NCBI RefSeq assembly: GCF_002843385.1
Contig: NZ_MVDE01000011.1
Location: 1 to 64,000 of the forward strand
DNA: 64,000 nt
Source: Labilibaculum manganireducens
GTDB taxonomy: Bacteria; Bacteroidota; Bacteroidia; Bacteroidales; Marinifilaceae
Reading direction: 5' to 3'
In this document: positions 1-64,000 of the stretch, piece after piece
Layout of the letters: every line of letters begins with the position of its first letter
Numbering within the stretch: the first letter of the stretch is position 1
Made by a program: the position numbers and the translations under genes
Notes under the pieces: model-generated
Databases searched by the model: none
Told to the model about the DNA's origin: nothing
The model's input: only the letters and a program-made list of their open reading frames with translations

Positions 1-29
1 ATCAATTACTAATGGATAGATTTTTAATT

Positions 30-52
30 GTGTTTGGGATAAACCCAAACAC
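30..52. terminator. hairpin downstream of the cytochrome b gene
   Basis: A perfect 9-bp inverted repeat, GTGTTTGGG with its complement, encloses a 5-nt loop. It lies about 95 bases past the stop of the minus-strand cytochrome b gene. There is no clean U-tract on the minus strand, so it may be a 3' stabilising hairpin rather than an intrinsic terminator. Confidence 0.45.
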
Positions 53-145
53 GAAGAAAAATAAAGAAAAAGTCAGGCAACTCAATAATTTTGGTTTAAT
101 AGCTGCATAAAACTTAACGAACTATTGTTATTTAAGGTGTTGATT

Positions 146-760
146 TTAATGCCAACCTGTTATCATACTTTTAAAATTACTGCTAATAGAACTTCCTATC
201 GTACAAACATACAAATGAATAAACAAAAACAGAGATAAAATAAAACCAATAATCACATGTACAATTGCCGTTAATAATAAGCCGCTGAATCCAAATACTT
301 GAGGAACAATAATTTCAGGAAACAACATAGCAGCACCACTGGCAATAATAATAGGAAATCCAACATACATGGCGGTAGAGTATATAAAACGCTGCATTGG
401 ATTAAATTTATTTTCAGCCGATATTGGGTAGGGTGCATCCTGTTTTTTAAACATTCCAAAAAGGTAGTATACCGATTGGTTGAAGATTCTGGTCAATAAT
501 CCTTTAGTTTTCATTTTGTATTGTTTTCCGTTTGATGTAAACAGATTCCCAATAAAAAAAAGAAGGTAATTCAGACTTATGAGAATGCCGCAAAGGTTAT
601 GAAGCTCAACAGATCGTTCAAAGGAAATTAACAAGGGATTCTCAGGATTTGAATATTGCATACTAACTCCAGTAACCAAAAGGGTAATAAAAAGTATTGC
701 ATTCATCCAGTGCCAAATACGAATCCAAATTGGATATAAATAAAGTTTTTCGCTAGCCAT
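146..760 (-). CDS. membrane cytochrome b (b561 / thiosulfate reductase-formate dehydrogenase gamma type)
   Basis: About 204 residues with four hydrophobic segments. Histidines sit where the di-haem b561-type subunits carry them: the IWHW motif in helix 1, ELHNLCG at helix 2, and IVH and LFIHLY in helix 4. Such subunits move electrons between the quinone pool and periplasmic cytochromes. The open frame extends upstream to 823, but the ATG at 758-760 starts one base after the stop of the seven-haem cytochrome gene and gives the natural N-terminus (MASEKLYLYPIW), so that start is used. The tight spacing indicates translational coupling: this is probably the quinone-side partner of the multihaem protein. 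Direction of electron flow and terminal substrate cannot be told from sequence. Confidence 0.75.
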   Translation of the reverse strand: MASEKLYLYPIWIRIWHWMNAILFITLLVTGVSMQYSNPENPLLISFERSVELHNLCGILISLNYLLFFIGNLFTSNGKQYKMKTKGLLTRIFNQSVYYLFGMFKKQDAPYPISAENKFNPMQRFIYSTAMYVGFPIIIASGAAMLFPEIIVPQVFGFSGLLLTAIVHVIIGFILSLFLFIHLYVCTIGSSISSNFKSMITGWH

Positions 761-761
761 A

Positions 762-1724
762 TTATTTACGTTTAAAGATTCTGAAAAGGGTGTGAATGAA
801 AATTCCTGATAGTACCAATCCAAAAATAATTACACTTAATATATTCAAATACTTATTACGGTTCGCACCTATAACGTACGATTCATTTATAATTACCGCG
901 TTAATGAAACCATTGCTTTTGCGGGATTCCATACTTTTGTATTTGTACAGACTGGCCATCAAACGTGAGTTTTCAGAATGACATTTAGTGCATTCCCGAA
1001 TAGCATTCTCTTTTGGCATAACAACGTGGCTTATCAGCAGGCTGTCATTTAGTTGTGTATGACACTCAATGCATCTAACATTCTTAAAATGAAGTTCTTG
1101 GTTTGGCAACCAGCTGTGTGTTTTAAGAATATTGATGTTTTCCCTTTCGGTAAGTAATTCAAATTGACTTATATCAGCATGACATTTTAAACAAATATTA
1201 TTGTCGTAAGTAACTGTTTCTGAAATTTTACCACCTTTGCTTGCCTGTGTTTTGTACGAATGTGGATTATGACAGCTCCAGCAGTTGAAGGCATCAGGTG
1301 CCCGATTGTAATGCATACTCTCATAAAACGCTTCTTCAATCTCATCAAAATGAAATTTAGCATACTCAGGATCACCACCATGGCAATCATTACATGCATA
1401 CATAAGTCCCATTCGTAAATTTCCAGCATGAGGAAATGATTCATATTCAGGTGAATGGCAGTCGGTGCACTTGAACATTCCATGGTTCGATTGAGCAAAA
1501 GCGATTGTGTCAATAAATCTATTGTTACACATTGCCTCTTTTATCTCAAGGCCAAAATCTTCATTCATATATTTGAATGTGTGATTTCCATGACATTTAA
1601 GGCATTTTTGGTTTTTGTTGCTGCCAGACTGATTTTCTTCATTTGTTTCCTGCCCGAAACCAAGAGAAACAGTGCAAAGGAAACTTACAATCAGAATAAT
1701 ATATTTAAAATTGCTTAGATTCAT
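762..1724 (-). CDS. membrane-anchored seven-haem cytochrome c
   Basis: 320 residues. An N-terminal signal peptide (about residues 1-25) precedes seven CXXCH haem-attachment motifs: CLKCH, CTDCH, CNDCH, CWSCH, CLKCH, CIECH and CTKCH. Near the C-terminus (about residues 293-315) is one hydrophobic helix followed by a basic tail (FRIFKRK), so the haem domain faces the periplasm and is tethered by its C-terminus. It is coupled to the cytochrome b gene 1 bp downstream. The pair resembles quinol-oxidising or quinone-reducing modules of NrfH/NapC or cytochrome c3-like type, but the motif order matches no named enzyme I can assign. The electron-carrier role is secure; the substrate is unknown. Confidence 0.8.
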   Translation of the reverse strand: MNLSNFKYIILIVSFLCTVSLGFGQETNEENQSGSNKNQKCLKCHGNHTFKYMNEDFGLEIKEAMCNNRFIDTIAFAQSNHGMFKCTDCHSPEYESFPHAGNLRMGLMYACNDCHGGDPEYAKFHFDEIEEAFYESMHYNRAPDAFNCWSCHNPHSYKTQASKGGKISETVTYDNNICLKCHADISQFELLTERENINILKTHSWLPNQELHFKNVRCIECHTQLNDSLLISHVVMPKENAIRECTKCHSENSRLMASLYKYKSMESRKSNGFINAVIINESYVIGANRNKYLNILSVIIFGLVLSGIFIHTLFRIFKRK

Positions 1725-1775
1725 GCTTAAGTTATTAAGTGTTGCAATTTGTCTTTATTAAAATTTCAGAAAAAA

Positions 1776-1796
1776 AGGGTATAATTATTATACCCT
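1776..1796 (-). terminator. intrinsic terminator inside the cytochrome cluster
   Basis: Read on the minus strand, a perfect 10-bp inverted repeat (AGGGTATAAT and its complement around one base) is followed by six T. It sits just after the mono-haem cytochrome gene and before the seven-haem gene, so it should lower expression of the two distal genes relative to the three proximal ones. Confidence 0.75.
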
Positions 1797-1816
1797 CTTA
1801 ATTGCACGAATTTCGA

Positions 1817-2221
1817 TTATTTTTTAAATGTACGCATGTAGTTTACAAGTGCCCATCTTTCTTTTTTACTAGGAATTTTAGTCTCGTAGTTAGGCATCTC
1901 ATCTCTTCCGAAGATAGTTTTGTACATGATCTCACCATCAGATTGACCTTGGAACTCAGCACCTGAAAAATCGCCAGGGAATGTTTTTAGACGTGCCGCT
2001 TTTGGTCCATCTCCTAATCCTGCATTACCATGACATGAACGACAATGCTTCATGTAAACCATTTTTCCTGTGTTCACACTAGCTTTATCATTAGCCAATG
2101 GGTTTTCCATGCTTTTATATTCTGCAGGCACTTTCCAGGCTTCAGCTTTTTTCTGTTGTGCGGTAAATGCAAATCCAACAACCGCAATTGCGATAAGGAT
2201 AAAAAATTTCATTTTTTTCAT
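1817..2221 (-). CDS. class I mono-haem cytochrome c
   Basis: 134 residues with a signal peptide (MKKMKFFILIAIAVVGFAFTA). One haem motif, CRSCHGNAGLGDGP, is followed by a distal Met in the segment GRDEMPNYETKIP. The C-terminal helix (ERWALVNYMRTFKK) is typical of soluble class I cytochromes c. It is a periplasmic electron shuttle, probably carrying electrons between the membrane cytochromes of this cluster and an oxidase or reductase elsewhere. It lies 30 bp downstream of the beta-barrel gene in the same direction and is followed by a strong terminator. Confidence 0.85.
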   Translation of the reverse strand: MKKMKFFILIAIAVVGFAFTAQQKKAEAWKVPAEYKSMENPLANDKASVNTGKMVYMKHCRSCHGNAGLGDGPKAARLKTFPGDFSGAEFQGQSDGEIMYKTIFGRDEMPNYETKIPSKKERWALVNYMRTFKK

Positions 2222-2251
2222 AATTAATTTCTTTTAATTAAGGAGAATGAA

Positions 2252-3166
2252 CTAGAATCTTACTAAGATATTGAACCCTACAAGAAAGTCGCCGTCTCCA
2301 ATTTTATTTTTATTGTATAAAATGTTCCTTTGCGGAGTAATTCCCTCATAGTTCGACATAAACACCTGGAACACATGAGTACTAGTACCAATTTCCATAC
2401 CAAAAGTTAAGTTGGCTTCAGGATCGGTTTGATCTGAATTGGTAAATTCTCTCATATCATCAATGTTTAAAGGCTGATCATATTCAAAAAACACAGACAT
2501 TGAAGGTGTAACTTTAGCTCTGCCAGAAAGGGTAATTGCTACCTTATCGTGTTCAACCAAAGAATCAGTTTTATTAAAATGAGTAAAACTAGGAGCTAAT
2601 TGCAACGAGATATTCTCATTAAATTTGTGTGCTACTATTAACTGAGAAAAATATCCCAATCTATCCGAGAATGCATAGTCATTACCAAAAACAACTTTAT
2701 CTTGAGAATTAATAGATAGATTTCCGTATAATGCTACAGAAACTGGAATAGAATTGGATTCGGTTTGTGTAAAAATTCTATATTTTCCATGGAATTCCTG
2801 CAATTTATAGTCCTTAGTATATCCGTAGCCCAACATGAATTTTTCTGTAATACCATAGTTTACCCCCATGCGAATGTTTGAGGAAGCATAAATACCAAAA
2901 ACGTCTTCCAATCCATTCTCTACTAATCCGAAACGGTGTTGAATATGTAATTCAAATTCGCCGGCGAATGGAGTTACTGTAGTTTGAGTTTCTCCAAGAA
3001 GTCCAGACTCAAAAGTACCGGTAACAGGATCGTTTGCAAATTCATCTTCCTGAGCAAAGCAGTTTTGTGAAGCACTCAGTACGACAGCAAAAAACAAGAA
3101 GAATGGGAACATCCATGAAAAAGTCATTTTCATAAATTTTTGAATTGAATATTTAGATCTTATCAT
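2252..3166 (-). CDS. DUF5777-like outer-membrane beta-barrel protein
   Basis: 304 residues. A hydrophobic leader ends near ASQNCFAQ (about residue 39). After it come alternating amphipathic strands with many aromatic ends (HIQHRFG, FMLGYGYTKDY, GYFSQLIVAHKF) and a C-terminal ...GFNILVRF typical of an outer-membrane barrel. The length and the setting between cytochrome genes fit the DUF5777 family as I know it; the name rests on recognition, not a search. Its function is not established. Its place between a cytochrome lipoprotein and soluble cytochrome c suggests a porin or structural partner for extracytoplasmic electron transfer. Confidence 0.65.
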   Translation of the reverse strand: MIRSKYSIQKFMKMTFSWMFPFFLFFAVVLSASQNCFAQEDEFANDPVTGTFESGLLGETQTTVTPFAGEFELHIQHRFGLVENGLEDVFGIYASSNIRMGVNYGITEKFMLGYGYTKDYKLQEFHGKYRIFTQTESNSIPVSVALYGNLSINSQDKVVFGNDYAFSDRLGYFSQLIVAHKFNENISLQLAPSFTHFNKTDSLVEHDKVAITLSGRAKVTPSMSVFFEYDQPLNIDDMREFTNSDQTDPEANLTFGMEIGTSTHVFQVFMSNYEGITPQRNILYNKNKIGDGDFLVGFNILVRF

Positions 3167-3177
3167 AGTGTATAGTT

Positions 3178-3549
3178 TTAATTGTCGTTAGCACCTCGGG
3201 TTATCCACTCAAGAATTAATTGTTTTTCAGTTGCTGAAGCTCGGGTACTGTGAGATCCTGATTGTAATTTTGTATACAATTCGCTGGAGCCTGGAAGATC
3301 AACATTGATATAACCTCCGTTTGTTAATGCATTAAATGCATTGGATGCTCTTAAATCCGGATTAACTCCACCGTCATGACAGTTGATACAATTAGAAGTG
3401 AATATGGGCACGATATCCGCACTAAACGAGATTTCCTGATCTGGTGGGATTACGATTTTATCCACTTGAATGGTATCGTATTCGCACGAAACAAAACACA
3501 GAGTTGTTAGGAAAACCAGTAAAAGACTTACTAAGTTGTTCTTTTGCAT
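3178..3549 (-). CDS. cytochrome c-like lipoprotein
   Basis: 123 residues beginning with a lipoprotein signal whose lipobox ends in FVSC (Cys22). One haem-binding CINCH motif lies in FTSNCINCHDGGVNPDLR, resembling the planctomycete-type cytochrome C domain in which a short SxxCxxCH segment is followed by a Leu-rich stretch. It is the first gene of the minus-strand cytochrome operon, 11 bp before the barrel gene. It is probably anchored in the outer membrane or periplasmic face as an electron-transfer partner of the barrel protein. Confidence 0.7.
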   Translation of the reverse strand: MQKNNLVSLLLVFLTTLCFVSCEYDTIQVDKIVIPPDQEISFSADIVPIFTSNCINCHDGGVNPDLRASNAFNALTNGGYINVDLPGSSELYTKLQSGSHSTRASATEKQLILEWITRGANDN

Positions 3550-3886
3550 AGTATTGAGATTTTAAATTTAAGTACTAATTAGTGATTAAAGAGATTAAAC
3601 CATTTACACTAAAGATAAATATTTGCCTTTACCGCAATAGGTTTGATACACCGAGATTTATTTTATGAAAAAAAGGAATTTGTCTAATACAAATCGACAT
3701 TTATCAGTCTTTTACTAGGCTTATCTCAGTCTTTTTTTTATATTTAATAGTTGCTAGAAAAAAAAACAAATTTTCTGTAGCTGTTGCAAAGCAATTTTTA
3801 TTTGAAATTCACTATTTGTTTTTGGGAAATTTTCTGATAGATTTGATAACTAACTACTAATTTGTACCCTATATCTCTAAACTACT
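3550..3886. promoter_or_regulatory. divergent control region between cytochrome operon and Fnr-like regulator
   Basis: 337 bp without a gene, AT-rich with several A and T runs. It must hold the promoters of both the minus-strand cytochrome operon and the plus-strand regulator. I saw no exact TAnnTTTG box; CTAATTTG near 3857-3864 is one base off. No clear palindromic FNR box was found by eye. Confidence 0.4.
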
Positions 3887-4591
3887 ATGGCTAAATTTTC
3901 AAAATCGGATAATTGCAAAAATTGCCTCGATTGCAATATGCGAATACCGATGTTAAGTACTCTTTCCCGCCCCGAACTAATTGAATTGAATGAGAATAGA
4001 TTTGAAGTAAAGTTTAAGGCTGGTGAAACAATCTTTAAACAAGGTACCTCTGCAACTCATCTATTAATTTTAACAACAGGTTTGGCAAAATTATATGTGG
4101 AAGGTGTTCAGGATAAACAGTTGATAATTAGAATCATTAAGCCTTGGGAAATTATTGGGCAGGCATCTTTGTATTTTGATAACAGACATCATTATTCAAT
4201 TGCAGCACTTGATAATACCACAGCTTGTTTTATAGAAATAAGTGCTTTTAAAAAAGCAATTCAGACAAATCCTCTCTTTGCCGAGGAATTCATTAAGAAT
4301 TGCACTCAAAAAGGAATTTTTTCCTTTGAAAAAATGGTGAGTTTGTCACAAAAGCAGATGCATGGCCGCATAGCCGACGGACTTATTTATCTTTCTGGTA
4401 AAGTGTATGAAAATCTGAACTTTGATTTGCATCTTTCAAGACAAGATGTTGCGGATCTTACCGGTATGTCGAAGGATAGTGCGATTAGAATTCTAAAAGA
4501 ATTTCATAATGAAGGCATTATTGAACTGGATGGCAGAAAACTGAAAATATTAAATTACGGACAACTGGAGCGAATTAGCGAAACAGGTTGA
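3887..4591 (+). CDS. Crp/Fnr-family transcription regulator with FNR-like cysteines
   Basis: 234 residues: a cyclic-nucleotide-binding-like beta-roll (about 30-140), a long dimer helix, and a C-terminal winged HTH (recognition region about 184-205, LSRQDVADLTGMSKDSAIRIL). The N-terminus carries Cys10, Cys13 and Cys16, and a further Cys114 sits in TTACFIEIS at about the place of Cys122 of E. coli FNR. That four-cysteine layout suggests an oxygen- or NO-sensitive Fe-S cluster; this is inference, since the C-x2-C-x2-C spacing differs from FNR's C-x2-C-x5-C. It is divergent from the cytochrome operon, which it probably controls according to oxygen or redox state. Confidence 0.85.
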   Translation: MAKFSKSDNCKNCLDCNMRIPMLSTLSRPELIELNENRFEVKFKAGETIFKQGTSATHLLILTTGLAKLYVEGVQDKQLIIRIIKPWEIIGQASLYFDNRHHYSIAALDNTTACFIEISAFKKAIQTNPLFAEEFIKNCTQKGIFSFEKMVSLSQKQMHGRIADGLIYLSGKVYENLNFDLHLSRQDVADLTGMSKDSAIRILKEFHNEGIIELDGRKLKILNYGQLERISETG

Positions 4592-4595
4592 AAAT

Positions 4596-4635
4596 ACAAT
4601 AAAAACGAGAGGATATTTCCTCTCGTTTTTATTGT
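4596..4635. terminator. bidirectional terminator
   Basis: A perfect 18-bp inverted repeat with a TATT loop, starting ACAATAAAAACGAGAGGA. It separates the convergent Fnr-like and CobW-type genes and overlaps the CobW stop codon. The A/T runs in each arm supply a U-tract in both directions. Confidence 0.9.
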
Positions 4636-5609
4636 ACAAGAAGTTCATCAAGATTTCGTTCGATTACTTTTCGATTCAGATTTTTTCCAATTATTACAAT
4701 CTTACTTTCCTTTATCTCATCTTTTTCCCATGTTCTTCCAACGGTTGCTTGTATTTGAGTATGTACAGATTGTAGTATAATTCGTTTGTCAACACCTTCC
4801 AGATATAGAATTCCTTTAATTCGGTAGATACTTTCCTGATTAAATTTCAGAAACGCATCCAGCCACATCCCTAATTTCATTTGATCCATTGGAATTGAAG
4901 AGGTGTAGCACATGTTTTCAATTCCATGCGATATTTTATTTGGGGAACTAGCGTTTGCTTCAAGTCCTAAAACAAATTGGTAAACCTTTGCAGGATCATA
5001 AGAGAAGGAATCAAGTAAATTTTTGTTTACCGGTTTCGCAAATACACATTCTTCAATTCGGGCAAACTTGTTAATCCTTTCAACCTCTGTTTTAACCGCA
5101 TTTGTCTTTTCACGACCAGCTATATCCGTTTTATTTATTAATATTTGGTCCGATATTGCAATTTGTTTGGTTAGAACAACTTCCTTCTCTAGAATATCAG
5201 ATGCATTTTCGGCATCAACCAGACAAATTACGGCGTCCAATTCAAATTCTTTTTTTATGAACGGATCAGTAATAAATGAAGCTAAAATACTACCTGGATC
5301 CGCAATTCCGGTAGTTTCTATAAGAAGGTGATTGAATTGATGATTTGATTGAATCAGATTTTTTAAAACGACATACAATTCATCATTCAAACTGCAGCAA
5401 ATACAACCATTACTTAATTCAAAAATGTTTTCGTTTTTAACGTTGGCAACTAATTCAGAATCAATGTTTACTTCACCAAATTCATTTTCGATAACTGCGA
5501 ATTTTTTATTAGGATAGCTCGATATTAAGTGATTAAGCAGACTGGTTTTTCCTGCGCCTAAGAAACCGGTAATTACAGTAACTGGAATTTTTGACATAAT
5601 CATATTCAT
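4629..5609 (-). CDS. CobW/YjiA-family GTPase (metal chaperone type)
   Basis: 326 residues. Walker A is GFLGAGKT (15-22), the metal-binding CICC motif is at 69-72 in NGCICCSLNDEL, the base-recognition motif is NKTD, and a C-terminal CobW_C-like domain follows about residue 230. These G3E GTPases insert or traffic metals (zinc, cobalt, nitrile-hydratase metal). The metal here cannot be read from sequence. Three in-frame ATGs lie within five codons (5609, 5603, 5597), and the start is uncertain among them. The frame begins directly after the nitroreductase stop, so the two form a transcription unit; a flavin enzyme next to a metal chaperone is suggestive but not diagnostic. Confidence 0.85.
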   Translation of the reverse strand: MNMIMSKIPVTVITGFLGAGKTSLLNHLISSYPNKKFAVIENEFGEVNIDSELVANVKNENIFELSNGCICCSLNDELYVVLKNLIQSNHQFNHLLIETTGIADPGSILASFITDPFIKKEFELDAVICLVDAENASDILEKEVVLTKQIAISDQILINKTDIAGREKTNAVKTEVERINKFARIEECVFAKPVNKNLLDSFSYDPAKVYQFVLGLEANASSPNKISHGIENMCYTSSIPMDQMKLGMWLDAFLKFNQESIYRIKGILYLEGVDKRIILQSVHTQIQATVGRTWEKDEIKESKIVIIGKNLNRKVIERNLDELLVQ

Positions 5610-6125
5610 TTAAAACTTTTCCCAATGCACAATTTCATCCAATGATTTCCTTGTCTTTTGAGGAGGTATCCTGTCCGATGGATATCCTAAAGATAAAATT
5701 GCAACCGGTTCAATATAATCAGGCAAATTGAAAAAATCTATGCATTTTTGAATGTGAAAATTGCAGATCCAACAAGTCCCCAATCCAAGTTCTGTTGCCT
5801 GAAGAGTCATATGATCGATGGCAATCGCAGCATCAATATCACAATGATCTTTACCATCCTCACTTCGTTTCCATGATTGGGTGTGATCACCGCAAATTAC
5901 GATGTAAACAGGAGCTTCTTTAAACCATTCACGATGATAAATTTCGGAGAATTTTTTGTGATTCTCAGGCTCCCGAACTACAATAAAATGCCAGGGTTGA
6001 TTGTTCACTGCTGAAGGTGCAATTTGGCCGGCCTCTAATATTTTAATCAATTTTTCTTGTTCTATCTCTTTCGATTGATAGGAGCGAACTGAATATCTTT
6101 TCTGGCTAAGTTCTTTAAAATTCAT
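5610..6125 (-). CDS. nitroreductase-family FMN oxidoreductase
   Basis: About 171 residues from the ATG at 6125. The frame stays open to a TTG at 6164, but the family N-terminus MNFKELSQKRYSVRSY begins at the ATG. Recognisable features are the RYSVRSY phosphate/FMN contact, the segment APSAVNNQPWHFIVV, and ATELGLGTCWICNF in the second half, as in compact NfsA/FRP-like nitroreductases. It reduces nitro-, quinone- or related compounds with NAD(P)H. It is upstream of and contiguous with the CobW-type GTPase gene. Confidence 0.85.
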   Translation of the reverse strand: MNFKELSQKRYSVRSYQSKEIEQEKLIKILEAGQIAPSAVNNQPWHFIVVREPENHKKFSEIYHREWFKEAPVYIVICGDHTQSWKRSEDGKDHCDIDAAIAIDHMTLQATELGLGTCWICNFHIQKCIDFFNLPDYIEPVAILSLGYPSDRIPPQKTRKSLDEIVHWEKF

Positions 6126-6228
6126 TTCTTCATTTATTAATGCCTGCTCTAATACTTTGTACAAAATTGTGAAATTAATAAGACATGATGCTCATGATTT
6201 TTCATTTTGTTTAGCATGTTGGTTTTGT

Positions 6229-6260
6229 TCTGTGCCATTCACAACATTTTTGTACCTTTG
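6229..6260 (+). promoter_or_regulatory. Bacteroidota-type promoter of the MFS gene
   Basis: The -7 box TACCTTTG (6253-6260) matches TAnnTTTG exactly. Twenty bases upstream is TCTG (6229-6232), one base off the TTTG -33 element. The start codon follows 27 bases later, behind AGAGGAG. Confidence 0.6.
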
Positions 6261-6287
6261 GCAATCATTTTTTAGAGGAGAATATAG

Positions 6288-7430
6288 ATGACGAAAGAGC
6301 TAAAGAAAAATATCATGTTCCAATATCTGATGTTATTGGTAATAGCTGCCACGGCGGGACATCAGGGGTGGAGAACCTTATTTAATAATTTCGCAGTAGA
6401 GGAAGTTGGCATTAATGGATTTCAGGTTGGTGTCATTCAGTCTGTGAGAGAAATTCCCGGCTTTTTGGCTCTTTTAGTTGTGTATTTATTGTTGGTAATT
6501 AAAGAACATCGTTTGTCGGCATTATCAGTTTTAATTGTTGGTTTGGGAGTTGCTTTAACTGGTTTTTTCCCTTCGTTTTTAGGCTTAATAATTACAACAG
6601 TTATCATGTCTGTGGGATTTCATTATTTCGAGACAACAAATAAATCCCTGACACTGCAGTATTTTACGATTGAGCAGGCTCCTGTTGTATTTGCTAAGCA
6701 AAGAAGTTGGTCAGCCATAGCAAATATTAGTATGGGTGCTTTTGTTTATGGAATTGCACATTTCATTTCAATAGAAGCGAGCTTTATCTTAATTGGTGCC
6801 GTTGTTTTTTGTCTTGGCATTTGGGCATTTTTCTGGGATCCGGCAGATAAAAATATTCCTCTTCAAAATAAGGGGATGGTTGTAAGAAAAAGATACTGGC
6901 TTTTTTATATTTTGAATTTTTTGAGTGGCGCCCGTCGTCAGATTTTTGTTGTGTTTGCTGTTTTTATGCTGGTGCAGAAGTATCATTATACAGTTCAGGA
7001 TGTAGCAATTCTATTTGTAATAAATAACGTTATAGCCTATTTTGTTTCTCCCATGATTGCAAAAGGAATCAATCGATACGGAGAACGAAAAATGTTATCA
7101 CTGGAATATATTGGATTGGTTTTCGTCTTTTTAGGATATGCTTATATTGAAAATGCTCTTATTGTAGCCGGATTATATATTTTGGATCATATCTTTTTCG
7201 GTTTTTCGATGGGAATCAATACGTATTTCCATAAAACAGGCGATGCAAAAGATATTGCGCCATCAATGGCGGTGGGTTTTACAATTAACCACATATCTGC
7301 TGTTGTTATACCAGTTGTTGGAGGTTTGTTATGGATGGTAAACTGGAGAATTCCGTTTGTATTTGGTGCCATTCTTTGTCTTGTATCACTTGGATTTGTT
7401 CAAAAAATAAGAACAAATACTGAAATTTAA
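6288..7430 (+). CDS. MFS transporter
   Basis: 380 residues, nearly all hydrophobic, with 11-12 predicted membrane helices. The intracellular loop around 195-205 is basic (NKGMVVRKRYW) and separates the two six-helix halves. The start codon is preceded by a good ribosome site (AGAGGAG). The substrate is unknown: no family signature beyond major facilitator topology is evident. It is followed 2 bp later by a hypothetical gene and then a YchJ-like gene, so the three are probably one operon. Confidence 0.8.
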   Translation: MTKELKKNIMFQYLMLLVIAATAGHQGWRTLFNNFAVEEVGINGFQVGVIQSVREIPGFLALLVVYLLLVIKEHRLSALSVLIVGLGVALTGFFPSFLGLIITTVIMSVGFHYFETTNKSLTLQYFTIEQAPVVFAKQRSWSAIANISMGAFVYGIAHFISIEASFILIGAVVFCLGIWAFFWDPADKNIPLQNKGMVVRKRYWLFYILNFLSGARRQIFVVFAVFMLVQKYHYTVQDVAILFVINNVIAYFVSPMIAKGINRYGERKMLSLEYIGLVFVFLGYAYIENALIVAGLYILDHIFFGFSMGINTYFHKTGDAKDIAPSMAVGFTINHISAVVIPVVGGLLWMVNWRIPFVFGAILCLVSLGFVQKIRTNTEI

Positions 7431-7432
7431 TT

Positions 7433-8284
7433 ATGAAGGAAAAAGAAAAAATATATCAGTCTCTTATTGAGATGTACAATCATGGGATTCAATCGAAAGA
7501 CCCAAAAAAAATTCGTGAATTCTTAAATGACAATTCTGTTGATCTTCTAAAAGAAGAAGCTCGGTTTTATTTGGAAATTCTTCAATTACGTGCGGCTTCA
7601 TTTTCTCTGTTTGGAGAATTAAATGAGGCCGGAGAAGAGTATCGTAAGGGATATTTATCTTGTTCGACAAGTGGCAAGTGGGTGTATGGTCTGAATTGGG
7701 CTTTGCAGTTTATGGCAGAATTTTCGTTTAAGCGCGGGAAGGAGAAAATTCACGAATCAATGAACAATGGAATTAAAGTTCTGGATCAGGCTTTAATTGA
7801 TTTGCCGTTCGATAAATACCGCGACTTTTATTATTTGTGTCTTTCGAATGTGAAAGCATTTATGCTTTTAAATTCTGATAGAAGAGAAGAAGGATTAGGA
7901 GTTTATACCGATTGTAAATTTATACCGGTTCCTATTCCTGAATACAATGATAAGGAATCTTTACAGGTTCTTTTTGCTCATTTCACAAAGGGGATTGCTG
8001 TTGCCATTGAGTTGAAAAACTATGATTTATTAATGAATCTGATGAAGGTGATCTCCATCGATGATCAAACCTTACAATCTGAAGGGAGTTTGTTCCGGAT
8101 TTTCTACGAGACTCTGGTAAGTGCCTTCGATATGCGTGCTGAATTTATTACGGAGTTTAATGCGATGTTTAAAATAAAGGATGTTTTAGAAAGTACAACT
8201 CCTCATTTTGCGAGGTTTTTAGCTTTAATTGGAGAACAGGATCTGGATAAATTAGACCTGTTTTTTCAGGAATCTTATAGTTAG
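7433..8284 (+). CDS. conserved-type hypothetical, all-helical protein
   Basis: 283 residues, no signal peptide or membrane segment. It is rich in charged amphipathic helices and looks like degenerate TPR or helical-repeat architecture (for example LKEEARFYLEILQLRAASFSLFGELNEAGEEY). I do not recognise the family. It begins 2 bp after the MFS stop and ends 6 bp before the YchJ-like start, so it is translationally linked to both. A cytoplasmic partner role is all that can be suggested. Confidence 0.65.
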   Translation: MKEKEKIYQSLIEMYNHGIQSKDPKKIREFLNDNSVDLLKEEARFYLEILQLRAASFSLFGELNEAGEEYRKGYLSCSTSGKWVYGLNWALQFMAEFSFKRGKEKIHESMNNGIKVLDQALIDLPFDKYRDFYYLCLSNVKAFMLLNSDRREEGLGVYTDCKFIPVPIPEYNDKESLQVLFAHFTKGIAVAIELKNYDLLMNLMKVISIDDQTLQSEGSLFRIFYETLVSAFDMRAEFITEFNAMFKIKDVLESTTPHFARFLALIGEQDLDKLDLFFQESYS

Positions 8285-8290
8285 CAACCG

Positions 8291-8779
8291 ATGGAGAATA
8301 ATTGTTTTTGCGGCAATAATACAGCATACAAAGAATGTTGTGGTGCAATTCATTCAGGCAAACGAAAAGCGGTTACGGCAGAAGATTTAATGCGTAGCAG
8401 GTATTCTGCTTTTGTTCTTGCCGATATTGATTACATTTTAGCTACTTATTCATCCGAAACATGTCCTTCCGATCAGAAAGAAGAGATTTTAGAATGGGCT
8501 CAGTCGGTTGAATGGCTTGGATTGAAAGTGATTCACACCGAGAAAGGAAAAGAATTTGATTCGGTTGGATGGGTAGAATTTCAGGCCGGTTTTATAGAAA
8601 AAGAACAGAAGCAAATTATGCATGAAAAATCCTTTTTTAATAAGGAGAATGGAGTTTGGGTTTATGTTTCCGGGGAATATCCAAAGCTTAACAAGGAGGA
8701 AAAAGAGAATCTACCAAATAGAAATGATCTGTGTTTTTGTGGAAGTGGCAAAAAGTTTAAAAAGTGTTGCTTAAAATAA
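8291..8779 (+). CDS. YchJ-like protein with two SEC-C zinc motifs
   Basis: 162 residues. SEC-C motifs stand at both ends: CFCGNNTAYKECC at about 5-17 and CFCGSGKKFKKCC near the C-terminus. Between them is the YchJ core (DLMRSRYSAFVLADIDYILATY ... WVEFQAGF). This layout is that of the UPF0225/YchJ family. SEC-C motifs bind zinc and occur in SecA and many accessory proteins; the molecular role of YchJ is not known. Last gene of the MFS-headed unit, followed by a strong terminator. Confidence 0.85.
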   Translation: MENNCFCGNNTAYKECCGAIHSGKRKAVTAEDLMRSRYSAFVLADIDYILATYSSETCPSDQKEEILEWAQSVEWLGLKVIHTEKGKEFDSVGWVEFQAGFIEKEQKQIMHEKSFFNKENGVWVYVSGEYPKLNKEEKENLPNRNDLCFCGSGKKFKKCCLK

Positions 8780-8792
8780 CAATGAAATAATA

Positions 8793-8822
8793 AAATGGCT
8801 GTTTTCAATAAAACAGCCATTT
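8793..8822. terminator. bidirectional terminator
   Basis: A perfect 13-bp inverted repeat (AAATGGCTGTTTT and its complement, loop CAAT) between the convergent YchJ-like and ACT-like genes. Confidence 0.9.
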
Positions 8823-8838
8823 CCATTAAAATATATTT

Positions 8839-9498
8839 CTAATTCTTTCCCATATTCTTCAGTACAGAAAAAGTTTTGTCGATATCAGTATCATTTACAA
8901 CAAGAGTAAATTCATTTGTGGTTGAGATTACTTCACGAATGTTGATGCCGGCCCATGCGATATTCTTAAGTATAAAATAGTAAAAGCCAAGCTGTTGACT
9001 GTTTGTTGAAGGTAATTTTAATGTAACAGATGATAAATCTTCACTTTTACTTACGAGCATTTCAGTACTAAATACTTGTTCTACTTTTTCTCTTAAAGTA
9101 TTGCTTACAACTAAATTAGATTCGAAAACCCCCTGAACCATGGTGTAGAAAAATTCCTGATTAGGACCAATAGATTTTAACAATTCTGTGTGTTTTTCAA
9201 TCAGGGTATTTGAGTTTTTATAGGTAAAATCGACTAATTGTGAGCGAACAATAATATCACCTACATTGGTAATAACTTCCTTTAAACCTGGATTGATTTT
9301 CACTTCCAGACTTGGAGCTAACCTGTTCAGGGCCATGATTATTGCACCGAGTTTAACCGGCTTTTTTACGCTCTGTTCAACCTGATCCTGAATTTTACGT
9401 GCCAATGACGAAATGTTTATTAAACCATCTACCAAAGCTTCTGCCAAAAAGGGTTGTGAGCTAACTATTTTTTCTACAACTTGTGGAATTGTTATCAT
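8839..9498 (-). CDS. hypothetical protein with ACT-like C-terminal domain, divergent from dapA
   Basis: About 219 residues from the ATG at 9498 (MITIPQVVEKIV); an in-frame ATG at 9525 would add nine residues, and neither has a clear ribosome site. The first two thirds are helical. The C-terminal part (about 155-219 of this frame: SVTLKLPSTNSQQLGFYYFILKNIAWAGINIREVIST...DKTFSVLKNM) has the beta-alpha-beta pattern of aspartokinase-type ACT domains, including the 'I-A-W-A-G-I-N-I-x-E-V' segment. ACT domains bind amino acids. It stands back to back with dapA of the lysine pathway, so a role in sensing lysine or aspartate-family amino acids is reasonable inference. Confidence 0.65.
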   Translation of the reverse strand: MITIPQVVEKIVSSQPFLAEALVDGLINISSLARKIQDQVEQSVKKPVKLGAIIMALNRLAPSLEVKINPGLKEVITNVGDIIVRSQLVDFTYKNSNTLIEKHTELLKSIGPNQEFFYTMVQGVFESNLVVSNTLREKVEQVFSTEMLVSKSEDLSSVTLKLPSTNSQQLGFYYFILKNIAWAGINIREVISTTNEFTLVVNDTDIDKTFSVLKNMGKN

Positions 9499-9581
9499 GA
9501 ATTGAAGTTTGTGTTGAAAAACCATACAAAGATGTTCAAAAATTAACAGAATGTAGAATTAATGAATAAATTTTCTAAAAA

Positions 9582-9613
9582 TTTCGTTCATTTTATTGTA
9601 GAATCTATATTTG
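9582..9613 (+). promoter_or_regulatory. Bacteroidota-type promoter of dapA
   Basis: TATATTTG (9606-9613) fits TAnnTTTG. TTTC, one base off TTTG, lies 20 bases upstream at 9582-9585. The dapA ATG is 58 bases downstream, behind AAGGAG. Confidence 0.65.
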
Positions 9614-9670
9614 CAGCCGTTAACAAAATCTTGCGGATGTCTGCAAGTAATAATCAAGGAGTATATATAA

Positions 9671-10558
9671 ATGAGAAAAGCTTGGCAAGGATCTATTGTT
9701 GCTATTGTAACACCTTTTAATATTGATGGTAGTATTGATTATACTGCTTTTGATAATTTGATTGATTTTCATTTGAAAAATGAAACTGACGGAATTGTAG
9801 TTTGCGGAACCACTGGGGAAGCTGCCACTCTTACTAAAATGGAGTATGCGGAACTAATTAAACATACAGTTGAAAAGGTGAATAAACGAATTCCGGTAAT
9901 AGCGGGTTCCGGAACAAATTCAACATCCGAAGCAATTGAAAATTCTTGCCTGGCTGAATCTTTGGGTGTTGATGCAATTTTGGTTGTGTCGCCTTATTAC
10001 AACAAACCAACAAGAAAGGGTTTGAAAGATTATTTCTCTCAAATTTCTACAGCGGTTACTGTTCCAATTATTCTTTATAATGTACCTGGAAGAACCGCCG
10101 GCAACATTCCTGCTGATTTGGTTGTGGAATTAGCAACGGAATTTGAAAATATCGTGGGTATCAAAGAGGCATCCGGGAACTTAGAGCAAATGGCTTGTAT
10201 CTTGAGAGATAAACCATCTGATTTTATGGTTTTTTCGGGCGATGATGCTTTGGCTTTTCAAGCTGTTTGTATGGGAGCAGATGGAGTTATTTCAGTTGTT
10301 GCCAATTTAATCCCTAAGGAATTTCATAATTTAATGTTGGCAGCCTCTAAGGGTGATCTGGCTAAATCAAAAGAAATTTATTTTAAATATCTGAGATTAA
10401 TTCAATTGTGTTTTATCGAGTCGAACCCAATACCTGTGAAAACAGGTTTGGCAATAATGAATAAGTTAAGCGAAGAGTTTAGATCTCCTATGTCTGTAAT
10501 GATGGATGAAAATAGAATTTTATTGGTAAATGAAATAACCAAATTGAAAATGATTTAA
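9671..10558 (+). CDS. dapA: 4-hydroxy-tetrahydrodipicolinate synthase
   Basis: 295 residues, the usual length. It condenses pyruvate with aspartate semialdehyde in lysine and diaminopimelate synthesis (cytoplasm). Visible signatures: GTTGEAATL (46-54), YYNKPTRKGL (109-118) with the family tyrosine, YNVPGRTA (136-143) with the catalytic Tyr and the substrate-binding Arg, and GIKEASGN with Schiff-base Lys165. A good ribosome site (AAGGAG) precedes the ATG. A single-gene unit closed by a terminator at 10585-10605. Confidence 0.97.
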   Translation: MRKAWQGSIVAIVTPFNIDGSIDYTAFDNLIDFHLKNETDGIVVCGTTGEAATLTKMEYAELIKHTVEKVNKRIPVIAGSGTNSTSEAIENSCLAESLGVDAILVVSPYYNKPTRKGLKDYFSQISTAVTVPIILYNVPGRTAGNIPADLVVELATEFENIVGIKEASGNLEQMACILRDKPSDFMVFSGDDALAFQAVCMGADGVISVVANLIPKEFHNLMLAASKGDLAKSKEIYFKYLRLIQLCFIESNPIPVKTGLAIMNKLSEEFRSPMSVMMDENRILLVNEITKLKMI

Positions 10559-10965
10559 ATAGTTAAAGCTATTAATTGAATATAGAGCCACTTTTTAAGT
10601 GGCTCTTTTGTTTTGGAAAATTATCATTTTTTTGGTGCTGTATTTTACTGTGATGTAGTGGAATAAGCTTATCTGGAACTGAGCTTCGACTTTCGTTTGA
10701 TAAGGAAAAACAGCTTTGTTTTTAAAAATTACAATGATAAATTGAAACCAATCAGATGATAATAAGTACAAGAGCTTAGAATCACAGTGTTTTTCAATAT
10801 AGAGAAGATTGCTTAAATTTAAATTCATTTGGCAGGAATGCTTAATGAAAGCGATTATATATTTAAAGAATTTGTTGATAAAATGCTCTGATTATTGCAG
10901 CAAAAGTTGTCATTTTATTAATAAATTTAGATGTTATAAATTGATTTAAAGGAAGTTTGCCAAAT
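10559..10965. other. intergenic stretch after dapA
   Basis: About 400 bp. It begins with the dapA terminator and then holds AT-rich sequence without a convincing gene; the short open frame on the minus strand here has no start signal or recognisable product. A ribosome site (AAAGGAAG, 10948-10955) near the end serves the next gene. Confidence 0.5.
10585..10605 (+). terminator. dapA terminator
   Basis: GAGCCACTT and its complement with a 3-nt loop, followed by TTTTG TTTT. Confidence 0.9.
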
Positions 10966-11748
10966 ATGAATAAAGATTTACTCTTTGCCTTAATTCAAAA
11001 TCCCTACTTAATTCCTGGTATTTATAATTATTGTGATGGTTGGTGTGAAAGATGCAGTTTTACCGGTAATTGTCTTAATTATAAAATGATGGAAGAGGGT
11101 GTGCCTGATTTAGATGTTTCTAATACCGATGCTTCTTCAGCAATGGATAATCTGGATGAGATGTTTCAGTTAAGTATGGAGTTGCTGAAGCAAGCAGCAA
11201 AGGATTTAGGAATGGAAATGCCTGAACAGGATGAAGATTTTGATGCTGAAGAAGAAGAGAAAAAAGATGACTTGATATTTAAAGGCCAAATAATGAGACA
11301 GGCCGATAAATATTCTGAATTGGTAGACCAATGGTTTGCCGAATTTGAAGCACTCCTTTTTGTAGGAAGTGTTAGTCTCAAAGAGTTACTGGACTATAAG
11401 GATGAAGAGGAGATGAGTGAAATTGAAAAAACAGTTTTTAATTCTTATGAGATAATTCGCTGGTATCAGTTTATTATTCCGAGCAAACTCTTTCGCTCAC
11501 TTAGAAGTAAGACAAATACAGAAGAAACAGGGAATGAATTTTACAAACATGACAGTATTGCATCTGGTAAAGTAGCATTGCTGTCCATTGATGAATCGAT
11601 TAAGGCCTGGACTTGTTTTATGCAGAAATTTCCTGAAACAGAGGATCGAATGCTGCCATTGTTACTGATACTTTCAGGTTTACGGACTATAGTCGAGAAG
11701 GTATTCCCCGAATCAAGAGATTTTATAAGACCAGGTTTCGATATCTAA
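10966..11748 (+). CDS. hypothetical protein with N-terminal four-Cys cluster
   Basis: 260 residues from the ATG at 10966 (ten bases after GGAAG); an in-frame TTG at 10957 is too close to that ribosome site. The N-terminus contains CDGWCERCSFTGNC, a C-x3-C-x2-C-x5-C cluster suited to zinc or an Fe-S centre. A very acidic linker (DEDFDAEEEEKKDD) follows, then a helical C-terminal domain. No membrane segment or signal. I do not recognise a named family. It stands alone and is closed by the terminator at 11851-11877. Confidence 0.65.
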   Translation: MNKDLLFALIQNPYLIPGIYNYCDGWCERCSFTGNCLNYKMMEEGVPDLDVSNTDASSAMDNLDEMFQLSMELLKQAAKDLGMEMPEQDEDFDAEEEEKKDDLIFKGQIMRQADKYSELVDQWFAEFEALLFVGSVSLKELLDYKDEEEMSEIEKTVFNSYEIIRWYQFIIPSKLFRSLRSKTNTEETGNEFYKHDSIASGKVALLSIDESIKAWTCFMQKFPETEDRMLPLLLILSGLRTIVEKVFPESRDFIRPGFDI

Positions 11749-12079
11749 TCAATCCGCAATTGATAGCATCAGATTTTTAAAGCGTTGCATCATATTCAAA
11801 TGAATTTTAGAAGATAGTTTTTATACCAAATAAGAGAGTATATAACGCAAAAAAAGTCGGTAACCAGCCGACTTTTTTTCTACTCACTTTAAACCTTAAT
11901 CTACTATATGAAAAAACTACTTTTTGTTCTTTTGTACATTACAAATGTATGCATGAATCAAGTTAATTGGTCTAAACAAGTGTTAAAGAAGATTAAATCT
12001 TTAATTTAACCTTATTTTAAGATTAAAAACCATTGGATTATTAGTAGAGATTGTTGGATTTTAAACCAGCATTTAAAGT
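11749..12079. other. intergenic stretch with terminator and small inverted repeat
   Basis: About 330 bp holding the terminator at 11851-11877 and, at 11935-11949, a 6-bp inverted repeat (TACATT-ACA-AATGTA) upstream of the large membrane protein gene. That repeat could be an operator but is short enough to be chance. Confidence 0.4.
11851..11877 (+). terminator. intrinsic terminator
   Basis: AAAAAGTCGG and its complement with a 7-nt loop; the A and T runs could also serve the other strand. Confidence 0.85.
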
Positions 12080-14212
12080 TTGTTTGTTAAATTTGTTGAA
12101 ATTCTAAAATTATTAAAATTGAATATCACCATAGTTACCGAATACTCATTATGGTGGGTATTGCCCTTTGCTTTAGTTTCTTTATTACTTATTGTTTTGG
12201 TTTATTTTTTCAAAAAACCATACCATAAGGATCTTTCTCTGCCCAAAATCTACATTTTAGCTTTTTTGCGGGGGCTTTCCATTTTATTACTTCTGATACT
12301 ACTGTTGGAACCAAAAATTAAATATGCTTCAGAAAAAATTGAAAAACCATTATTAGTTTTTGCTCAGGACAATTCAAAGTCTCTTAAATTGAATAATGAT
12401 TCTTTATTTTATTTGAATGAATACCCTTCTGAAATAGAAAAATTTCTTGAGACTTTGAATTCTGAATTTGAGATTAAGAAAATTAGTTTTGGAAATAAAG
12501 TAGAGGAACTATCTAATTATAATTATGCCGAGGCGAATACAAATTTTTCAGATTTGTTTCAATTTTTGAAAAACAATTATGGAAATTTAAATAATGTACA
12601 GGTTCTTCTTGCCAGTGATGGTCTTTACAATAAAGGCGGTAATCCCAGATATGATGTACAAGACTTGAATTTTCCGATTCACACATTACAATTGGGGGAC
12701 ACGGCACGCATTGAGGATGTTTCAGTTATATCAGTTAAAACAAATAAATTAGGTTTTATAAAAAGTAAATTACCCGTTAGAATTGGCGTTAAAGCAACTA
12801 ATTTAGATTCGGAATCAATACGATTGAAAATTTACAATGGTTCGGCGAAATTGATTGATGATGAATTTCAGATTAATAACAATTCATTCTTTATCGAAAA
12901 AGATTTTTTTATTACTCCGGAAAAAGCAGGTTTACAGAAGTTTAGGGTAGAAGTAATTGCAACAGGAAAGGAACATTCCAAGAGTAATAATCAATACGAG
13001 TTTGTGGTTGATGTATTTGATAATCAGAGAAAAATAGCAATTTGTTTTGATAAATATCATCCTGACATAGCAGCTATTCAATCGGCGATTAATGAAAATT
13101 TAAATTTTACTGTTGAGTTAATTAATCTTGCACAGAAACAAGCTGATCTTGAGAAATACAATCTGGTAGTTCTGTATCAAATTCCATCTCATCTTAATTC
13201 ATATTCAGGTTTTTTGCAGCAAATTCAACAAAAGGAAATTCCTGTTCTAATGGTTGTTGGAGGCAATTCGGATATAGAAGCTTTAAATAAGTTGAATTTG
13301 GGTGTGAATTTGTTGAGAAATGAAGGTTTATTCTCCGAATCATCTTTTGTTGGAGATGAAACTTTTAACTTGTTTGATTTAAAGAGATCAAAGATGGAAA
13401 TTTTTGAGAAAATGCCGCCCTTGTTATCTCCTTTAGTGAATTGTGAATTTACTTCTGAACATCATATTGTTGGATATCAGAGTATTAAATCAGTACGAAC
13501 GGAAGAACCTCAAATTGTTTTTTCATATACTGATAAACAGAAAATTGCGTGGATTTTTGGTGAGGGAATCTGGCGATGGAAATTGCACTTGTCTCGAATG
13601 AATGATTCTCCTGAAGTATTTTTTGATTTGATCAATAAAATGGTGCAGTATTTATCTTTGAAGATTAATCGTAACCAACTGGTGGTTAACTACCCAAAAA
13701 ATATCTCCGAAGGGGACGAAATTGTATTTGATACTGAGATATACAATAAAAGTTACGAGTTGGTTAATCAGGCGAATTTGGATTTTACCTTGATAAATCA
13801 AGCGGGTAAATCTTTCAACTATAATTTTGAAAAACGCTCAGATAAATACCAATTAAGAATAGGTTCTTTGCCAAAAGGCAATTATTCATTTGTTGTTAAA
13901 ACCCAGGATAGTGAAAATGTTTTGGAGCAAAAGGGACAGTTTATTGTTAGCTTAAACAGTAATGAAGCTAAAAATTTACAGGCCGATCATAAAATACTTT
14001 CGCAAATTTCAAGTTTAACTGGAGGTAAGGTGTTTAAACCTGACGAACAAGCGGAAATGAGAACCAGCATTAAAGAAAATGAGCATTCAAAATCTATTTT
14101 ATCAGAGGAAACGAAATATGGTAATTTAGCTGAGATGCTATTTGTATTAATTATAATTATCATATTAATGATATTGGAATGGTTTTTGAGAAAGTATTGG
14201 TTAGGGATTTAA
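12080..14212 (+). CDS. large VWA/BatA-like membrane protein
   Basis: Up to 710 residues. Two N-terminal membrane helices (about 25-45 and 60-80) are followed by an extracytoplasmic region, a Rossmann-like stretch typical of von Willebrand A-like folds (LLVFAQDNSKSL ... VQVLLASDGLYNKGGNP), beta-rich Ig-like parts, and one C-terminal membrane helix (about 688-706, LAEMLFVLIIIIILMILEWF). This matches a class of Bacteroidota membrane proteins with BatA-like N-termini; role unknown. Oddly, there is no ATG before the first helix. Translation must use a TTG (12080 or 12119) or another codon, and no strong ribosome site is visible. It is followed by a lipoprotein gene 52 bp downstream in the same direction. 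Confidence 0.7.
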   Translation: MFVKFVEILKLLKLNITIVTEYSLWWVLPFALVSLLLIVLVYFFKKPYHKDLSLPKIYILAFLRGLSILLLLILLLEPKIKYASEKIEKPLLVFAQDNSKSLKLNNDSLFYLNEYPSEIEKFLETLNSEFEIKKISFGNKVEELSNYNYAEANTNFSDLFQFLKNNYGNLNNVQVLLASDGLYNKGGNPRYDVQDLNFPIHTLQLGDTARIEDVSVISVKTNKLGFIKSKLPVRIGVKATNLDSESIRLKIYNGSAKLIDDEFQINNNSFFIEKDFFITPEKAGLQKFRVEVIATGKEHSKSNNQYEFVVDVFDNQRKIAICFDKYHPDIAAIQSAINENLNFTVELINLAQKQADLEKYNLVVLYQIPSHLNSYSGFLQQIQQKEIPVLMVVGGNSDIEALNKLNLGVNLLRNEGLFSESSFVGDETFNLFDLKRSKMEIFEKMPPLLSPLVNCEFTSEHHIVGYQSIKSVRTEEPQIVFSYTDKQKIAWIFGEGIWRWKLHLSRMNDSPEVFFDLINKMVQYLSLKINRNQLVVNYPKNISEGDEIVFDTEIYNKSYELVNQANLDFTLINQAGKSFNYNFEKRSDKYQLRIGSLPKGNYSFVVKTQDSENVLEQKGQFIVSLNSNEAKNLQADHKILSQISSLTGGKVFKPDEQAEMRTSIKENEHSKSILSEETKYGNLAEMLFVLIIIIILMILEWFLRKYWLGI

Positions 14213-14264
14213 ATCTGAAATTGAAAAAAATCAAACGAATTAATCGTAATCAGCAGTAAAATAT

Positions 14265-15293
14265 ATGAAAAGGATATTTTTAATTGTCACCTCATTATTT
14301 TTATTATCATCTTGTCAAACTCTTTCATTGTACAGTTTTCAAGGACTTAATGCGCCAAAAATTTTAATTCCTGCTGATGTGAAAACAATAGGCTTTGTTG
14401 ATAGAAATACCAGTTTTAAGATTGATACTGTGAGTCAGTATTATCTTATAAATAGTACTCTTTTAACTGATACAACAGATTACTCTACAGATATTTCGAC
14501 GAATTGCTATTTGGGTTTTACTGAGAACTTATCGGAGTATTTAGCCATGGATTCTATTCCATTTATTCAGTTGGATAAAAAGGAAATATCAGGTGACAGA
14601 GATTATACACCAATGAAATGGGAACTTGTTGACAGTATCTGCGAGAGTAATGGATCTGATATTTTAATCTGTTTGGAGGATGTACAGTTATATAATAAAT
14701 ACACAGTATTTGAAGACATACTGAATTATGGGATTACTGATGCGAATTATTTTGCTGTATGGAGGATCTATGATCCCTTAAAACAGACATATCTGGATGA
14801 ACAAATCGTAATTGACAGTTTGTTTTCGGAAGTTACATCGCCTTCGTACAATCGGTTAATAGAAGAAAAACTGCCCAAAAGAAAAGATCTTTTTAAGGAT
14901 GTTTCTTATGAAATTGGAAATCAATATGCAGATATGCTTGCACCTAAATGGATTGATATTACTAGAAAGTATTTTGCCTCCGGAGATGATCGTTTAGCCA
15001 TTTCAAAATATTATATTGATCAGGGGGATTGGGAGACTCCAATTTCGTTATGGACTGAGATTTCAGATGAAAAAGATGATAAACTTGCAGGAAGAGCTTC
15101 TTATAATTTAGCTGTGGCGTACGAAATTAAAGAAGATTATGTGCAGGCAAATCGTTGGATTCGGAAATCAATTTTTCATTATAAAACATTAAAATCTTTG
15201 CCATCCGAATTTAAATTAGTTACAGCATACACATTAGAACTTCTGGAGAGAACCAAAAACAAAGAGAAATTGGATCTTTTTTTTGGAGAGTAA
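14265..15293 (+). CDS. DUF6340-like lipoprotein with TPR-like C-terminus
   Basis: 342 residues with lipobox LLSSC (Cys17). The N-terminal part (ILIPADVKTIGFVDRNTSF ...) is a beta-alpha domain. The C-terminal third is helical with a TPR-like pattern (RASYNLAVAYEIKEDYVQANRWIRKSI). The overall plan resembles the DUF6340 family of Bacteroidota lipoproteins; this is recognition without a search. Probably co-transcribed with the preceding VWA-like gene. Function unknown, envelope location. Confidence 0.65.
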   Translation: MKRIFLIVTSLFLLSSCQTLSLYSFQGLNAPKILIPADVKTIGFVDRNTSFKIDTVSQYYLINSTLLTDTTDYSTDISTNCYLGFTENLSEYLAMDSIPFIQLDKKEISGDRDYTPMKWELVDSICESNGSDILICLEDVQLYNKYTVFEDILNYGITDANYFAVWRIYDPLKQTYLDEQIVIDSLFSEVTSPSYNRLIEEKLPKRKDLFKDVSYEIGNQYADMLAPKWIDITRKYFASGDDRLAISKYYIDQGDWETPISLWTEISDEKDDKLAGRASYNLAVAYEIKEDYVQANRWIRKSIFHYKTLKSLPSEFKLVTAYTLELLERTKNKEKLDLFFGE

Positions 15294-15312
15294 TTTTATT
15301 TTAAAAAAATAT

Positions 15313-15346
15313 ACAAGCCTGATGAGTATTATTCTATCAGGCTTGT
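15313..15346 (+). terminator. intrinsic terminator
   Basis: ACAAGCCTGAT and its perfect complement around a 12-nt loop, then TTTAATTTT. Confidence 0.85.
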
Positions 15347-15382
15347 TTAATTTTGAGATCTCAAATTTTAATACAAAACTAC

Positions 15383-16621
15383 ATGACATCAACAGTGCTG
15401 CTTTATATCATACTGGGAATTTTAACTGCAGATTTTATTTTAGAACGATTTCTTGAATTTCTGAATCATAAGAAATGGTCGCCAATTCTTCCTAAAGCAT
15501 TAGAAGGGATTTACGATCAGGAAAAATATAGTCAGTCACAAAATTATCAGAAGGACAAATTGATGCCTTCGTTAATTTCATCGGGAATTGGTTTCATTGC
15601 CACGGTATTAATGATTAGCCTTGGTGGTTTTGCATGGGTTGATGAGTTCGTCAGGAATTATTTTGAACATCCAATAGCAATTGCTTTAGCCTTTTTTGGT
15701 GTGATTTTGTTTTTTTCCAGTTTACTGGGATTGCCTTTTTCTTACCATTCAACATTTGTAATTGAGGAGAAGTATGGTTTTAACAGAACAAGCTTAAAAA
15801 CTTTTGTATTAGACAAATTGAAAGGCGGATTGCTAAGTATTGTAATTGGCGGTGGCCTATTGGCTTTATTAATATGGATTTATTTGCAGACCACAACAAA
15901 CTTCTGGTGGATGGCGTGGTTGGTAATTGCATTTTTCATGATTTTTATGGCCATGTTTTATTCGTCCTTGTTGGTGCCTTTGTTTAATAAGCAAACACCT
16001 CTGGAAGATGGAGAATTAAAAGATGAGATTAGCAGGTTTGCAGGTAAAGTAGATTTCAAATTGGATAATGTATATGTAATGGACGGTTCTAAACGATCTT
16101 CGAAAGGAAACGCATATTTTAGCGGACTTGGATCAAAAAAGAGAATTGTCCTGTTTGACACATTAATTAATGATCTTACAAAGGAAGAGATTGTTGCGGT
16201 TTTGGCGCATGAAATTGGACACTATAAAAAGAAACATACACTTAGCGGCATATTTTTATCCTTACTGCAAACCGGACTGATGTTTTACATTTTTTCTTTG
16301 ATTATTGCCAATCCCTTACTTTCGGAAGCATTGGGAGCAAAGCAGCAAGGATTTCATTTGGGATTGGTTGCCTTTGGAATTTTGTATTCTCCGATATCAA
16401 CCTTTTTAGGTTTGGGAATGAATATTTTATCACGAAAAAATGAATATGAAGCCGATGATTATGCCTTAAAAAATTATGATGGGAAAGCTTTAGGAGATGC
16501 TTTAAAGAAACTATCTGTTAGTTCTCTTAGCAATTTAACGCCACATCCGGTATATGTGTTTTTTTACTATTCACATCCAAGTCTTTTACAACGATTAAAA
16601 GCATTACAGTTAATAAAATAA
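15383..16621 (+). CDS. M48-family CAAX-prenyl-protease-like (Ste24 type) metallopeptidase
   Basis: 412 residues from the ATG at 15383; the frame is open from a TTG at 15353, but that start would lie inside the preceding terminator's 3' flank. Several membrane helices precede the zinc site HEIGH (276-280, AVLAHEIGHYKKKH) and the third ligand region NEYEADDYA. The layout is that of Ste24/HtpX-like integral-membrane proteases. Bacterial members have proposed roles in membrane-protein quality control; the substrate here is unknown. It lies 4 bp upstream of cinA. Confidence 0.88.
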   Translation: MTSTVLLYIILGILTADFILERFLEFLNHKKWSPILPKALEGIYDQEKYSQSQNYQKDKLMPSLISSGIGFIATVLMISLGGFAWVDEFVRNYFEHPIAIALAFFGVILFFSSLLGLPFSYHSTFVIEEKYGFNRTSLKTFVLDKLKGGLLSIVIGGGLLALLIWIYLQTTTNFWWMAWLVIAFFMIFMAMFYSSLLVPLFNKQTPLEDGELKDEISRFAGKVDFKLDNVYVMDGSKRSSKGNAYFSGLGSKKRIVLFDTLINDLTKEEIVAVLAHEIGHYKKKHTLSGIFLSLLQTGLMFYIFSLIIANPLLSEALGAKQQGFHLGLVAFGILYSPISTFLGLGMNILSRKNEYEADDYALKNYDGKALGDALKKLSVSSLSNLTPHPVYVFFYYSHPSLLQRLKALQLIK

Positions 16622-16625
16622 GCAA

Positions 16626-17864
16626 ATGCAAGCAGAGATAATTACAATTGGTGACGAAATTCTGATTGGTCAAATAGTGGATACCAATTCAGCCTGGATG
16701 GCTAAAGAATTAAATGGAATAGGTATTAATGTAGGGAAAATAACCAGTATATCCGATCAGGAAGCTGATATAGTAAATTCCCTGAAACAGGCAATGGAAA
16801 GAGTTTCCCTTGTTTTAATTACGGGAGGTTTAGGACCCACGAATGATGATATTACTAAAAAGACATTGAGCGATCTTTTTGAAATGAATCTGGTGCAGGA
16901 TGATTTTTTATTTGCTAAAGTGGAACAAAGACTTGGGCAGAGAGGGATTCCTATGAATCGTTTCAATCGGGAACAGGCTTTGGTTCCTGATGGTGCAAGA
17001 ATAATAACCAATAACCATGGTACAGCTCCTTGCATGTGGTTTGAGAAAGATGGTAAGGTAGTTATCTCGATGCCTGGAGTTCCTTTTGAAATGAAGGGAA
17101 TTATGCAGGACGAAATTTTACAATCATTAAAACAACATTTTTCGACACCGGTTATTTTGCACAAAACAGTAATGACTCAAGGTATTGGAGAATCTGTGAT
17201 GGCGGAAATGCTTGAAGATTGGGAAGGAAATTTACCCGCTTGTGTGAAATTGGCATATTTGCCTTCTCCTGGAGTTTTGCGATTACGAATGAGTCTTTCG
17301 GGAGATAATTTGGCAGAATTAGAGAAAATTATAGAGGAGCAGTTGTCTGCGTTGAAAAAAATAATTTCCGCAAATATATTTGGCTATGATGATGAACCCA
17401 TGGAATTGACCGTAGCTAAACTGTTATCCGATAAGGGAAAGACTTTGGGCACAGCAGAGAGCTGTACCGGAGGGAAAATTGCTCACCTAATAACATCTCA
17501 TGCGGGCAGTTCTTCTTATTTTAAAGGCGGTGTGGTAGCATACTCAAATGGAGTGAAGGAAAATATCTTAGGTGTGAATGGTGAGGATTTGGAGAAATAT
17601 GGTGCGGTAAGTCAGCAGGTAGTGGAACAAATGGCTATTGGTGCCAGAAAAGTGCTGAATACCGATTATGCAATTGCAACATCAGGAGTTGCAGGACCCG
17701 ATGGAGGAACTCAGGAAAAGCCGGTTGGAACTGTCTGGATTGCTGTTGCGGGACCCAATGACCTTATTTCTAATCGATTTGATTTGTATAAAAATAGAGA
17801 ACGAAATATTCAGGTGGCATCTTTAAATGCACTAAATATGCTGCGGAATTTACTTCAAAAGTAA
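16626..17864 (+). CDS. cinA: CinA-family protein (nicotinamide-nucleotide amidase type)
   Basis: 412 residues, the usual two-domain length. The N-terminal MoCF-biosynthesis/COG1058 domain (AEIITIGDEILIGQIVDTNSAW, TGGLGPTNDD) is followed by the C-terminal CinA amidase domain (GKTLGTAESCTGGKIAHLIT, VAGPDGGTQEKPVGTVW). Family members hydrolyse NMN and/or ADP-ribose in pyridine-nucleotide recycling. The gene starts 4 bp after the protease stop, so the two are co-transcribed, and is closed by the terminator at 17890-17914. Confidence 0.93.
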   Translation: MQAEIITIGDEILIGQIVDTNSAWMAKELNGIGINVGKITSISDQEADIVNSLKQAMERVSLVLITGGLGPTNDDITKKTLSDLFEMNLVQDDFLFAKVEQRLGQRGIPMNRFNREQALVPDGARIITNNHGTAPCMWFEKDGKVVISMPGVPFEMKGIMQDEILQSLKQHFSTPVILHKTVMTQGIGESVMAEMLEDWEGNLPACVKLAYLPSPGVLRLRMSLSGDNLAELEKIIEEQLSALKKIISANIFGYDDEPMELTVAKLLSDKGKTLGTAESCTGGKIAHLITSHAGSSSYFKGGVVAYSNGVKENILGVNGEDLEKYGAVSQQVVEQMAIGARKVLNTDYAIATSGVAGPDGGTQEKPVGTVWIAVAGPNDLISNRFDLYKNRERNIQVASLNALNMLRNLLQK

Positions 17865-17889
17865 AGGATAATATTGTTTTTATATTGAG

Positions 17890-17914
17890 AGGCTTTCCGT
17901 TTAGTGGAGAGCCT
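17890..17914 (+). terminator. cinA terminator
   Basis: AGGCTTTCC pairs with GGAGAGCCT (one G-U) around a 7-nt loop and is followed by seven T. Confidence 0.88.
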
Positions 17915-18058
17915 TTTTTTTATCAATTTTGAATGTGATACATTTCACTTTTACCAAATTTAGTATTGCAATTGGTATCCTAAATATCTAAATTTCAGTT
18001 ACTATAAATAAAATCAAAGTTAAGATAAAAATATATTAAAGCTACAAACATGTAGATA

Positions 18059-18090
18059 TTTGGATATATGGATATTGTTGTTTAGATTTG
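18059..18090 (+). promoter_or_regulatory. promoter of the tolC-adaptor-RND operon
   Basis: TTTG (18059-18062), 20 bases, then TAGATTTG (18083-18090): a full match to the Bacteroidota consensus. The predicted start of RNA near 18097 rules out the upstream TTG start of the frame and supports the ATG at 18117. Confidence 0.8.
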
Positions 18091-18116
18091 AATCGAAATT
18101 AAAAGAACAAATAAAT

Positions 18117-19451
18117 ATGCGAAACCTTAAAATCTATTTCATTTTACTCTTAGTTGCGGGCTTTTCAATAAAAGGGAAATCACAAGCAGTAGAAATGAAG
18201 TTAAGTTTGAAAGAAGCTTTAGTAAAAGCTTCCGAAAACAATTGGGAAATTAATAAGGCGAAGGCTGAGGGAAGAGTTGCCAAAGCCGAATTCCGTCAAA
18301 CAAATTCTGTTTTTTTGCCGATAGTGAATCTTTCACATTCGGGAGTTGTAACAAACGATCCGTTGAGCAGTTTTGGATTCAAATTAAAGCAGGAGATAGC
18401 CACACAGGCTGACTTTAATCCACTCTTGCTAAATGATCCTGGTCAGACTAAAAATTTTAATACTAAAATTGAGGTTCAGCAGCCATTAATTAATATTGAT
18501 GGAATTTATGGCAGAAGGGCTGCGAATGCAAAAATGCAGGCTGTTGATTACAAAACAGAGAGAACAATCAATTTTACAAAGTTTGAGGTGAAGAAAGCCT
18601 ATTATCAGCTCGAATTGGCTCAAGAGGCAGTTTCAGTTCTTCAATTATCAAAAAAGGCAGCTGTCGAAGCACTACAAGTTACTGAAAACAATTTGGCGCA
18701 AGGCTTTGTGCAGGAAGCAGATCTGTTATCTGCAAAGGTACGGGTTTTGGAATTGAATAATCAGTTAGCAGATGCACGTAATAATCAGAAGAGTGCAGGA
18801 GAGTTTTTGGCCTACCTTTTGGGTTTGGATATTAATGTGGTGATTGTTACTACAGATTCTTTGGAGAAAAAGCCTTCCTTGTTAAATGGTTTGGAGCAAG
18901 ATTTTCAAATTGAAAATCGTTCGGATTTGAATGCCTATAGAAAGAGTGTTGAAGCAAGAGAAAGTATGCTGAAATCAGAAAGAATGCAGTTTCTTCCGCG
19001 GTTAAATGCATTTGGTGCATACGAATGGAATGACGATAAACTTTTTGGAACATCAGCAAATAATTACATGATTGGGGCAAGTTTATCATGGAATTTATTC
19101 AGCGGGTATAAAAATATTGGGAAGGTTCAGAAAGCGAAGGCCGAGCTGAAAATCTCGGAGTTAAACTTCGCTGAATATGTATCCAAAAACAGTATGGAAA
19201 TTCAATCTGCCAAAAGAAATCTGAAAGTGGCATATGATAAAATCGAATTGAGCAAATTAGCCAAAGAGCAGGCAGAAGAAGCATTTCGAATACGCACTAA
19301 CCGATACAAGCAAGGATTGGAAAAAACTACTGATATCTTATATTCTGAAACGGTTTCGATGGCACGGAATCTTGATTATATAAACAGTTTATACAACTAT
19401 CATGTTGCAGTTTTCCAATTGGAATTATTACTGGAAAAAGAATTACAATAA
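18117..19451 (+). CDS. TolC-family outer-membrane efflux protein
   Basis: 444 residues from the ATG at 18117 (MRNLKIYFILLLVAGFSIKGKSQA signal peptide). The body is long amphipathic helices with two OEP repeats, for example LKEALVKASENNWEINKAKAEGR at the start and the matching second-half segment after ARESMLKSERMQFLPRL. TolC proteins form the outer-membrane and periplasmic channel of tripartite pumps. First gene of an operon with adaptor (27 bp later) and RND permease. Confidence 0.92.
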   Translation: MRNLKIYFILLLVAGFSIKGKSQAVEMKLSLKEALVKASENNWEINKAKAEGRVAKAEFRQTNSVFLPIVNLSHSGVVTNDPLSSFGFKLKQEIATQADFNPLLLNDPGQTKNFNTKIEVQQPLINIDGIYGRRAANAKMQAVDYKTERTINFTKFEVKKAYYQLELAQEAVSVLQLSKKAAVEALQVTENNLAQGFVQEADLLSAKVRVLELNNQLADARNNQKSAGEFLAYLLGLDINVVIVTTDSLEKKPSLLNGLEQDFQIENRSDLNAYRKSVEARESMLKSERMQFLPRLNAFGAYEWNDDKLFGTSANNYMIGASLSWNLFSGYKNIGKVQKAKAELKISELNFAEYVSKNSMEIQSAKRNLKVAYDKIELSKLAKEQAEEAFRIRTNRYKQGLEKTTDILYSETVSMARNLDYINSLYNYHVAVFQLELLLEKELQ

Positions 19452-19477
19452 ACAATCATACTAAAGCATCTACAGAT

Positions 19478-20563
19478 ATGAACTCAAGAAATTTTTTAAT
19501 TATAGCACTGATCACATTAGGTGGATTATTATTACAATCGTGTGGAAGTGAAAGCAAGGTAAAGGAGACAGAGAAGGCTGATGTTAGCGTAGCAGTAGGA
19601 ACAGCTAAATTAACAAATCAAGCTGAAACAATGAGTTTTTCAGGTAAACTGGAAGCTGAAACACATTCGAATCTTAGTACACGAATTATGGGTCAAATTG
19701 CTAAGATTAATGTAGAAACAGGTCAAAAAGTAAATAAAGGCCAGGTTTTGGTTGAAATTCATGCAAAAGATATTCAAGCGAAAAAGGCACAGGTGAAAGC
19801 TAATGAACTGGAAGCAGAAGCTGCTTTTAAAAATGCAAAGAAAGATTACGATCGTTTTACTGTATTGTTTGAGCAAAAGAGTGCTTCACAGAAAGAGTTG
19901 GATGATGTAACAACACAATACAATATGGCAAAAGCCAGATTGGAAGCTGTTAACGAGATGGGTATTGAGGTAGAGGAAATGCTTAGATATACTACTATCA
20001 AGGCTCCTTACAATGGTGTGATTACTAGAAAATATATGAACGAAGGTGATTTGGCATCTCCGGGAATGCCATTGGTTGCTATTGAAAAACAAGGCGAATT
20101 TATGGTGATGGCCCGAATTCCTGAATCTGAAATTTCGAAAATCAAACAAAATGATCCGGTGTTGGTTCAAATTAGTGCATTAGGCGATGTTAAAATACCT
20201 GGTTTTGTTTCGGAAGTCAATCCATCTTCTCAGTACACCGGAAATCAGTTTGAAGCAAAAATAGTTTTGAAGCCTGCCAATGAACAAAAAAATAATCTGT
20301 ACAGTGGTATGTATGCAAATGTTTTGATTGAAAAAGGCGGAATGCCATCTATAATGATTCCAGCAAGTGTTTTGATTCATAAAGGCCAGTTGACAGGTAT
20401 CTATACCGTTAGTCAGGGTGGAACAGCAATATTGCGATGGCTAAGACTGGGGAAAACTATTGGTGATCAGGTTGAAATTCTATCGGGCTTAAACGATGGT
20501 GAGAAATACATCGTCTCCTTTAAAGGAAAAATTTGGGATGGAGCAAAACTTACTATTCAATAA
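19478..20563 (+). CDS. RND efflux periplasmic adaptor (membrane-fusion) lipoprotein
   Basis: 361 residues, lipobox LLQSC (Cys22). The order is beta-barrel, lipoyl half (GQIAKINVETGQKVNKGQVLVEI), alpha-hairpin coiled coil (about 98-155), second lipoyl half (TIKAPYNGVITRKYMNEGDLASPGMPL), then barrel and membrane-proximal domains. It bridges the TolC protein and RND pump encoded on either side. Confidence 0.92.
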   Translation: MNSRNFLIIALITLGGLLLQSCGSESKVKETEKADVSVAVGTAKLTNQAETMSFSGKLEAETHSNLSTRIMGQIAKINVETGQKVNKGQVLVEIHAKDIQAKKAQVKANELEAEAAFKNAKKDYDRFTVLFEQKSASQKELDDVTTQYNMAKARLEAVNEMGIEVEEMLRYTTIKAPYNGVITRKYMNEGDLASPGMPLVAIEKQGEFMVMARIPESEISKIKQNDPVLVQISALGDVKIPGFVSEVNPSSQYTGNQFEAKIVLKPANEQKNNLYSGMYANVLIEKGGMPSIMIPASVLIHKGQLTGIYTVSQGGTAILRWLRLGKTIGDQVEILSGLNDGEKYIVSFKGKIWDGAKLTIQ

Positions 20564-20597
20564 GTACAGCTGGTAGTTACAATAAATAAAAAAACAT

Positions 20598-23500
20598 ATG
20601 AAAACAGGATTTGCAGGCCAAATGGCCAAACTATTCATAAATTCTAAATTAACTCCGCTTTTGATGGTTGCCTTCATGGTGATTGGCATGTACAGTGCTT
20701 ATTTAACGCCAAGAGAAGAAGAACCACAAATTGATGTACCCATTGCTGATATCTTTCTAAGATATCCAGGTGCCAGTCCGGCTGAAATTGAATCGAGAGT
20801 TATGCAGCCACTAGAAAAAGTAGTGGCTAATATACCAGGTGTTGAATATGTTTATTCTACATCAATGCCTGGACAGGCAATGTTAATTGTTCAGTTTTAT
20901 GTTGGTGAAGACATTGAAAGATCTTTGGTTAAGATGTACAATGAGATCATGAAACACATGGATGAAATGCCAAAAGGCACTTCCATGCCTTTAATTAAAA
21001 CACGTGCAATTGATGATGTTCCGGTATTGGGATTAACATTTTGGAGTGAAAATTATGATGATTTTCAGTTAAAAAGAATAGCACAGGAAGTAAACAACGA
21101 AATAGAAAAAGTTAATGATGTTTCGGAGACCAAAATAATTGGCGGACGTTCGCGTCAAGTAAGAGTTGTTCTGAATCGGGCACAAATGGCTGGTTATAAC
21201 ATTGATGCTTTGAGTATTGCCCGGCAGATTGAAATATCCAATCAGCAAATAGGATCAGGAGCATTTAATAATCACGACACCGAATATTTAGTTGAAACAG
21301 GTCGGTTTCTTGAAAATTCAGAAGATGTTTCAAATCTGGTTGTTGGTGTATACAATGGCAGTCCAATTTATCTGAAACAAGTTGCTGAGGTTGTTGATGG
21401 TCCGGAAGTGCCGTCGCAATACGTGAGTTTTGGTTATGGAAAAATAAATGAGGCTAAGGAAGCTGCAAAAGGAAATTACCCTGCTGTTACTATTTCAGTG
21501 GCCAAACGACGGGGGGCTGATGCAATGAAAGTTGCGGAACAAATTTTAACAAAGATAGCTGTTTTGGAACAGGAATTAATTCCTGCCGATGTTCATGTTG
21601 AAATAAGCAGAAATTACGGTGAAACTGCGTCAGACAAAGTTTCGGAGCTGTTGATGCATCTTTTAGGAGCTATTATTGCAGTTACATTTGTTGTGATGCT
21701 GGCCATGGGATGGCGTGGTGGATTGGTTGTGTTTTTATCAGTGCCAATCACCTTTGCCTTAACCATGTTTAGTTACTATTTTCTGGATTATACATTGAAC
21801 AGGATTACCTTGTTTGCTTTGGTCTTTGTTACGGGAATTGTGGTTGACGACTCCATTATTATTGCGGAGAATATGCACAGGCATTTTAAAATGAAACAGC
21901 TGCCGTTTATGCAGGCGGCCTTGCGTTCAATTGATGAAGTAGGGAATCCAACAATTTTGGCAACTTTTACTGTTATTGCTGCAGTTTTACCAATGGTATT
22001 TGTGTCTGGTTTAATGGGACCTTATATGAGCCCGATGCCAATTGGAGCATCCATTGCAATGATTTTCTCCTTACTGGTAGCTCTTACCATCACTCCTTAT
22101 CTGGCTTATCGCTTATTGCGATTTAAAGAAAAAGATGATGCTGATGAGAAGGCTTTTAAGCTGGAAGACTCGATGGTGTACAAACTTTATTCAGCTACGA
22201 TTTCGCCCATGCTGGAATCAAAATGGAAGAGGTGGAGTTTTATTGGTACAGTGGTTGTTCTTTTACTGGCTTCAACTACATTGGTTTATTTTAAACAGGT
22301 TGCTGTTAAAATGCTTCCCTTCGATAATAAGAACGAATTTCAGGTAGTTATTGATATGCCCGAAGGAACTACCCTTGAACGTACCGCTGTTGTTGCTAAA
22401 GAATTGGCAGCTTACATTTCTCAGCAAGAAAATGTAGTTGATTATCAGACTTATGTAGGGACAGCAGCACCAATAAATTTTAACGGTTTGGTTCGTCATT
22501 ACGATTTGCGTCGTGGTTCGAATGTTGCTGATATTCAGGTGAATTTAACTCATAAAGATGAGCGTGACGAGCAAAGTCACGATATTGCTAAGTTAATGAG
22601 ACCTGCATTGCAGGAGATTGGAAAGAAATTTAATGCCAATGTAAAGGTTGTTGAAGTTCCACCGGGACCACCGGTAATGTCGACTTTGGTGGCAGAAATT
22701 TATGGTCCTGATTTGGAGGAACAACGAAATATTGCAGCTCAGGTAAAGACTCTTTTTGCCAAAACTGATGATGTTGTTGATGTTGACTGGTTGGTTGAAA
22801 ATGATCAAACCGAATTTCAGTTTAATGTGAACAAAGAAAAGGCAATGTTGGCCGGAGTTTCGACTCAGCAAGTGGTTCATACTTTAAATATGGCATTGCA
22901 GGGGCAGGAAGTTTCCCAATTGTACCAAGAGTCTGAACACAATCAGGTTGGGATTGATTTACGATTGCAGGAGAAGGATAGAAGTAGTGTTGCCGATCTG
23001 AAGAGAATCAATATTTTATCACAATCGGGGCAGTTGGTTGCTTTGGGCGATATTGTTGATGTACATGAAAGAATTAAGGAGAAAAGTATCTACCGTAAAA
23101 ATCAGAAACGAGTGGTTTACGTTACTGCGGATGTTGCCGGGAAATTGGAAAGTCCGGTTTATGGAATCATGAACATAGCTAAAAACCTAAGTGATGTTAA
23201 GCTTCCTGAAGGTTATGATTTAAAAGAGGAATATACTCAACAACCGTTTTTAGAAGATAATTACAGTTTGAAGTGGGATGGGGAATGGCAAATAACCTAT
23301 GAAGTTTTCCGCGATTTAGGAACTGCTTTTGCTGTGGTGTTGCTGGTTATCTATTTGTTGATTATTGGATGGTTTCAGAATTTTAAAGTTCCTTTTGTAA
23401 TGATGATTTCAATTCCATTATCTCTTGTTGGAATTTTGGTTGGACACTGGTTGATGGGAGCTTTCTTTACCGCTACATCTATGATAGGATTGATTGCCCT

Positions 23501-23828
23501 TGCGGGGATCATGGTGAGGAATGCCATTTTATTGATTGACTTTATTAATCTTCGTTTGGAGGATGGTATTCCGTTAAAAGAAGCTGTTATTGAAGCTGGA
23601 GCCGTGCGCACAACTCCAATTCTGCTTACTGCAGGAACTGTTGTAATTGGAGCTGTTGTAATACTGTTCGATCCAATCTTTCAAGGTTTAGCCATATCAC
23701 TGATGGGAGGTTCTATTGCTTCAACATTTCTGACTCTGGTAATTGTACCACTTATCTATTATATGACTGAAAAGAAAAAATATCCTGTAATTGACCCTAA
23801 ATCGAGTGAGATTAAGGACGAGGAATAA
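20598..23828 (+). CDS. RND-family efflux permease
   Basis: 1076 residues with the duplicated RND fold: membrane helix 1, large porter domain, helices 2-6, helix 7, second porter domain, helices 8-12. The proton-relay acidic pair is present in helix 4 (TGIVVDDSIIIAENMHRH). The N-terminal segment EEEPQIDVPIADIFLRYPGASPAEIESRVMQPLEK is characteristic of a subgroup distinct from classical AcrB. Drug or lipid-like substrate unknown. Two small genes follow in the same direction. Confidence 0.92.
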   Translation: MKTGFAGQMAKLFINSKLTPLLMVAFMVIGMYSAYLTPREEEPQIDVPIADIFLRYPGASPAEIESRVMQPLEKVVANIPGVEYVYSTSMPGQAMLIVQFYVGEDIERSLVKMYNEIMKHMDEMPKGTSMPLIKTRAIDDVPVLGLTFWSENYDDFQLKRIAQEVNNEIEKVNDVSETKIIGGRSRQVRVVLNRAQMAGYNIDALSIARQIEISNQQIGSGAFNNHDTEYLVETGRFLENSEDVSNLVVGVYNGSPIYLKQVAEVVDGPEVPSQYVSFGYGKINEAKEAAKGNYPAVTISVAKRRGADAMKVAEQILTKIAVLEQELIPADVHVEISRNYGETASDKVSELLMHLLGAIIAVTFVVMLAMGWRGGLVVFLSVPITFALTMFSYYFLDYTLNRITLFALVFVTGIVVDDSIIIAENMHRHFKMKQLPFMQAALRSIDEVGNPTILATFTVIAAVLPMVFVSGLMGPYMSPMPIGASIAMIFSLLVALTITPYLAYRLLRFKEKDDADEKAFKLEDSMVYKLYSATISPMLESKWKRWSFIGTVVVLLLASTTLVYFKQVAVKMLPFDNKNEFQVVIDMPEGTTLERTAVVAKELAAYISQQENVVDYQTYVGTAAPINFNGLVRHYDLRRGSNVADIQVNLTHKDERDEQSHDIAKLMRPALQEIGKKFNANVKVVEVPPGPPVMSTLVAEIYGPDLEEQRNIAAQVKTLFAKTDDVVDVDWLVENDQTEFQFNVNKEKAMLAGVSTQQVVHTLNMALQGQEVSQLYQESEHNQVGIDLRLQEKDRSSVADLKRINILSQSGQLVALGDIVDVHERIKEKSIYRKNQKRVVYVTADVAGKLESPVYGIMNIAKNLSDVKLPEGYDLKEEYTQQPFLEDNYSLKWDGEWQITYEVFRDLGTAFAVVLLVIYLLIIGWFQNFKVPFVMMISIPLSLVGILVGHWLMGAFFTATSMIGLIALAGIMVRNAILLIDFINLRLEDGIPLKEAVIEAGAVRTTPILLTAGTVVIGAVVILFDPIFQGLAISLMGGSIASTFLTLVIVPLIYYMTEKKKYPVIDPKSSEIKDEE

Positions 23829-23850
23829 ATCTTAAACTAATTTAAAACTT

Positions 23851-24159
23851 ATGAAAGTTGTAATCATATTTTGTGTGAGTTCCTTTTATGATGATTTGAA
23901 GAAAATCTATCGAACTGCGGGTGTTGGGGCTTATAGTGAGTTTGATGTAAAAGGGTATACTCAAAAACATATTAAAGATGGTCAGGTACCAAACTGGTTT
24001 GCCTCTAATAAGGACTATTATGATTCTATCGCTTCTTTTTCCTTTTTAACTGACGAAAAAGGTTCTGAATTACTGAATCAAATTACTCTATTCAACAATG
24101 ATATAGATTGTTGCAATCCAATGCATGCTTATATGCTGGATGTTGAAAAATTTATTTAA
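23851..24159 (+). CDS. small PG0541-like transporter-associated protein
   Basis: 102 residues, soluble, no signal peptide. The pattern MKVVIIFCVSSFYDDLKKIYRTAGVGAYSEFDVKGY ... FFTDEKGSELLNQI-like resembles a P-II-like ferredoxin fold and the small PG0541 family found after RND pumps in Bacteroidota (named from memory). CCNPMHAYMLDVEKF near the end has adjacent cysteines that could bind metal. It lies 22 bp after the permease stop. A regulatory or sensor role on the pump is inference. Confidence 0.65.
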   Translation: MKVVIIFCVSSFYDDLKKIYRTAGVGAYSEFDVKGYTQKHIKDGQVPNWFASNKDYYDSIASFSFLTDEKGSELLNQITLFNNDIDCCNPMHAYMLDVEKFI

Positions 24160-24178
24160 ATAATTAGTATAAAATAAG

Positions 24179-24367
24179 ATGAGAGAGAGAATTATTAGAG
24201 GCATTGCAGGAACATTAGTGTTGGTAAGCATTTTACTGGCAGTTTACGTAAATATGAACTGGTTGCTGCTGACTGCTTTTGTTGGTTTAAATCTGATGCA
24301 ATCATCAATCACCAAATGGTGCCTGATGGATGATATTTTAAAGAAAGTTTTTAAAATGGATAATTAA
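24179..24367 (+). CDS. DUF2892-like small membrane protein
   Basis: 62 residues with two hydrophobic helices (GTLVLVSILLAVYVNMNWLLLTAFVGLNLMQSSIT) and a C-terminal CLMDDILKK segment typical of YgaP-like/DUF2892 proteins. Nineteen bp after the preceding gene; last member of the efflux operon, closed by a strong terminator. Confidence 0.75.
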   Translation: MRERIIRGIAGTLVLVSILLAVYVNMNWLLLTAFVGLNLMQSSITKWCLMDDILKKVFKMDN

Positions 24368-24391
24368 TTCATTTTAATTCTAGTTTGGGTA

Positions 24392-24421
24392 TAAAGCTCT
24401 GAATGTAAATTCAGGGCTTTA
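24392..24421 (+). terminator. efflux operon terminator
   Basis: A 13-bp stem with one G-U pair (TAAAGCTCTGAAT / ATTCAGGGCTTTA), loop GTAA, then TTTTTT. Confidence 0.92.
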
Positions 24422-24499
24422 TTTTTTGATAGCATAATTTAAGATTCCAGAAATAGTAATTTTTAATTATATATATTTATGTTTTAAAAATTAAGATAA

Positions 24500-27166
24500 A
24501 TGAATACAGTAAATATACAGATTGCGCTAAATAGGATTGAAGAAGCTAGAAAATACGATACAAGCCATTTAAATTTAAGTGGTTTACAGCTCACAGAAAT
24601 TCCGACGGATATTTCGGATATGAACTTTTTAGATTCAATTGATTTAAGTTTTAATAAATTTGTGGAATGCTCAGATATGATTTCAAAATTATATTCCTTA
24701 TTAAGTTTGAATATTAGCAATAATTATTTACAAGATATTTGCTTTGATTTTTATAAAGAGTATTCAATTAACGAAATTGATATTTCATCTAATTTATTTT
24801 ACAGAATCCCTTATAATCTTTTACAATTTGATGAAAATAAGATTTGTATTTATTTTGATAATAACCCATTTTTAGATTCTATCCCAATTGAAATCTCCAC
24901 AGAAGGAAATTTATCATATATCGAGTTTTACCTTGATTCTTTAAAGTCCCAGGATAAGACAAAAAGATTATTTGAAACAAAACTTCTAATTGTTGGTAAG
25001 GGGAGTGTAGGTAAAACAACTCTTGTAAAAACTTTGAATGATCCTGAATATAAAGTGAAAATAGGAGAGGAAAATACAACGGAAGGAATAAATATAAATA
25101 GATTATATGAAACAGTATATTTTCCTGCCCATAAACCTTACTATTCTTTTTTTAATGATAGAGAGAATCTGTATGAATATGATGAAGGTTTAGGAAATGA
25201 ACAGGATAAAGAGTCATATATATATATGGGGGATATTTCTTCTTATGGTGAAGGGTTTTCAGATTATGTTGATATATTGAAAGAGCCATATTTAGAAGGA
25301 GAGATATTTGTAGAAAAAGATATAAAAATAAATGTATGGGACTTTGGAGGACAAGAAATATTGTATTCTACTCATCAGTTCTTTTTGACGCAAAGATCCT
25401 TATACATATTTGTTTGGGAACCTCGTGCTGATAATGAGGAAGAAAGTTTTGAATACTGGTTGAGTATTATTCAGCGTCTTAGTAAAAACTGCCCAGTTAT
25501 TATAGTTATGAACAAAGCAGATATACGAATTAAAAGTATTGATGAAAAAAATTATCTAGATATATTTAAGAATATCGTCGGCTTTTTTAATATTTCTTGT
25601 TTTACAAAAGAGGGGATACAAGAACTTAAACGACAGATACGAGAAACTATTTCAAAATTGCCACACTTAGGTGATAGGTTGCCACAAACATGGGAGAATA
25701 TTAGAGAAGAATTAGCAAGAAAAGAATTAGATTACATCACTTTTGATGATTTTAAAGAGATTTGTGGATTTAATGAAATTGAGAAAGTAAATCATCTAAG
25801 TGGGTATTTAAATGATTTAGGAGATATAATTTATTTCAAAGATGATATTATGCTAAATAATTTAGTAATTATAAATCCACATTGGTTGACGAAGGCTATA
25901 TATCAACTCATTCATTCATTGCAAGTACAGAAAAACAATGGACTGTTTGAAGCTAATAATTTATCCAAATATTTGAATGATAAACAATATCCCAAAGGGA
26001 AACATTATGAACTTTTATCATTAATGGAAAAATTTGAAATTTGTTTTAAAGTGATTGGTTCAAGTAGTCTTTATGTTATTCCAACATTACTCAAAGCGCA
26101 ATCCCCTTCTATTGAAGAACTTGATAGGTTTAGGATATCAGAAGCGTTAAGATATAAAGTAAGGTATAACTTTTTACCTTCTGGTTTAATTGAAAGATTA
26201 ATATGTCGTTTGAATAATCATTTAGAGGATAGTCTTTTTTGGAAATATGGAGCCATTTTTAATTCTGAAACATGCAGAGCGTTAGTTGAATTAAATAAAA
26301 TCAAGAAGTCTATAAATTTATATATTATAGGTGAAATGAAATCACATTTATATACAATTATTACTCATGAGCTTAATCAGATTCATATAGATTTAAAGCT
26401 AGAAAAGATTGATTATAAAGAATTGTATGCATGTAGTTGTGTTGATTGTTTAGAAAGTAATCATCCATACATGTTCGAAAAAGAGCTTCTTGCGAAGTAT
26501 ATAATTAAGGGAAGGAAATTAATTGATTGTCGAAATAGTTTAGAGCAAGTTGATATTGAAGAATTAATGATCGGGTATAAATCGGTAAAGGCCAAAGAAA
26601 GCCTTATTAGAGATTTTGTGTCAGCGTCTTCTCAATTGCAAACAAGATTAGATTTATTAAAAGGTTTTAATGAAAATCAAATTAACACATATTTCCAAGA
26701 TCTAATGAGGCAGTATCTTTCTAGTAAAAAGCTAACACTGAATGAGCAATCCCTTAAAGGTAGATCTGAATCAGGTAAAAATCAAGGGGAATTAGATATT
26801 GCAGTTGAAACAATTGAAGGTAATACAATCTCGTTTTTTGAAGGTTTTATATTAGCAGGATTAAATACAAAAATAATTGAAACGCATTTAAATAAGTCCA
26901 TGTTAAATTATGACTCGAATGGGTTAAACGAAAAATATGTTGGCATATATAGTCGAGCGAAGAATTTTTCGTCTTTAAGTGCAAAGTATAAAAATTATAT
27001 AGATGGAATACAAATAGAAAATGTTGAAATTGAAAGCTCAGAAGATATATCTAATATTTATGTGAACGGATCTGAAATAAGAGTAATTAGAACCAAATAT
27101 AGAAGAAATAAAATTCAGCTTAACTTATATCATTTACTTATAAATATTTATACAGGAGATTATTAG
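24500..27166 (+). CDS. Roco protein: LRR-Roc GTPase-COR with nuclease-like C-terminus
   Basis: 888 residues. Domains in order: leucine-rich repeats (about 20-145; HLNLSGLQLTEIP, SIDLSFNKF, EIDISSNLF); Roc GTPase (160-390) with P-loop GKGSVGKT (166-173), DFGGQ (281-285), NKAD (338-341) and an unusual Tyr/acid-rich insert of about 70 residues after switch I; COR domain (about 395-690) ending in the CSCVDC cluster (645-650); then about 170 residues with a candidate PD-(D/E)XK pattern: E749, GELDIAVE with D766, and FFEGF with E781. The usual catalytic Lys is Phe783, so activity is uncertain. It is a lone gene, strikingly AT- and ATA-rich beside its neighbours, between two housekeeping blocks, which suggests horizontal gain. 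Roco proteins are dimeric G proteins acting as regulated switches. A sensor-nuclease defence role is inference. Confidence 0.85.
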   Translation: MNTVNIQIALNRIEEARKYDTSHLNLSGLQLTEIPTDISDMNFLDSIDLSFNKFVECSDMISKLYSLLSLNISNNYLQDICFDFYKEYSINEIDISSNLFYRIPYNLLQFDENKICIYFDNNPFLDSIPIEISTEGNLSYIEFYLDSLKSQDKTKRLFETKLLIVGKGSVGKTTLVKTLNDPEYKVKIGEENTTEGININRLYETVYFPAHKPYYSFFNDRENLYEYDEGLGNEQDKESYIYMGDISSYGEGFSDYVDILKEPYLEGEIFVEKDIKINVWDFGGQEILYSTHQFFLTQRSLYIFVWEPRADNEEESFEYWLSIIQRLSKNCPVIIVMNKADIRIKSIDEKNYLDIFKNIVGFFNISCFTKEGIQELKRQIRETISKLPHLGDRLPQTWENIREELARKELDYITFDDFKEICGFNEIEKVNHLSGYLNDLGDIIYFKDDIMLNNLVIINPHWLTKAIYQLIHSLQVQKNNGLFEANNLSKYLNDKQYPKGKHYELLSLMEKFEICFKVIGSSSLYVIPTLLKAQSPSIEELDRFRISEALRYKVRYNFLPSGLIERLICRLNNHLEDSLFWKYGAIFNSETCRALVELNKIKKSINLYIIGEMKSHLYTIITHELNQIHIDLKLEKIDYKELYACSCVDCLESNHPYMFEKELLAKYIIKGRKLIDCRNSLEQVDIEELMIGYKSVKAKESLIRDFVSASSQLQTRLDLLKGFNENQINTYFQDLMRQYLSSKKLTLNEQSLKGRSESGKNQGELDIAVETIEGNTISFFEGFILAGLNTKIIETHLNKSMLNYDSNGLNEKYVGIYSRAKNFSSLSAKYKNYIDGIQIENVEIESSEDISNIYVNGSEIRVIRTKYRRNKIQLNLYHLLINIYTGDY

Positions 27167-27273
27167 ATTCTGCAACTTTATGTTCTATAATTACTTATAT
27201 AGTTATATGATATATTATTGTGAAAATTGTTTTAAATTAGAGTTTGCAGAAAGTCAAAGCATATAAAATTGCA

Positions 27274-27281
27274 TATATTTG
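27274..27281 (+). promoter_or_regulatory. -7 promoter box before the DUF1186-like gene
   Basis: TATATTTG matches TAnnTTTG and lies 17 bases before the ATG at 27299. The nearest TTTG upstream is 27 bases away, longer than usual. Confidence 0.45.
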
Positions 27282-27298
27282 CCAATAAATTTGACTAT

Positions 27299-28129
27299 AT
27301 GATACGATCTACTGAACACGCATTCGAAACAATCGATACCCAGCTTAAGGGAATTCCATACGAAGCAATTGATTTCCTGAGAAATCAGGAAAATAGCGAA
27401 GAGTTAAGAAAGAAATTGGTTTTCGCCTTTACAAATGCCTACAATGGTGAAGCATACTATTCTGACGAGTACAGAGTGATGCTGCCGGCACCATTATGGT
27501 ATTGTATTGTTGCAGAGAAACATTTGTCGGAGGAATTGTTTGAGCCATTATTGGAACTGTTTACTGTTGAGGAAGATTGGGATTTAATGAACGAACAGGC
27601 TGTATATTTGGCAGGACTGCTTGCCAGAAAATATCCGGAACAATTCGTAGATAAAGTGCTCGGTTTTATTGAAGAAAACATTAAATCAGATAATAAAAAG
27701 CCTTATCTCTATTGTTTTGAGGCATTGTATTACGCAACAGAGGAACAGTTTGATCGAATTCATTCCATATTGGATAAGGAGAATTTTCATTGGGTAGATC
27801 ATTACATTCGTGTATTGGGTGATTTACAGCGCAACAACACTCTTCAAAAATTTAAGGAGATTCTGCCAAAATTCGAAGGTAAGCACACCGCGGTCGAGTT
27901 ACAATATTATATTGATGTGATGGAAGGTAAAGTTTCTGATTTTCAGAAAGGAACAGCTTTTTGTGAAATGCGCGATGCGGAATGGAAGAACCATTATCAG
28001 CAGATGGAGCATATTTTTGCTTCTTCGGAATCGCCTGTTGAGCAAGGTACAAAAATCAATAGAAACGATCCATGTCCATGTGGCTCAGGGAAGAAATACA
28101 AACAGTGTTGTTTAAAGAATATGTCGTAA
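27299..28129 (+). CDS. DUF1186-like protein with C-terminal SEC-C motif
   Basis: 276 residues from the ATG at 27299; an upstream in-frame TTG would lie before the predicted start of RNA. The helical-repeat core (APLWYCIVAEKHLSEELFEPLLELF ... KPYLYCFEALYY) fits the DUF1186 family, and the tail NDPCPCGSGKKYKQCC is a canonical zinc-binding SEC-C motif. Function unknown. It precedes a Gre-like gene by 15 bp and is probably in one unit with it. Confidence 0.7.
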   Translation: MIRSTEHAFETIDTQLKGIPYEAIDFLRNQENSEELRKKLVFAFTNAYNGEAYYSDEYRVMLPAPLWYCIVAEKHLSEELFEPLLELFTVEEDWDLMNEQAVYLAGLLARKYPEQFVDKVLGFIEENIKSDNKKPYLYCFEALYYATEEQFDRIHSILDKENFHWVDHYIRVLGDLQRNNTLQKFKEILPKFEGKHTAVELQYYIDVMEGKVSDFQKGTAFCEMRDAEWKNHYQQMEHIFASSESPVEQGTKINRNDPCPCGSGKKYKQCCLKNMS

Positions 28130-28144
28130 TCAGATGTTAATTCT

Positions 28145-28606
28145 ATGAGCAAATACTTAGAAATAAAAAAAGAGTTGTACCTGTATGTATATCAGACAAT
28201 AGAAGAGAAGTTGCAGCACAATAAGCTGGTCTTGCAGGAATTGAAAGAATCAGCAGGAAGCGAAACCAAAAGCAGTGCGGGAGATAAGCATGAAACCGGA
28301 CGGGCAATGGTTCATTTGGAACAGGAGAAAATGGCTCAGCAATTTGTCGGCAGTCAAAACATGCAAAGCGTATTGGCTAAAATTGATCCTGAAATTTCAA
28401 ATCCTTCTATTTCTCTTGGATCTCTTGTAATTACTGATAAACTTCGGTTTTTTGTGTCTGTTGCTTTGGGAAAAGTTGAATTAGACAAAAAGGAATACTA
28501 TTTGGTTTCTTTTACATCTCCGCTTGCAAAACAATTTATTGGCAAACAAAAAGGAAATACCGTTCAATTCAATAATCAAGACTATGCAATTGAAGAGATT
28601 GTATAG
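28145..28606 (+). CDS. GreA/GreB C-terminal-domain-like protein
   Basis: 153 residues. An N-terminal helical part (residues 1-75) is followed by a small beta-domain with ISLGSLVITDKLRFFVSVALG ... SFTSPLAKQFIGKQKGNTVQF, the FKBP-like fold of Gre factors (compare their 'SPLAxALLGKxxGDxV'). The N-terminal coiled coil of true GreA is not clearly present. Bacteroidota homologues are sometimes mislabelled 3-oxoacyl-ACP synthase. Binding to RNA polymerase is inference from the domain. Confidence 0.7.
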   Translation: MSKYLEIKKELYLYVYQTIEEKLQHNKLVLQELKESAGSETKSSAGDKHETGRAMVHLEQEKMAQQFVGSQNMQSVLAKIDPEISNPSISLGSLVITDKLRFFVSVALGKVELDKKEYYLVSFTSPLAKQFIGKQKGNTVQFNNQDYAIEEIV

Positions 28607-28635
28607 CTTGTTTTAATTTGCACATAGTAAGGTGA

Positions 28636-29034
28636 TTACACGCTTTCTAAGCATGTTTCATGTGCAATTCTGCTTATTTCCTGAATTGCTCCAAATAGGT
28701 CAGCTAAATCTTCGTCAGTTGGTTCCGACCGATGATACTTTTCCAAAGAACAAATAGATTGGATGTTTTCGTATTTTAAGATGCGCTTTTTAAGCGTTGC
28801 ATCAATTGGCATCACCTCTTCCAGACCATAAATAAGATCACTGTAAGTGTGATTTTGAGGCATATTTTGATGATAATCCAGTATTGCCATGATGTATCCT
28901 TCTAAAGACATCGATAACAAATTGTATCGAACGGTATTTCCCAAGATGCTTTTTTCACCTTTTGGTGTTGCTCCTTTTAGAAATTGATCACCATCCTGCA
29001 TCCATCGGTTCCAGTTTAATTTTCTTGTTGTCAT
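28636..29034 (-). CDS. hypothetical helical protein
   Basis: 132 residues, predicted all-helical, soluble. The segment SLEGYIMAILDYHQNMPQNHTYSDLIYGLEEVMPID, a long helix then an H-x-Y-x-x-L-I turn, is reminiscent of HEPN-type helical bundles, but the Rx4-6H catalytic motif is not evident. Convergent with the Gre-like gene; 44 bp downstream of the NifX-like gene on the same strand, so possibly co-transcribed. Family not recognised with confidence. Confidence 0.55.
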   Translation of the reverse strand: MTTRKLNWNRWMQDGDQFLKGATPKGEKSILGNTVRYNLLSMSLEGYIMAILDYHQNMPQNHTYSDLIYGLEEVMPIDATLKKRILKYENIQSICSLEKYHRSEPTDEDLADLFGAIQEISRIAHETCLESV

Positions 29035-29078
29035 ATCAGGTTATTTACGTGTAACGATTAGTAATAGAAACAATATAA

Positions 29079-29480
29079 TTAGCATCCGGAATTGCATGAT
29101 CCGCAGGATGTACTGCAATTTGAAACGCTTACATGTGTCACATTTCCATTTACGATTGTGAGAGGATGCAATTCTTCTTTGTCGAACAGTTTAATGTTTT
29201 CTTCTAAATTATTTCCCTGAGCGGGATACAAGGCAATTCCCATTTCAGTAAACAAATGAATGGCCATAACTGGCATTTCTCTTATTATCACCGAAAGAAT
29301 TCCCTTACGTTTTAATGCAAAACTGATGTTGCCAATTTTGCTTGTTAATGCATTGGTTGGAAGCCATTCATAAGTTTTACTCAAGCTATCATATATGCAG
29401 TAAGAGGCAGCATCGTCAAATTCTTTTGTAATCTTATTTTTTGCATTTTCATGATCAACCACTGGTATCAATACTTTCAT
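29079..29480 (-). CDS. NifX/NifB-C-like (dinitrogenase Fe-Mo cofactor-binding family) protein
   Basis: 133 residues with an RNase-H-like alpha/beta core (MKVLIPVVDHENAKNKITKEFDDAASYCIYD ... EMGIALYPAQGNNLEENIKLF) of the NifX/NafY family and an unusual C-terminal tail with four cysteines, CSTSCGSCNSGC. Non-nitrogenase members are thought to bind or carry Fe-S or metal clusters. No other nif gene is nearby. The Cys tail suggests metal binding; the role is unknown. Confidence 0.75.
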   Translation of the reverse strand: MKVLIPVVDHENAKNKITKEFDDAASYCIYDSLSKTYEWLPTNALTSKIGNISFALKRKGILSVIIREMPVMAIHLFTEMGIALYPAQGNNLEENIKLFDKEELHPLTIVNGNVTHVSVSNCSTSCGSCNSGC

Positions 29481-29708
29481 AATCCATTTGTTTGTTAGTC
29501 GTTCTAAAAAAGATACCAGCTAACAATCAAAATAAGTACCTAAAACAGATAGGTGTTCAATTTCAGATCATTAACGAATTGCAGGGACATGAAAAATTTC
29601 ATTTTTGTAGGGATTCATATTGAAAATCTACAAAAATGTATGATTGTAAACATGTGGAGTAAATCATGTTGGAAATTACCGGGGAATTGATATTGCAAAA
29701 AGTAAAGC

Positions 29709-30881
29709 CTATTTTGCTCCCAACCAGGTAGCTTTGTGCCAGATAGCCTCCAATGGACCATGAGAATGTTTCTTGTCCCACCACGTGCAAAACAGACCTA
29801 GAATTAGAGCAAGGCTGATACCAATTAACAAGCTGTAAGTCGCACCTGTGTATTGATACATTCCCAAACCGAATCCGTAATAGATGCCGGCACCTAACAT
29901 GGATTGAAATACATAGTTGGAAAGGCTCATTTTACCTATTGCTGAAAATGGTGTCAGAACATTTCGAAATGCATTGGTGTTGAAGAGTAAAACAAATCCT
30001 GATACCAAAAATACCATGAATGAAAGATTACACCATGAGGTTTCGATGGTTTGCACTGAGCGACGAATCGCTTCACTGCCAATTAATCCGCTAAGGTTTT
30101 TTTGAAGTATAAACAGGGGAACAAATGCGATGATTGAAATAATAAAAGTCTTTGTCCAAAATTTGGTGTTTTTATCTGATTTAGAAAAAAGATTCATACG
30201 ACCGGCCAGCATCCCGAATAGAAAAGTTGAAAGAATATGAAAAAAACGACCATTTTCCCAGCTCCAGGCAATAACGGCTCTTTTCCCATTTGTTAAATTG
30301 CCGTATACAGTACCAAAAAATGAATCTGCTTTTACGTATTCATCCATTTTGCCGAAATAGGTCCATGATATTGGATTGGCTATTTTAATATCCGGATTTT
30401 GTATGGCTTTAAAAAGGTTAAATAATTCGTAAGGCTGAACGAACAGGAGTAAAGCAACAACAAATATCCACTTGTTGTTTAGTTTCACCAAAGGGATCAA
30501 AAATAAACCTACAAAAGCATATAGAGTAAGTATATCACCTTGGTAAAATGCTGAGTTTATAATCCCAAAAATGAAAAGAAGCAGCAAACGCCAGGCAAAG
30601 CGCGCTCTAAAATCATTGCCTCGTTTGTTTTGATTATTAGTCTGAATAAAAAAGGTTAAGCCAAATAGTAAGGCGAATATCGCGTAGGATTTACCTCCGA
30701 AAAGGAAAAACAATGAATCCCAAATCATTTTATCTAAAGAAACCATCCATGCAGGAAGGTTGGCCGGCGAAAAATAAACGTCGAAATGCTCAATATTGTG
30801 CAGGAGCATGATGGAGACAAGGGCAAATCCTCTTAATGCATCTACAACGTGCAGGCGGTTTTTAATTGCAGGGGTATTCAT
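29709..30881 (-). CDS. DUF418-family membrane protein
   Basis: 390 residues with about ten membrane helices. The N-terminus RLHVVDALRGFALVSIMLLHN and the C-terminal ...ALILGLFCTWWDKKHSHGPLEAIWH are hallmarks of DUF418, distantly related to acyltransferase-3 membrane enzymes. The C-terminal 'GPLEaiWR' segment is conserved in the family. Substrate and activity are unknown. It stands alone on the minus strand. Confidence 0.85.
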   Translation of the reverse strand: MNTPAIKNRLHVVDALRGFALVSIMLLHNIEHFDVYFSPANLPAWMVSLDKMIWDSLFFLFGGKSYAIFALLFGLTFFIQTNNQNKRGNDFRARFAWRLLLLFIFGIINSAFYQGDILTLYAFVGLFLIPLVKLNNKWIFVVALLLFVQPYELFNLFKAIQNPDIKIANPISWTYFGKMDEYVKADSFFGTVYGNLTNGKRAVIAWSWENGRFFHILSTFLFGMLAGRMNLFSKSDKNTKFWTKTFIISIIAFVPLFILQKNLSGLIGSEAIRRSVQTIETSWCNLSFMVFLVSGFVLLFNTNAFRNVLTPFSAIGKMSLSNYVFQSMLGAGIYYGFGLGMYQYTGATYSLLIGISLALILGLFCTWWDKKHSHGPLEAIWHKATWLGAK

Positions 30882-31016
30882 TTGTGACTAGCTTGGTTAA
30901 ACAGAAGTTGCTAATGTAGCTAAGTTTTTTGTTTATGCCAAGGAGAAAATAATCTTCGGTTGGTTGAAATGTAAAAGTGTACTAATCAACCTGAATTAGA
31001 ATGTTATAGATACTAA

Positions 31017-31044
31017 AAAATCCGATCGGTTTGGATCGAATTTT
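31017..31044 (-). terminator. terminator of the porin-type gene
   Basis: On the minus strand AAAATTCGATC pairs with GATCGGATTTT (one G-U) around 6 nt and is followed by a run of T. Confidence 0.75.
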
Positions 31045-31072
31045 GTTTTGTATTTTAGAAAATTAGGATGAA

Positions 31073-31648
31073 TTAGAACGATGCAGCTATTCCAATTTGA
31101 AAAACGGAATTTTTAGCATCTATTTCAACATAGTCATCATTGAATATTTTAGTTATTCCAAAGTTGTAGCGGGCTTCGATACTAAATTGTTTGTTAAGGT
31201 CAAATTCAAGTCCAAAATCAAAAGATAAATCAAAATCTCTCATGGCTTTGTCATAATCAGCAGTTTCACCGTCTTCCTCAAATTCTGAACTTAAATGAAT
31301 GCCGATTTGAGGCCCTGCAACTGCAAATAATTTATCGGTTCCAAACATTTTTGCTCGAAGCAATAGAGGAATATTTAAAAAGTTGGTTTTAAATTGCAAA
31401 TTACTTCCTTCACTATCTTCTTTCGATCCTTGTCGGGAATAAATAAGTTCAGTCTGAAACGCCAAGCATTCTGTGAAATTTGTCCTCATAAAACCACCAA
31501 AGTAAATATCGGCTCTGGAATCACCCTTTAGGTCATCTCCGGCACAGTTTGCAAGATTTAAACCTCCTTTTATTCCGTATTTTACATCCTGAGCAAATGA
31601 AGATGTGCCAATTGCGATAATGGCAAATAGTAGTACAATTTTTTTCAT
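31073..31648 (-). CDS. outer-membrane beta-barrel protein (porin-like family)
   Basis: 191 residues, signal peptide MKKIVLLFAIIAIGTSSFAQ, then DVKYGIKGGLNLANCAGDD and eight or so amphipathic strands ending in FQIGIAASF. This is the small OmpX/PF13568-type barrel very common in Bacteroidota. Function unknown. A TAGGTTTG -7 box lies upstream on its strand (31685-31678). Confidence 0.82.
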   Translation of the reverse strand: MKKIVLLFAIIAIGTSSFAQDVKYGIKGGLNLANCAGDDLKGDSRADIYFGGFMRTNFTECLAFQTELIYSRQGSKEDSEGSNLQFKTNFLNIPLLLRAKMFGTDKLFAVAGPQIGIHLSSEFEEDGETADYDKAMRDFDLSFDFGLEFDLNKQFSIEARYNFGITKIFNDDYVEIDAKNSVFQIGIAASF

Positions 31649-31677
31649 GTGATTTAGCTTAAAAAATTAAAAACATG

Positions 31678-31685
31678 CAAACCTA
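31678..31685 (-). promoter_or_regulatory. -7 promoter box of the porin-type gene
   Basis: On the minus strand TAGGTTTG fits TAnnTTTG, 30 bases before the ATG. A TTG lies 27 bases further upstream, so the -33 element is uncertain. Confidence 0.45.
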
Positions 31686-31869
31686 CTAAAAGATATTGTT
31701 TTTGATATATGTCAAGTTTGCCAAGTTTGTCGATGTTGATCAGAGAAACTTTTTATGTTGTCAAGTTGTTCTGTTTGTTGATTAAGTGGAATGGCATAGA
31801 CTGCAGTGTTAAGTTTCAATAACCTGCGTGACACGGTAAATTAATAGTTTCGGGGTAGTATTGCTGAAT

Positions 31870-33978
31870 TTATTTGTTTTTGTTAACAGGCAAAGAAAAA
31901 TACATTTCTGTACCCACGCCAACCTTGCTTTTTGCCCATATTTGGCCATCGTTTTTACGAACAAATTCCTGACAAAGAATCAAACCCAATCCGGTTCCTT
32001 TTTCTTCGTTGGTTCCTACGCGTTGAATGTTCTTTTCAATCATAAAAAGATTATTCATTATTTGTTCACTCATGCCAATACCGGTATCGCGTATACAAAT
32101 TTCAAACACGCCATTCTTCAATTTTCCGGTGAGGGTAATCACACCTCCTGTATTAGAGAATTTAATGGCATTATTAAATAAATTGGAAACAACTATTTTA
32201 ATGGTTTCCTTATCGGCCCACACTGTTTGTGCATCATCGATATTATTTAGGACATTAATTTTTTTTATTTCAGCCGCCGCCATGTTTGGTAAGATGCCTT
32301 CTTCTACCAGATTCTTTATTAGGTGTACCTCTTTATTCAATGAAATAAATCCACTTTGTGATCTGGACCATGTTAATAAATTTTCGAGCAGGGAATAGGT
32401 CGATTTTGAGGCATCTCCAACGTGATTGATCATTTCCAGACGTTCATCATCATTATAGTCATTGTAATGATGTGCTAATTCGTTATTAAAACCAATAATT
32501 GCAGTAAAAGGACTTTTTAAATCATGAGCAATAATAGAGAAAAACTTGTCTTTAGTCGCATTTAACTTTTGAAGGTTTTCTTCGCTTACTTCTAATTTTT
32601 TGATATTGTCCTCCAGAAGTAATTTTTGTTCATTAATAAGTTTATGCTGTGATTTTAAAATGATATTGTTCTTTTTGGATCTTAAAAAGTAAAATGCCAC
32701 AATTGCAATCGAGAGAATGAGTATAACAATAGCAAGCAAAGCCAGTGTGTACTTGTTTTTCATGATAATAGCAGCATTCTCGGCCTGTTGATTTTTAAGT
32801 GCCAATTCAAGCTGTTGCTTCTCTATTTCATTCTTAGCCTTTTGTTCTTCAAATTCAACCAAATACTCAGCTACTTTCTCACTTTTTAAAGAATCGATGG
32901 CATTATTTGCCTTTTGCAGCGATTTGTATGCTTGTTTATGATCTCCAATTTGTGAATAGGCTTTGGCACTCATCTTATAAATTTCAGGATATTCTTCCTG
33001 TACACCAATAGAATCGGATAATTTTAAGCATTTATCGAGAACGTGAATACTTTCGGAGTACTTTTTTTGTTTGAAAAGCATTTCTCCTTGTTTGCGGTAT
33101 GCACGCGCCAAGATGTGCTGATAATTATTCTTGATACAAATTTCGCTGGCTTTATCAATATAGTATTTTGTTGAATCAAAATTGTTGATGCCATTGTAAT
33201 ATCCCGATAAGGACAGATACAGATAGGATAGAACGTATTTGCTGTCAATTTTTGGAAGCAAGGATTTAATTTTCAGGTAATCGGACTTAGCCTCTTTAAA
33301 TTTTTGATTTTCTACCTTTAAAACCCCAATATTGGAATAGGAAATGGCTAAATCTCCCACGTTAGTGGAATTTTGTTCCAAAGCAATGGATTTTTGAAAA
33401 TAATTTAAAGCCAATTCATAATTATCGAGTCGTTTGTAAATTGCACCAATGTTGTTGCAGCAAACAGACAAACTGGTTGTATCCTTTAATTTTTCTGCAA
33501 TTTCAAGTGCTTTTAGATTATAATTAAGACTTTTTAATTGATTTGATTCATAGGAAGCCAAATAACTCATGCCACTGTAACAATCCAATAGGTTGACGGA
33601 ATCTTTTTCCTGAATAAATTGACTAAGAGCCTTATTGAAATTTTCCATTGCCGGCTTTAATTTTGCATCTTGAATTAGTGCGCGGGCAGTGTATAAATGG
33701 GATACAGCCAAACCATGATCGTAATTAATCTTCTGAGCCAGCAGCATTCCTTTTTGGCTGTAACGCAGAGAACTGTCAATACTTATACCTCCAAATAAAT
33801 AAGCCATTTGATTGTAATTATCTACAAGCTGTTCTTGGTTCGATTCAATTCGGTTCTGCTTCTGTAAAGAATCAATTTGAAATTGCTCGCTGTTTTGAGC
33901 CATTGAAAGGAATGTAAGGCAAAAAAAGCAGAGACAGAACAGGGCTATTTTGAATGGAAATACTTTTTTCATCATCAA
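31870..33978 (-). CDS. TPR sensor histidine kinase
   Basis: 702 residues. A signal/anchor (about 1-28) is followed by five or more tetratricopeptide repeats (for example LSVCCNNIGAIYKRLDNYELALNYFQKSIAL), a membrane helix (YTLALLAIVILILSIAIVAFYFL), a coiled coil, the HisKA dimer domain with phospho-acceptor His485 in SIIAHDLKSPF, and an HATPase_c domain with N-, G1- and G2-type motifs (DTGIGMS, GTGLGL). There is no receiver or DNA-binding domain and no adjacent response regulator, so it is an orphan kinase with a periplasmic TPR sensor. Three Met codons stand at the start (33978, 33975, 33972). Confidence 0.9.
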   Translation of the reverse strand: MMMKKVFPFKIALFCLCFFCLTFLSMAQNSEQFQIDSLQKQNRIESNQEQLVDNYNQMAYLFGGISIDSSLRYSQKGMLLAQKINYDHGLAVSHLYTARALIQDAKLKPAMENFNKALSQFIQEKDSVNLLDCYSGMSYLASYESNQLKSLNYNLKALEIAEKLKDTTSLSVCCNNIGAIYKRLDNYELALNYFQKSIALEQNSTNVGDLAISYSNIGVLKVENQKFKEAKSDYLKIKSLLPKIDSKYVLSYLYLSLSGYYNGINNFDSTKYYIDKASEICIKNNYQHILARAYRKQGEMLFKQKKYSESIHVLDKCLKLSDSIGVQEEYPEIYKMSAKAYSQIGDHKQAYKSLQKANNAIDSLKSEKVAEYLVEFEEQKAKNEIEKQQLELALKNQQAENAAIIMKNKYTLALLAIVILILSIAIVAFYFLRSKKNNIILKSQHKLINEQKLLLEDNIKKLEVSEENLQKLNATKDKFFSIIAHDLKSPFTAIIGFNNELAHHYNDYNDDERLEMINHVGDASKSTYSLLENLLTWSRSQSGFISLNKEVHLIKNLVEEGILPNMAAAEIKKINVLNNIDDAQTVWADKETIKIVVSNLFNNAIKFSNTGGVITLTGKLKNGVFEICIRDTGIGMSEQIMNNLFMIEKNIQRVGTNEEKGTGLGLILCQEFVRKNDGQIWAKSKVGVGTEMYFSLPVNKNK

Positions 33979-34228
33979 TTCTTTGGTAGGGTGCGAAAAT
34001 AGCCAAAAAAATAAAATATATCAGATTTACAGAACATCTTTTGATCTTATATTGAGGAAACAAGCCGTTAATTCCTGTATCCCGACCAAGGGAAATTTTT
34101 CGTTCACAAATAATGGCTTTTCTTGTGAAAACAGTCTGCTAAAATTCCCAATCATTGGTTCATTTTAGTACGGAAGGGTTAAATTCTATATGAAAACCCT
34201 CTTTTCGTTGCTATAGAGCGAAATACAT

Positions 34229-34254
34229 AAGAAACCGTTCTGTTTCGGTTTCTT
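34229..34254 (-). terminator. hairpin after corA
   Basis: A perfect 9-bp inverted repeat, AAGAAACCG with its complement and an 8-nt loop, 2 bases past the corA stop. It lacks a U-tract, so its efficiency is uncertain. Confidence 0.55.
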
Positions 34255-34255
34255 C

Positions 34256-35320
34256 TCAAAACCATTTTCTTTTCTTAAAATAGATGAGCATTATTACAGC
34301 CAAAATGATCATTACCATCCACATAATAAAATAGCTGTATTCGTAATGAAGTTCTGGCACAACATCGAAATTTGTGCCATAAATACCCGCAATAAATGTG
34401 AGAGGAATAAAAATGACTGAAAAAATGGTTAAAAATTTCATGATGTCATTCAGCTTGCTGCTTATGGTTGTGTGGTAAATCGTAAGCTGGTCGGAGAGGA
34501 TTTCACGATAACTGTCTGAAGATTCCGTTGCCTGATTAATGTTATCCTGAAGCTCTTTAAAATGAACATCTGTAGAGTAGGCTATTAATTCCGATTCCAT
34601 TTTCGAGAGGTTCAGGATCATTTCTCTTGCGGGTTTAATGTTTTTCCGCAAAAAGTTTAATTCACGTTTATAGGAATTAATATCGTCAATCACCGACTGT
34701 TTTGGTTCCAGCAGCAGGTTTTCCTCCAAGGTTTCGATTTTTTCCCCAAGCACACTAATGATATAGATATAATTATCGATTACAATATCCAGTAAGGCAA
34801 AAGCAAGATAATCTGTGCCCGAATTACGTATTCGTTTTTTATGCTTTCTTATTCGTTCGCGTACAGGTTCAAAAACATCACCTTTTATTTCCTGAAAGGT
34901 GATTAAAACATTTTCTGTGATGATTAAACTTAAATTTTCAACCTGAATTAAATCTGTTTCATTATCCTGCCGCAGCATTTTTATGGAAATGAAAATGCAA
35001 TTGTCGTACTCCTGCACTTTAGGACGTGCATGGGTATTCATTACATCTGCCATAATAAGCTGTTCGAAATTAAAGTCTTTTGCGATTTCCTGCATAATGT
35101 CTGTATTATGAATTCCATCGATATTAAACCAGGTTACGGAGTCTTTTTCTTGGTATTTTGGCACTTCGCTTACTGTTTTAACAGCATTCTCTTCCAGATT
35201 ATTGGCATCGAAATCGATAACCCGCAACAACACATTATCTATTTTTTGTTCTCCCCGAAACAGTAATTCATCCGGCGAAATACCTATTTCCTGTTTTGTT
35301 TTTAATATAAATCGTGCCAT
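34256..35320 (-). CDS. CorA-family divalent-cation transporter with GTN in place of GMN
   Basis: 354 residues from the ATG at 35320; the frame stays open to a TTG at 35350. A long cytoplasmic alpha/beta funnel domain is followed by a stalk helix and two C-terminal membrane helices (about 295-315 and 325-345). Between them, where the signature YGMNF normally forms the selectivity filter, this protein reads YGTNF. CorA proteins import Mg2+ (Co2+, Ni2+); the Met to Thr change may alter ion choice. Spaced from rsgA by repeat copy 1. Confidence 0.85.
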   Translation of the reverse strand: MARFILKTKQEIGISPDELLFRGEQKIDNVLLRVIDFDANNLEENAVKTVSEVPKYQEKDSVTWFNIDGIHNTDIMQEIAKDFNFEQLIMADVMNTHARPKVQEYDNCIFISIKMLRQDNETDLIQVENLSLIITENVLITFQEIKGDVFEPVRERIRKHKKRIRNSGTDYLAFALLDIVIDNYIYIISVLGEKIETLEENLLLEPKQSVIDDINSYKRELNFLRKNIKPAREMILNLSKMESELIAYSTDVHFKELQDNINQATESSDSYREILSDQLTIYHTTISSKLNDIMKFLTIFSVIFIPLTFIAGIYGTNFDVVPELHYEYSYFIMWMVMIILAVIMLIYFKKRKWF

Positions 35321-35476
35321 AGGTTTGCTCTTATATTTTAGTTTTTTCAAATTCCTTACTGTATGGTAATTTCCAGTAATACTTAAATGTAGCCATCATA
35401 CACAACATGGCAATGGAATTATATGAAAAGATATTGGCAGCTATTTTAGGTGTTGGTGAAGTGGGAGAGAACAGAC

Positions 35477-35587
35477 ACCTCAACCCCGGCCCTTCTCCTC
35501 GAGGAGAAGGGAGCCTTCTTTCAAAAAAAATGTTTTGATACAGGAGCTGTATTCTCCTCTCCTTAAAGGAGAGGGATAGGGTGAGGT
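35477..35587. repeat. structured intergenic repeat, copy 1
   Basis: Core of 111 bp. An outer imperfect inverted repeat (ACCTCAACCC at the left, GGGTGAGGT at the right) encloses two hairpins: a perfect 22-nt palindrome at 35490-35511 (centre CTCGAG) and a 9-bp hairpin at 35556-35574. Similarity to the other copies extends left to about 35451 (GTTGGTGAAGTGGGAGAG) and right to about 35598 (TTTTGAAAAGT). Confidence 0.92.
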
Positions 35588-35637
35588 TTTGAAAAGTTAT
35601 GGAGCGAACAAACTGTTGACGTGCTGAAAGAGATAAG

Positions 35638-35661
35638 AAAAGCCAACGTGAGGTGGCTTTT
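35638..35661 (-). terminator. rsgA terminator
   Basis: AAAAGCCA and its complement around an 8-nt loop, 22 bases past the rsgA stop on the minus strand. Confidence 0.75.
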
Positions 35662-35682
35662 ACTATTGTATTAGTATACTGT

Positions 35683-36750
35683 TTAGAACTTATTGTCTTT
35701 TCTTTGTTTTTTTACATTTTTCACCATCTTGCCAAAACTTTTATCCTTTTTTTTCTTTTCTTGCACAGTCGATTCAAAATGTGTTTTTTCCCGGTGCATT
35801 TTCTGAAAGTTCGCATATGAGTTGGGATCAATTTCACCATTTTCAACAGCTTCTAAAATCGCACAGCCTTTTTCGTGTTGGTGGGTGCAGTCTTTAAACC
35901 GGCAATTTTCTGCATATTCCATAATGCCGTCGAACGTTATTTCTAAACCACTGGCCGTGTTTGCAATTCCAACTTCCCGCATCCCTGGGTTATCGATTAA
36001 AATCCCGCCATTTTCGAGCACGATTAATTCTCTGTGGCTGGTAATGTGTTTCCCTCGGTCGATACTTTCGCTGATAGCTCCTGTACTCATTAGTTCTTTA
36101 CCGCTTAGCTTGTTTAGCAGTGTCGATTTTCCCACACCCGAGGAACCCAGCAAACAATAGGTTTTCCCCGTATTTATTAGTGTTGCTAATTGATCCAGTC
36201 CGGTATCCGATTCATTGCTGATGGCAATTACAGGAACATCTTTTATGCGTTCCGCAATCAGATTTAGAAAAGTTTCCAACTCGGCAGCAGTAATTAAATC
36301 AATTTTGCTAAGAAGTATAATTGGTTCCACATTAGAAGCATAACAAATGGTCAAATACCGTTCTAAACGGTTGATATTAAAATCGCGGTTAACAGACTGT
36401 ACAATTATGCCGTAATCGATATTTACTGCAATTATTTGTACCTGTCCTGATTTGCCAACTGCTTGCCTCTCAATTACTGAACTGCGGGGGTAGATGGCAT
36501 GAATGAGAGTTTTTCCTTCATCGAATTCAGAAAATGCGACCCAGTCGCCAACGGCCGGAAAGTCATATCTGCTCTCTGCTGTAAAGCGCAAATTACCTAT
36601 TAATTCAGAATCAAACTCATTTGTTGGAGTTTTTACAACATACCTTTCCTTGTGTTCCGATATAACCCTACCTATAGCAAATGAATCTAAATTTTGTTCA
36701 ATTCTATAGCTTTCAAGTGTGTGGTTGTATCCCAAATCTTCGTAAGTCAT
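35683..36750 (-). CDS. rsgA: ribosome small subunit-dependent GTPase A
   Basis: 355 residues. An N-terminal OB-fold (ERYVVKTPTNEFDSELIGNLRF) is followed by a circularly permuted GTPase in which the base-recognition motif (LLSKIDL) precedes the P-loop (GSSGVGKSTLLNKLSG) and switch II (DNPGMREVG). The C-terminal zinc domain is C-x5-C-x-H-x5-C-like (CRFKDCTHQHEKGC). It assists late 30S ribosome maturation in the cytoplasm. A lysine-rich tail ends the protein. Repeat copies flank the gene on both sides (copy 2 upstream, copy 1 downstream). Confidence 0.95.
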   Translation of the reverse strand: MTYEDLGYNHTLESYRIEQNLDSFAIGRVISEHKERYVVKTPTNEFDSELIGNLRFTAESRYDFPAVGDWVAFSEFDEGKTLIHAIYPRSSVIERQAVGKSGQVQIIAVNIDYGIIVQSVNRDFNINRLERYLTICYASNVEPIILLSKIDLITAAELETFLNLIAERIKDVPVIAISNESDTGLDQLATLINTGKTYCLLGSSGVGKSTLLNKLSGKELMSTGAISESIDRGKHITSHRELIVLENGGILIDNPGMREVGIANTASGLEITFDGIMEYAENCRFKDCTHQHEKGCAILEAVENGEIDPNSYANFQKMHREKTHFESTVQEKKKKDKSFGKMVKNVKKQRKDNKF

Positions 36751-36886
36751 TATTATTGTGTTTAATAGTAGTTGAATATGGCTGTTTATTGAATTTCAAT
36801 TTAGCCATCTTTCCCAATTGCACCAAAAAATTTCAGGAAAGATATTGCAACGATTCCAGATGTTGGTGAGGTGGGAGGGAACAGAC

Positions 36887-36997
36887 ACCTCAACCCCGGC
36901 CCTTCTCCTCGAGGAGAAGGGAGCCTTCTTTCAAAAAAAATGTTTTGATACAGGAGCTGTATTCTCCTCTCCTTAAAGGAGAGGGATAGGGTGAGGT
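36887..36997. repeat. structured intergenic repeat, copy 2
   Basis: Core identical to copy 1 by eye, with the same 22-nt palindrome (36900-36921) and the right hairpin. The left flank (from about 36830, TTTCAGGAAAGATATTGCA) also resembles the left flank of copy 3, so the unit may reach some 60 bases further left. Confidence 0.92.
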
Positions 36998-37176
36998 TTT
37001 TGAAAAGTTGCGGATTTCTTATGGTGGTTTGTTTTGGAACTTGTTTGTTTTTGTTGGTGTTCGGAAGCGCTGATGGGAAAGATATACCGCTCGAAAGTTT
37101 TTGAAAGAGTTGCTGGATTATTTGCTTGTTGAGATTGAGTAATTTTTGAAATAGTACAACTTGATAAAGTAAAAAG

Positions 37177-37204
37177 AAAAGGCATCTCTATGGAGCTGCC
37201 TTTT
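37177..37204 (-). terminator. peroxiredoxin terminator
   Basis: AAAAGGCAGCTC and GAGATGCCTTTT (one mismatch, 4-nt loop) on the minus strand, 17 bases after the stop. Confidence 0.85.
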
Positions 37205-37221
37205 TCGGTATTGATTAAGAA

Positions 37222-37926
37222 TTAATCGAGAATTTCTTCAATTGTAATGTAATCACCAACACGTCCAGTCATTTTTTCTGCATCAGTATTAACAGGAAGC
37301 GTTTTTTTTCCTGGTCTCCATCCTGCAGGACAAACTTCTCCTGTTTTAGTTGCATGTTGCCATGCCTGCACTTGACGTAGAAATTCATTAACATTTCTAC
37401 CTACAGAATCAGCTTGCACTTCCTGTGCTACACAAATTCCATCAGGGTTAAATAAGAATCTACCACGCAGTGCTACACCTTCTTCTTCGATAAGTACACC
37501 AAATGCACGGCTTACTTCCTGATTTCCATCAGCACCTATGGTTAGTCTTAAACCTTTAAGGATTGGTTCAGTTTCAACAAATCTTTTGTGCGAAAATTTA
37601 GAATCAACTGATACAGCAAGGATTTCAGTATTTAATTTCTGAAATTCATCATATTTAGCATTCATTGCCGCAATTTCAGTTGGGCAAACAAAGGTAAAGT
37701 CAGCAGGATAGAAGCATATTACAGCCCATTTTCCTTTGTAATTATCACTCGATACTGTTGTGAAATGACCTGTGGCAGCATCATAAGCATCCATTGTGAA
37801 ATTTGGCATTTCTTGTCTTACCATTGTTGAACTCATCGTTTTTTCCTCCTTTACTAATTGATTACTATTTTTTGCATTTTCTACTTGAACTTTTTTTCTG
37901 GGTTTTAAACCTGTGTCGCATCCCAT
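37222..37926 (-). CDS. 2-Cys peroxiredoxin (AhpC type) with alternative start
   Basis: 234 residues from the ATG at 37926, or 204 from an internal ATG at 37836. Both starts have a strong Shine-Dalgarno sequence (CAGGAGG and AAAGGAGG). The conserved protein begins with the shorter form (VRQEMPNFTMDAYD). The peroxidatic Cys lies in PADFTFVCPTEI and the resolving Cys in GEVCPAGWRPG; the enzyme reduces peroxides using thioredoxin or AhpF-like donors. The 30-residue extension (MGCDTGLKPRKKVQVEN...) is basic and carries one Cys. An operator-like set of inverted half-sites lies upstream (37986-38011). Confidence 0.9.
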   Translation of the reverse strand: MGCDTGLKPRKKVQVENAKNSNQLVKEEKTMSSTMVRQEMPNFTMDAYDAATGHFTTVSSDNYKGKWAVICFYPADFTFVCPTEIAAMNAKYDEFQKLNTEILAVSVDSKFSHKRFVETEPILKGLRLTIGADGNQEVSRAFGVLIEEEGVALRGRFLFNPDGICVAQEVQADSVGRNVNEFLRQVQAWQHATKTGEVCPAGWRPGKKTLPVNTDAEKMTGRVGDYITIEEILD

Positions 37927-37985
37927 AATTTAGCCTCCTGTTTTAAATTTTATTTATCCATTTCTTATTTGATAAAGTTATTTAT

Positions 37986-38011
37986 TATTCTCCTAAAAAG
38001 AGAATATTCTC
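37986..38011 (-). promoter_or_regulatory. candidate operator upstream of the peroxiredoxin gene
   Basis: The 12-nt palindrome GAGAATATTCTC (38000-38011) overlaps a second inverted repeat, TATTCTC-7 nt-GAGAATA (37986-38006), giving three half-sites about 60-85 bases upstream of the first start codon. A redox-responsive regulator site is inference. Confidence 0.5.
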
Positions 38012-38210
38012 AATTGAAAATGTATATTTCATGATAGGGAAAATTTATAAGAATGATTTTAATTAGAAAAATGCTTCTAAATTTGTATGGTCATTTTGTT
38101 TGTTATCAGGTGGTTGTGTTTTGATAATCATCTTTCCCATTTGCAGTAAAAAATCATAAGAAAGATATAGGCAGCTATTTTAGGCATTGGTGAAGTGGGA
38201 GAGAACAGAC

Positions 38211-38323
38211 ACCTCAACCCCGGCTCTTCTCCTCGAGGAGAAGAGAGCCTTCTTTCAAAAAAAATGTGCAGATATCAGGAGCTGTATTCTCCTCACCAAA
38301 TTAGAAAAGGGATAGGTTGAGGT
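38211..38323. repeat. structured intergenic repeat, copy 3 (right hairpin decayed)
   Basis: The left 22-nt palindrome (38224-38245) is perfect but carries a T-A pair where copies 1 and 2 have C-G. The right hairpin is lost (CCTCACCAAATTAGAAAAGG). Similarity extends left through GATATAGGCAGCTATTTTAGG as in copy 1. Confidence 0.88.
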
Positions 38324-38389
38324 TTTTGAAAAGTCGCAGATTCCTTAAGGTGAATAGAATTGGCAACTGGTGAGCGGGAGAGAACAGAC

Positions 38390-38500
38390 ACCTCAACCCC
38401 GGCTCTTCTCCTCGAGGAGAAGGGAGCCTTCTTTTAAAAAAAATGTTTTGATACAGGAGCTGTATTCTCCTCTCCTTTAAGGAGAGGGATAGGGTGAGGT
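38390..38500. repeat. structured intergenic repeat, copy 4
   Basis: Full core with both hairpins. The left palindrome (38403-38424) carries a T-G wobble at the pair that is C-G in copies 1 and 2 and T-A in copy 3. Only about 65 bp separate it from copy 3, in the same orientation. Confidence 0.9.
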
Positions 38501-38543
38501 TTTAAAGATCAGAACAAAAAAATAAGGGGCTTGGAGCCATAAA

Positions 38544-38567
38544 AAAAAGCCACTGACGTGGCTTTTT
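38544..38567 (-). terminator. terminator of the pectin locus
   Basis: AAAAAGCCAC and its perfect complement, loop of 4, flanked by A and T runs. About 90 bases past the last gene of the minus-strand pectin cluster. Confidence 0.82.
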
Positions 38568-38657
38568 AATTCTTAAACGGTTGGTATTGATTACATCTCA
38601 AAAATCATTTTTTTCAACTTTGATTGAGAAAACAAATCATAAACATATAAAATGGTT

Positions 38658-39464
38658 TCATTTCTTTACAGTTTTCATTGCATCAAAAACCAATTTAGCA
38701 ACAACTTTTGCTCCTTTAGGTTGAAAATGCGTATTGTCTGATTGTCCTTCCGGGTAGGCTTCATATACGCCGGCGGGTAAATTCATAAAATAATTATTAG
38801 TTACATATTCCTGACCTTTCCTGCTAAAAGTATCCATAGATAATTGATTTAAATCAATAAAACAGACCTGCATTTCGACAGCAACATCCATGGCTGCTTT
38901 TGGGTATTCACCATGAACATTTTCTAAATGACTGTCTTTCCATGGGTAATTTCTGCATACAGGAGTAAGAATAATTGGAACTGCGTTCTTTTCTCTTGTT
39001 TGAGATACAAATAATCTTAGGAACTCCTTGTAGCTTTCAATATCGGTATAACGTTCCGGTTTGTTCTGTGCTGCATCATTATGACCAAACTGCATGATTA
39101 CAACATCGCCTTTTTTCAGGTTTTTACATACTGATCTCCATCTTCCTTCCTGAAAAAAGGTTCTTGTACTTCTACCTCCCCGTGCACGATCATCAATAAC
39201 AACACTGTCTGTATCGAAAATATTTTTGAAATCAGTTAAATCAGTTCCTGTAAATTGTTCCTGAAATACCTGCCCCCAGCCTGTTACCGGATATCTGGTT
39301 TTGTAATAATCTTTACCTTCTTCGTAATTATCAGCATAATCAGCTACGGTAGAATCCCCGATTAGATATATAGTCACTGGTTTCTCTTGCAAGGAAGAGC
39401 AACCGAACACAAACAAAATCAATAATAAAAGATTTCGTTGATGAAAAATTAAATTCTTTTTCAT
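38658..39464 (-). CDS. rhamnogalacturonan acetylesterase-like SGNH hydrolase (lipoprotein)
   Basis: 268 residues with lipobox FGCSS (Cys22). SGNH blocks: GDSTVADY (block I Ser), ARGGRSTRTF (block II Gly), QFGHNDAAQNK (block III Asn) and DNTHFQPKGA (block V Asp-x-x-His). This is the CE12/rhamnogalacturonan acetylesterase layout. It removes acetyl groups from pectin backbones so that lyases and hydrolases can act. Last gene of the minus-strand pectin cluster; a second, shorter homologue lies two genes upstream. Confidence 0.85.
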   Translation of the reverse strand: MKKNLIFHQRNLLLLILFVFGCSSLQEKPVTIYLIGDSTVADYADNYEEGKDYYKTRYPVTGWGQVFQEQFTGTDLTDFKNIFDTDSVVIDDRARGGRSTRTFFQEGRWRSVCKNLKKGDVVIMQFGHNDAAQNKPERYTDIESYKEFLRLFVSQTREKNAVPIILTPVCRNYPWKDSHLENVHGEYPKAAMDVAVEMQVCFIDLNQLSMDTFSRKGQEYVTNNYFMNLPAGVYEAYPEGQSDNTHFQPKGAKVVAKLVFDAMKTVKK

Positions 39465-39523
39465 TTTTATTAAGTTTTAATTGTTAATTATTTACCCTGT
39501 TTCAGGAAACAAATCAATTCTGA

Positions 39524-40912
39524 TCAATCTTTTTCCAATACCAGTACCCAATCATTTCCATTTGATTTATCTCCCGGAGGATCAAAGGATTTTATGCCTT
39601 TGGCTTCGAATGTACCTATTTCAATATAGGATCCGTTTCGGGGATTGTACCATGATGCTTTCACTTCGCTTACATCCATTTTTTCCAGATTGATATTCAT
39701 TATCCGACCAGTATAGGTGTAAATAAATGCATAATCGCGGCCTTTTGCGGCGGATAGATAATCGTATTTTTCGCCTTGCTCATCTGCAATAAGATCTTGT
39801 GCAGGAATTCGGTCGAAATAAGATTTTGATAAAATCAATTGCTTCAGGTATTTCATCTGGATGGCTCCCGGAGCATTTAGCGCCGGTTCCCAGTACTCTT
39901 TCGAACCATAAGCCGGATTCTCATCTCCTTCCTTGTGAAATTGCATAATGGCATTATTGCCGTAGGTAAAACCGCAGCCACCTGTAAAAACCGACCAGTA
40001 AGCATATCTTCTGCAATCAGAGTCGGTCCATAAGGGTTGAGTGGTATCGTGAAGTCCCTGAGGAATACCTTCGTAAGAAGGTTCTCCATCAAGAGTTGGT
40101 TTTACCGGAATTTTCGCATAATCAGCAGCAGCATATTTCCAGTTGTCTTCTCCATGATAGGGAAGGTCCGTGTCCTGATCGTATCTTCGGTGTCCCGATT
40201 GAAACATATTAAAATCAAGCCAGTTTTCGTTATGAAACCATTCTGATGATTGCATTCTGCCAAAAGGGTGGAAGGTAATCAGCTGTTTCGGACTGTTTTG
40301 CCGAATGGCTGATCCAATAGCCTGCCAGGTTGAAGTGGAGTCACAGCCCTTTGTATCGCCGCCATTCATCCAAATTACATTTGAACAGTTTTTATACCTT
40401 AGGGCTAACCATGCCGCGTATTTTTGCGCCTCTTGCTCAGACACGATACCGCTTTTTACATTCGATCCCCAAACCGGTACCAGCGCCATGTATAATCCTT
40501 TTTGATTCGCTAGATTTATTAGGTAATCGATGTGATCCCAATAGTCGTACTGCTCAGAATTTTCGGCTGAATTTCCCAACGTGGTATCCGGTTGATCAAC
40601 ATGACAGTCTATGAGGGCAGAATCTCCGTAAACATTCACTGCTTTTGTAACATCATGCAAAACCATTGCCTGTATTACATTAAATCCTTTTTGATGTCTG
40701 TCTTCAAAATATCTTTCTGCTTCTTCGCGCGTAAGTTTTGTGAAAAGCAACCATCCGGTATCACCCAACCAAAAAAATAGTTCTCCATTTTCAGTAGTCA
40801 GAAATCTTTTGTTTTCAGAAATCTTAAGATTGGAAAGTGAGTCTGATTTTGAATTACAGGACAAACACAATAGTAAAAATGAGAATAAAGTGAACAGCGT
40901 GGTTTTTTGCAT
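39524..40912 (-). CDS. GH140-like (DUF4038) glycoside hydrolase lipoprotein
   Basis: 462 residues, lipobox LCLSC (Cys19). The N-terminal segment NKRFLTTENGELFFWLGDTGWLLFTKLTREEAERYFEDR, then NVIQAMVLHD, VWGSNVKSG, NVIWMNGGDTKG and LDGEPSYEGIP, is the TIM-barrel of the DUF4038 family, with likely acid residues in 'GGD' and 'DGEPSYE'. A C-terminal beta domain (about 375-460) follows. GH140 enzymes are apiosidases acting on rhamnogalacturonan II side chains; activity here is inferred from family and context. Confidence 0.82.
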   Translation of the reverse strand: MQKTTLFTLFSFLLLCLSCNSKSDSLSNLKISENKRFLTTENGELFFWLGDTGWLLFTKLTREEAERYFEDRHQKGFNVIQAMVLHDVTKAVNVYGDSALIDCHVDQPDTTLGNSAENSEQYDYWDHIDYLINLANQKGLYMALVPVWGSNVKSGIVSEQEAQKYAAWLALRYKNCSNVIWMNGGDTKGCDSTSTWQAIGSAIRQNSPKQLITFHPFGRMQSSEWFHNENWLDFNMFQSGHRRYDQDTDLPYHGEDNWKYAAADYAKIPVKPTLDGEPSYEGIPQGLHDTTQPLWTDSDCRRYAYWSVFTGGCGFTYGNNAIMQFHKEGDENPAYGSKEYWEPALNAPGAIQMKYLKQLILSKSYFDRIPAQDLIADEQGEKYDYLSAAKGRDYAFIYTYTGRIMNINLEKMDVSEVKASWYNPRNGSYIEIGTFEAKGIKSFDPPGDKSNGNDWVLVLEKD

Positions 40913-40983
40913 ATTTTGAGTGTTTACAATCTGGATGTGAAAAAATGCTTTGTGAACAATTTAGAAAGATACATTCCTGTTAT

Positions 40984-41733
40984 TTATTTTTTAAAATACA
41001 CGCTAAGTTCAGGCACTTTTTGTGTGATTTCACTTTTGGCAAGATCACAAATCCGAAAAGCTCCGCTTGCCGATAGATGTGTGTCGTCATTTCTGCCATC
41101 AGGCAAAGACTCATATTCTCCGGCATTGATGTGTAAGTATAATTTTTTTGAAGCATCTTCTCCATAATTGATAAGAAGTTCTTTGGTTAATTTTTGTAAA
41201 TCAAGCAACGGAACCTGTTCTGATTCTGCAACTTCCCTAACTACCTGTGGATACATGCCATGGCTCTCTTGAAATACACCATTCTCATCAAATTTTCGAC
41301 GTACTATAGAGGTGGCTAAAACAGGAATACCGCCTTTTTGCCGTGCTTCGCTTACAAAGCGAATCAAATTTTGTCTGTAATCGGTATCTGGATTGGTATA
41401 TCTGGTGCTGTCCTTTATTTTTTCATCGTTATGTCCAAACTGAATAATCACATAATCTCCGGTTTGCATATTTTCCAAAACTTTGGCCCATCTTCCTTCA
41501 TCCCGAAAGCTTTTTGAACTGCGTCCGTTTACAGCATGATTTTCCACATGTATGCCTTCATTTAAATACAGAGGAAAGATTTGACCCCAGCCTCTTTCCG
41601 GATTTCCATTCGCGAATGGTTTATTGGCCATTGTAGAATCACCAACAAGAAAAATGTTAGTCTCTTTTTTTTGTGTACAAGAAAATGCAAACAAAATCAG
41701 TAATAAAATGATTGTTTTGGATAGGTACTTCAT
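40984..41733 (-). CDS. rhamnogalacturonan acetylesterase-like SGNH hydrolase
   Basis: 249 residues, lipoprotein signal with AFSC (Cys19). SGNH blocks: GDSTMANK, VNGRSSKSF, QFGHNDEKIKD and DDTHLSASGA. Paralogue of the downstream acetylesterase but about 20 residues shorter and diverged, so the two may prefer different acetyl positions. Part of the pectin cluster. Confidence 0.85.
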   Translation of the reverse strand: MKYLSKTIILLLILFAFSCTQKKETNIFLVGDSTMANKPFANGNPERGWGQIFPLYLNEGIHVENHAVNGRSSKSFRDEGRWAKVLENMQTGDYVIIQFGHNDEKIKDSTRYTNPDTDYRQNLIRFVSEARQKGGIPVLATSIVRRKFDENGVFQESHGMYPQVVREVAESEQVPLLDLQKLTKELLINYGEDASKKLYLHINAGEYESLPDGRNDDTHLSASGAFRICDLAKSEITQKVPELSVYFKK

Positions 41734-41805
41734 TTTGAATGTTTTTAATTTTTATATGATGTTTGAAAATAATTTATCTCCTTGTCAATTGTATTTGGTT
41801 CATTC

Positions 41806-41850
41806 TTCGTTCGCTAACGCTTGCCTGGCTCGCCAGCAGTTCGCCGCTTA
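41806..41850. repeat. short GC-rich palindromic island
   Basis: In a gap of AT-rich DNA lies a GC-rich stretch with CTGGC-TC-GCCAG (41825-41836) flanked by TTCGCTAACGCTTGC and AGTTCGCCGC. It looks like a dispersed palindromic (REP-like) element, but only one copy is in the window. Confidence 0.4.
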
Positions 41851-41888
41851 TAATAAAAAGAATAAAAGCTCTTTGCATTGTTGTATTG

Positions 41889-42854
41889 CTAGTCGGCCCG
41901 ATTTTCCCCAACACCAGCATCTGTTCTTTTTACTTCCTGAATGGTTCCGTCTTCGTTAAAATAAAGGTATTCAGCACAACATTGACGCTGTGTTTTATCG
42001 CAGGTTGATTTTGTTTTAAGCCAGCGGTGGTAGAATAAAATCCATTGTCCTTTAAATTCAACAATTGAATGGTGATTATTACTTTCCCCTTCCTGCTGCA
42101 TAATAACGCCCTGGTATTTCCATGGGCCGATAGGAGATTTGGACATGTAATAGGTAAGGATTCTGTTATTTTCAGGCATGGTATAATAGTAATTTCCATT
42201 TCTTTTAAATACCCACGGGCCTTCTCTTTTTGGATTGTATCCGCCCATATCCATTTTAATCAGATCACCTTTAACGCTAAGCATATCGTCAGCCATTTCT
42301 GCAACAAAATAGTCGCCTCCACCATTAAAATAGACGTAGGCTTTGTCATCATCATCAACAAAAAGACAAGGATCGTTGGCGTAAGGTTTTTTCCATAAAG
42401 GGGCTCTAATTGCATCAACAAAAGGGCCTGTTGGAGAATCACTTACTGCAATCCCTAATCCCATCCATTTTGTGCTGTTTTTAGAATTTACACGATCTTT
42501 AAAACCGGTGCCGGCAGGGAAACAGAAATAATATTTACCATTTTTATAGGCACAATCGGGAGCCCAGGCGAAATTATCTGCCCACGAAAGATCATCAACC
42601 GATAAGCAGGCGCCATGATCGGTCCAATTCACCAAATCGGAGGAGGAGAACACGTGCCAGTCTTTCATGAAAAAATCAGGCTGACATTCTTCATCATGGG
42701 AAGTATAAAGGTACATTTTCCCATCTTTCCATACATGGCCTGAAGGATCTGCAGTTTTGATACTGCTGCCAAAATTAAGTGGGTTTTGAGCAAAGGATAT
42801 TGATGTATTTACCAGCAAAAATATCAATGCTATTTGTATTGCAAACTGTTTCAT
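41889..42854 (-). CDS. GH43-family glycoside hydrolase
   Basis: 321 residues, signal peptide ending SFAQ. Five-bladed propeller signatures: TADPSGHVWKDGKMYLYTSHDE (catalytic base Asp), AWAPDCAYKNGKYYFCFPAG, ANDPCLFVDDDDKAYVYFNGG (pKa-modulating Asp), KREGPWVFKRNGNYYYTMPE (acid Glu in 'REGPW') and NHHSIVEFKGQWILFYH. GH43 enzymes release arabinose, xylose or galactose from pectin side chains or xylan; which one cannot be read here. Secreted, in the pectin cluster. Confidence 0.9.
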   Translation of the reverse strand: MKQFAIQIALIFLLVNTSISFAQNPLNFGSSIKTADPSGHVWKDGKMYLYTSHDEECQPDFFMKDWHVFSSSDLVNWTDHGACLSVDDLSWADNFAWAPDCAYKNGKYYFCFPAGTGFKDRVNSKNSTKWMGLGIAVSDSPTGPFVDAIRAPLWKKPYANDPCLFVDDDDKAYVYFNGGGDYFVAEMADDMLSVKGDLIKMDMGGYNPKREGPWVFKRNGNYYYTMPENNRILTYYMSKSPIGPWKYQGVIMQQEGESNNHHSIVEFKGQWILFYHRWLKTKSTCDKTQRQCCAEYLYFNEDGTIQEVKRTDAGVGENRAD

Positions 42855-42932
42855 CCTATTCTTGTTTTATATAGTAATGGTTGGTATTATTTTTTAATGC
42901 GTTTTTTCATTGAAAAAGTGTCCGGCATGTAG

Positions 42933-44129
42933 CTATTCATTAAGCAGCTGATCCTGTTGCCAGAGCAAACTGTCAATCGGAATTCTGGTTAACTCTGCAT
43001 CTTCTTTATTGGTAGCATAGGATACGTATAGGTAATCACCCCAGATCACACTTTTGGGATAACTGTATCCAATTCGCTTGTATTTTCCCTTACATCTCAT
43101 GGGCTGAAGATCTTCGTTACCGCTGCGCAGTAAGTAAGCATGATCAAATGTAAAACCGTCTTTACTTAAAGTGATTGCAAGAGGAAATCGACTTTTGTTT
43201 CCCGAAGGATTATTAACCATAAAGGCTGTGCCGTTGGGTAAATTTCCTGCACTCTGCTTCGCTCTGGAATCTGGTGTGTCAACAATTACAGGTGTAGTCC
43301 AGCTTAAACCATTGTCTTTGCTAATTGAAGCAAGTTTTTTAAAACTATTGTCTTGATCCCGGAAAATCATGACAATGGTGCTGTCTTTTCTGTAAAACCA
43401 ACTGGGTTCAATTTCCCGGCTTATATTTTTATTGTTTGCAGGCATGTTAATCATTTTTCCGGATGTCCAACCCGATACACCAAGCGGATCATCAGTATAA
43501 AATGGTGTAACTATCAATCCGGGCTGCATATGAAAAGCGGTAATAAGTCTGCCGGTTTTTAATGCATGAACATCCTGTTCAATAATTCCTAAAACAGGTT
43601 GTCCATTACTATGTGTAAGAGGTTTTGGCGATTTCCAATGTGTCCCATCGGTAGATGTAATGTATTCGGTATAACCTTCTTTAGCTCCCCCGTTGTTATT
43701 GGGCCAATTACAAATATAAGCCACAAGGGTAGTTCCGTCACTCCACCATCCACCGCTTGTTTTTATTCCGTGCTTCCATTTTTTGGTTAATGCAGATGGT
43801 TTACTCCAGTCTTTTCCATTTTTACTTCTGCTGTAAAAAACCTGAGTATCTTCACCATCTTCATCAACCAATGAACTTTGCCATTGTGCATAAAGCATTC
43901 CTTTAAACGGAAACAGTACTACTCCGTGATTGTATTTATTATCGTTGCTTTGCGGTGCAAATATTGTGATTGTTTCAAGCCCCTTGGCGAAATGGAGTCC
44001 CAGAGTTTCGGGCTGATCAAACTTAAAGAGAGAATGTACCTTAAAAGGAACATCACATTCCTGAGCATGCAAGGACAGTACCAGAAAAAATTGAGGTAAA
44101 AGTTTAATGATATTTTTAAGTGAAATCAT
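42933..44129 (-). CDS. sialidase-superfamily (BNR/Asp-box propeller) secreted protein
   Basis: 398 residues from the ATG at 44129, which begins a clear signal peptide (MISLKNIIKLLPQFFLVLSLHAQ). The frame stays open further upstream into the pectate lyase gene, which is not credible. Asp-box motifs of the S-x-D/N-x-G-x-x-W type recur (SRSKNGKDW, STDGTHW, SKDNGLSW), giving a six-bladed propeller. True sialidases are out of place in a pectin locus, so a glycosidase or binding role on a pectin sugar is more likely. The exact activity is unknown. Confidence 0.75.
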   Translation of the reverse strand: MISLKNIIKLLPQFFLVLSLHAQECDVPFKVHSLFKFDQPETLGLHFAKGLETITIFAPQSNDNKYNHGVVLFPFKGMLYAQWQSSLVDEDGEDTQVFYSRSKNGKDWSKPSALTKKWKHGIKTSGGWWSDGTTLVAYICNWPNNNGGAKEGYTEYITSTDGTHWKSPKPLTHSNGQPVLGIIEQDVHALKTGRLITAFHMQPGLIVTPFYTDDPLGVSGWTSGKMINMPANNKNISREIEPSWFYRKDSTIVMIFRDQDNSFKKLASISKDNGLSWTTPVIVDTPDSRAKQSAGNLPNGTAFMVNNPSGNKSRFPLAITLSKDGFTFDHAYLLRSGNEDLQPMRCKGKYKRIGYSYPKSVIWGDYLYVSYATNKEDAELTRIPIDSLLWQQDQLLNE

Positions 44130-44179
44130 AATTCTCTGTAAAAAGTTATTATCTGCAGGATATGGTGCTGGTTTGGCAG

Positions 44180-45280
44180 TTATTTTGCATTTACTTTTTT
44201 TCTCCATTCAGGATATTTTATCAGAAGTTTTTCAGGAGTATTGGTATACCAGCCGTAACCATTTCGGCGTTCGTAACTAATCTCAGCCAGAGAGTTTCTT
44301 TTAATTCCGTCGCGGCTGCAGAAATAAGGCTTGCCTGTTTCTAAATCGTAAAAACGGGCCCATAATGGGGAAGCATTTTTATCTTTAACGATAATTCGAT
44401 TCTTCTTCCCGTTTTTATCTGTTTCCTGCGTTAATTTTACTCCTTCTATTTTGTTGGCCTCGAACCATTTTACAGCTCCATTAACAGCAGCAATAATTTC
44501 CTTGGAAGGCATATCTATCTTCATTAATAAAAGTGCTATATTGACCGATTCGCTACCACTAAACGATGCCAATTCGTATGCACGTGCATTAGCCGGAGCG
44601 AATGTTTTTTCATCGTGCTGAGCACACCATACTGTTGGTTGACCATTTACAACAATCTGGGTTTTAAGAATGCATTGAATCCCTTTGTCGAATGCTTTTT
44701 TGGCTTTGTCCTGTTGGTTTTTATTTATTTGTAAGGAAGAAAATTCTTTACTGTCGTCAAGTATTTGAAACAAAAATTTCATGGTATTTACCATTGCATC
44801 ATCATTATAGGTAATATGGTCTGCATAATCACCTTTGTAAGGATAAAACTGTGGCCATCCGCCATTTTCGTATTGCGAAATAAAAATATAGTTAAGTCCT
44901 TTTTCAAATGCCTGTTTGTATCGGTCATCACGAAAATGAGAGTATACTTTAGCCAGAAACCGCAGTTCTGATATCGTTGCACCGTTATCGAATGTGGCGC
45001 CAATTTCAGATTTATCCTGAATATAATGAGCTTTCTCTGATTCAGAAAATGCGTGATGATAAGGCTTGTTTTTTTCCCATCCTCCAATTTCTTTTTGACT
45101 AAGCAACACGTTTTCTGCCACCAATTTCGCATCCTCGGTTCCATACCATTCGGCAGGCATTTTGGTTGATACCTGTTTCCATTTCAGACTCAAATAATCC
45201 TGAGTTGTTTGCCTGTTTTTTGCTGAAACAGAAGTTATTGTCAGAACCATGATCATTGAGATCAAATAAATATTTTTCAT
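44180..45280 (-). CDS. pelA: pectate lyase, PL10 family
   Basis: 366 residues with a signal peptide (ends SVSA). PL10 hallmarks: WYGTEDAKLVAENVLLSQKEIGGWEKNKPY, DNGATISELRFLAKVY, QYENGGWPQFYP, HITYNDDAMVNTM (Asp ligands of the catalytic Ca), RAYELASFSGSES (with the catalytic Arg region) and the C-terminal RRNGYGWYTNTPEKLL. It cleaves polygalacturonate by beta-elimination. Central gene of the pectin locus. Confidence 0.93.
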   Translation of the reverse strand: MKNIYLISMIMVLTITSVSAKNRQTTQDYLSLKWKQVSTKMPAEWYGTEDAKLVAENVLLSQKEIGGWEKNKPYHHAFSESEKAHYIQDKSEIGATFDNGATISELRFLAKVYSHFRDDRYKQAFEKGLNYIFISQYENGGWPQFYPYKGDYADHITYNDDAMVNTMKFLFQILDDSKEFSSLQINKNQQDKAKKAFDKGIQCILKTQIVVNGQPTVWCAQHDEKTFAPANARAYELASFSGSESVNIALLLMKIDMPSKEIIAAVNGAVKWFEANKIEGVKLTQETDKNGKKNRIIVKDKNASPLWARFYDLETGKPYFCSRDGIKRNSLAEISYERRNGYGWYTNTPEKLLIKYPEWRKKVNAK

Positions 45281-45377
45281 GTGTTTATGATTATGATTTG
45301 TTTTTTGTTGCCATATAAAACTCCCAAATTACACTCATTCTCCTGTGTGTACTTTTTATAGGGTTGTATTTTTGTTT

Positions 45378-47237
45378 TTACTTTGATTTGGCCGGCGAAA
45401 AATAAGTAGTGATTATTTTCTGTTTTTCTTCAATTATATCTCCGTTATTATTGATTCCAACGGCGAATAATTTTTGGTTGTACTCTCCTTTAATTTCGAA
45501 ATATGCGAAATCCTGAAAGGCAATTTTCTTTATTTCATTGATCATGAGGGGGGCAGGAGTGATCTTTAAATAAGTTTCCAAAGCTGATATAACTGCTTTA
45601 GGTAATTCACCAAATGTAATATCTGATTCGGATCGCATGATCTTCCCGTTGGTCAGAACTAAGAGCCGCAGTTCTTTTGACGATTCGAGTTTCAAATTAA
45701 TGTTGTAGATAATATTTGATTGGGTTATCATTTGGTCAATATTATTGACAGGAATCTGAGGATAATTAGCCGCAAGCGTATTTTTCACAGATTTTGGAAG
45801 ATCGTTGAATTTTATATTATTGGAATTTAAAATGTCATCTTCGTTATGTTCCAGGTTGATTTTTGGAATTTGAATGTTCCCAACCGTGTTTGTTCCCGAA
45901 TAATTTTCCTCATTTTCCTGAACATTTGAAAAGCTCATGTTTTGCAGGTTCTTTACAAATGAACCTTTAAAGGTAGAAAACTTGGAATCACGGACATTTA
46001 CATTATAAATCAAATTTTTACTGTGGCCGTTAAGAAGAAAAGCCCGGCCACAATTTTCGGCATTAATTTTATCGAGATGAATATTATATAACAATGGGCT
46101 GGAATCGGATAGGTTTGAACTGTTGTTAATATTGCTAAGTAAAAATGAACCGGTAATCTGATCTGCCTGAATATTTTTTAAAAATATCTCGTGGAGCTTT
46201 CCCTTTAGTCCGGCATTGGCGAAAATACGCAAAGCTGTTTCGCTTGTGTCAATTTTTAAATCAGACAGGAAAATATGATTGGCTCCGGCTTGTGTTTGAG
46301 AGCTGATAATTACTGCTGAATAAAGAACATTTTCGAAAACTGAATTTTGGATTACGATATTCTTTGAAGCACGATTGTTTGGGATTTTAACCCGCCCAGA
46401 AAGAATCTTTACTCCATCGTCAATAAATTGAAATTTTGTACTGTCAACAAGAATATTTTCACTGCTTTCCAATCCAATTCCAATCTGGTCGTATCCATGA
46501 CTGCTGATTAAGCACTTTTTAATCGTTACATGTTTGCATAAAATTGGGTGAATAACCCAAAAAGGGGCATTTTTAATGCTTACTCCCGAAATATTTATTC
46601 GGGAACATTCCAAAAAAGTAATCAAATCCGGGCGGATAGAGTGGCCATTCCCAAATTTACGGTTGATGGGTTTCACATTAGTATTTTCCAGCTTTTTCAA
46701 TAATTCCCAATCTTTTCTTTCATGAAATTTCATGCTTTTCCATACAGGATCGTTTCCCTGACCGTCGATAATACCTTTGCCGCTTATCTGTATGTCGCTT
46801 GCATCTTTTGCATAAATCATGGATGAATAGTTCATGCATGGAATGCCGTTAAACCAGTTGTAAGCTAACGGATATATTTCAGGTTTCGCTATAAATTTGA
46901 GTTCAGCACCTTCTTCCAAATACAAATTTATTTTACTTTTCAGAACAATAGGTCCGGTATAATGAATTCCAGGAGGAATTAGAATTGTACCACCACCAAG
47001 CTCATAAACATGGTCAATTGCTTTCTGGATTCTTTGAGAATCATCTTTAGATCCAAAATCGATCAGACGTAAAGTATCTGTTGGGATTTTTGCAGACTGT
47101 ATTTCATTTCTGACTGAATCGGCATATTCCCAGCCATTGGAACTTTCAGGAACCAATTCATTGGATGCATTTTCTTTTTGCCTGTTACAAGCCAGCAATG
47201 CCATAATAAGAGCAATACATGAAATAGGAAGTCGCAT
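45378..47237 (-). CDS. GH28-like beta-helix lipoprotein with two PepSY-like repeats
   Basis: 619 residues, lipobox LLAC (Cys17). Residues 55-440 form a polygalacturonase-type beta helix (FGSKDDSQRIQKAIDHVYELGGGTILIPPG). Of the GH28 catalytic elements, one Asp is kept in HGYDQIG (Asp250), the Asp pair in FIDDGVKILSGR (273-274) and an Arg in ALRIF (337), but the HG catalytic His is replaced by YSAVIISS (306-313). Residues 476-535 and 540-608 are two PepSY/BLIP-like repeats (KFNDLPKSVKNTLAANYP, ITFGELPKAVISALETYL). It is the first gene of the minus-strand pectin cluster. Altered or lost hydrolase activity is possible. Confidence 0.8.
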   Translation of the reverse strand: MRLPISCIALIMALLACNRQKENASNELVPESSNGWEYADSVRNEIQSAKIPTDTLRLIDFGSKDDSQRIQKAIDHVYELGGGTILIPPGIHYTGPIVLKSKINLYLEEGAELKFIAKPEIYPLAYNWFNGIPCMNYSSMIYAKDASDIQISGKGIIDGQGNDPVWKSMKFHERKDWELLKKLENTNVKPINRKFGNGHSIRPDLITFLECSRINISGVSIKNAPFWVIHPILCKHVTIKKCLISSHGYDQIGIGLESSENILVDSTKFQFIDDGVKILSGRVKIPNNRASKNIVIQNSVFENVLYSAVIISSQTQAGANHIFLSDLKIDTSETALRIFANAGLKGKLHEIFLKNIQADQITGSFLLSNINNSSNLSDSSPLLYNIHLDKINAENCGRAFLLNGHSKNLIYNVNVRDSKFSTFKGSFVKNLQNMSFSNVQENEENYSGTNTVGNIQIPKINLEHNEDDILNSNNIKFNDLPKSVKNTLAANYPQIPVNNIDQMITQSNIIYNINLKLESSKELRLLVLTNGKIMRSESDITFGELPKAVISALETYLKITPAPLMINEIKKIAFQDFAYFEIKGEYNQKLFAVGINNNGDIIEEKQKIITTYFSPAKSK

Positions 47238-47382
47238 AACTTTTTTTTGCTAATATAAACGAAAGTCTTATAAACAGGCTGTTATTTTCTGTCATTAACT
47301 GTTATTGACCTATTCATTTTTTGTTTTTATGTGTTATTTAAAATGATTTAGTAACTTTCGCAGGACAACCGTAATATCTACC

Positions 47383-48597
47383 ATGAGTAACAATTTCGAT
47401 GACAATTTCTGGCTGAGTAAAATTGCCGGCAGCAAGTATTTTACATCTGCGAACGATGTTCGATTGCTTCGTTATTTGGTAAGCGCAACACGCGAAGATA
47501 AAATTCTAAAAGAAACAGTTATTGCCATTGACGTTTTCGGACGTGATGCTTCATTCGATCCCGGATCGGATTCTATTGTGCGTTCCAATATTTACAATCT
47601 GCGTAAAAAGCTCAATTCTTACTATCTGGATGAAGGAAATCATGATGCTGTGCGGTTTGTAATTCCTAAGGGGAGTTATCGTGTTGTATTTGAAGTGACA
47701 GAAACAGAAAAAATTGAGCAAAAACCAGAATTGAAAGAAGTAAAACCAAATTCGATGAGTCTCAAATTCTTATTTCCGGTTTCTTTTATTCTGATGTTGA
47801 TTTTTGCATTCCTTTATTTTTCAGGCAATAGAAACTTTAACACTCAAAAAATAGAAACTGAAAATCCGGTTTGGGATTACTATTTGCAATCGGAAAACCC
47901 GCTGATGATCGTTTTGGGTGATTATTTTATGATGCAAAAAACGCGATTCCCGGATAGCAGCTTCAATTACGTTCGTAATCCGGAAATAAACAGCCAAAAC
48001 GACTTTATGGCCTATCTGGATAAAAATCCGGAGCAAAAAGCCAGTATGAAAAAATTGGGGCAAAGTTATTTTGGTGAAGAAATCCCCAACTGTTTTTTTC
48101 AGTTGGTACAAATTTTTCAAAAAGCGCACAAACCATTCAGTATGAAATATGCTTCGGAATTATCATTAAGTGATGTTCGGATGAATGACCTGATTTTTGT
48201 AGGCGATTTTGGCACTTTGGGAGTACTTAATCCTTTTTTCGCAAAAACAGGGTTTCATTATTCCAACTTACCCCCGGCAATTTTTATTTTAAATGAACAA
48301 CAAGATACCACAGAGTATATTTCTCTAAACAATCCTGATCGATCGGTATTCCAGAATGATTACGCAATAGTCTCCAATATTTCGGCTTACGACGGAAAAA
48401 AAATCATGTTTTTTGTTTCTTTTCTGCCATTTGGCAAATCGGAAGCATTGTATAAGTTGAGCGAAACATCATTTTTGACTGAACTGACAGATAGTGTTGC
48501 TTCTTTTCCAGATGACTGGAATCTGATAATGAAAATTTCAGGTTTGCAATCTACCGGATTCTACTATGAAATTATAAAGTTTGGCAGTATTGAATAA
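47383..48597 (+). CDS. membrane-anchored winged-helix regulator, divergent from the pectin locus
   Basis: 404 residues. The N-terminal domain (about 20-104: VRLLRYLVSATREDKILKETVIAIDVFGRDASFDPGSD then SIVRSNIYNLRKKLNSYY ... RFVIPKGSYRVVF) is the OmpR-like winged helix found in some one-component regulators. A single membrane helix (127-147) and a 255-residue extracytoplasmic domain of unknown family follow. The layout (cytoplasmic DNA-binding head, one helix, outer sensor) is CadC/ToxR-like. It starts 145 bp from the first pectin gene on the opposite strand and probably senses a pectin breakdown product or envelope signal to control it. Confidence 0.8.
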   Translation: MSNNFDDNFWLSKIAGSKYFTSANDVRLLRYLVSATREDKILKETVIAIDVFGRDASFDPGSDSIVRSNIYNLRKKLNSYYLDEGNHDAVRFVIPKGSYRVVFEVTETEKIEQKPELKEVKPNSMSLKFLFPVSFILMLIFAFLYFSGNRNFNTQKIETENPVWDYYLQSENPLMIVLGDYFMMQKTRFPDSSFNYVRNPEINSQNDFMAYLDKNPEQKASMKKLGQSYFGEEIPNCFFQLVQIFQKAHKPFSMKYASELSLSDVRMNDLIFVGDFGTLGVLNPFFAKTGFHYSNLPPAIFILNEQQDTTEYISLNNPDRSVFQNDYAIVSNISAYDGKKIMFFVSFLPFGKSEALYKLSETSFLTELTDSVASFPDDWNLIMKISGLQSTGFYYEIIKFGSIE

Positions 48598-48650
48598 GCT
48601 GCGGTTAAGGATGATGACAGGCTGACTTCAAAAGTGAATTAACCACAAAA

Positions 48651-48691
48651 AAACAGCAGTATGCCAGCTTTAAGCCAATATACTGCTGTTT
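48651..48691 (+). terminator. terminator of the regulator gene
   Basis: AAACAGCAGTAT and its perfect complement around a 17-nt loop, beginning 53 bases past the stop. Confidence 0.8.
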
Positions 48692-48723
48692 AATTGATAT
48701 GCTAAATCAAATATAAAATAAGA

Positions 48724-48788
48724 TTTGACCGGATTGCTAAATTGAAGAACTAACTTCAAAATCATCCTACCGATGCAATCCGGTCAAA
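48724..48788 (-). terminator. nested hairpin after the second efflux operon
   Basis: A perfect 14-bp outer inverted repeat (TTTGACCGGATTGC and complement) encloses a 6-bp inner hairpin (TTGAAG / CTTCAA, 48742-48759). It ends 19 bases from the outer-membrane protein stop. An unusually elaborate 3' structure for a terminator; it lacks a long U-tract. Confidence 0.7.
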
Positions 48789-48807
48789 ATCAACCCACTA
48801 TTAAATC

Positions 48808-50223
48808 TTACTTACGATTCCATCCACCACCTAACGAAAGGTATAATTTAACGATGGAATTTAATTGTTGGAATTTTGTATCGATGGTATTAATCTCGGA
48901 AGAAAGGGCATTGCTGCGAGCTGTCAACACTTCAATATAAGTCGTGTTTTGGTAGCCGTTGTTCAGCAATTCTTCAGAATATTCAACAGCCTTTTTTAAA
49001 GCTTCCAATTCCATTTTCTGGATTTCGTATTTCTTTTGTTCAGACTGATAGCTGTACAATGCATCAGATACTTCTTTTCCGGCATTTAGTATCGATTTTT
49101 GAAAATTGTAACGTGCTTCGGCTTGTTGTGCTTTGGCTGCTTCATATCGGGTTCTGATGTTTCGTTTGTTAAAAAGTGGTTGGGTCAGATTCCCAATCGC
49201 ATTGCTAAATAAAGAGGACGTACTGAACCAATCATCGAAATTGATACTTTCCAAACCTGCACTTGCACTAATACTCAAACTAGGGTAGAAATTGCTGCGG
49301 GCAACATTGGTCAGCTCAAAAGCATTCATCAAGCCATATTCAGCAACCATCACATCTGGTCGGTTTCTTAAAAGCTGTGCAGGAAAACCAGTTTGCAATT
49401 CAGCCGTAATCTTTTGATCGTCGAGTTTTCCACGAACAATAGTTCCTGCATTTTGTCCCAGCAAAAGAGAAATAGTGTTCTCTAATAGATTCACATTTTC
49501 TTCTAAATTTAAAAGAAGAATTTGAGTGCTGTACAACTGTGCCTCAGTTTGTTTCACAGCAGCTTGGGTAACTTGTCCGGCTTCTTTCAGGCTTTTCATT
49601 GTTGCCAAACTCTCAGTTCTGTTTGTTACTGTTTGTTTTGCAACATCAACCTGAGCATCTAAGGCAATTAACTGAAAATAAGCAGATGCCAAATTGCCAA
49701 CTAAAGAACTTTCTACAGCTCTTCGCGAAGCTTCGCTTTGCAAATAACCTGCTTGACTTGCTCTTTTGTTGCTTCTGATTTTTCCCCAGATATCGGCTTC
49801 CCATGAAATTGTACCTGTTAACTGGTAATTTTCGTATTCGGCACCATTTCCGCCTGCCGCAATTCCAGTCAGGCTGTTGTCTGATGCTTCATAATGCCCC
49901 CCATTAGCACTCATGCTAAGACTAGGCAGATAACCCATTTTTCCTTGTTTGTAATAGGCTTCGGCAGCATTTACACGCTCAATTGCCATCAAGTAATCCA
50001 AATTGTTATCCAAAGCTTTATTAATTAAACTTTGCAGGTTCGCATCGGTAAACAATTCTTCCCAAGGCATGCTGGCAAGAGTCGCTGAATCAGTAGTTGA
50101 AACGTTGCGGTACTGATCTGAATTCTCTAGCTCCGGTTGCTGATATTTTTTGGCAACAAAACAGGATTGCAGACTGAATGCCGTTACAACCAGACTAAGT
50201 ATTATATATCTTTTCTTCATCAT
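48808..50223 (-). CDS. outer-membrane efflux lipoprotein (NodT/OprM type)
   Basis: 471 residues from the ATG at 50223, 13 bases after the permease stop; the open frame to 50259 overlaps the permease and is not used. Lipobox LQSC (Cys20 of this frame). Long helical hairpins with OEP repeats and the ending IVKLYLSLGGGWNRK typical of NodT-family channels. Third gene of the adaptor-permease-channel operon. Confidence 0.92.
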   Translation of the reverse strand: MMKKRYIILSLVVTAFSLQSCFVAKKYQQPELENSDQYRNVSTTDSATLASMPWEELFTDANLQSLINKALDNNLDYLMAIERVNAAEAYYKQGKMGYLPSLSMSANGGHYEASDNSLTGIAAGGNGAEYENYQLTGTISWEADIWGKIRSNKRASQAGYLQSEASRRAVESSLVGNLASAYFQLIALDAQVDVAKQTVTNRTESLATMKSLKEAGQVTQAAVKQTEAQLYSTQILLLNLEENVNLLENTISLLLGQNAGTIVRGKLDDQKITAELQTGFPAQLLRNRPDVMVAEYGLMNAFELTNVARSNFYPSLSISASAGLESINFDDWFSTSSLFSNAIGNLTQPLFNKRNIRTRYEAAKAQQAEARYNFQKSILNAGKEVSDALYSYQSEQKKYEIQKMELEALKKAVEYSEELLNNGYQNTTYIEVLTARSNALSSEINTIDTKFQQLNSIVKLYLSLGGGWNRK

Positions 50224-50236
50224 TTCTTTCTCTATA

Positions 50237-53200
50237 TTATTCTGCAGTTTCCAATTCACTGTCTTCCGGTTTTGGCGCTCCTGTAATTTTTTCCTGAATT
50301 GTCTGGAAAATCACGAAGAAGGCAGGAATTACAAACACACCAAACAGGGTTCCAATTAACATTCCGCCAACAGCACCTGTACCTATTGAGCGGTTCCCAA
50401 CTGCACCGGCTCCATTTGCGAGCATCAATGGTACAATTCCCAGAATAAATGCGAACGAAGTCATTAAAATAGGACGTAAACGTGCTTTTGCTCCCTCAAC
50501 GGCTGCCTGCATCAATTCCATTCCCTGACGTCGACGCTGTAAGGCAAATTCCACAATCAGGATGGCATTTTTTGCCAGCAAACCAATTAACATGATCAAG
50601 GCCACCTGGAAATAAATGTTGTTTTCTAATCCAATCATCTTCACAAAAAAGATGGCTCCAAATATCCCGATAGGAAGTGATAGAATAATGGAGAAGGGTA
50701 ATATGTAACTTTCATACTGCGCTGCAAGTAAGAAATACACGAATATCAAACTCAGTGCAAAAACTAAAATAGCTTGATTTCCTGCTTTTTGTTCCTCACG
50801 TGTCATTCCAGAGAATTCATACCCGTAGGTTGATGGTAATGTTTCTGCTGCAACTTCCTGAATAGCTTTAATGGCATCCCCGGTACTGTAACCAGGATTC
50901 ACATTGCCGTTAATGGTTGCTGAATTGAAAAGGTTGAAACGGTTAACAACATCAGGACCATTTACTTTTTTCATGTTTACAAACTGACTTACCGAAACCA
51001 ATTCACCTTGAGCATTTTTAACAAACACATTATTCATCGATTCAAGGGTTTCACGATCTTCGGGAGCAGCCTGAATCATCACACGGTACTGTTTTCCGAA
51101 CCGGTTAAAGTCGGCAGCATACCAACTTCCATAATATCCCTGAAGGGTTGAAAACAATGAATTTACTGAAATGCCAGCTTCTTTTACTTTCTCTACATTT
51201 ATTTCCATCTCATATTGAGGGAATCCTGTATTAAAAGAAGTTCTCGCATATTTAATTTCCGGTCGTTGGTTTAATGCACCCAGAAATAGACCACTTTTGG
51301 CCATCAAATCGTCAAATTCTCCATTCGACTTATCCTGCAAACGCATTTCAAAACCATCAGAATTACCAAAACCACGAACAGTTGGAGGTGCAAAGAAAAG
51401 AATTTGAGCTTCGTTTATTCCAGCTGTCATTCCAAATAATTGCCCAACTATTGCATCTACTTTTTGATTGTCCTGTTTTCGTTCTTTCCAGTTTTTCAAT
51501 TTAATTACAGCGAAAGCTTTTGAGCCACCTCTGGAGCCACTTAACATACTAAAGCCAACTACAAACATTTTTTCCTGAACAACATCAATACGATTGATAA
51601 TTGCTTCTACTTTGGAAACAACTTCACCTGTTCTATCCAAAGTACTTCCGGCAGGTAATGAGATGTCACAGAAAATAACTCCTTGGTCTTCGTTTGGTAT
51701 AAATCCTGTTGCAGTAGTTTTGAAAAACCATCCAGCCAAAGAGATGAAAACGACTAATATTACACCAGTTAACCATTTTCTCTGAATTAAATAGCGAACC
51801 GAGTTAGCGTATCGATTAGTCATTACATCGAATCCTGTATTGAATGAAGTGTAAAATCTTTTTAGTAAATTTTGCTTATGCTCTTCACTTGGTTTATGTG
51901 GCTTAAGTAAAAGAGCACACAATGCAGGACTTAAGGTTAATGCATTGATTGCTGATATTACAATAGCAACTGCAAGTGTGATTGCAAACTGTTGGTAGAA
52001 AGCTCCTGTTGAACCTTTTAAAAAGGATACCGGAATAAACACTGCCGACATAACCAAAGTAATGGAAATAATTGCGCCGGTAATCTCGCTCATGGCCGAT
52101 ATAGTAGCTTTCTTAGCACTCTTCGCACCGTGATCAAGCTTGGCGTGAACCGCCTCAACCACAACAATGGCATCATCAACAACAATACCAATTGCGAGCA
52201 CTAAAGCAAACAGTGTCAGCATATTAATAGAGAAGCCAAAGAGGTTCAGAAAGAAGAATGTTCCAACAATTGCCACTGGAACTGCTATTGCAGGAATCAA
52301 GGTTGATCTAAAATCCTGAAGGAAAAGAAAAACCACTAAAAATACCAAAAGGAATGCTTCAATTAAGGTAGAGATTACTTTACTGATTGATGCATCTAAG
52401 AATTCATTGGTATTGAATGGAATCACATAGTCAACTCCTTTAGGAAAATTCTTTTTAGCAGATTGCAGTGTGCGTTCTACTTCTTTAATAATTTCCTGTG
52501 CATTCGAACCTGAAGTTTGATATACCGCAACTGCTACCGATGGATGACCATTGGTAATATTATTGGTAGCATAACTAAAGGCACCCAACTCAACTTTTGC
52601 AACATCTTTCAGGCGAAGGAAATCACTGTTACCTTCCGAACGAAGAATAATATTATCGTATTCTTCTTTTGTAGAAAGTTTTCCTTTGTAGCGAATAACA
52701 TATTCGAATGACTGAGATGAATTCTCTCCAAATTTACCAGGAGAAGCTTCCAAATTCTGCTCATTCAAGGCGCTGACTACATCCTGAGGAGTAAGACCAT
52801 AAGCGGCCATTTTTTCAGGTTTCAACCAAATTCTCATCGAATAATCACGTGAGCCAAAAACGCTGGCATCACCTACACCATTAACCCTTTTGATCATTGG
52901 GATTAGGTTGATACGAGCATAATTCTCAATAAATGTTGCATCTAAATCTTCGTTTTCGGTAAAAACGGAAAAGAACATCAAAACACTATTCTGAACTTTT
53001 TTTGTGGTTACTCCAGTTTGAATTACCTGTTGCGGCAATTTGCTGTTTACTGTTGCTACTTTATTTTGAACATTAACTGCTGCAATATCAGCATTGGTTC
53101 CTAATTCAAAGTAAACACTTATGGTTGCACTTCCATCGTTACTGGCAGTAGATGACATGTAGGTCATGTTTTCTACACCATTAACGGCTTCTTCTATGGG

Positions 53201-53389
53201 AACAACAACACTTTTCAGCAGAGTTTCTGCATTGGCACCAGGGTAAGTAGCAGAAATCTGCACGGTTGGAGGTGCAATATCAGGGAATTGCTCTCTTGGT
53301 AAAGTAGAGAGCCCTAAAACTCCCAAAATTACAATGAGTATAGATATTACAGTCGACAATACCGGCCGTTCAATAAATTTTCTTAACAT
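50237..53389 (-). CDS. RND efflux permease, HAE1 (AcrB) type
   Basis: 1050 residues. Full AcrB-like plan: FIERPVLSTVISILIVILGVLGLSTLPREQFP at the N-terminus, the porter domain with PGANAETLLKSVVVPIEEAVNG, helix 4 with the essential Asp pair in AIGIVVDDAIVVVEAV, and the late GLLAKNAILIVEFA helix. A hydrophobic drug or detergent pump of the inner membrane. Downstream of its adaptor by 37 bp and upstream of its channel gene. Confidence 0.95.
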   Translation of the reverse strand: MLRKFIERPVLSTVISILIVILGVLGLSTLPREQFPDIAPPTVQISATYPGANAETLLKSVVVPIEEAVNGVENMTYMSSTASNDGSATISVYFELGTNADIAAVNVQNKVATVNSKLPQQVIQTGVTTKKVQNSVLMFFSVFTENEDLDATFIENYARINLIPMIKRVNGVGDASVFGSRDYSMRIWLKPEKMAAYGLTPQDVVSALNEQNLEASPGKFGENSSQSFEYVIRYKGKLSTKEEYDNIILRSEGNSDFLRLKDVAKVELGAFSYATNNITNGHPSVAVAVYQTSGSNAQEIIKEVERTLQSAKKNFPKGVDYVIPFNTNEFLDASISKVISTLIEAFLLVFLVVFLFLQDFRSTLIPAIAVPVAIVGTFFFLNLFGFSINMLTLFALVLAIGIVVDDAIVVVEAVHAKLDHGAKSAKKATISAMSEITGAIISITLVMSAVFIPVSFLKGSTGAFYQQFAITLAVAIVISAINALTLSPALCALLLKPHKPSEEHKQNLLKRFYTSFNTGFDVMTNRYANSVRYLIQRKWLTGVILVVFISLAGWFFKTTATGFIPNEDQGVIFCDISLPAGSTLDRTGEVVSKVEAIINRIDVVQEKMFVVGFSMLSGSRGGSKAFAVIKLKNWKERKQDNQKVDAIVGQLFGMTAGINEAQILFFAPPTVRGFGNSDGFEMRLQDKSNGEFDDLMAKSGLFLGALNQRPEIKYARTSFNTGFPQYEMEINVEKVKEAGISVNSLFSTLQGYYGSWYAADFNRFGKQYRVMIQAAPEDRETLESMNNVFVKNAQGELVSVSQFVNMKKVNGPDVVNRFNLFNSATINGNVNPGYSTGDAIKAIQEVAAETLPSTYGYEFSGMTREEQKAGNQAILVFALSLIFVYFLLAAQYESYILPFSIILSLPIGIFGAIFFVKMIGLENNIYFQVALIMLIGLLAKNAILIVEFALQRRRQGMELMQAAVEGAKARLRPILMTSFAFILGIVPLMLANGAGAVGNRSIGTGAVGGMLIGTLFGVFVIPAFFVIFQTIQEKITGAPKPEDSELETAE

Positions 53390-53426
53390 GAAATGTGATT
53401 TTTATTTACAGTTTAAAAACCTGATA

Positions 53427-54584
53427 TTATTTTTTGGAAAATGCTCTGTTGTCTGGTTGAGTTGAAGAGCCGGTTTGTGGAAGTATTTGCATTCCTTCTC
53501 TAAGTTTGATTAATCCCTCGGCAACAAATACTTGTCCTTCAGTAAGTCCTTCTTCAATGATAAAATCATTCCCGAGAGTTTCTGAAACAAATACTTCTTT
53601 AGACTCTATTTTGTTTTCATTACCAAGAAGATAAACAAAATGTTTTCCCTGCAATTCGAAGGTTGATTTTTGCGGTAAAATAATTGCCTGATCTATGTTA
53701 GATGGCAGTTTTATTTTTCCACTAATACCACTTCGTAATAAATTGTCTGGATTTGAGAAAATTGCACGATAGCTAACACTTCCTGTTCTTGGGTTTACCA
53801 TTCCGTTAATGGTCTCAATTTTCCCTTTTTGATTGTAAATTGATCCATCAGCAAGGATTAACTCAACTTCAGGTAATGCCTTAATCATATCTTTAACACT
53901 ATTGCCATTCAATTGTCGGTTGAATTGTAATAATTGTTTCTCGTTTAATGAGAAGTAAGCATATACATTACTAATATTGGACACTGTAGTAAGTGGTTGA
54001 GATTCTGTACGACCAACTAAGCTTCCAATTCTATAAGGTATACTTCCAACAATTCCGTCAACCGGACTCTTGATAATAGTATAGTCTAAATTTTCTTTGG
54101 CATTCATATAATCTGCTCTTGCAGCTATCAACTGAGCTTTTGCAGCATTCAAATTGCTTTCAGATGTTTCTAATTGTACCGCGCTAATGATATTTTTCTC
54201 TACCAAAGGTTTTATTTTATTCACATCAACTTGTGCTGATACCACCTGAGCTTTTGCTACTTCAACATTTGCTTCGGCGGCTTTAACTTGCTGATTTAAA
54301 GTTTTGGCAGATAATTTAAACAGAATCTGTCCTTCTTTAACCTGGCTGCCTTCATCAATATAAATTTTTTCAATAAAACCATCCACTTTAGGACGAATTT
54401 CTATGTTTTGTTCTCCTTCTATATTTGCAGCATATTCTGTGTAAATAGTAATGTTTTCCTTTTTCACTGATTGTACAGGGAATGGCATTGGCCCACGAGC
54501 CATTTGTGGTTGTGATGAATCCTTACAAGATGATAAACCAAGTAGGATAATGGCCATACTTGCTAAGATGTAATTTCTTTTCAT
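53427..54584 (-). CDS. RND efflux periplasmic adaptor lipoprotein
   Basis: 385 residues, lipobox LLGLSSC (Cys20). Lipoyl halves (EIRPKVDGFIEKIYIDEGSQVKEGQILFKL; TIIKSPVDGIVGSIPYRIGSLVG) flank a coiled-coil hairpin (about 95-165). AcrA/MexA type. First gene of the operon; its leader carries operator-like half-sites matching those before the adjacent repressor gene. Confidence 0.93.
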   Translation of the reverse strand: MKRNYILASMAIILLGLSSCKDSSQPQMARGPMPFPVQSVKKENITIYTEYAANIEGEQNIEIRPKVDGFIEKIYIDEGSQVKEGQILFKLSAKTLNQQVKAAEANVEVAKAQVVSAQVDVNKIKPLVEKNIISAVQLETSESNLNAAKAQLIAARADYMNAKENLDYTIIKSPVDGIVGSIPYRIGSLVGRTESQPLTTVSNISNVYAYFSLNEKQLLQFNRQLNGNSVKDMIKALPEVELILADGSIYNQKGKIETINGMVNPRTGSVSYRAIFSNPDNLLRSGISGKIKLPSNIDQAIILPQKSTFELQGKHFVYLLGNENKIESKEVFVSETLGNDFIIEEGLTEGQVFVAEGLIKLREGMQILPQTGSSTQPDNRAFSKK

Positions 54585-54614
54585 GATTTGAATAAATGTA
54601 TAAATTGTTTTTAA

Positions 54615-54647
54615 TTAGTTCCTTTAGTTCTATATATAGCGAACTTG
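54615..54647 (-). promoter_or_regulatory. candidate repressor site before the efflux operon
   Basis: TTAGTTC (54624-54630), ten bases, then GAACTTG (54641-54647): the same 7-10-7 layout as the perfect site at 55221-55244. An extra TTAGTTC half-site lies at 54615-54621. Confidence 0.65.
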
Positions 54648-54699
54648 TTGATTGTGCAAGTCCAAATTTGTTTAGGTGTTGGTGTTATTTACCTCATAT

Positions 54700-55188
54700 T
54701 TAATTAGTTATTGGGCATTTCGCTTTTATTTGATCACGAAGCTGTTCCAGAAGTCTTACAGTATTTGATAAGTAGTCTAAATAGGGCTGCTGGTCTTCTT
54801 CCTTAATAATCCCATTGGCTGTTTTTTTGTACTCTAATATCTGTCCAACCAAAAAGTGTTCTGTTTTATAATCAGCTATTTTTTCTTCAATTCTAGAAAT
54901 GAATCCAACAGGTGATAAGGTATAGTACTTTTTCCGGTCACCAGGTTTTGTAAAATACACAATCATATTCGATTTGGTGAGACTCTGAAGATTAGTGGAG
55001 ATCGTACTTTTGCTGGCACCTAAAAAATGAACCAAATCATCAAAAGTGGCTCCATTTTCTTTATTGATGAAAAGGGTAGCGAAAATTCTCGCTCCGATAG
55101 GCGATAACTTTTCTTGTCCCTCCATAAACAGACCAAACTTTTCCACTAAATATTTCTTTTCCTCTTCCAAATCTTTCCTGTTTTTCAT
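54700..55188 (-). CDS. GbsR/MarR-type winged-helix repressor
   Basis: 162 residues from the ATG at 55188 (MKNRKDLEEEKKYLVEKFGLFMEG); the longer frame to 55314 would begin upstream of the predicted promoter and operator. The core has helix-turn-helix SPIGARIFATLFINKENGATFDDLVHFLGASKSTISTNLQSL, wing VYFTKPGDRKKYY and a C-terminal dimer helix. GbsR/MarR family members repress transport or efflux genes and are released by small ligands. It is upstream of and in the same direction as the RND operon, with its own promoter. Confidence 0.85.
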   Translation of the reverse strand: MKNRKDLEEEKKYLVEKFGLFMEGQEKLSPIGARIFATLFINKENGATFDDLVHFLGASKSTISTNLQSLTKSNMIVYFTKPGDRKKYYTLSPVGFISRIEEKIADYKTEHFLVGQILEYKKTANGIIKEEDQQPYLDYLSNTVRLLEQLRDQIKAKCPITN

Positions 55189-55209
55189 TTTTCTTAAATT
55201 TTTCTGGAA

Positions 55210-55244
55210 CAAATATACATTTAGTTCGGTTTCAACCGAACTAA
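55210..55244 (-). promoter_or_regulatory. autoregulated promoter/operator of the repressor
   Basis: On the minus strand the -7 box TATATTTG (55217-55210) is preceded by a perfect 11-bp inverted repeat with a 2-nt centre (55221-55244, arms TTAGTTCGGTT). The repeat covers the -33 region, so protein bound there would block RNA polymerase. Confidence 0.75.
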
Positions 55245-55339
55245 AAAATGTTAAAAAAATAAAAAGAATCCTATGCAATCGATGGAAGAGCAATAATAAA
55301 TTTAAATGTATCAATAATTGATATTTCGTTGGGGAAAAA

Positions 55340-55740
55340 ATGGATTCGATTTAACGAAGTTGTTTAAAGGTGTCGAAGTAAAATAATGATAAATGCAAAG
55401 ATATTCATAGCTGACCAATGCTTTTTTTGTTTCAAAACGTACAGGTATCGATTTAAAAACATCTAACCGTATATTGGTTTTTTCAATCACAAACCGTTGC
55501 TTATAAAGTAATTCGTCAAAGAATGAAACGTCATTCTACCATTGCGCTTATTTTGATCAATATTATCAATTACATCACAGATGTAACAATGTTTTCTAAA
55601 TTCCTGCGCATCAAATCCTGCATCAGCATTAAGAAAAAATCCATCAATACAAAATTGCTTGATTTTAATGAATCAGTCTTATACTTAAAGTTGCTAATAA
55701 AATGTTTCACCTGAAATGCTTATTGATATGATAATTAGTC
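55340..55740 (-). pseudogene. decayed IS5-like transposase fragment
   Basis: Minus-strand translation gives FCIDGFFLNADAGFDAQEFR ... DNIDQNKRNGRM, then after a frameshift DELLYKQRFVIEKTNIRLDVFK and PVRFETKKALVSYEYLCIYH. The segment order (N-A-D-A-G-F-D, K-R-N, Y-K-Q-R-F-x-I-E-K-T-N, V-R-F-E-T) is the C-terminal DDE part of IS5-like transposases. At least one frameshift and a missing N-terminus show it is dead. No terminal inverted repeats were found. Confidence 0.75.
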
Positions 55741-55962
55741 ACTTCGATTCGTGTAGTACTTTCACGCACTGTGGATTGTTTCTACACTATATAAATTTGA
55801 ATTTTTGTTGTTTAGATTGATTAAAAATACTTAAACTTTTGTAACATTCACATTTCCCGTCCGTTAAATGCCTTAGAAAGTTTCAACCCAGTGGATGAAA
55901 TTTTTTTGGCACAGAATTCTCTAAGTGAGTTGTGAAGTTGAAAAATGTCTAATTAATTACAG
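55741..55962. other. intergenic stretch beside the transposase remnant
   Basis: AT-rich; no gene or clear signal seen. It may contain further decayed insertion-sequence DNA. Confidence 0.4.
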
Positions 55963-56130
55963 ATGGCAAAATTGAAAGAGAAAGGATCATATATTGGATT
56001 CCGCTTTAAGAGCTTACAAAAGAAAGCTCATTTTGATAACCCTTCCAATAAAAAGAAAGGTTTTGAATTCCTCAAAATCATTCAGTTTTTTACCCCTCAC
56101 GATATTTTAATGTTGAATCATCCAGAGTGA
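55963..56130 (+). CDS. possible 55-residue small protein
   Basis: Open frame from ATG to TGA giving a basic peptide (MAKLKEKGSYIGFRFKSLQK ... FLKIIQFFTPHDILMLNHPE). No ribosome site and no recognised family. Its position next to the dead transposase makes a gene fragment as likely as a real gene. Confidence 0.25.
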   Translation: MAKLKEKGSYIGFRFKSLQKKAHFDNPSNKKKGFEFLKIIQFFTPHDILMLNHPE

Positions 56131-56257
56131 TTACAGCAGTTTTATTCCACAAACTTTGGTTAATATTTGATTAATAATCTAAACGAATAGTTTGGAATGA
56201 GGTGTCTTTTTGCAAAAAATATAATAAGAAAATAAACTATCTTTAATAATAATATCA

Positions 56258-57415
56258 ATGAGAAATAAGAGTAGAGTGATTGCAGTAATGATGATATTGA
56301 CCATGTGGTTTTCGTTTGCAAGTTGTGATGATGAATTAGTTGAAGAGCAGGATTCAACCGAGGTTGTTGAACCAATAGTTGACGAGAATAATGACGGTAC
56401 AACAGTTGCAGACACTACTGGTGGCACTAATACTGAGAATAGACCAATAATTGAAAATCAGACTTTTAATAAAACCTTGATTATTGATGGTCATGAAAAT
56501 GATAGTTTGATAATACGCAACTGTACATTTGAAAACATGTCCGATATTGCTCTTTTAATTAAGACTGTAGATCACGTAATTATTAGGGATTGTATTTTCA
56601 GGAATCTGCAATCGCATGCGATTTTTTTACAAGCCGGCCAAAGCTCCGATGACATTTTAATTGAAGGAAATGAGATTTATAATGTTTCAGGAATAGGAAT
56701 ATTTGCTGGGGAAGATCATATTAATACTAAGTGTTTGGGTAATATAATTAATGAAGTGGGTCTTGTTAATATAGACGGACACACTCCGCACGGTATTTAT
56801 TTGTGCGGGAAAAATTTTATGATTGAAGGAAATACCATATCTAAATGTGGTTCGGAAGATGGTAAAGGAGTAGGAATTAGTGTACGATCTTATGGAACCA
56901 TTTCGAAAAATAAAATTTATGATGGAAAAGCCAGTGGCATATCTTTCTCAAGTGATCATTCTGCTTTTTATGGCACATTATTAATTGAAAACAATGTGAT
57001 CTTTGATAATTTCGAAAATGCAATTAGTCTTTACATGTCAAATGAAGACTCGCCTCTTGGAAAAGTTACAGTCCGATTTAATACTTTATTATCCGGCAAC
57101 AAACCTGTTATTTATGCCAATACCTGGAAAAGCATGGAAAGTGAGTTAGAATCTTTAGGAAATATACTAATTAGAACCGATGGAGATATTAATTATGTCG
57201 ATGTTTCAACATCGAATCCATTTATTGAATCTCAAAATCTGGTAAGTAGCGGGGATCTTGGTTTTTCAGACTTTACAGATAGAGATTTTCATCTGATTTC
57301 AGGTTCTAAAGCGCTCAATTTTGCAGTTGGAATTCTTGATTTCCCTCGAAAGGATATGGAAGATAAAAATAGGAGCTCGTCTGATTTAGATGCTGGAGCA
57401 TACGAAGCTAAATAA
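56258..57415 (+). CDS. parallel beta-helix lipoprotein
   Basis: 385 residues, lipoprotein signal with FASC (Cys23), an acidic Thr/Glu linker (25-65), then beta-helix repeats (LIIRNCTFENMSDIALLIKTVDHVIIRDCIFRNL ... ILIEGNEIYNVSGIGIF) and the C-terminal SSSDLDAGAYEAK seen at the end of many secreted beta-helix proteins. It resembles NosD or pectate-lyase-superfamily folds. Polysaccharide binding or cleavage at the cell surface is inference; no catalytic set is identifiable. Confidence 0.8.
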   Translation: MRNKSRVIAVMMILTMWFSFASCDDELVEEQDSTEVVEPIVDENNDGTTVADTTGGTNTENRPIIENQTFNKTLIIDGHENDSLIIRNCTFENMSDIALLIKTVDHVIIRDCIFRNLQSHAIFLQAGQSSDDILIEGNEIYNVSGIGIFAGEDHINTKCLGNIINEVGLVNIDGHTPHGIYLCGKNFMIEGNTISKCGSEDGKGVGISVRSYGTISKNKIYDGKASGISFSSDHSAFYGTLLIENNVIFDNFENAISLYMSNEDSPLGKVTVRFNTLLSGNKPVIYANTWKSMESELESLGNILIRTDGDINYVDVSTSNPFIESQNLVSSGDLGFSDFTDRDFHLISGSKALNFAVGILDFPRKDMEDKNRSSSDLDAGAYEAK

Positions 57416-57446
57416 TTAATAAACGCAAAAATAATAGGATGGAAAG

Positions 57447-57472
57447 GGGCTGTATCTTGATTGATACGGCTC
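57447..57472 (+). terminator. terminator of the beta-helix gene
   Basis: GGGCTGTATC pairs with GATACGGCTC (two G-U pairs, 6-nt loop) and is followed by TTTTT. Confidence 0.88.
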
Positions 57473-57652
57473 TTTTTGTATGAAAAATATATGTTTGATA
57501 ATTTCCATTATCAGGCTGATATTTGTTTTTTACAATATATGTTCTGAACTTGTATGTAGTAGAATTAGAAATGATTTCTAAAAATAGTTACTTAACAGAA
57601 TGGAGGAATCTGAACCATGTTTTTTGCCTCTTCTGCATTTATACCAGTTAGT

Positions 57653-57767
57653 ATCTAAATTTACTCAATCATTTCTCCCAAAGAATCTGATTATAATTGA
57701 GTTTTAGTCTCGAGAACCCGGGACGACATTATACCTCTGTGCAAATTTGTCTGTAAAATGGTATTAT
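57653..57767 (+). repeat. structured leader-like repeat, element A
   Basis: Two blocks shared with element B (61371-61469): a 20-nt block at 57653-57672 (19 identical) and a 42-nt block at 57726-57767 (37 identical; all five differences are transitions). The left block starts an inverted repeat, ACTCAAT (57663-57669) / ATTGAGT (57696-57702). Confidence 0.75.
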
Positions 57768-57854
57768 TCCCGGATATTAAATCATCTGCCATAACTTATT
57801 GCAGAAACTGATAATTAAAGTGTCGCTAATTTACGAATATTAAAACGAACTGAT

Positions 57855-59069
57855 GTGAAAGAAAAAATACTTCTGATTTCGAAAGATACGCTAAGAACAG
57901 CAGCATTAGGTTGTTATGGCAGTGAATTGTGGAAAACTAAAAATATTGATGAGTTGGCGGATAAGGGAACCATTTTTCACCGGCACTACACTGCCGCTGC
58001 AACCTCAGCAATGTCATACTCTTCAATGTTCACAGGAAAATACTGTCATGAATTGGACAGAAAGGAATTTACTGAAGTTGAAGTTTTTAAAGGAGAATCA
58101 TTATTTCGAATTCTGGAGAGTAAGGGATATGCATGCCATATATTTTGGGGTGAAAGTTGGTTTCAAAATGTGGTTCCATATACCAAAATATACGGAGAGA
58201 AGACGAATTTTCATAATTTGGATATTGAGCAAAAAGTTGGCTCTGAACGAATAAAGAGAATCAATGAGGAGGCTGTTATTCAGGAGACATTGAGTAAAAT
58301 TGTTGATGGAGTTCTAGAAATTATTGAGACTAAAGTGTTTATCTGGGTTCATTTTCCACATGTTTTGTATGGTAAAGCATGCTATGACTCAGATATTGAA
58401 GTTTTTGATGAGTTTGTTGGTGAAATGCGGAAACATTTTAGTGATGATTCCATTTACATTACTTCTGATCATGGTCATATGAATATGTCTAAAGGGGTTC
58501 CGGTATATGGATTTCATCTTTATGAAAGTGCGGTTAAAGTTCCTTTGATTACACCTAGGATTGATCACAACAAAACAATTGAATTCCCTACCAGCCATAT
58601 TCAGTTGATGGATATAATTCTTGAAGGTAAAATAATTCATAATGATCATGTATTTGTTGATACTCAATATTTTCTGCAGGAAAATAGAAAATTAGCAGTC
58701 GTTAAGGACAATTTTAAGTATATCTTCAATAAGAGGGGTAAAAAAGAAGAACTTTATGATTTGGAAGTTGATCCTGGAGAGAATGTAAATCTTCTTCAGA
58801 GGCAAGTTGAAGAAAAGGGTAGGGGAAAACTCTATTGGTTAGATGAGATCTACTATTACAAAAAATGGGATGCGGTGCATTCTGTATACAGAGACCTAAA
58901 GGCGGAGAAGGATAAAGTTTGGAGAGAAGGCAGTTTTATTGATGAATTGCTGTATAAAATTAATTTTAAACGAAAATATCTAATTAATAAATTCAGGAAT
59001 AAAAGATATTTGATAAAGCGGAAAGGAATTTTAGATTCAAATCCATTTGTAATCAATTACAAAAGATGA
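57855..59069 (+). CDS. sulfatase/alkaline-phosphatase-superfamily protein lacking the formylglycine Cys
   Basis: 404 residues from a GTG start. The N-terminus LISKDTLRTAALGCYGSELWKTKNIDELADKGTIF and the segment ITSDHGHMN (Asp205-His206) match sulfatase-fold enzymes, and the late EELYDLEVDPGENVNLLQ is the typical sulfatase C-terminal block. At the nucleophile site, however, the protein reads S51-A-M-S-Y before FTG, not C/S-x-P/A-S-R, and one N-terminal metal Asp is Ala. It has no signal peptide. It may be a phosphatase or phosphotransferase or be inactive. Sits next to polysaccharide genes. Confidence 0.75.
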   Translation: MKEKILLISKDTLRTAALGCYGSELWKTKNIDELADKGTIFHRHYTAAATSAMSYSSMFTGKYCHELDRKEFTEVEVFKGESLFRILESKGYACHIFWGESWFQNVVPYTKIYGEKTNFHNLDIEQKVGSERIKRINEEAVIQETLSKIVDGVLEIIETKVFIWVHFPHVLYGKACYDSDIEVFDEFVGEMRKHFSDDSIYITSDHGHMNMSKGVPVYGFHLYESAVKVPLITPRIDHNKTIEFPTSHIQLMDIILEGKIIHNDHVFVDTQYFLQENRKLAVVKDNFKYIFNKRGKKEELYDLEVDPGENVNLLQRQVEEKGRGKLYWLDEIYYYKKWDAVHSVYRDLKAEKDKVWREGSFIDELLYKINFKRKYLINKFRNKRYLIKRKGILDSNPFVINYKR

Positions 59070-59586
59070 GAAAACGGTATAAACACTATGTTTACAGAGT
59101 ATTTGTTTAATTTTTCTTATGGAATGATAAGGGTGTTTTATGGAAGGAAAACAATATTCTGTAAAAGAATTCATTTAAATCGACAGATTTAACAATTTTT
59201 TCATTGATTATTATTCAAAATGGTTTGAACTTGTATTACTTGCGAACAGAAAACAAATAAGATACATGAACTGCGAAGATCGAAATTAAGTAATTGTTTG
59301 CTTTCTAATTTTATTAAGAAATAAAATATTAGCCCAATTTTGTTTCAGTGAATTTCAGCTCACAAAGCAAAGCTTTGGAGAAAGAAACAATTCAATCCCA
59401 TTCTTTATTTCGTGGGATTGAGGAAACGAAGTATGCCCAAATCTTTTCTTTATTAGGGTTTTATTGCCTTAAATAAACCTCTCTCTATTCCTTCTCCCTC
59501 CTTTAAATTTAATTTAACATATTACATCATTCTGTAATTTTGATGTTGTAGTCGTATACTTGAAACTTTGTAAAAAAAAAAATCAT
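59070..59586. other. intergenic stretch before the polysaccharide operon
   Basis: About 515 bp. It holds a 9-bp inverted repeat (TCAATCCCA / TGGGATTGA, 59392-59421), the palindrome CAAAGCTTTG (59368-59377) and a TAATTTTG box (59535-59542, TAnnTTTG type) 45 bases before the ATG. It may be a long structured leader. No gene seen. Confidence 0.5.
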
Positions 59587-60813
59587 ATGGGTAGAGAGAT
59601 TGTGATGGTTGATCTGATCGGGCAATACACCAGATTAAAAGATGAAATTGATTCAGCAATAAATAGAGTTTTACTATCAGGTAAATTTATAAATGGCCCG
59701 GATGTAAGCTGTTTTTCTGAGGAATTCGCTCAATGGATGGGCGTAAAGCATGTTATTCCATGCGCGAATGGCACCGATGCTTTGCAATTGGCAATTATGG
59801 CTCTGCAATTGCAGCCAGGAGATGAAGTTATTGTTCCATCATTTACTTATGTTGCAACCGTAGAAGTAATTTCATTACTTGGATTGAAGCCTGTATTTGC
59901 GGATGTAGATCCTAACACATTTAACTTGGATGTTAATGATGTACAGAAGAAAATTACAGAAAAAACTAAATTAATTATTCCTGTACATCTCTTTGGTCAA
60001 TGCGCAGATATGGAAAAAGTAACCCATATTGCAGAAAAATATAATTTAAAGATTGTTGAAGATGCAGCACAGGCTGTTGGAGCTGTTTACCATTATTCTG
60101 ATGGAAGGTCAGCTAAGGCTGGAACTATAGGTGATTTTGGAACAACATCTTTTTTTCCATCAAAAAATCTGGGATGCTTTGGTGATGGAGGAGCGTTATT
60201 TACAAATAGTGACGAATTAGCAGCCAGAGCCGGAATGATGGCTAATCATGGTCAAAGAATAAAGTACCACCACGATGTTATTGGTTGCAATTCAAGATTG
60301 GATAGTATTCAAGCGGCCATTCTGCGAATTAAACTTCGTTGTCTGGACGAATTTACTGAAAAAAGAAGACATGCAGCAGCCTATTACTATAGTCAATTGA
60401 GATCTGTTCGGGGTATTTCAGCTCCTTTTTGTTCAAATTTTTCAACGCATGTTTACAATCAGTTTACTCTTAAAATTGACTTAAGTGATCGATTTCATAT
60501 TAGGTATATAAGAGATAAACTGCAAAATGAACTGAAAAAAAGAGGCATTCCTTCAATGATTTATTATCCAATTCCTCTTCATCTGCAAAAAGCATATTGC
60601 AGTCCGAATTATCCAATGGGCAGTTTACCTGTGTCGGAACGATTAAGTGAAACAGTTTTGTCAATTCCAATACATACGGAAATAAAAGTGGATGAATTGA
60701 AATTTATCACTGATTCCATTAAAACAATTATGAATAATATCCTGATAAATGTTCCTGTTTCAAATAATAAATTTAAATGGAAGAAAGCTATTTTGCCCAC
60801 GAATCTGCTGTAA
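59587..60813 (+). CDS. DegT/DnrJ/EryC1/StrS aminotransferase (WbpE-like)
   Basis: 408 residues from the ATG at 59587; the frame stays open to a TTG at 59560. PLP-fold landmarks: CANGTDALQLAIMALQLQPGDEVIVPSFTYVATVEVI, VHLFGQCADM, VEDAAQAVGAVY and the Schiff-base Lys in FFPSKNLGCFGDGG. In the setting of acetyltransferase, 3-dehydrogenase and 6-dehydrogenase genes, it probably aminates the 3-keto intermediate of UDP-GlcNAcA (WbpE step). Its end overlaps the next gene by 37 bp. Confidence 0.9.
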   Translation: MGREIVMVDLIGQYTRLKDEIDSAINRVLLSGKFINGPDVSCFSEEFAQWMGVKHVIPCANGTDALQLAIMALQLQPGDEVIVPSFTYVATVEVISLLGLKPVFADVDPNTFNLDVNDVQKKITEKTKLIIPVHLFGQCADMEKVTHIAEKYNLKIVEDAAQAVGAVYHYSDGRSAKAGTIGDFGTTSFFPSKNLGCFGDGGALFTNSDELAARAGMMANHGQRIKYHHDVIGCNSRLDSIQAAILRIKLRCLDEFTEKRRHAAAYYYSQLRSVRGISAPFCSNFSTHVYNQFTLKIDLSDRFHIRYIRDKLQNELKKRGIPSMIYYPIPLHLQKAYCSPNYPMGSLPVSERLSETVLSIPIHTEIKVDELKFITDSIKTIMNNILINVPVSNNKFKWKKAILPTNLL

Positions 60814-61355
60814 TTGATGAAGACTGTAGAATTGGGCAAGGAACAAAAATCTGGCATTTTAGCCATGTAATGAGTGGATGCACAATTGGTCCAAATTGTA
60901 ATCTCGGACAAAATGTATTGGTAGCTAAGGGGGTTATTTTGGGCGAAAATGTAAAAGTGCAAAACAATGTATCCATATACACCGGAGTAATTTGTGAAGA
61001 CGATGTGTTTTTGGGACCTTCTATGGTTTTTACTAATGTAATTAACCCAAGGTCGGCCGTTATCAGAAAGAAAGATTACAAAGAAACGATTATCCGAAAA
61101 GGAGCTAGTATCGGAGCCAATGCAACAATTATCTGTGGTACTGAAATTGGTAAATATGCTTTTGTAGGAGCAGGTGCGGTGGTAACAAAATCTGTTAAAG
61201 ATTATGCTTTAGTTGTAGGAAACCCATCTAAACAAATTGGTTGGGTAAGTGAATATGGACATAGGTTGAATTTTGATAAAAATGGGTTCGCAACTTGCTG
61301 GGAAAGTGGTCAGGAATATTTTATTAAAGATGAAATGGTGTGGAGGAATGAGTGA
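60777..61355 (+). CDS. left-handed beta-helix N-acetyltransferase (WbpD/WlbB-like)
   Basis: 192 residues with hexapeptide repeats (IGQGTKIWHFSHVMSGCTIGPNCNLGQNVLVAKGVILGENVKVQNNVSIYTG). The segments NPRSAVIRKKDYKETIIRKGASIGANATIICG and VVGNPSKQIGWVSEYG are typical of the WbpD/WlbB group that acetylates the 3-amino group of UDP-GlcNAc3NA. Start overlaps the aminotransferase end by 37 bp, showing translational coupling. Confidence 0.9.
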   Translation: MEESYFAHESAVIDEDCRIGQGTKIWHFSHVMSGCTIGPNCNLGQNVLVAKGVILGENVKVQNNVSIYTGVICEDDVFLGPSMVFTNVINPRSAVIRKKDYKETIIRKGASIGANATIICGTEIGKYAFVGAGAVVTKSVKDYALVVGNPSKQIGWVSEYGHRLNFDKNGFATCWESGQEYFIKDEMVWRNE

Positions 61356-61370
61356 GTATATTGGAATAGG

Positions 61371-61469
61371 ATCTAAATTTATTCAATCATGAGAGAGATT
61401 AAATGATTGAATTATAGATGTTAACCAACATTATGCTTCTGTGCAGATTTGTTTGTAAAATGGTGTTAT
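61371..61469 (+). repeat. structured leader-like repeat, element B
   Basis: Counterpart of element A. The left block (61371-61390) begins a 10-bp inverted repeat, ATTCAATCAT / ATGATTGAAT (61381-61412). The right 42-nt block (61428-61469) ends five bases before the ATG at 61475. Where A has C-G at one stem position, B has T-A, so pairing is preserved. Confidence 0.75.
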
Positions 61470-61474
61470 AGGTG

Positions 61475-62566
61475 ATGATGAAAAGGAGAAAAATTCGGTT
61501 TGGAATTGTTGGGATGGGGCACATTGGGAAGCGGCATCTGGAGATGATCAGATGTAATAATGATGCTGAAATAGTTGCTTGCTGTGATCTGTTGCCATTG
61601 GAAGAATTGGAACTTTATATTCCAGGCATTCCTTTCTATAGGAATTATGATGAGATGTTGATAAATCATACAGAGATGGATGTTGTTAATGTGTGTGTGC
61701 CTAATGGTTTGCATGCCAATATGTCTATAAATGCTCTTAATATGGGATATCATGTGGTCTGCGAAAAACCAATGGCATTAAGTAAATCTGAAGCTGAGCG
61801 GATGTTGTACAAGTCTCTCGAGGTGTCGCGGCATATTTTTGTTGTAAAACAAAACCGATATTCCCCACCGGCAATATGGCTGAAAGAGATTATGAATCAG
61901 GAGTGTTTAGGTCAGATTTATATGGTTCAATTGAGCTGCTTTTGGAACCGGGATGAACAATATTATCAACCAAATTCCTGGAGAGGACGGCAAAAAGAGG
62001 ATGGTGGAACATTATTTACACAATTTTCACACTTTATTGACATCGTGTATTGGCTGTTTGGAGACATTAAGAATGTGAAAGGAATATTTAAGGATTTTAA
62101 ACACGCTAAGCTCACGGATTTTGAGGACTCGGGTGTTGTGAGTTTCGAATTTGTAAATGGAGGAATCGGATGCTTAAATTATTCAACTGCAGTCTATAAA
62201 AGAAATTTGGAAAGTTCTATAATCATTATAGGTGAAAAGGGGACAATTAAAGTTGCTGGTCAGTATATGAATGAGGTTGTTTATTGTGACATAGAAAATT
62301 ACGTTATGCCGGAACTAAAACCATCTAATCCTCCAATAGATTATGGAGCTTATAAAGGATCTGCTCAAAATCATCATTATGTGATTGCAAATGTGGTTGA
62401 TAAGATTCAAAATAATGGAGTTATAGCCACCAATGCATTGGAAGGTTTGAAAGTTGTTGATATTATTGAACGAATTTATCAGTTAAGAGATTTGACTGAA
62501 ATAAAACAAAAAAAGGAATGGGTAAGGAATTATAAATTAAATGGAGTAAATCAGAAAGATATTTAG
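61475..62566 (+). CDS. Gfo/Idh/MocA dehydrogenase (WbpB/WlbA-like)
   Basis: 363 residues; GTG at 61472 and ATGs at 61475 and 61478 are possible starts. The Rossmann motif is FGIVGMGHIGKRH, followed by VNVCVPNGLHANM, the catalytic-lysine block CEKPMALSKSEAE and a C-terminal beta-sheet domain (FTQFSHFIDIVYWLFG). This fits the UDP-GlcNAcA 3-dehydrogenase (WbpB) step that feeds the aminotransferase. The structured repeat element B forms its leader. Confidence 0.87.
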   Translation: MMKRRKIRFGIVGMGHIGKRHLEMIRCNNDAEIVACCDLLPLEELELYIPGIPFYRNYDEMLINHTEMDVVNVCVPNGLHANMSINALNMGYHVVCEKPMALSKSEAERMLYKSLEVSRHIFVVKQNRYSPPAIWLKEIMNQECLGQIYMVQLSCFWNRDEQYYQPNSWRGRQKEDGGTLFTQFSHFIDIVYWLFGDIKNVKGIFKDFKHAKLTDFEDSGVVSFEFVNGGIGCLNYSTAVYKRNLESSIIIIGEKGTIKVAGQYMNEVVYCDIENYVMPELKPSNPPIDYGAYKGSAQNHHYVIANVVDKIQNNGVIATNALEGLKVVDIIERIYQLRDLTEIKQKKEWVRNYKLNGVNQKDI

Positions 62567-62812
62567 AAACTGTTTGAAATTTATCTTTTAACTTTTTTTT
62601 GATAAAAATTTCCAAAAAAATTAAGCAGCTTATTAGTAAACCGATACAAATCACCACAAGAAATGTGTGATATTCCTGATGTTTTATGTGTAAATAAAGT
62701 AATGGTTGAAACGTTCAGGAGTTAATAATTATTAACTCACACACGAGCCTGATAAGTTCTCCTGATTTATCAGGACAGGCTATCCGACAACTAAAAAACA
62801 AATTATACTCAG
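62567..62812. promoter_or_regulatory. control region before the WbpA-like gene
   Basis: 246 bp. A perfect 20-nt palindrome at 62719-62738 (GAGTTAATAATTATTAACTC) is followed by two mutually exclusive hairpins: CCTGATAA (62758-62765) can pair with TTATCAGG (62777-62784), which also pairs locally with CCTGAT (62771-62776). Confidence 0.6.
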
Positions 62813-64000
62813 ATGAAAAATGTGAAAATTGCCGTTATCGGACTTGGGTATGTTGGTTTGCCTTTAGCAGTGGAATTTGGTAAAATATATCCAACGCTAG
62901 GATTTGATATCAACGAAAAAAGGGTGCTTGACTTGAAATTGGGTCTGGATTGGAGAAAAGATATGGGGACTGATAATTTCAAATCATCCGTTCATTTGCA
63001 ATTCACCAGCGATCCCGATCAGTTGAGAGGATATAATGTGTATATCGTTGCGGTACCAACACCAATAAATAAAAATAATCATCCGGATTTAACACCTCTT
63101 TTTGATGCTTCTAAATACATTGGGAAGGTACTTAAAAGAAACGATGTTGTAATTTATGAATCTACAGTATATCCAGGTGCAACCGAAGAAGATTGTGTTC
63201 CTGTGTTGGAGGAATACAGCGGTTTAATCTATAATAAAGATTTTTATTGCGGTTATTCTCCGGAAAGAATTAATCCAGGGGACAAAGTACACACTCTTAC
63301 AACAATTTGTAAGATTACTTCCGGGTCGACACCAAAAATGGCTGATTTTGTTGATCGGCTTTACAAATCGATTATTACAGCCGGAACCTATAAGGCATCA
63401 TCAATTAAAGTAGCTGAAGCGGCAAAGGTTATTGAAAATTCACAACGCGATATAAATATTGCATTTGTAAACGAGCTGGCAGTAATCTTTAACAAACTAG
63501 GGATTGATACCAATGAAGTTTTAGAAGCCGCTTCCACCAAATGGAATTTTTTACCATTTAAACCAGGTTTAGTTGGCGGGCATTGTATTGGTGTTGATCC
63601 ATACTATTTAGCTCACAAGGCTTTGGAAGTTGGGTATAATCCTCAGATTTTACTGGCAGGAAGAAGATTAAATGATGATATGGGTTTGTTCATTGCATTT
63701 AATGTTATCAAGGAAATGGTTAAGAAAGGTTTCCGTATTCCCGGATCAAATGTTTTGGTGATGGGAATAACCTTTAAGGAAAATTGCCCGGATATCAGAA
63801 ATTCGAAAGTGATAGGTTTAATTAAGGAACTTAAGGAGTTCGGCTGTAATGTTGAGGTTTATGATCCTTGGGCCAATCCTATTGAGGTTAGGGAAAGATA
63901 TAATTTGAAAATAATACCTTACCTGAATGGGAATAAGTACGATGCTATTGTTGCAGCGGTTGCTCACGATGAAATTCGGAAGGTTGATATAAAGAACCTG
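62813..64000 (+). CDS. UDP-N-acetylglucosamine 6-dehydrogenase (WbpA/TviB-like), partial
   Basis: 396 codons are present; the gene runs off the end of the window. It starts [23 protein letters not shown] (Rossmann NAD site), then [39 protein letters not shown], the lysine helix [28 protein letters not shown], the catalytic Cys in [17 protein letters not shown], and [16 protein letters not shown]. The PERINPGDK and ENSQRD features match the UDP-GlcNAc (WbpA/TviB) group more than UDP-glucose dehydrogenases. It supplies UDP-GlcNAcA for the WbpB/E/D enzymes upstream. Confidence 0.92.

Follow-up and report, generated by a model that had tools for sequence, protein, structure and literature searches.

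The gene at positions 24500..27166 of the window (the whole stretch of 64,000 nucleotides that was analysed) probably specifies an NLR-like, one-protein immune switch whose effector is a PD-(D/E)XK-like nuclease, and is carried as lone cargo. Its product comprises leucine-rich repeats (LRRs), Roc, COR, and a C-terminus of 189 residues that matches no Pfam family (residues 700–888; hereafter, the module), located as follows.

24428..27255, no strand: inserted stretch, 2828 bp, GC 0.272; ends set from the two nearest relatives
24500..27166, + strand: LRR–Roc–COR–C-terminal-domain (Roco) gene, 888 aa, ATG start
24563..24922, + strand: degenerate LRRs (about residues 22–141), putative sensor; PDB LRR matches, Foldseek matches to SHOC2 and other LRR proteins
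24995..25018, + strand: P-loop GKGSVGKT, residues 166–173; G166, G171, K172, T173 invariant in 13/13 rows
25112..25306, + strand: about 65 extra residues within Roc, lying between T194 (switch I) and DFGGQ, by row comparison
25340..25354, + strand: G3 motif DFGGQ, residues 281–285, 13/13
25511..25522, + strand: G4 motif NKAD, residues 338–341; K339 and D341 invariant, N338 at least 90%
25682..26569, + strand: COR-A (395–531) and COR-B (548–690), by Pfam; dimerisation region by analogy
26432..26530, + strand: CxCx2C...C (C645, C647, C650, C677), all four Cys invariant in 13/13
26597..27163, + strand: the module, residues 700–888; AF2 model, 37 distinct homologous domains
26672..26674, + strand: E725, helix A, first acidic residue, 37/37
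26795..26797, + strand: D766 of GELD, strand 2, 37/37
26840..26842, + strand: E781 of FFEGF, strand 3, 37/37
26885..26896, + strand: H796-x2-K799, helix B; H in 37/37, K in 36/37 (R in L045)

The Roco identity proposed in the sequence-only reading was confirmed by Pfam matches to Roc (2.2e-21) and, following it, COR-A (residues 395–531, 1.6e-37) and COR-B (548–690, 1.8e-24), by PDB LRR proteins matching residues 22–141, and by a Foldseek match of the full-length predicted model to the LRR–Roc–COR protein of Chlorobium tepidum (6hlu, 4.3e-36); homology rules out chance. Conservation of the GTPase motifs and cysteines was counted over 13 full-length aligned rows. Residues G166-x4-GKT173, T194, D281-FGGQ285, K339, and D341 are invariant in all 13, and N338 is conserved in at least 90%; the G1, G3, and G4 motifs are intact, and the claim that Roc has all GTPase motifs is borne out. 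The roughly 65 residues inserted into Roc also occur in proteins from Larkinella (L063) and Chryseobacterium (L065), are missing from the other 10 rows, and are predicted with pLDDT below 50 at residues 206–271. The CxCxxC cluster reported in COR (C645-x-C647-x2-C650 ... C677) holds in 13 out of 13 rows; it sits at the end of COR-B and is probably a zinc knuckle, and COR-A/COR-B would, by analogy, be the region of dimerisation. The LRRs are weak in this protein, with Pfam LRR_8 falling under its cut-off (17.6 of 27 bits). A PADLOC scan of the Roco protein gave no match.

The gene had been described as a lone, AT- and ATA-rich insertion, and this is what we observe: it is the sole ORF of at least 80 aa within the precisely inserted 2828-bp stretch, GC is 0.272 vs. 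0.376 and 0.364 in the flanks, and ATA accounts for 35% of Ile codons vs. 22% in eight neighbouring genes pooled. All nine relatives having both flanks lack the insertion, with 37–355 bp between the aligned flanks. One of the eight neighbouring genes is also at 35% ATA. By eye, a terminator-like hairpin with a T-run precedes the inserted stretch.

Residue conservation in the module was counted over 37 distinct homologous domains, the window copy included. Seven positions are invariant in all 37, namely, E725, D766, E781, H796, Y804, Y830, and H878. The proposed PD-(D/E)XK order E749–D766–E781 stands for D766 and E781, each conserved in 37 out of 37 homologues, but not for E749 as the helix glutamate, which is E725 (37/37); position 749, where the first strand ends, holds D in 34 domains, E in two, and Q in one, the window copy having E749. 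Phe at the place of the catalytic Lys was correctly recognized (F783), and the Lys that follows the Glu by two residues in PD-(D/E)XK is absent, with position 783 being F or L in 35 out of 37 domains, and T and M once each. Since Lys occurs there in 0 out of 37 domains, its absence is a family trait rather than decay, and inactivity through F783 was set aside; this suggestion is not favoured, as H796 and K799 are kept in the next helix. K799 may be a migrated lysine standing in for the absent ExK lysine. PD-(D/E)XK variants with a relocated Lys exist; the invariant His and Tyr residues (H796, H878, Y804, and Y830) are atypical of this fold.

According to the AF2 model of the module (pLDDT 84.8, pTM 0.84), a helix at 26–44 (module numbering) is followed by strands 46–50, 66–72, and 77–86, a helix at 91–104, and a strand at 112–119; residues 53–64 are poorly predicted. 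By secondary-structure order, this is the helix–strand–strand–strand–helix–strand succession of the PD-(D/E)XK core, with Asp (D766) on strand 2 and Glu (E781) on strand 3 (37/37 domains), and HxxK on helix B. Foldseek comparison of the module model gave no match at E ≤ 0.001, either in PDB (best 50 of 902 rows) or in BFVD. Within those 50 PDB rows, the highest-placed restriction enzyme is DrdV (7lo5; rank 26, E 0.048, probability 0.96, TM 0.36), which ranks under phosphatases. The phosphatase matches (TM about 0.3, most with rmsd 5–13) were set aside as presumably due to chance. Profile comparison with PDDEXK_9 gave a probability of 1.4% and E 0.038 (E 0.65 for one control), pairing E725, D766, and E781 with the corresponding acids. 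Among 25 module members, Pfam PDDEXK_4 reached 0.035 in one, and unrelated families did equally well or better (Mbeg1-like, 0.0036 in two; HisG, 0.02 for the window copy); one P2 copy matched CARF_PDDEXK at 0.0017. PHROGs held no family that convincingly matches the module, and PDB sequence searches with two module alignments and the P2 copy gave nothing convincing either; the silence of the PDB searches says little, because a confirmed PDDEXK_9 set was equally silent there. The module is PD-(D/E)XK-like by predicted topology, with fold and profile tests not significant.

The defence reading is supported by the company the module keeps. It was found in 18 Roco proteins (the window's included) and 19 other proteins. 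The single window sequence as a query gave no match to the module among genome contigs, and homologues were better recovered by alignments of close subsets; in viral contigs, two module alignments gave no matches and a third gave one (L066). In locus L037, the module ends LmuA (PADLOC, 2.4e-49) of a complete Lamassu operon with LmuB (3.3e-163) and LmuC (1.6e-66), then TmtA (3.9e-275). In P2 prophages, it ends the 333-aa partner of an AAA_15-type ATPase (nearest PADLOC model NsnB, 1.1e-49), and the pair lies between the replication endonuclease and portal genes, at the gpA–gpQ site described as a defence hotspot in PMC9122126. One module-bearing Roco gene lies inside a type I-F CRISPR-associated transposon (CAST). 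These settings support the proposed conflict or defence role: anti-virus systems contain the same module, and therefore the Roco protein is probably a bacterial immune receptor. The module is a mobile part carried by unrelated defence platforms. The effector family, missing from Pfam and now named, appears to be new, as does its occurrence in both Lamassu and P2 systems, and the family could help find more defence systems.

Effectors are also exchanged among sibling Roco proteins. Besides the window's own, 38 Roc–COR matches were obtained, and eight out of the 29 loci fetched carry the module. Ten of the other 21 tails were scanned, and four of these are PDDEXK_9 (L106, L109, L120, and L123, with E-values 1e-15, 9.2e-17, 5.9e-15, and 6.8e-19, respectively), two EAD11, one TIR, and three without a clear family; the C-terminal slot after COR swaps effectors. 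In the PDDEXK_9 proteins, a nuclease-superfamily domain stands straight after COR, as here, with canonical GRxD...ExK and only weak profile similarity to the module.

The designation of the protein as undescribed fails for its class, because section 15 of PMC8195603 (Kaur et al., 2021, eLife) already predicted LRR–AP-GTPase–COR proteins, which end in any of at least 24 kinds of C-terminal domain, to be counter-invader systems. As outlined there, this class likewise combines LRR, Roc (AP-GTPase), COR, and an exchangeable C-terminal domain, and several paralogues in one genome are a further common feature; the window protein runs from LRRs at its N-terminus through Roc and COR to an exchangeable C-terminus. 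That section names GT4, TIR, DRHyd, caspase, trypsin, FGS, and EADs; the module, not named in it, may be among the 24 kinds. The P2-EC5 ORF555/ORF333 pair shares the module via its 333-aa partner, but, unlike in the window Roco, sensor and switch are on a separate AAA_15-type ATPase (nearest NsnB). Lamassu shares it via LmuA of L037, whereas the two nearest neighbours of the window gene have no SMC- or Lmu-like (LmuB/LmuC-like) Pfam match, and the Lamassu switch is an SMC-like ATPase complex, not a GTPase. The Chlorobium tepidum Roco (6hlu, 3dpu, 8r4b) has the LRR–Roc–COR core in common (phmmer E 2.1e-51 for 6hlu), but the 6hlu match spans residues 273–641 only, the module being outside.

In the immune switch that we favour, the trigger perceived by the LRRs would be either a ligand from an invader or a disturbance of the host. 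Roc–COR would relay it by altering the dimer state in a GTP-dependent manner, as reported for Chlorobium tepidum Roco. This change would license the module, a putative metal-dependent nuclease in which E725, D766, and E781 would bind the metal and conserved K799 (with H796) of the next helix would stand in for the ExK lysine; the nuclease would then cut nucleic acid belonging either to the invader or to the infected cell. The full-length model has pLDDT 70 and pTM 0.49, and hence the packing of the module on COR is not readable from it.

The C-terminus could instead be a conflict-system module other than a nuclease, with the invariant E/D/E/H/H/Y set serving either ligand binding or a different enzyme activity that depends on a metal or on acid/base chemistry. 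Four of the seven invariant positions are His or Tyr, ExK is absent, and the nuclease matches are not significant by fold or profile, all of which fits; however, the order E, D, E, HxxK and its placement on the predicted core, as well as the canonical PDDEXK_9 domains that sibling Roco proteins have in this slot, make this unlikely. We consider still less probable that the window copy keeps the PD-(D/E)XK fold but has degenerated into a non-catalytic part of the switch that binds nucleic acid, as F783 at the Lys place, E749 where 34 out of 37 domains have D, and poorly predicted residues 53–64 of the module might suggest, given that E725, D766, E781, H796, and K799 are all retained.

Least probable is a role in ordinary physiology (signalling, development) outside conflict. 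Functions of bacterial Roco proteins are, to our knowledge, largely unknown; structures have been solved, and we know of no established job. The neighbours in the window, an RND-efflux-like gene (labelled by eye), a small ORF that matches nothing in Pfam, and a SEC-C protein, agree with such a role: they look housekeeping, and no defence island is seen around the gene. Defence neighbourhoods of homologues are found for Lamassu, the P2 hotspot, and CAST, but not for the window gene. Against ordinary physiology stand the sharing of the module by Lamassu, P2-hotspot, and CAST genes, a patchy distribution (12 out of 393 genomes of the order, six out of 395 of the phylum, and four out of 56 of the family, own genome counted in each), and the lone insertion, whose absence from nine out of nine relatives with both flanks argues against the homologues always having a conserved housekeeping context. 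Several Roco genes elsewhere also have housekeeping-looking neighbours.

The Roco family includes LRRK2, the human Parkinson's protein. More broadly and tentatively, with somewhat less confidence than doubt, we suggest that Roco proteins are the GTP-driven counterpart of NLR receptors and that the module represents a plug-in nuclease family so far unrecognised, with E...D...E...HxxK as its active site, taken up separately by Roco switches, Lamassu, P2 ATPase pairs, and large helical proteins. If true, the ancestral job of LRRK2-type switches would be antiviral, and the nuclease-like effector would tie them to innate immunity. Because this effector occurs in Lamassu as well as in P2-hotspot systems, a defence role of Roco can be tested directly, with nucleic-acid cutting as a possible readout of the GTP/dimer cycle.

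The family scans covered the modules other than L127–L132 (the last found) and a minority of the window ORFs; Rfam and tRNA scans of the window found nothing. Within one MAG, Roc–COR is better conserved than the LRRs in ten out of ten pairs with full LRRs, by at least 14 points in nine of them, which also speaks for the immune-switch reading.

The gene at 24500-27166 (+) is a genuine ORF encoding 888 aa. In the Pfam scan of its product, COR-A, COR-B, and Roc score far over the cut-offs and the LRRs are degenerate, and phmmer matches it to PDB entries 4wnr, 6hlu, 8r4b, and 3dpu (E 2.6e-52 to 1.8e-46). Thirteen full-length Roco proteins having the same C-terminal module (residues 700-888) were aligned; the rows are not independent, because four Bacteroidales/Bacteroidetes MAGs supplied ten of them. 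All 13 keep the P-loop, T194, and DFGGQ, and nearly all keep NKxD. The GTPase motifs recognized in the sequence-only reading are thus kept, and its CxCxxC cluster is borne out by C645, C647, C650, and C677, invariant in all 13 and resembling a zinc knuckle where COR-B ends. Among the 13, an insertion of approximately 65 residues in Roc, from switch I to DFGGQ (window:25112-25306), is common to the window protein and its Larkinella and Chryseobacterium relatives. The own genome contains further Roc-like GTPase matches (G000:C25:34626-34985 and G000:C12:48752-50069); locus L002 is above the cut-off, and L003 and L004, adjacent, are below it.

The gene had been described as a lone AT-rich, ATA-rich insertion, and both its composition and the comparison with relatives agree with this.

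24428-27255: inserted stretch of 2828 bp, GC 0.272 vs. 0.376 and 0.364 in the flanks

ATA accounts for 35% of the Ile codons of the gene vs. 22% pooled over eight neighbours; one neighbour by itself likewise reaches 35%. The downstream SEC-C gene has a close orthologue in 11 out of 30 relatives searched (E below 1e-140); ten of these loci were fetched, nine with both flanks and the tenth cut by the contig end, and the window gene is absent from all nine, the aligned flanks being separated by 37, 37, 44, 44, 108, 185, 355, 55, and 106 bp. In the two nearest relatives, flank identity is 92-96%. No other ORF of at least 80 aa lies within the stretch, and therefore no transposase or integrase moves with the Roco gene. 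In another genome of the same genus, the module occurs in a Roco protein distinct from the window one (L130:290-3058; 33% identity over 634 residues), on another contig and with other neighbours; hence, genes of this kind seem to be gained and lost.

Distinct module domains, after removal of duplicates, fragments, and rejected rows, number 37, near-copies still being among them. E725, D766 (GELD), E781 (FFEGF), H796, Y804, Y830, and H878 are invariant in all 37, K799, a candidate migrated lysine, is Lys in 36 and Arg in one, and Q750 is Gln in 35, this conservation being partly selected, since the rows were collected through similarity. The two acids expected to be conserved in a nuclease core, D766 and E781, are so; the position two after E781, where Phe had been noted in place of the catalytic Lys, is Phe or Leu in 35 of 37 modules and Lys in none. 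The AlphaFold2 model (15 sequences; pLDDT 84.8, pTM 0.84) predicts, in module numbering, helix 26-44, strands 46-50, 66-72, and 77-86, helix 91-104, and strand 112-119, which is the PD-(D/E)XK order; E725 would start helix 26-44, the second strand would hold D766, the third E781, and the following helix H796 and K799.

For the proposed PD-(D/E)XK C-terminus, the predicted order and the conserved acids are in favour, but no fold match at E ≤ 0.001 was obtained, and the module is a candidate nuclease. Among the best 50 of 902 Foldseek matches in PDB, none reaches this level, the best restriction enzyme, DrdV (E 0.048, TM 0.36), ranking 26th, below tyrosine phosphatases; in BFVD, none of the best 50 of 976 reaches E ≤ 0.001. 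No Pfam family covers the module, and the PDDEXK_4 match (0.035, one out of 25 members) is worth little, because Mbeg1-like (0.0036, two members) and HisG (0.02, window copy) score better. The PADLOC model CARF_PDDEXK matches the P2 copy of the module at 0.0017. Comparison of the module profile with four confirmed PDDEXK_9 tails yields a probability of 1.4% and E 0.038, vs. E 0.65 in a single control comparison; in this short alignment, E725, D766, and E781 stand opposite acids, two of which are catalytic, the D of GRID and the E of FEL.

By tblastn and profile searches, 12 of 393 genomes in the order have the module, as do six of 395 in the phylum and four of 56 in the family; all three counts take in the own genome and a few marginal matches (6.0e-4 in the order, 9.5e-4 in the phylum). 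Two of the three other carriers in the family have it in proteins of approximately 1350 aa rather than in Roco; eight plasmid records and one phage record also contain it. The hosts of the 37 modules are 18 Roc-COR proteins (including the window one), four partners of ATPases, one LmuA, five proteins of the ~1260-aa type (one a fragment), two LRR-coiled-coil proteins, three proteins of ~1290-1350 aa, and four others (L064 near a contig end).

Proteins of ~1260 aa ending in the module, encoded on proteobacterial plasmids and a single viral contig:
L027:3698-7474
L029:2755-6513
L032:2698-6519
L066:6782-10558

L027, the one member scanned, has no clear Pfam match; in L032, the gene comes after one with an OLD-like TOPRIM domain. 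In the LRR-coiled-coil protein L045:8201-10522, EAD11 comes after the module (2.4e-5; 24.7 bits, just missing the cut-off of 26). The ~1350-aa protein L131:4592-8641, with a terminal module, adjoins a 1432-aa protein (1-4297), whose N-terminal part resembles, by eye, a restriction-endonuclease-type effector domain.

Several copies lie in defence contexts.

L037:5374-13049: Lamassu operon, LmuC (1.6e-66), LmuB (3.3e-163), LmuA, then directly Tiamat-like TmtA (3.9e-275)
L030:3721-6459: Roco gene with the module, Photobacterium toruni plasmid NZ_CP101696.1, in a type I-F CRISPR-associated transposon between tniB and tniQ

In the former, the module is the end of a 565-aa LmuA (PADLOC 2.4e-49) and matches the same model even alone (6.5e-5). 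The latter gene begins one base after an HTH gene and is perhaps defence or regulatory cargo within the transposon core. In P2-EC5, the module ends ORF333, located behind ORF555, an AAA_15 ATPase with NsnB as the nearest PADLOC family (1.1e-49); the pair was found in four of 5426 E. coli genomes at megablast sensitivity, and in the two of these that were inspected, the replication endonuclease gene is on one side of it and the portal gene on the other, a site of P2 prophages described in PMC9122126 as a hotspot of anti-phage systems. A Vibrio plasmid has a related ATPase and module-partner pair. The PADLOC scan, at 1e-10, covered 79 of the 104 ORFs that neighbour 20 module genes; the other 25 lie around L066, L032, L033, L027, and L029. 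By raw counts among the best 25 of 156 families, mad2 has three members, NsnB, AriA, LmuB, PtuA, AbiLi, and GajA two each (related ATPase models overlap), and type IIG restriction enzyme, TmtA, and PDC-S05 one each. The neighbours of the window gene look housekeeping, as plainly do several Pfam-scanned neighbours of other module genes.

The C-terminal slot is itself variable. A search with the window Roc-COR (residues 150-690) hits 21 of 295 genomes in the order, counting its own (1e-20; at most four candidates scored per genome). Of the 38 matches besides the window one, 29 were fetched, several sharing a genome, and eight end in the module; scans of ten among the remaining 21 tails gave four PDDEXK_9, two EAD11, one TIR_2, and three without a clear family.

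L106, L109, L120, L123: canonical PDDEXK_9 immediately after COR, in Roco proteins of the same order

The C-termini therefore differ between sibling switches, and one of the kinds is a canonical nuclease-superfamily domain. In the best tree of the 37 modules, the label Roco changes seven times, and well-supported branches force two or more of these changes, which excludes a single fusion without later change; gain and loss are not distinguishable from the tree.

Most likely, the window protein combines LRR sensing, a GTP-switched Roc-COR dimer, and activation of the nuclease-like module: the LRRs would sense, GTP would switch the dimer state in one or the other direction, and this would activate the module on some substrate, so that invader DNA or the infected cell may be destroyed. 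The bacterial LRRK2 homologue monomerised by GTP is presumably the C. tepidum protein. Such GTP-driven monomerisation is what the title of PMC11052575 reports. LRR-AP-GTPase-COR proteins, whose C-terminal domains are of 24 or more kinds, have been predicted to be counter-invader systems (PMC8195603), and AP-GTPase-COR is mentioned in ternary systems (PMC7159879); therefore, the window protein is a variation within a predicted class, which is not undescribed; its effector family appears to be new. The accessible text of both papers names no restriction-endonuclease-like domain on AP-GTPase-COR proteins. The best-ranked open-licence literature on Roco and phage or conflict contains no experimental work on a Roco defence system. 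According to PMC12799240, AVAST, Lamassu, Hachiman, and DRT take up one interchangeable effector; the principle is the same as for the module, but that effector is an MBL-fold nuclease.

In one MAG with seven full-length Roco-module proteins, LRR identity is below Roc-COR identity in all ten pairs with full LRRs, by at least 14 points in nine (80 vs. 81 in the tenth); the pattern is absent from the 11 pairs involving two copies with a 44-residue N-terminus. The tandem genes L041:3113-5191 and 5279-7357, 100% identical in Roc-COR and 96% in the module, are nearly devoid of LRRs, as only 44 residues precede Roc.

Follow-up and report, generated by a model that had tools for sequence, protein, structure and literature searches.

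Mosaic intergenic regions with a BIME-like palindromic core in a variable gene interval of Labilibaculum, and their possible part in gene shuffling

Layout of the interval

The window analysed here is a stretch of 64,000 nucleotides on contig C11 of the Labilibaculum manganireducens draft genome (5.32 Mb, 97 contigs). In an interval from about 35.4 to 38.5 kb, four hairpin-rich repeat copies separate corA, a second rsgA, prx and a GDSL gene, all of which lie on the minus strand, opposite to the four repeat cores, which all lie on the plus strand. The related genomes compared below also belong to Labilibaculum, with one genome per species, and three of them (G006, G007 and G008) have a shared history and are not independent. 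The labels type A, type B, MPE, PDE and 190aa were coined for this analysis. From left to right, the features are:

31870..33975, minus strand: TPR-histidine kinase gene, which bounds the variable interval on the left
34256..35320, minus strand: corA, CorA Mg/Co transporter; homology in G003 and G004 confined to the coding sequence
35383..35460, plus strand: left flank of copy 1, type A, diverged; upstream of corA (minus strand)
35477..35587, plus strand: core of copy 1, BIME-like, with ends ACCTCA...TGAGGT and two inner hairpins; matches copy 2 fully over 35469-35590
35588..35666, plus strand: right flank on the 3' side of rsgA, with a terminator-like hairpin
35683..36750, minus strand: second rsgA paralogue, RsgA GTPase; other copy on contig C52, 33% identity
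36806..36872, plus strand: left flank of copy 2, type A; upstream of rsgA, best match the flank upstream of rsgA in G007
36887..36997, plus strand: core of copy 2
36998..37060, plus strand: right flank on the 3' side of prx; matches the MPE/prx junctions of G006, G007 and G008
37222..37926, minus strand: prx, AhpC/TSA peroxiredoxin
38129..38193, plus strand: left flank of copy 3, type A; upstream of prx, 95% identical to G007
38211..38323, plus strand: core of copy 3, with a decayed right hairpin; resembles G006 MPE/prx by eye
38329..38351, plus strand: may be a remnant of the 3' flank of prx, next to its 5' flank (self-junction); 21/23 positions against G006 MPE/prx, also at HK/GDSL in G002
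38352..38389, plus strand: left flank of copy 4, shortened, type-B-like by eye against L035 and L038
38390..38500, plus strand: core of copy 4
38658..39464, minus strand: GDSL esterase-like gene, which bounds the variable interval on the right

Loss of the rsgA in the window may not be lethal, because of the paralogue on C52. The flank on the 3' side of the window gene has similar sequence by rsgA in G002, G006, G007 and G008 (scores of 34, 41, 80 and 80, respectively); no such similarity was found by rsgA in G004 (score 18).

Left of the core, copies 1 to 3 have about 80 bp in common, which copy 4 lacks. GATAT-(T/A)-GGCAGCTATTTTAGG is found at 35430 in copy 1 and at 38164 in copy 3, TTTCCCA-(A/T)-TTGCA at 36810 in copy 2 and at 38133 in copy 3, and (G/A)GAAAGATAT at 36836 in copy 2 and at 38159 in copy 3. 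Compared with the orthologous left flank of G007 (95 bp), identity reaches 95% for copy 3 (E 3e-30), 81% for copy 2 (E 5e-10) and 91% over 43 bp for copy 1 (E 3e-9). The likeness among the left flanks of copies 1 to 3 is far beyond chance, and the motifs that the original prediction had pointed out in copies 1 and 3 and in copies 2 and 3 are borne out as described, but copy 1 lies outside the interval 36830-38200 to which they had been assigned. The far-left part of the flank is present in copy 1 too, in diverged form (alignment from 35383), while the alignment of copy 4 (38368-38503) begins near the core; copies 2 and 3 also have about 30-40 bp in common, at lower identity, right of the core. 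Overall, the likeness extends over some 230 bp between copies 2 and 3, over most of that in copy 1 and mainly over the core in copy 4. A further small repeat, ATCTTTCCCA, has three matches in the window against 0.26 expected: one of them lies inverted at 37074-37083, right of copy 2, and faces a copy at 36807-36816.

The palindromic core and its flanking modules

In the window, the core measures 111-113 bp and is made of two facing hairpins between the ends ACCTCA and TGAGGT. With regard to a possible RNA function of the core, copies 1 and 2 fold well (z of -3.3 and -3.4) and copies 3 and 4 weakly (z of -1.3 and -2.0), and there is little covariation (a term of 0.22 kcal, with a two-sided change in 3 of 23 pairs). 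Neither the window nor 17 further loci had a match to an Rfam family at its gathering score. A search of a plasmid collection returned eight matching records, all within prx coding positions and none in the repeat, and a search of a phage collection with the copy 1 region gave no match.

The core model matched in all nine genus genomes, with E-values that are rough. As the model was built to the outer inverted repeat, end-to-end matches alone are no proof of the ends, and the flanks of the dispersed copies were therefore compared with shuffled sequences. Among the matches listed, the 11 copies of our genome that lie outside the locus span ACCT to GAGG, and the left flank is absent from all of them (scores below shuffle thresholds); the right flank of one, L209, scores 12.5 when reversed, a value without a shuffle comparison. 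The left flank is likewise absent from the 20 full-length copies of eight related genomes, one of them marginally (L145, with a score of 11.0 for a shuffle threshold of 10.5), and the matches of these 20 copies to the 135-position profile start at position 11 or later. These counts leave out five short half-core matches of our genome (L140-L144) and a right-truncated copy in G002 (L129), which is an exception in that it retains about 40 bp of left flank. Because the flank tests in our genome and in its relatives find no left flank, we place the ends of the core at the outer inverted repeat.

The left flanks have a distribution of their own. Type A was found in seven of the nine genus genomes searched, the two others being G003 and G005; it is confined to the rsgA/prx stretch in G000, G002, G004, G006, G007 and G008, and is represented in G001 by two unplaced fragments. 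It stands without a core at MPE/prx in G007 and G008 and beside another hairpin in G004. Type B, which replaces type A at the HK, PDE and 307 junctions, is dispersed, and nine of the ten copies fetched are followed, 6 to about 270 bp downstream, by an ORF start. It is about 110 bp long, with 11-bp inverted ends TTTTATCCTTT/AAAGGATAAAA (L066, L075, L096-L104 and L167, from our genome and its relatives); six of its nine copies outside the locus in our genome are less than 700 bp from a contig end, and one copy in G007 lies directly downstream of a gene pair encoding an IS91-type transposase and a tyrosine recombinase.

As judged from these sequence comparisons, core and flank are separate elements, the flank being a module upstream of genes (type A, or type B at other junctions), which would make the long shared unit a local duplication of both. 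The original prediction had instead taken the repeat for a single mobile unit of about 200 bp, left flank included, with copy 4 as a truncated version. Flank and core are common to copies 1 to 3 and the truncated G002 copy does keep some left flank, but the 31 full-length dispersed copies examined lack it, one marginally, and the flank occurs without the core just as the core occurs with other flanks. As a general rule, a mobile unit of that length is thereby refuted, and it appears very improbable; the view of copy 4 as its truncated form is likewise not supported, the core being dispersed elsewhere without the left flank. An element ending exactly at the outer inverted repeat had been named as the finding that would speak against the longer unit, and this is close to what was found.

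Gene orders and joints in the related genomes

Read from left to right from the TPR-kinase gene, with genes on the minus strand unless noted, the order is corA-rsgA-prx-GDSL in our genome, 190aa-MPE-prx-PDE-rsgA-HK-GDSL in G006, 190aa-MPE-prx-rsgA-242(plus)-307-GDSL in G007 and 190aa-MPE-prx-rsgA-HK-GDSL in G008. The G002 locus is on two contigs, with kinase-prx-HK551-242-rsgA on one and HK-GDSL on the other, and in G004 rsgA-prx adjoin efflux genes, with no match to the GDSL cluster in the 60 kb compared. The order rsgA-prx of our genome and G004 is hence opposed to prx-rsgA in G007 and G008 and to prx-PDE-rsgA in G006. Outside the interval, the compared genes are collinear over the whole window in G006 and up to 55.2 kb in G007 and G008, with the exception of one inserted gene. 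This gene (24500-27166, 888 amino acids) has no match in the compared stretches of G004, G006, G007 and G008, although its neighbours are collinear there.

When order is counted, all 3 adjacencies with a core are broken, versus 3 of 46 for the others (p 0.0011). With unordered neighbours, the proportions are 2/3 versus 3/46 in G006 (p 0.024) and 2/3 versus 3/40 in G007 and G008 (p 0.032). Near the repeats, four relatives encode a protein of 242 aa (L035:6994-7722, L040:1538-2266, L037:1940-2668 and L039:2578-3306) that matches no Pfam or NCBIfam entry; on contigs that also hold rsgA, the two genes are oppositely oriented. The match to this protein in our genome is just 20% identical.

Synteny blocks mostly end within the repeats or at their edges. 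Block ends outside the repeats are found at 34192-34194, between the TPR-kinase gene and corA, at 36762-36767, about 40 bp from the copy 2 flank, and at 37200 in G002; joints without a core exist at rsgA/HK in G006 and G008 and at kinase/prx in G002. Flank comparisons used 20 of 25 intergenic stretches, 17 of them with a core (19 cores). Across these 17 core-bearing junctions, left flanks track the left gene (mean score of 76.8 versus 24.0, 0/5000 permutations) and not the right gene (p 0.17), whereas right flanks track the right gene (35.2 versus 11.0, 0/5000 permutations) and not the left gene (p 0.18). Since each flank follows its own gene, the joints fall in or near the core; that a flank resembles the flank of the same gene elsewhere is partly plain linkage and places the joint only between the two flanks.

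After removal of 3 decayed cores from the 19, cores of one genome resemble each other more than they do those of other genomes (permutation p 0.010); their likeness by left gene is as strong (p 0.009), and by right gene there is no significant likeness (p 0.25). Over a length of 122 bp (35469-35590 in copy 1), copies 1 and 2 agree at every position, yet their flanks differ on both sides, which suggests a recent conversion or exchange. A site that holds a decayed core in G006 is core-less in G007 and G008, where it is joined at GGTGA. As the core of copy 2 is bracketed by the 8-mer GGTGAGGT (36865 and 36990), a deletion between short repeats could also remove a core.

At three junctions, a core connects the upstream half of a gene with the downstream half of that gene, which makes them candidates for the joint that a tandem duplication or an excised circle would make by crossing-over between repeats flanking the gene. 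They concern prx in G006 (about 51 bp with gaps) and in copy 3 of our genome (23 bp), and rsgA in G007 (about 29 bp). In eight of the nine self-junction comparisons, none of 1000 shuffles scored as well; this includes the right flank of copy 3 (38329..38351) against G006 MPE/prx, with 21/23 identical positions. The failing comparison opposes G007 rsgA/242 to G002 242/rsgA, with 433 of 1000 shuffles as good. The best match of the copy 3 right flank (51.5) is nevertheless the HK/GDSL junction of G002: this flank may be of a general kind rather than one specific to prx, which weakens this example of a self-junction and reduces our confidence in the main explanation. We read the sequence common to both genomes as a tandem copy 3-copy 4 junction whose left part was exchanged, with prx and type A in our genome and HK and type B in G002.

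Rsg​A is flanked by copies 1 and 2 as direct repeats, and the original prediction had proposed that these could recombine and delete it. Recombination between direct repeats does gain credit from the permuted genes, from joints mostly in or beside the repeats, from the candidate self-junctions and from the identity of copies 1 and 2, but a simple deletion of rsgA leaving one repeat was not seen among the relatives, with one genome per species. G003, whose rsgA is only 32% identical, was ruled out as a deletion product, there being no repeat scar between its corA and prx.

Explanations and known systems

We consider it somewhat more probable than all other accounts together that genes in this interval are shuffled as BIME-like direct repeats recombine in RecA-type fashion, on a pattern similar to that of the minimal mobile elements of Neisseria. 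Each intergenic mosaic combines the upstream module (A or B) of the left gene, the palindromic core of about 110 bp and the downstream module of the right gene with its terminator. The core is itself a dispersed element, with its ends at the outer inverted repeat, and the longer shared unit would stem from intergenic regions duplicated locally around it. The cores are direct repeats because they and the main genes of the interval each have one orientation, and RecA-type crossing-over and conversion between them would have led to genes being duplicated, excised and put back together with their flanks during the divergence of the Labilibaculum species. What the comparisons show is the module structure, where the core ends, the permuted gene orders with joints mostly in or beside the repeats, the candidate self-junctions and the identity of copies 1 and 2; from these we infer the role of RecA, a circle or duplication as intermediate and any present-day activity.

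The interval could also be an insertion hot spot in which the repeats are passive: genes would come and go by other routes, such as horizontal import through homology in neighbouring genes or IS elements, and the repeats would mark the spaces because genes are copied whole with their intergenic segments. This would suit the other repeats found inside the intergenic mosaics, the IS91-type transposase gene at the start of the G002 contig with HK and GDSL, the 217-aa RAYT-like gene (below model cut-offs) near rsgA in G004 and the joints without a core. Permuted rsgA/prx orders and self-junctions are, however, hard to obtain without exchange between direct repeats, and we regard a passive role as rather unlikely. 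Still less probable is that the palindrome serves a dedicated recombination, site-specific or single-strand, either integron-like or by a RAYT acting on the hairpins. Integron cassettes are single genes of uniform orientation, with a palindromic site between them and a variable order, and their attC sites carry RYYYAAC and GTTRRRY boxes. The genes of the interval are likewise single, in one orientation, split by a palindromic site and variable in order, but a search of about 12 bases at each core end found attC boxes in none of the four cores, and an integron integrase (TIGR02249) passed its cut-off in none of six genomes. We therefore reject an integron; weaker tyrosine-recombinase matches occur in all six genomes and also in 14 of 14 controls. 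As for RAYTs, our genome does have Y1 transposase genes (five Y1_Tnp matches), but none of the five neighbourhoods, scanned about 1.5 kb to each side with a motif that recovers six of the eight hairpin units of the window, contains the repeat, and a RAYT as driver was set aside as no such gene was found beside the repeat in our genome.

To return to the shuffling by RecA-type recombination, direct palindromic repeats serve as join points of REP-mediated tandem duplications in enteric bacteria; they appear as duplication joints here too, but only as deduced from junctions in relatives. In Neisseria, PMC3898611 describes minimal mobile elements as varied whole-gene cassettes between two conserved genes, which enter by homologous recombination alone, and palindromic mosaic repeats (NIME/dRS3) as suspected promoters of exchange. 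Different whole-gene cassettes between two conserved genes are also found in our genome, G006, G007 and G008. Palindromic intergenic mosaic repeats are present as well, but they have another sequence, belong to another phylum and were compared between species; the dRS3 pattern ATTCCC(N8)GGGAAT has no match in the window with up to one mismatch. With REP/BIME/REPIN elements, as presented in PMC3733652 and PMC6006769, the core shares dispersed intergenic palindromes, facing hairpin pairs, clusters and halves, but it ends in ACCTCA/TGAGGT and has no GTAG (GT[AG]G) tag at the hairpin foot; nor was it found to flank a Y1 transposase gene of our genome, as such repeats flank their cognate RAYT gene. 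CCTC is given as a variant of the CGTC tag in PMC3733652. The CGTC-tagged REP superfamily is described by a CGTC (or TGTC/CCTC) tag, stems of 8-9 bp and head-to-head dimers; looked at beside this description, the core shows hairpins that face each other and an end similar to CCTC, with a spacer separating tag from stem.

More speculatively, and with little probability in our estimation, the core may be the dedicated site of a cassette-shuffling system of Labilibaculum, in which single genes with their upstream module and terminator would circulate as excised circles and re-insert at palindromes without an integron integrase. In the titles and abstract openings searched, neither this repeat nor shuffling of this kind in Bacteroidota was described. 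The interval offers a concrete case in this phylum of palindromic intergenic repeats as joints for changes in gene order, with candidate fossil junctions, and it illustrates that the apparent extra length of a repeat can stem from duplicated neighbouring modules and not from the dispersed element itself.
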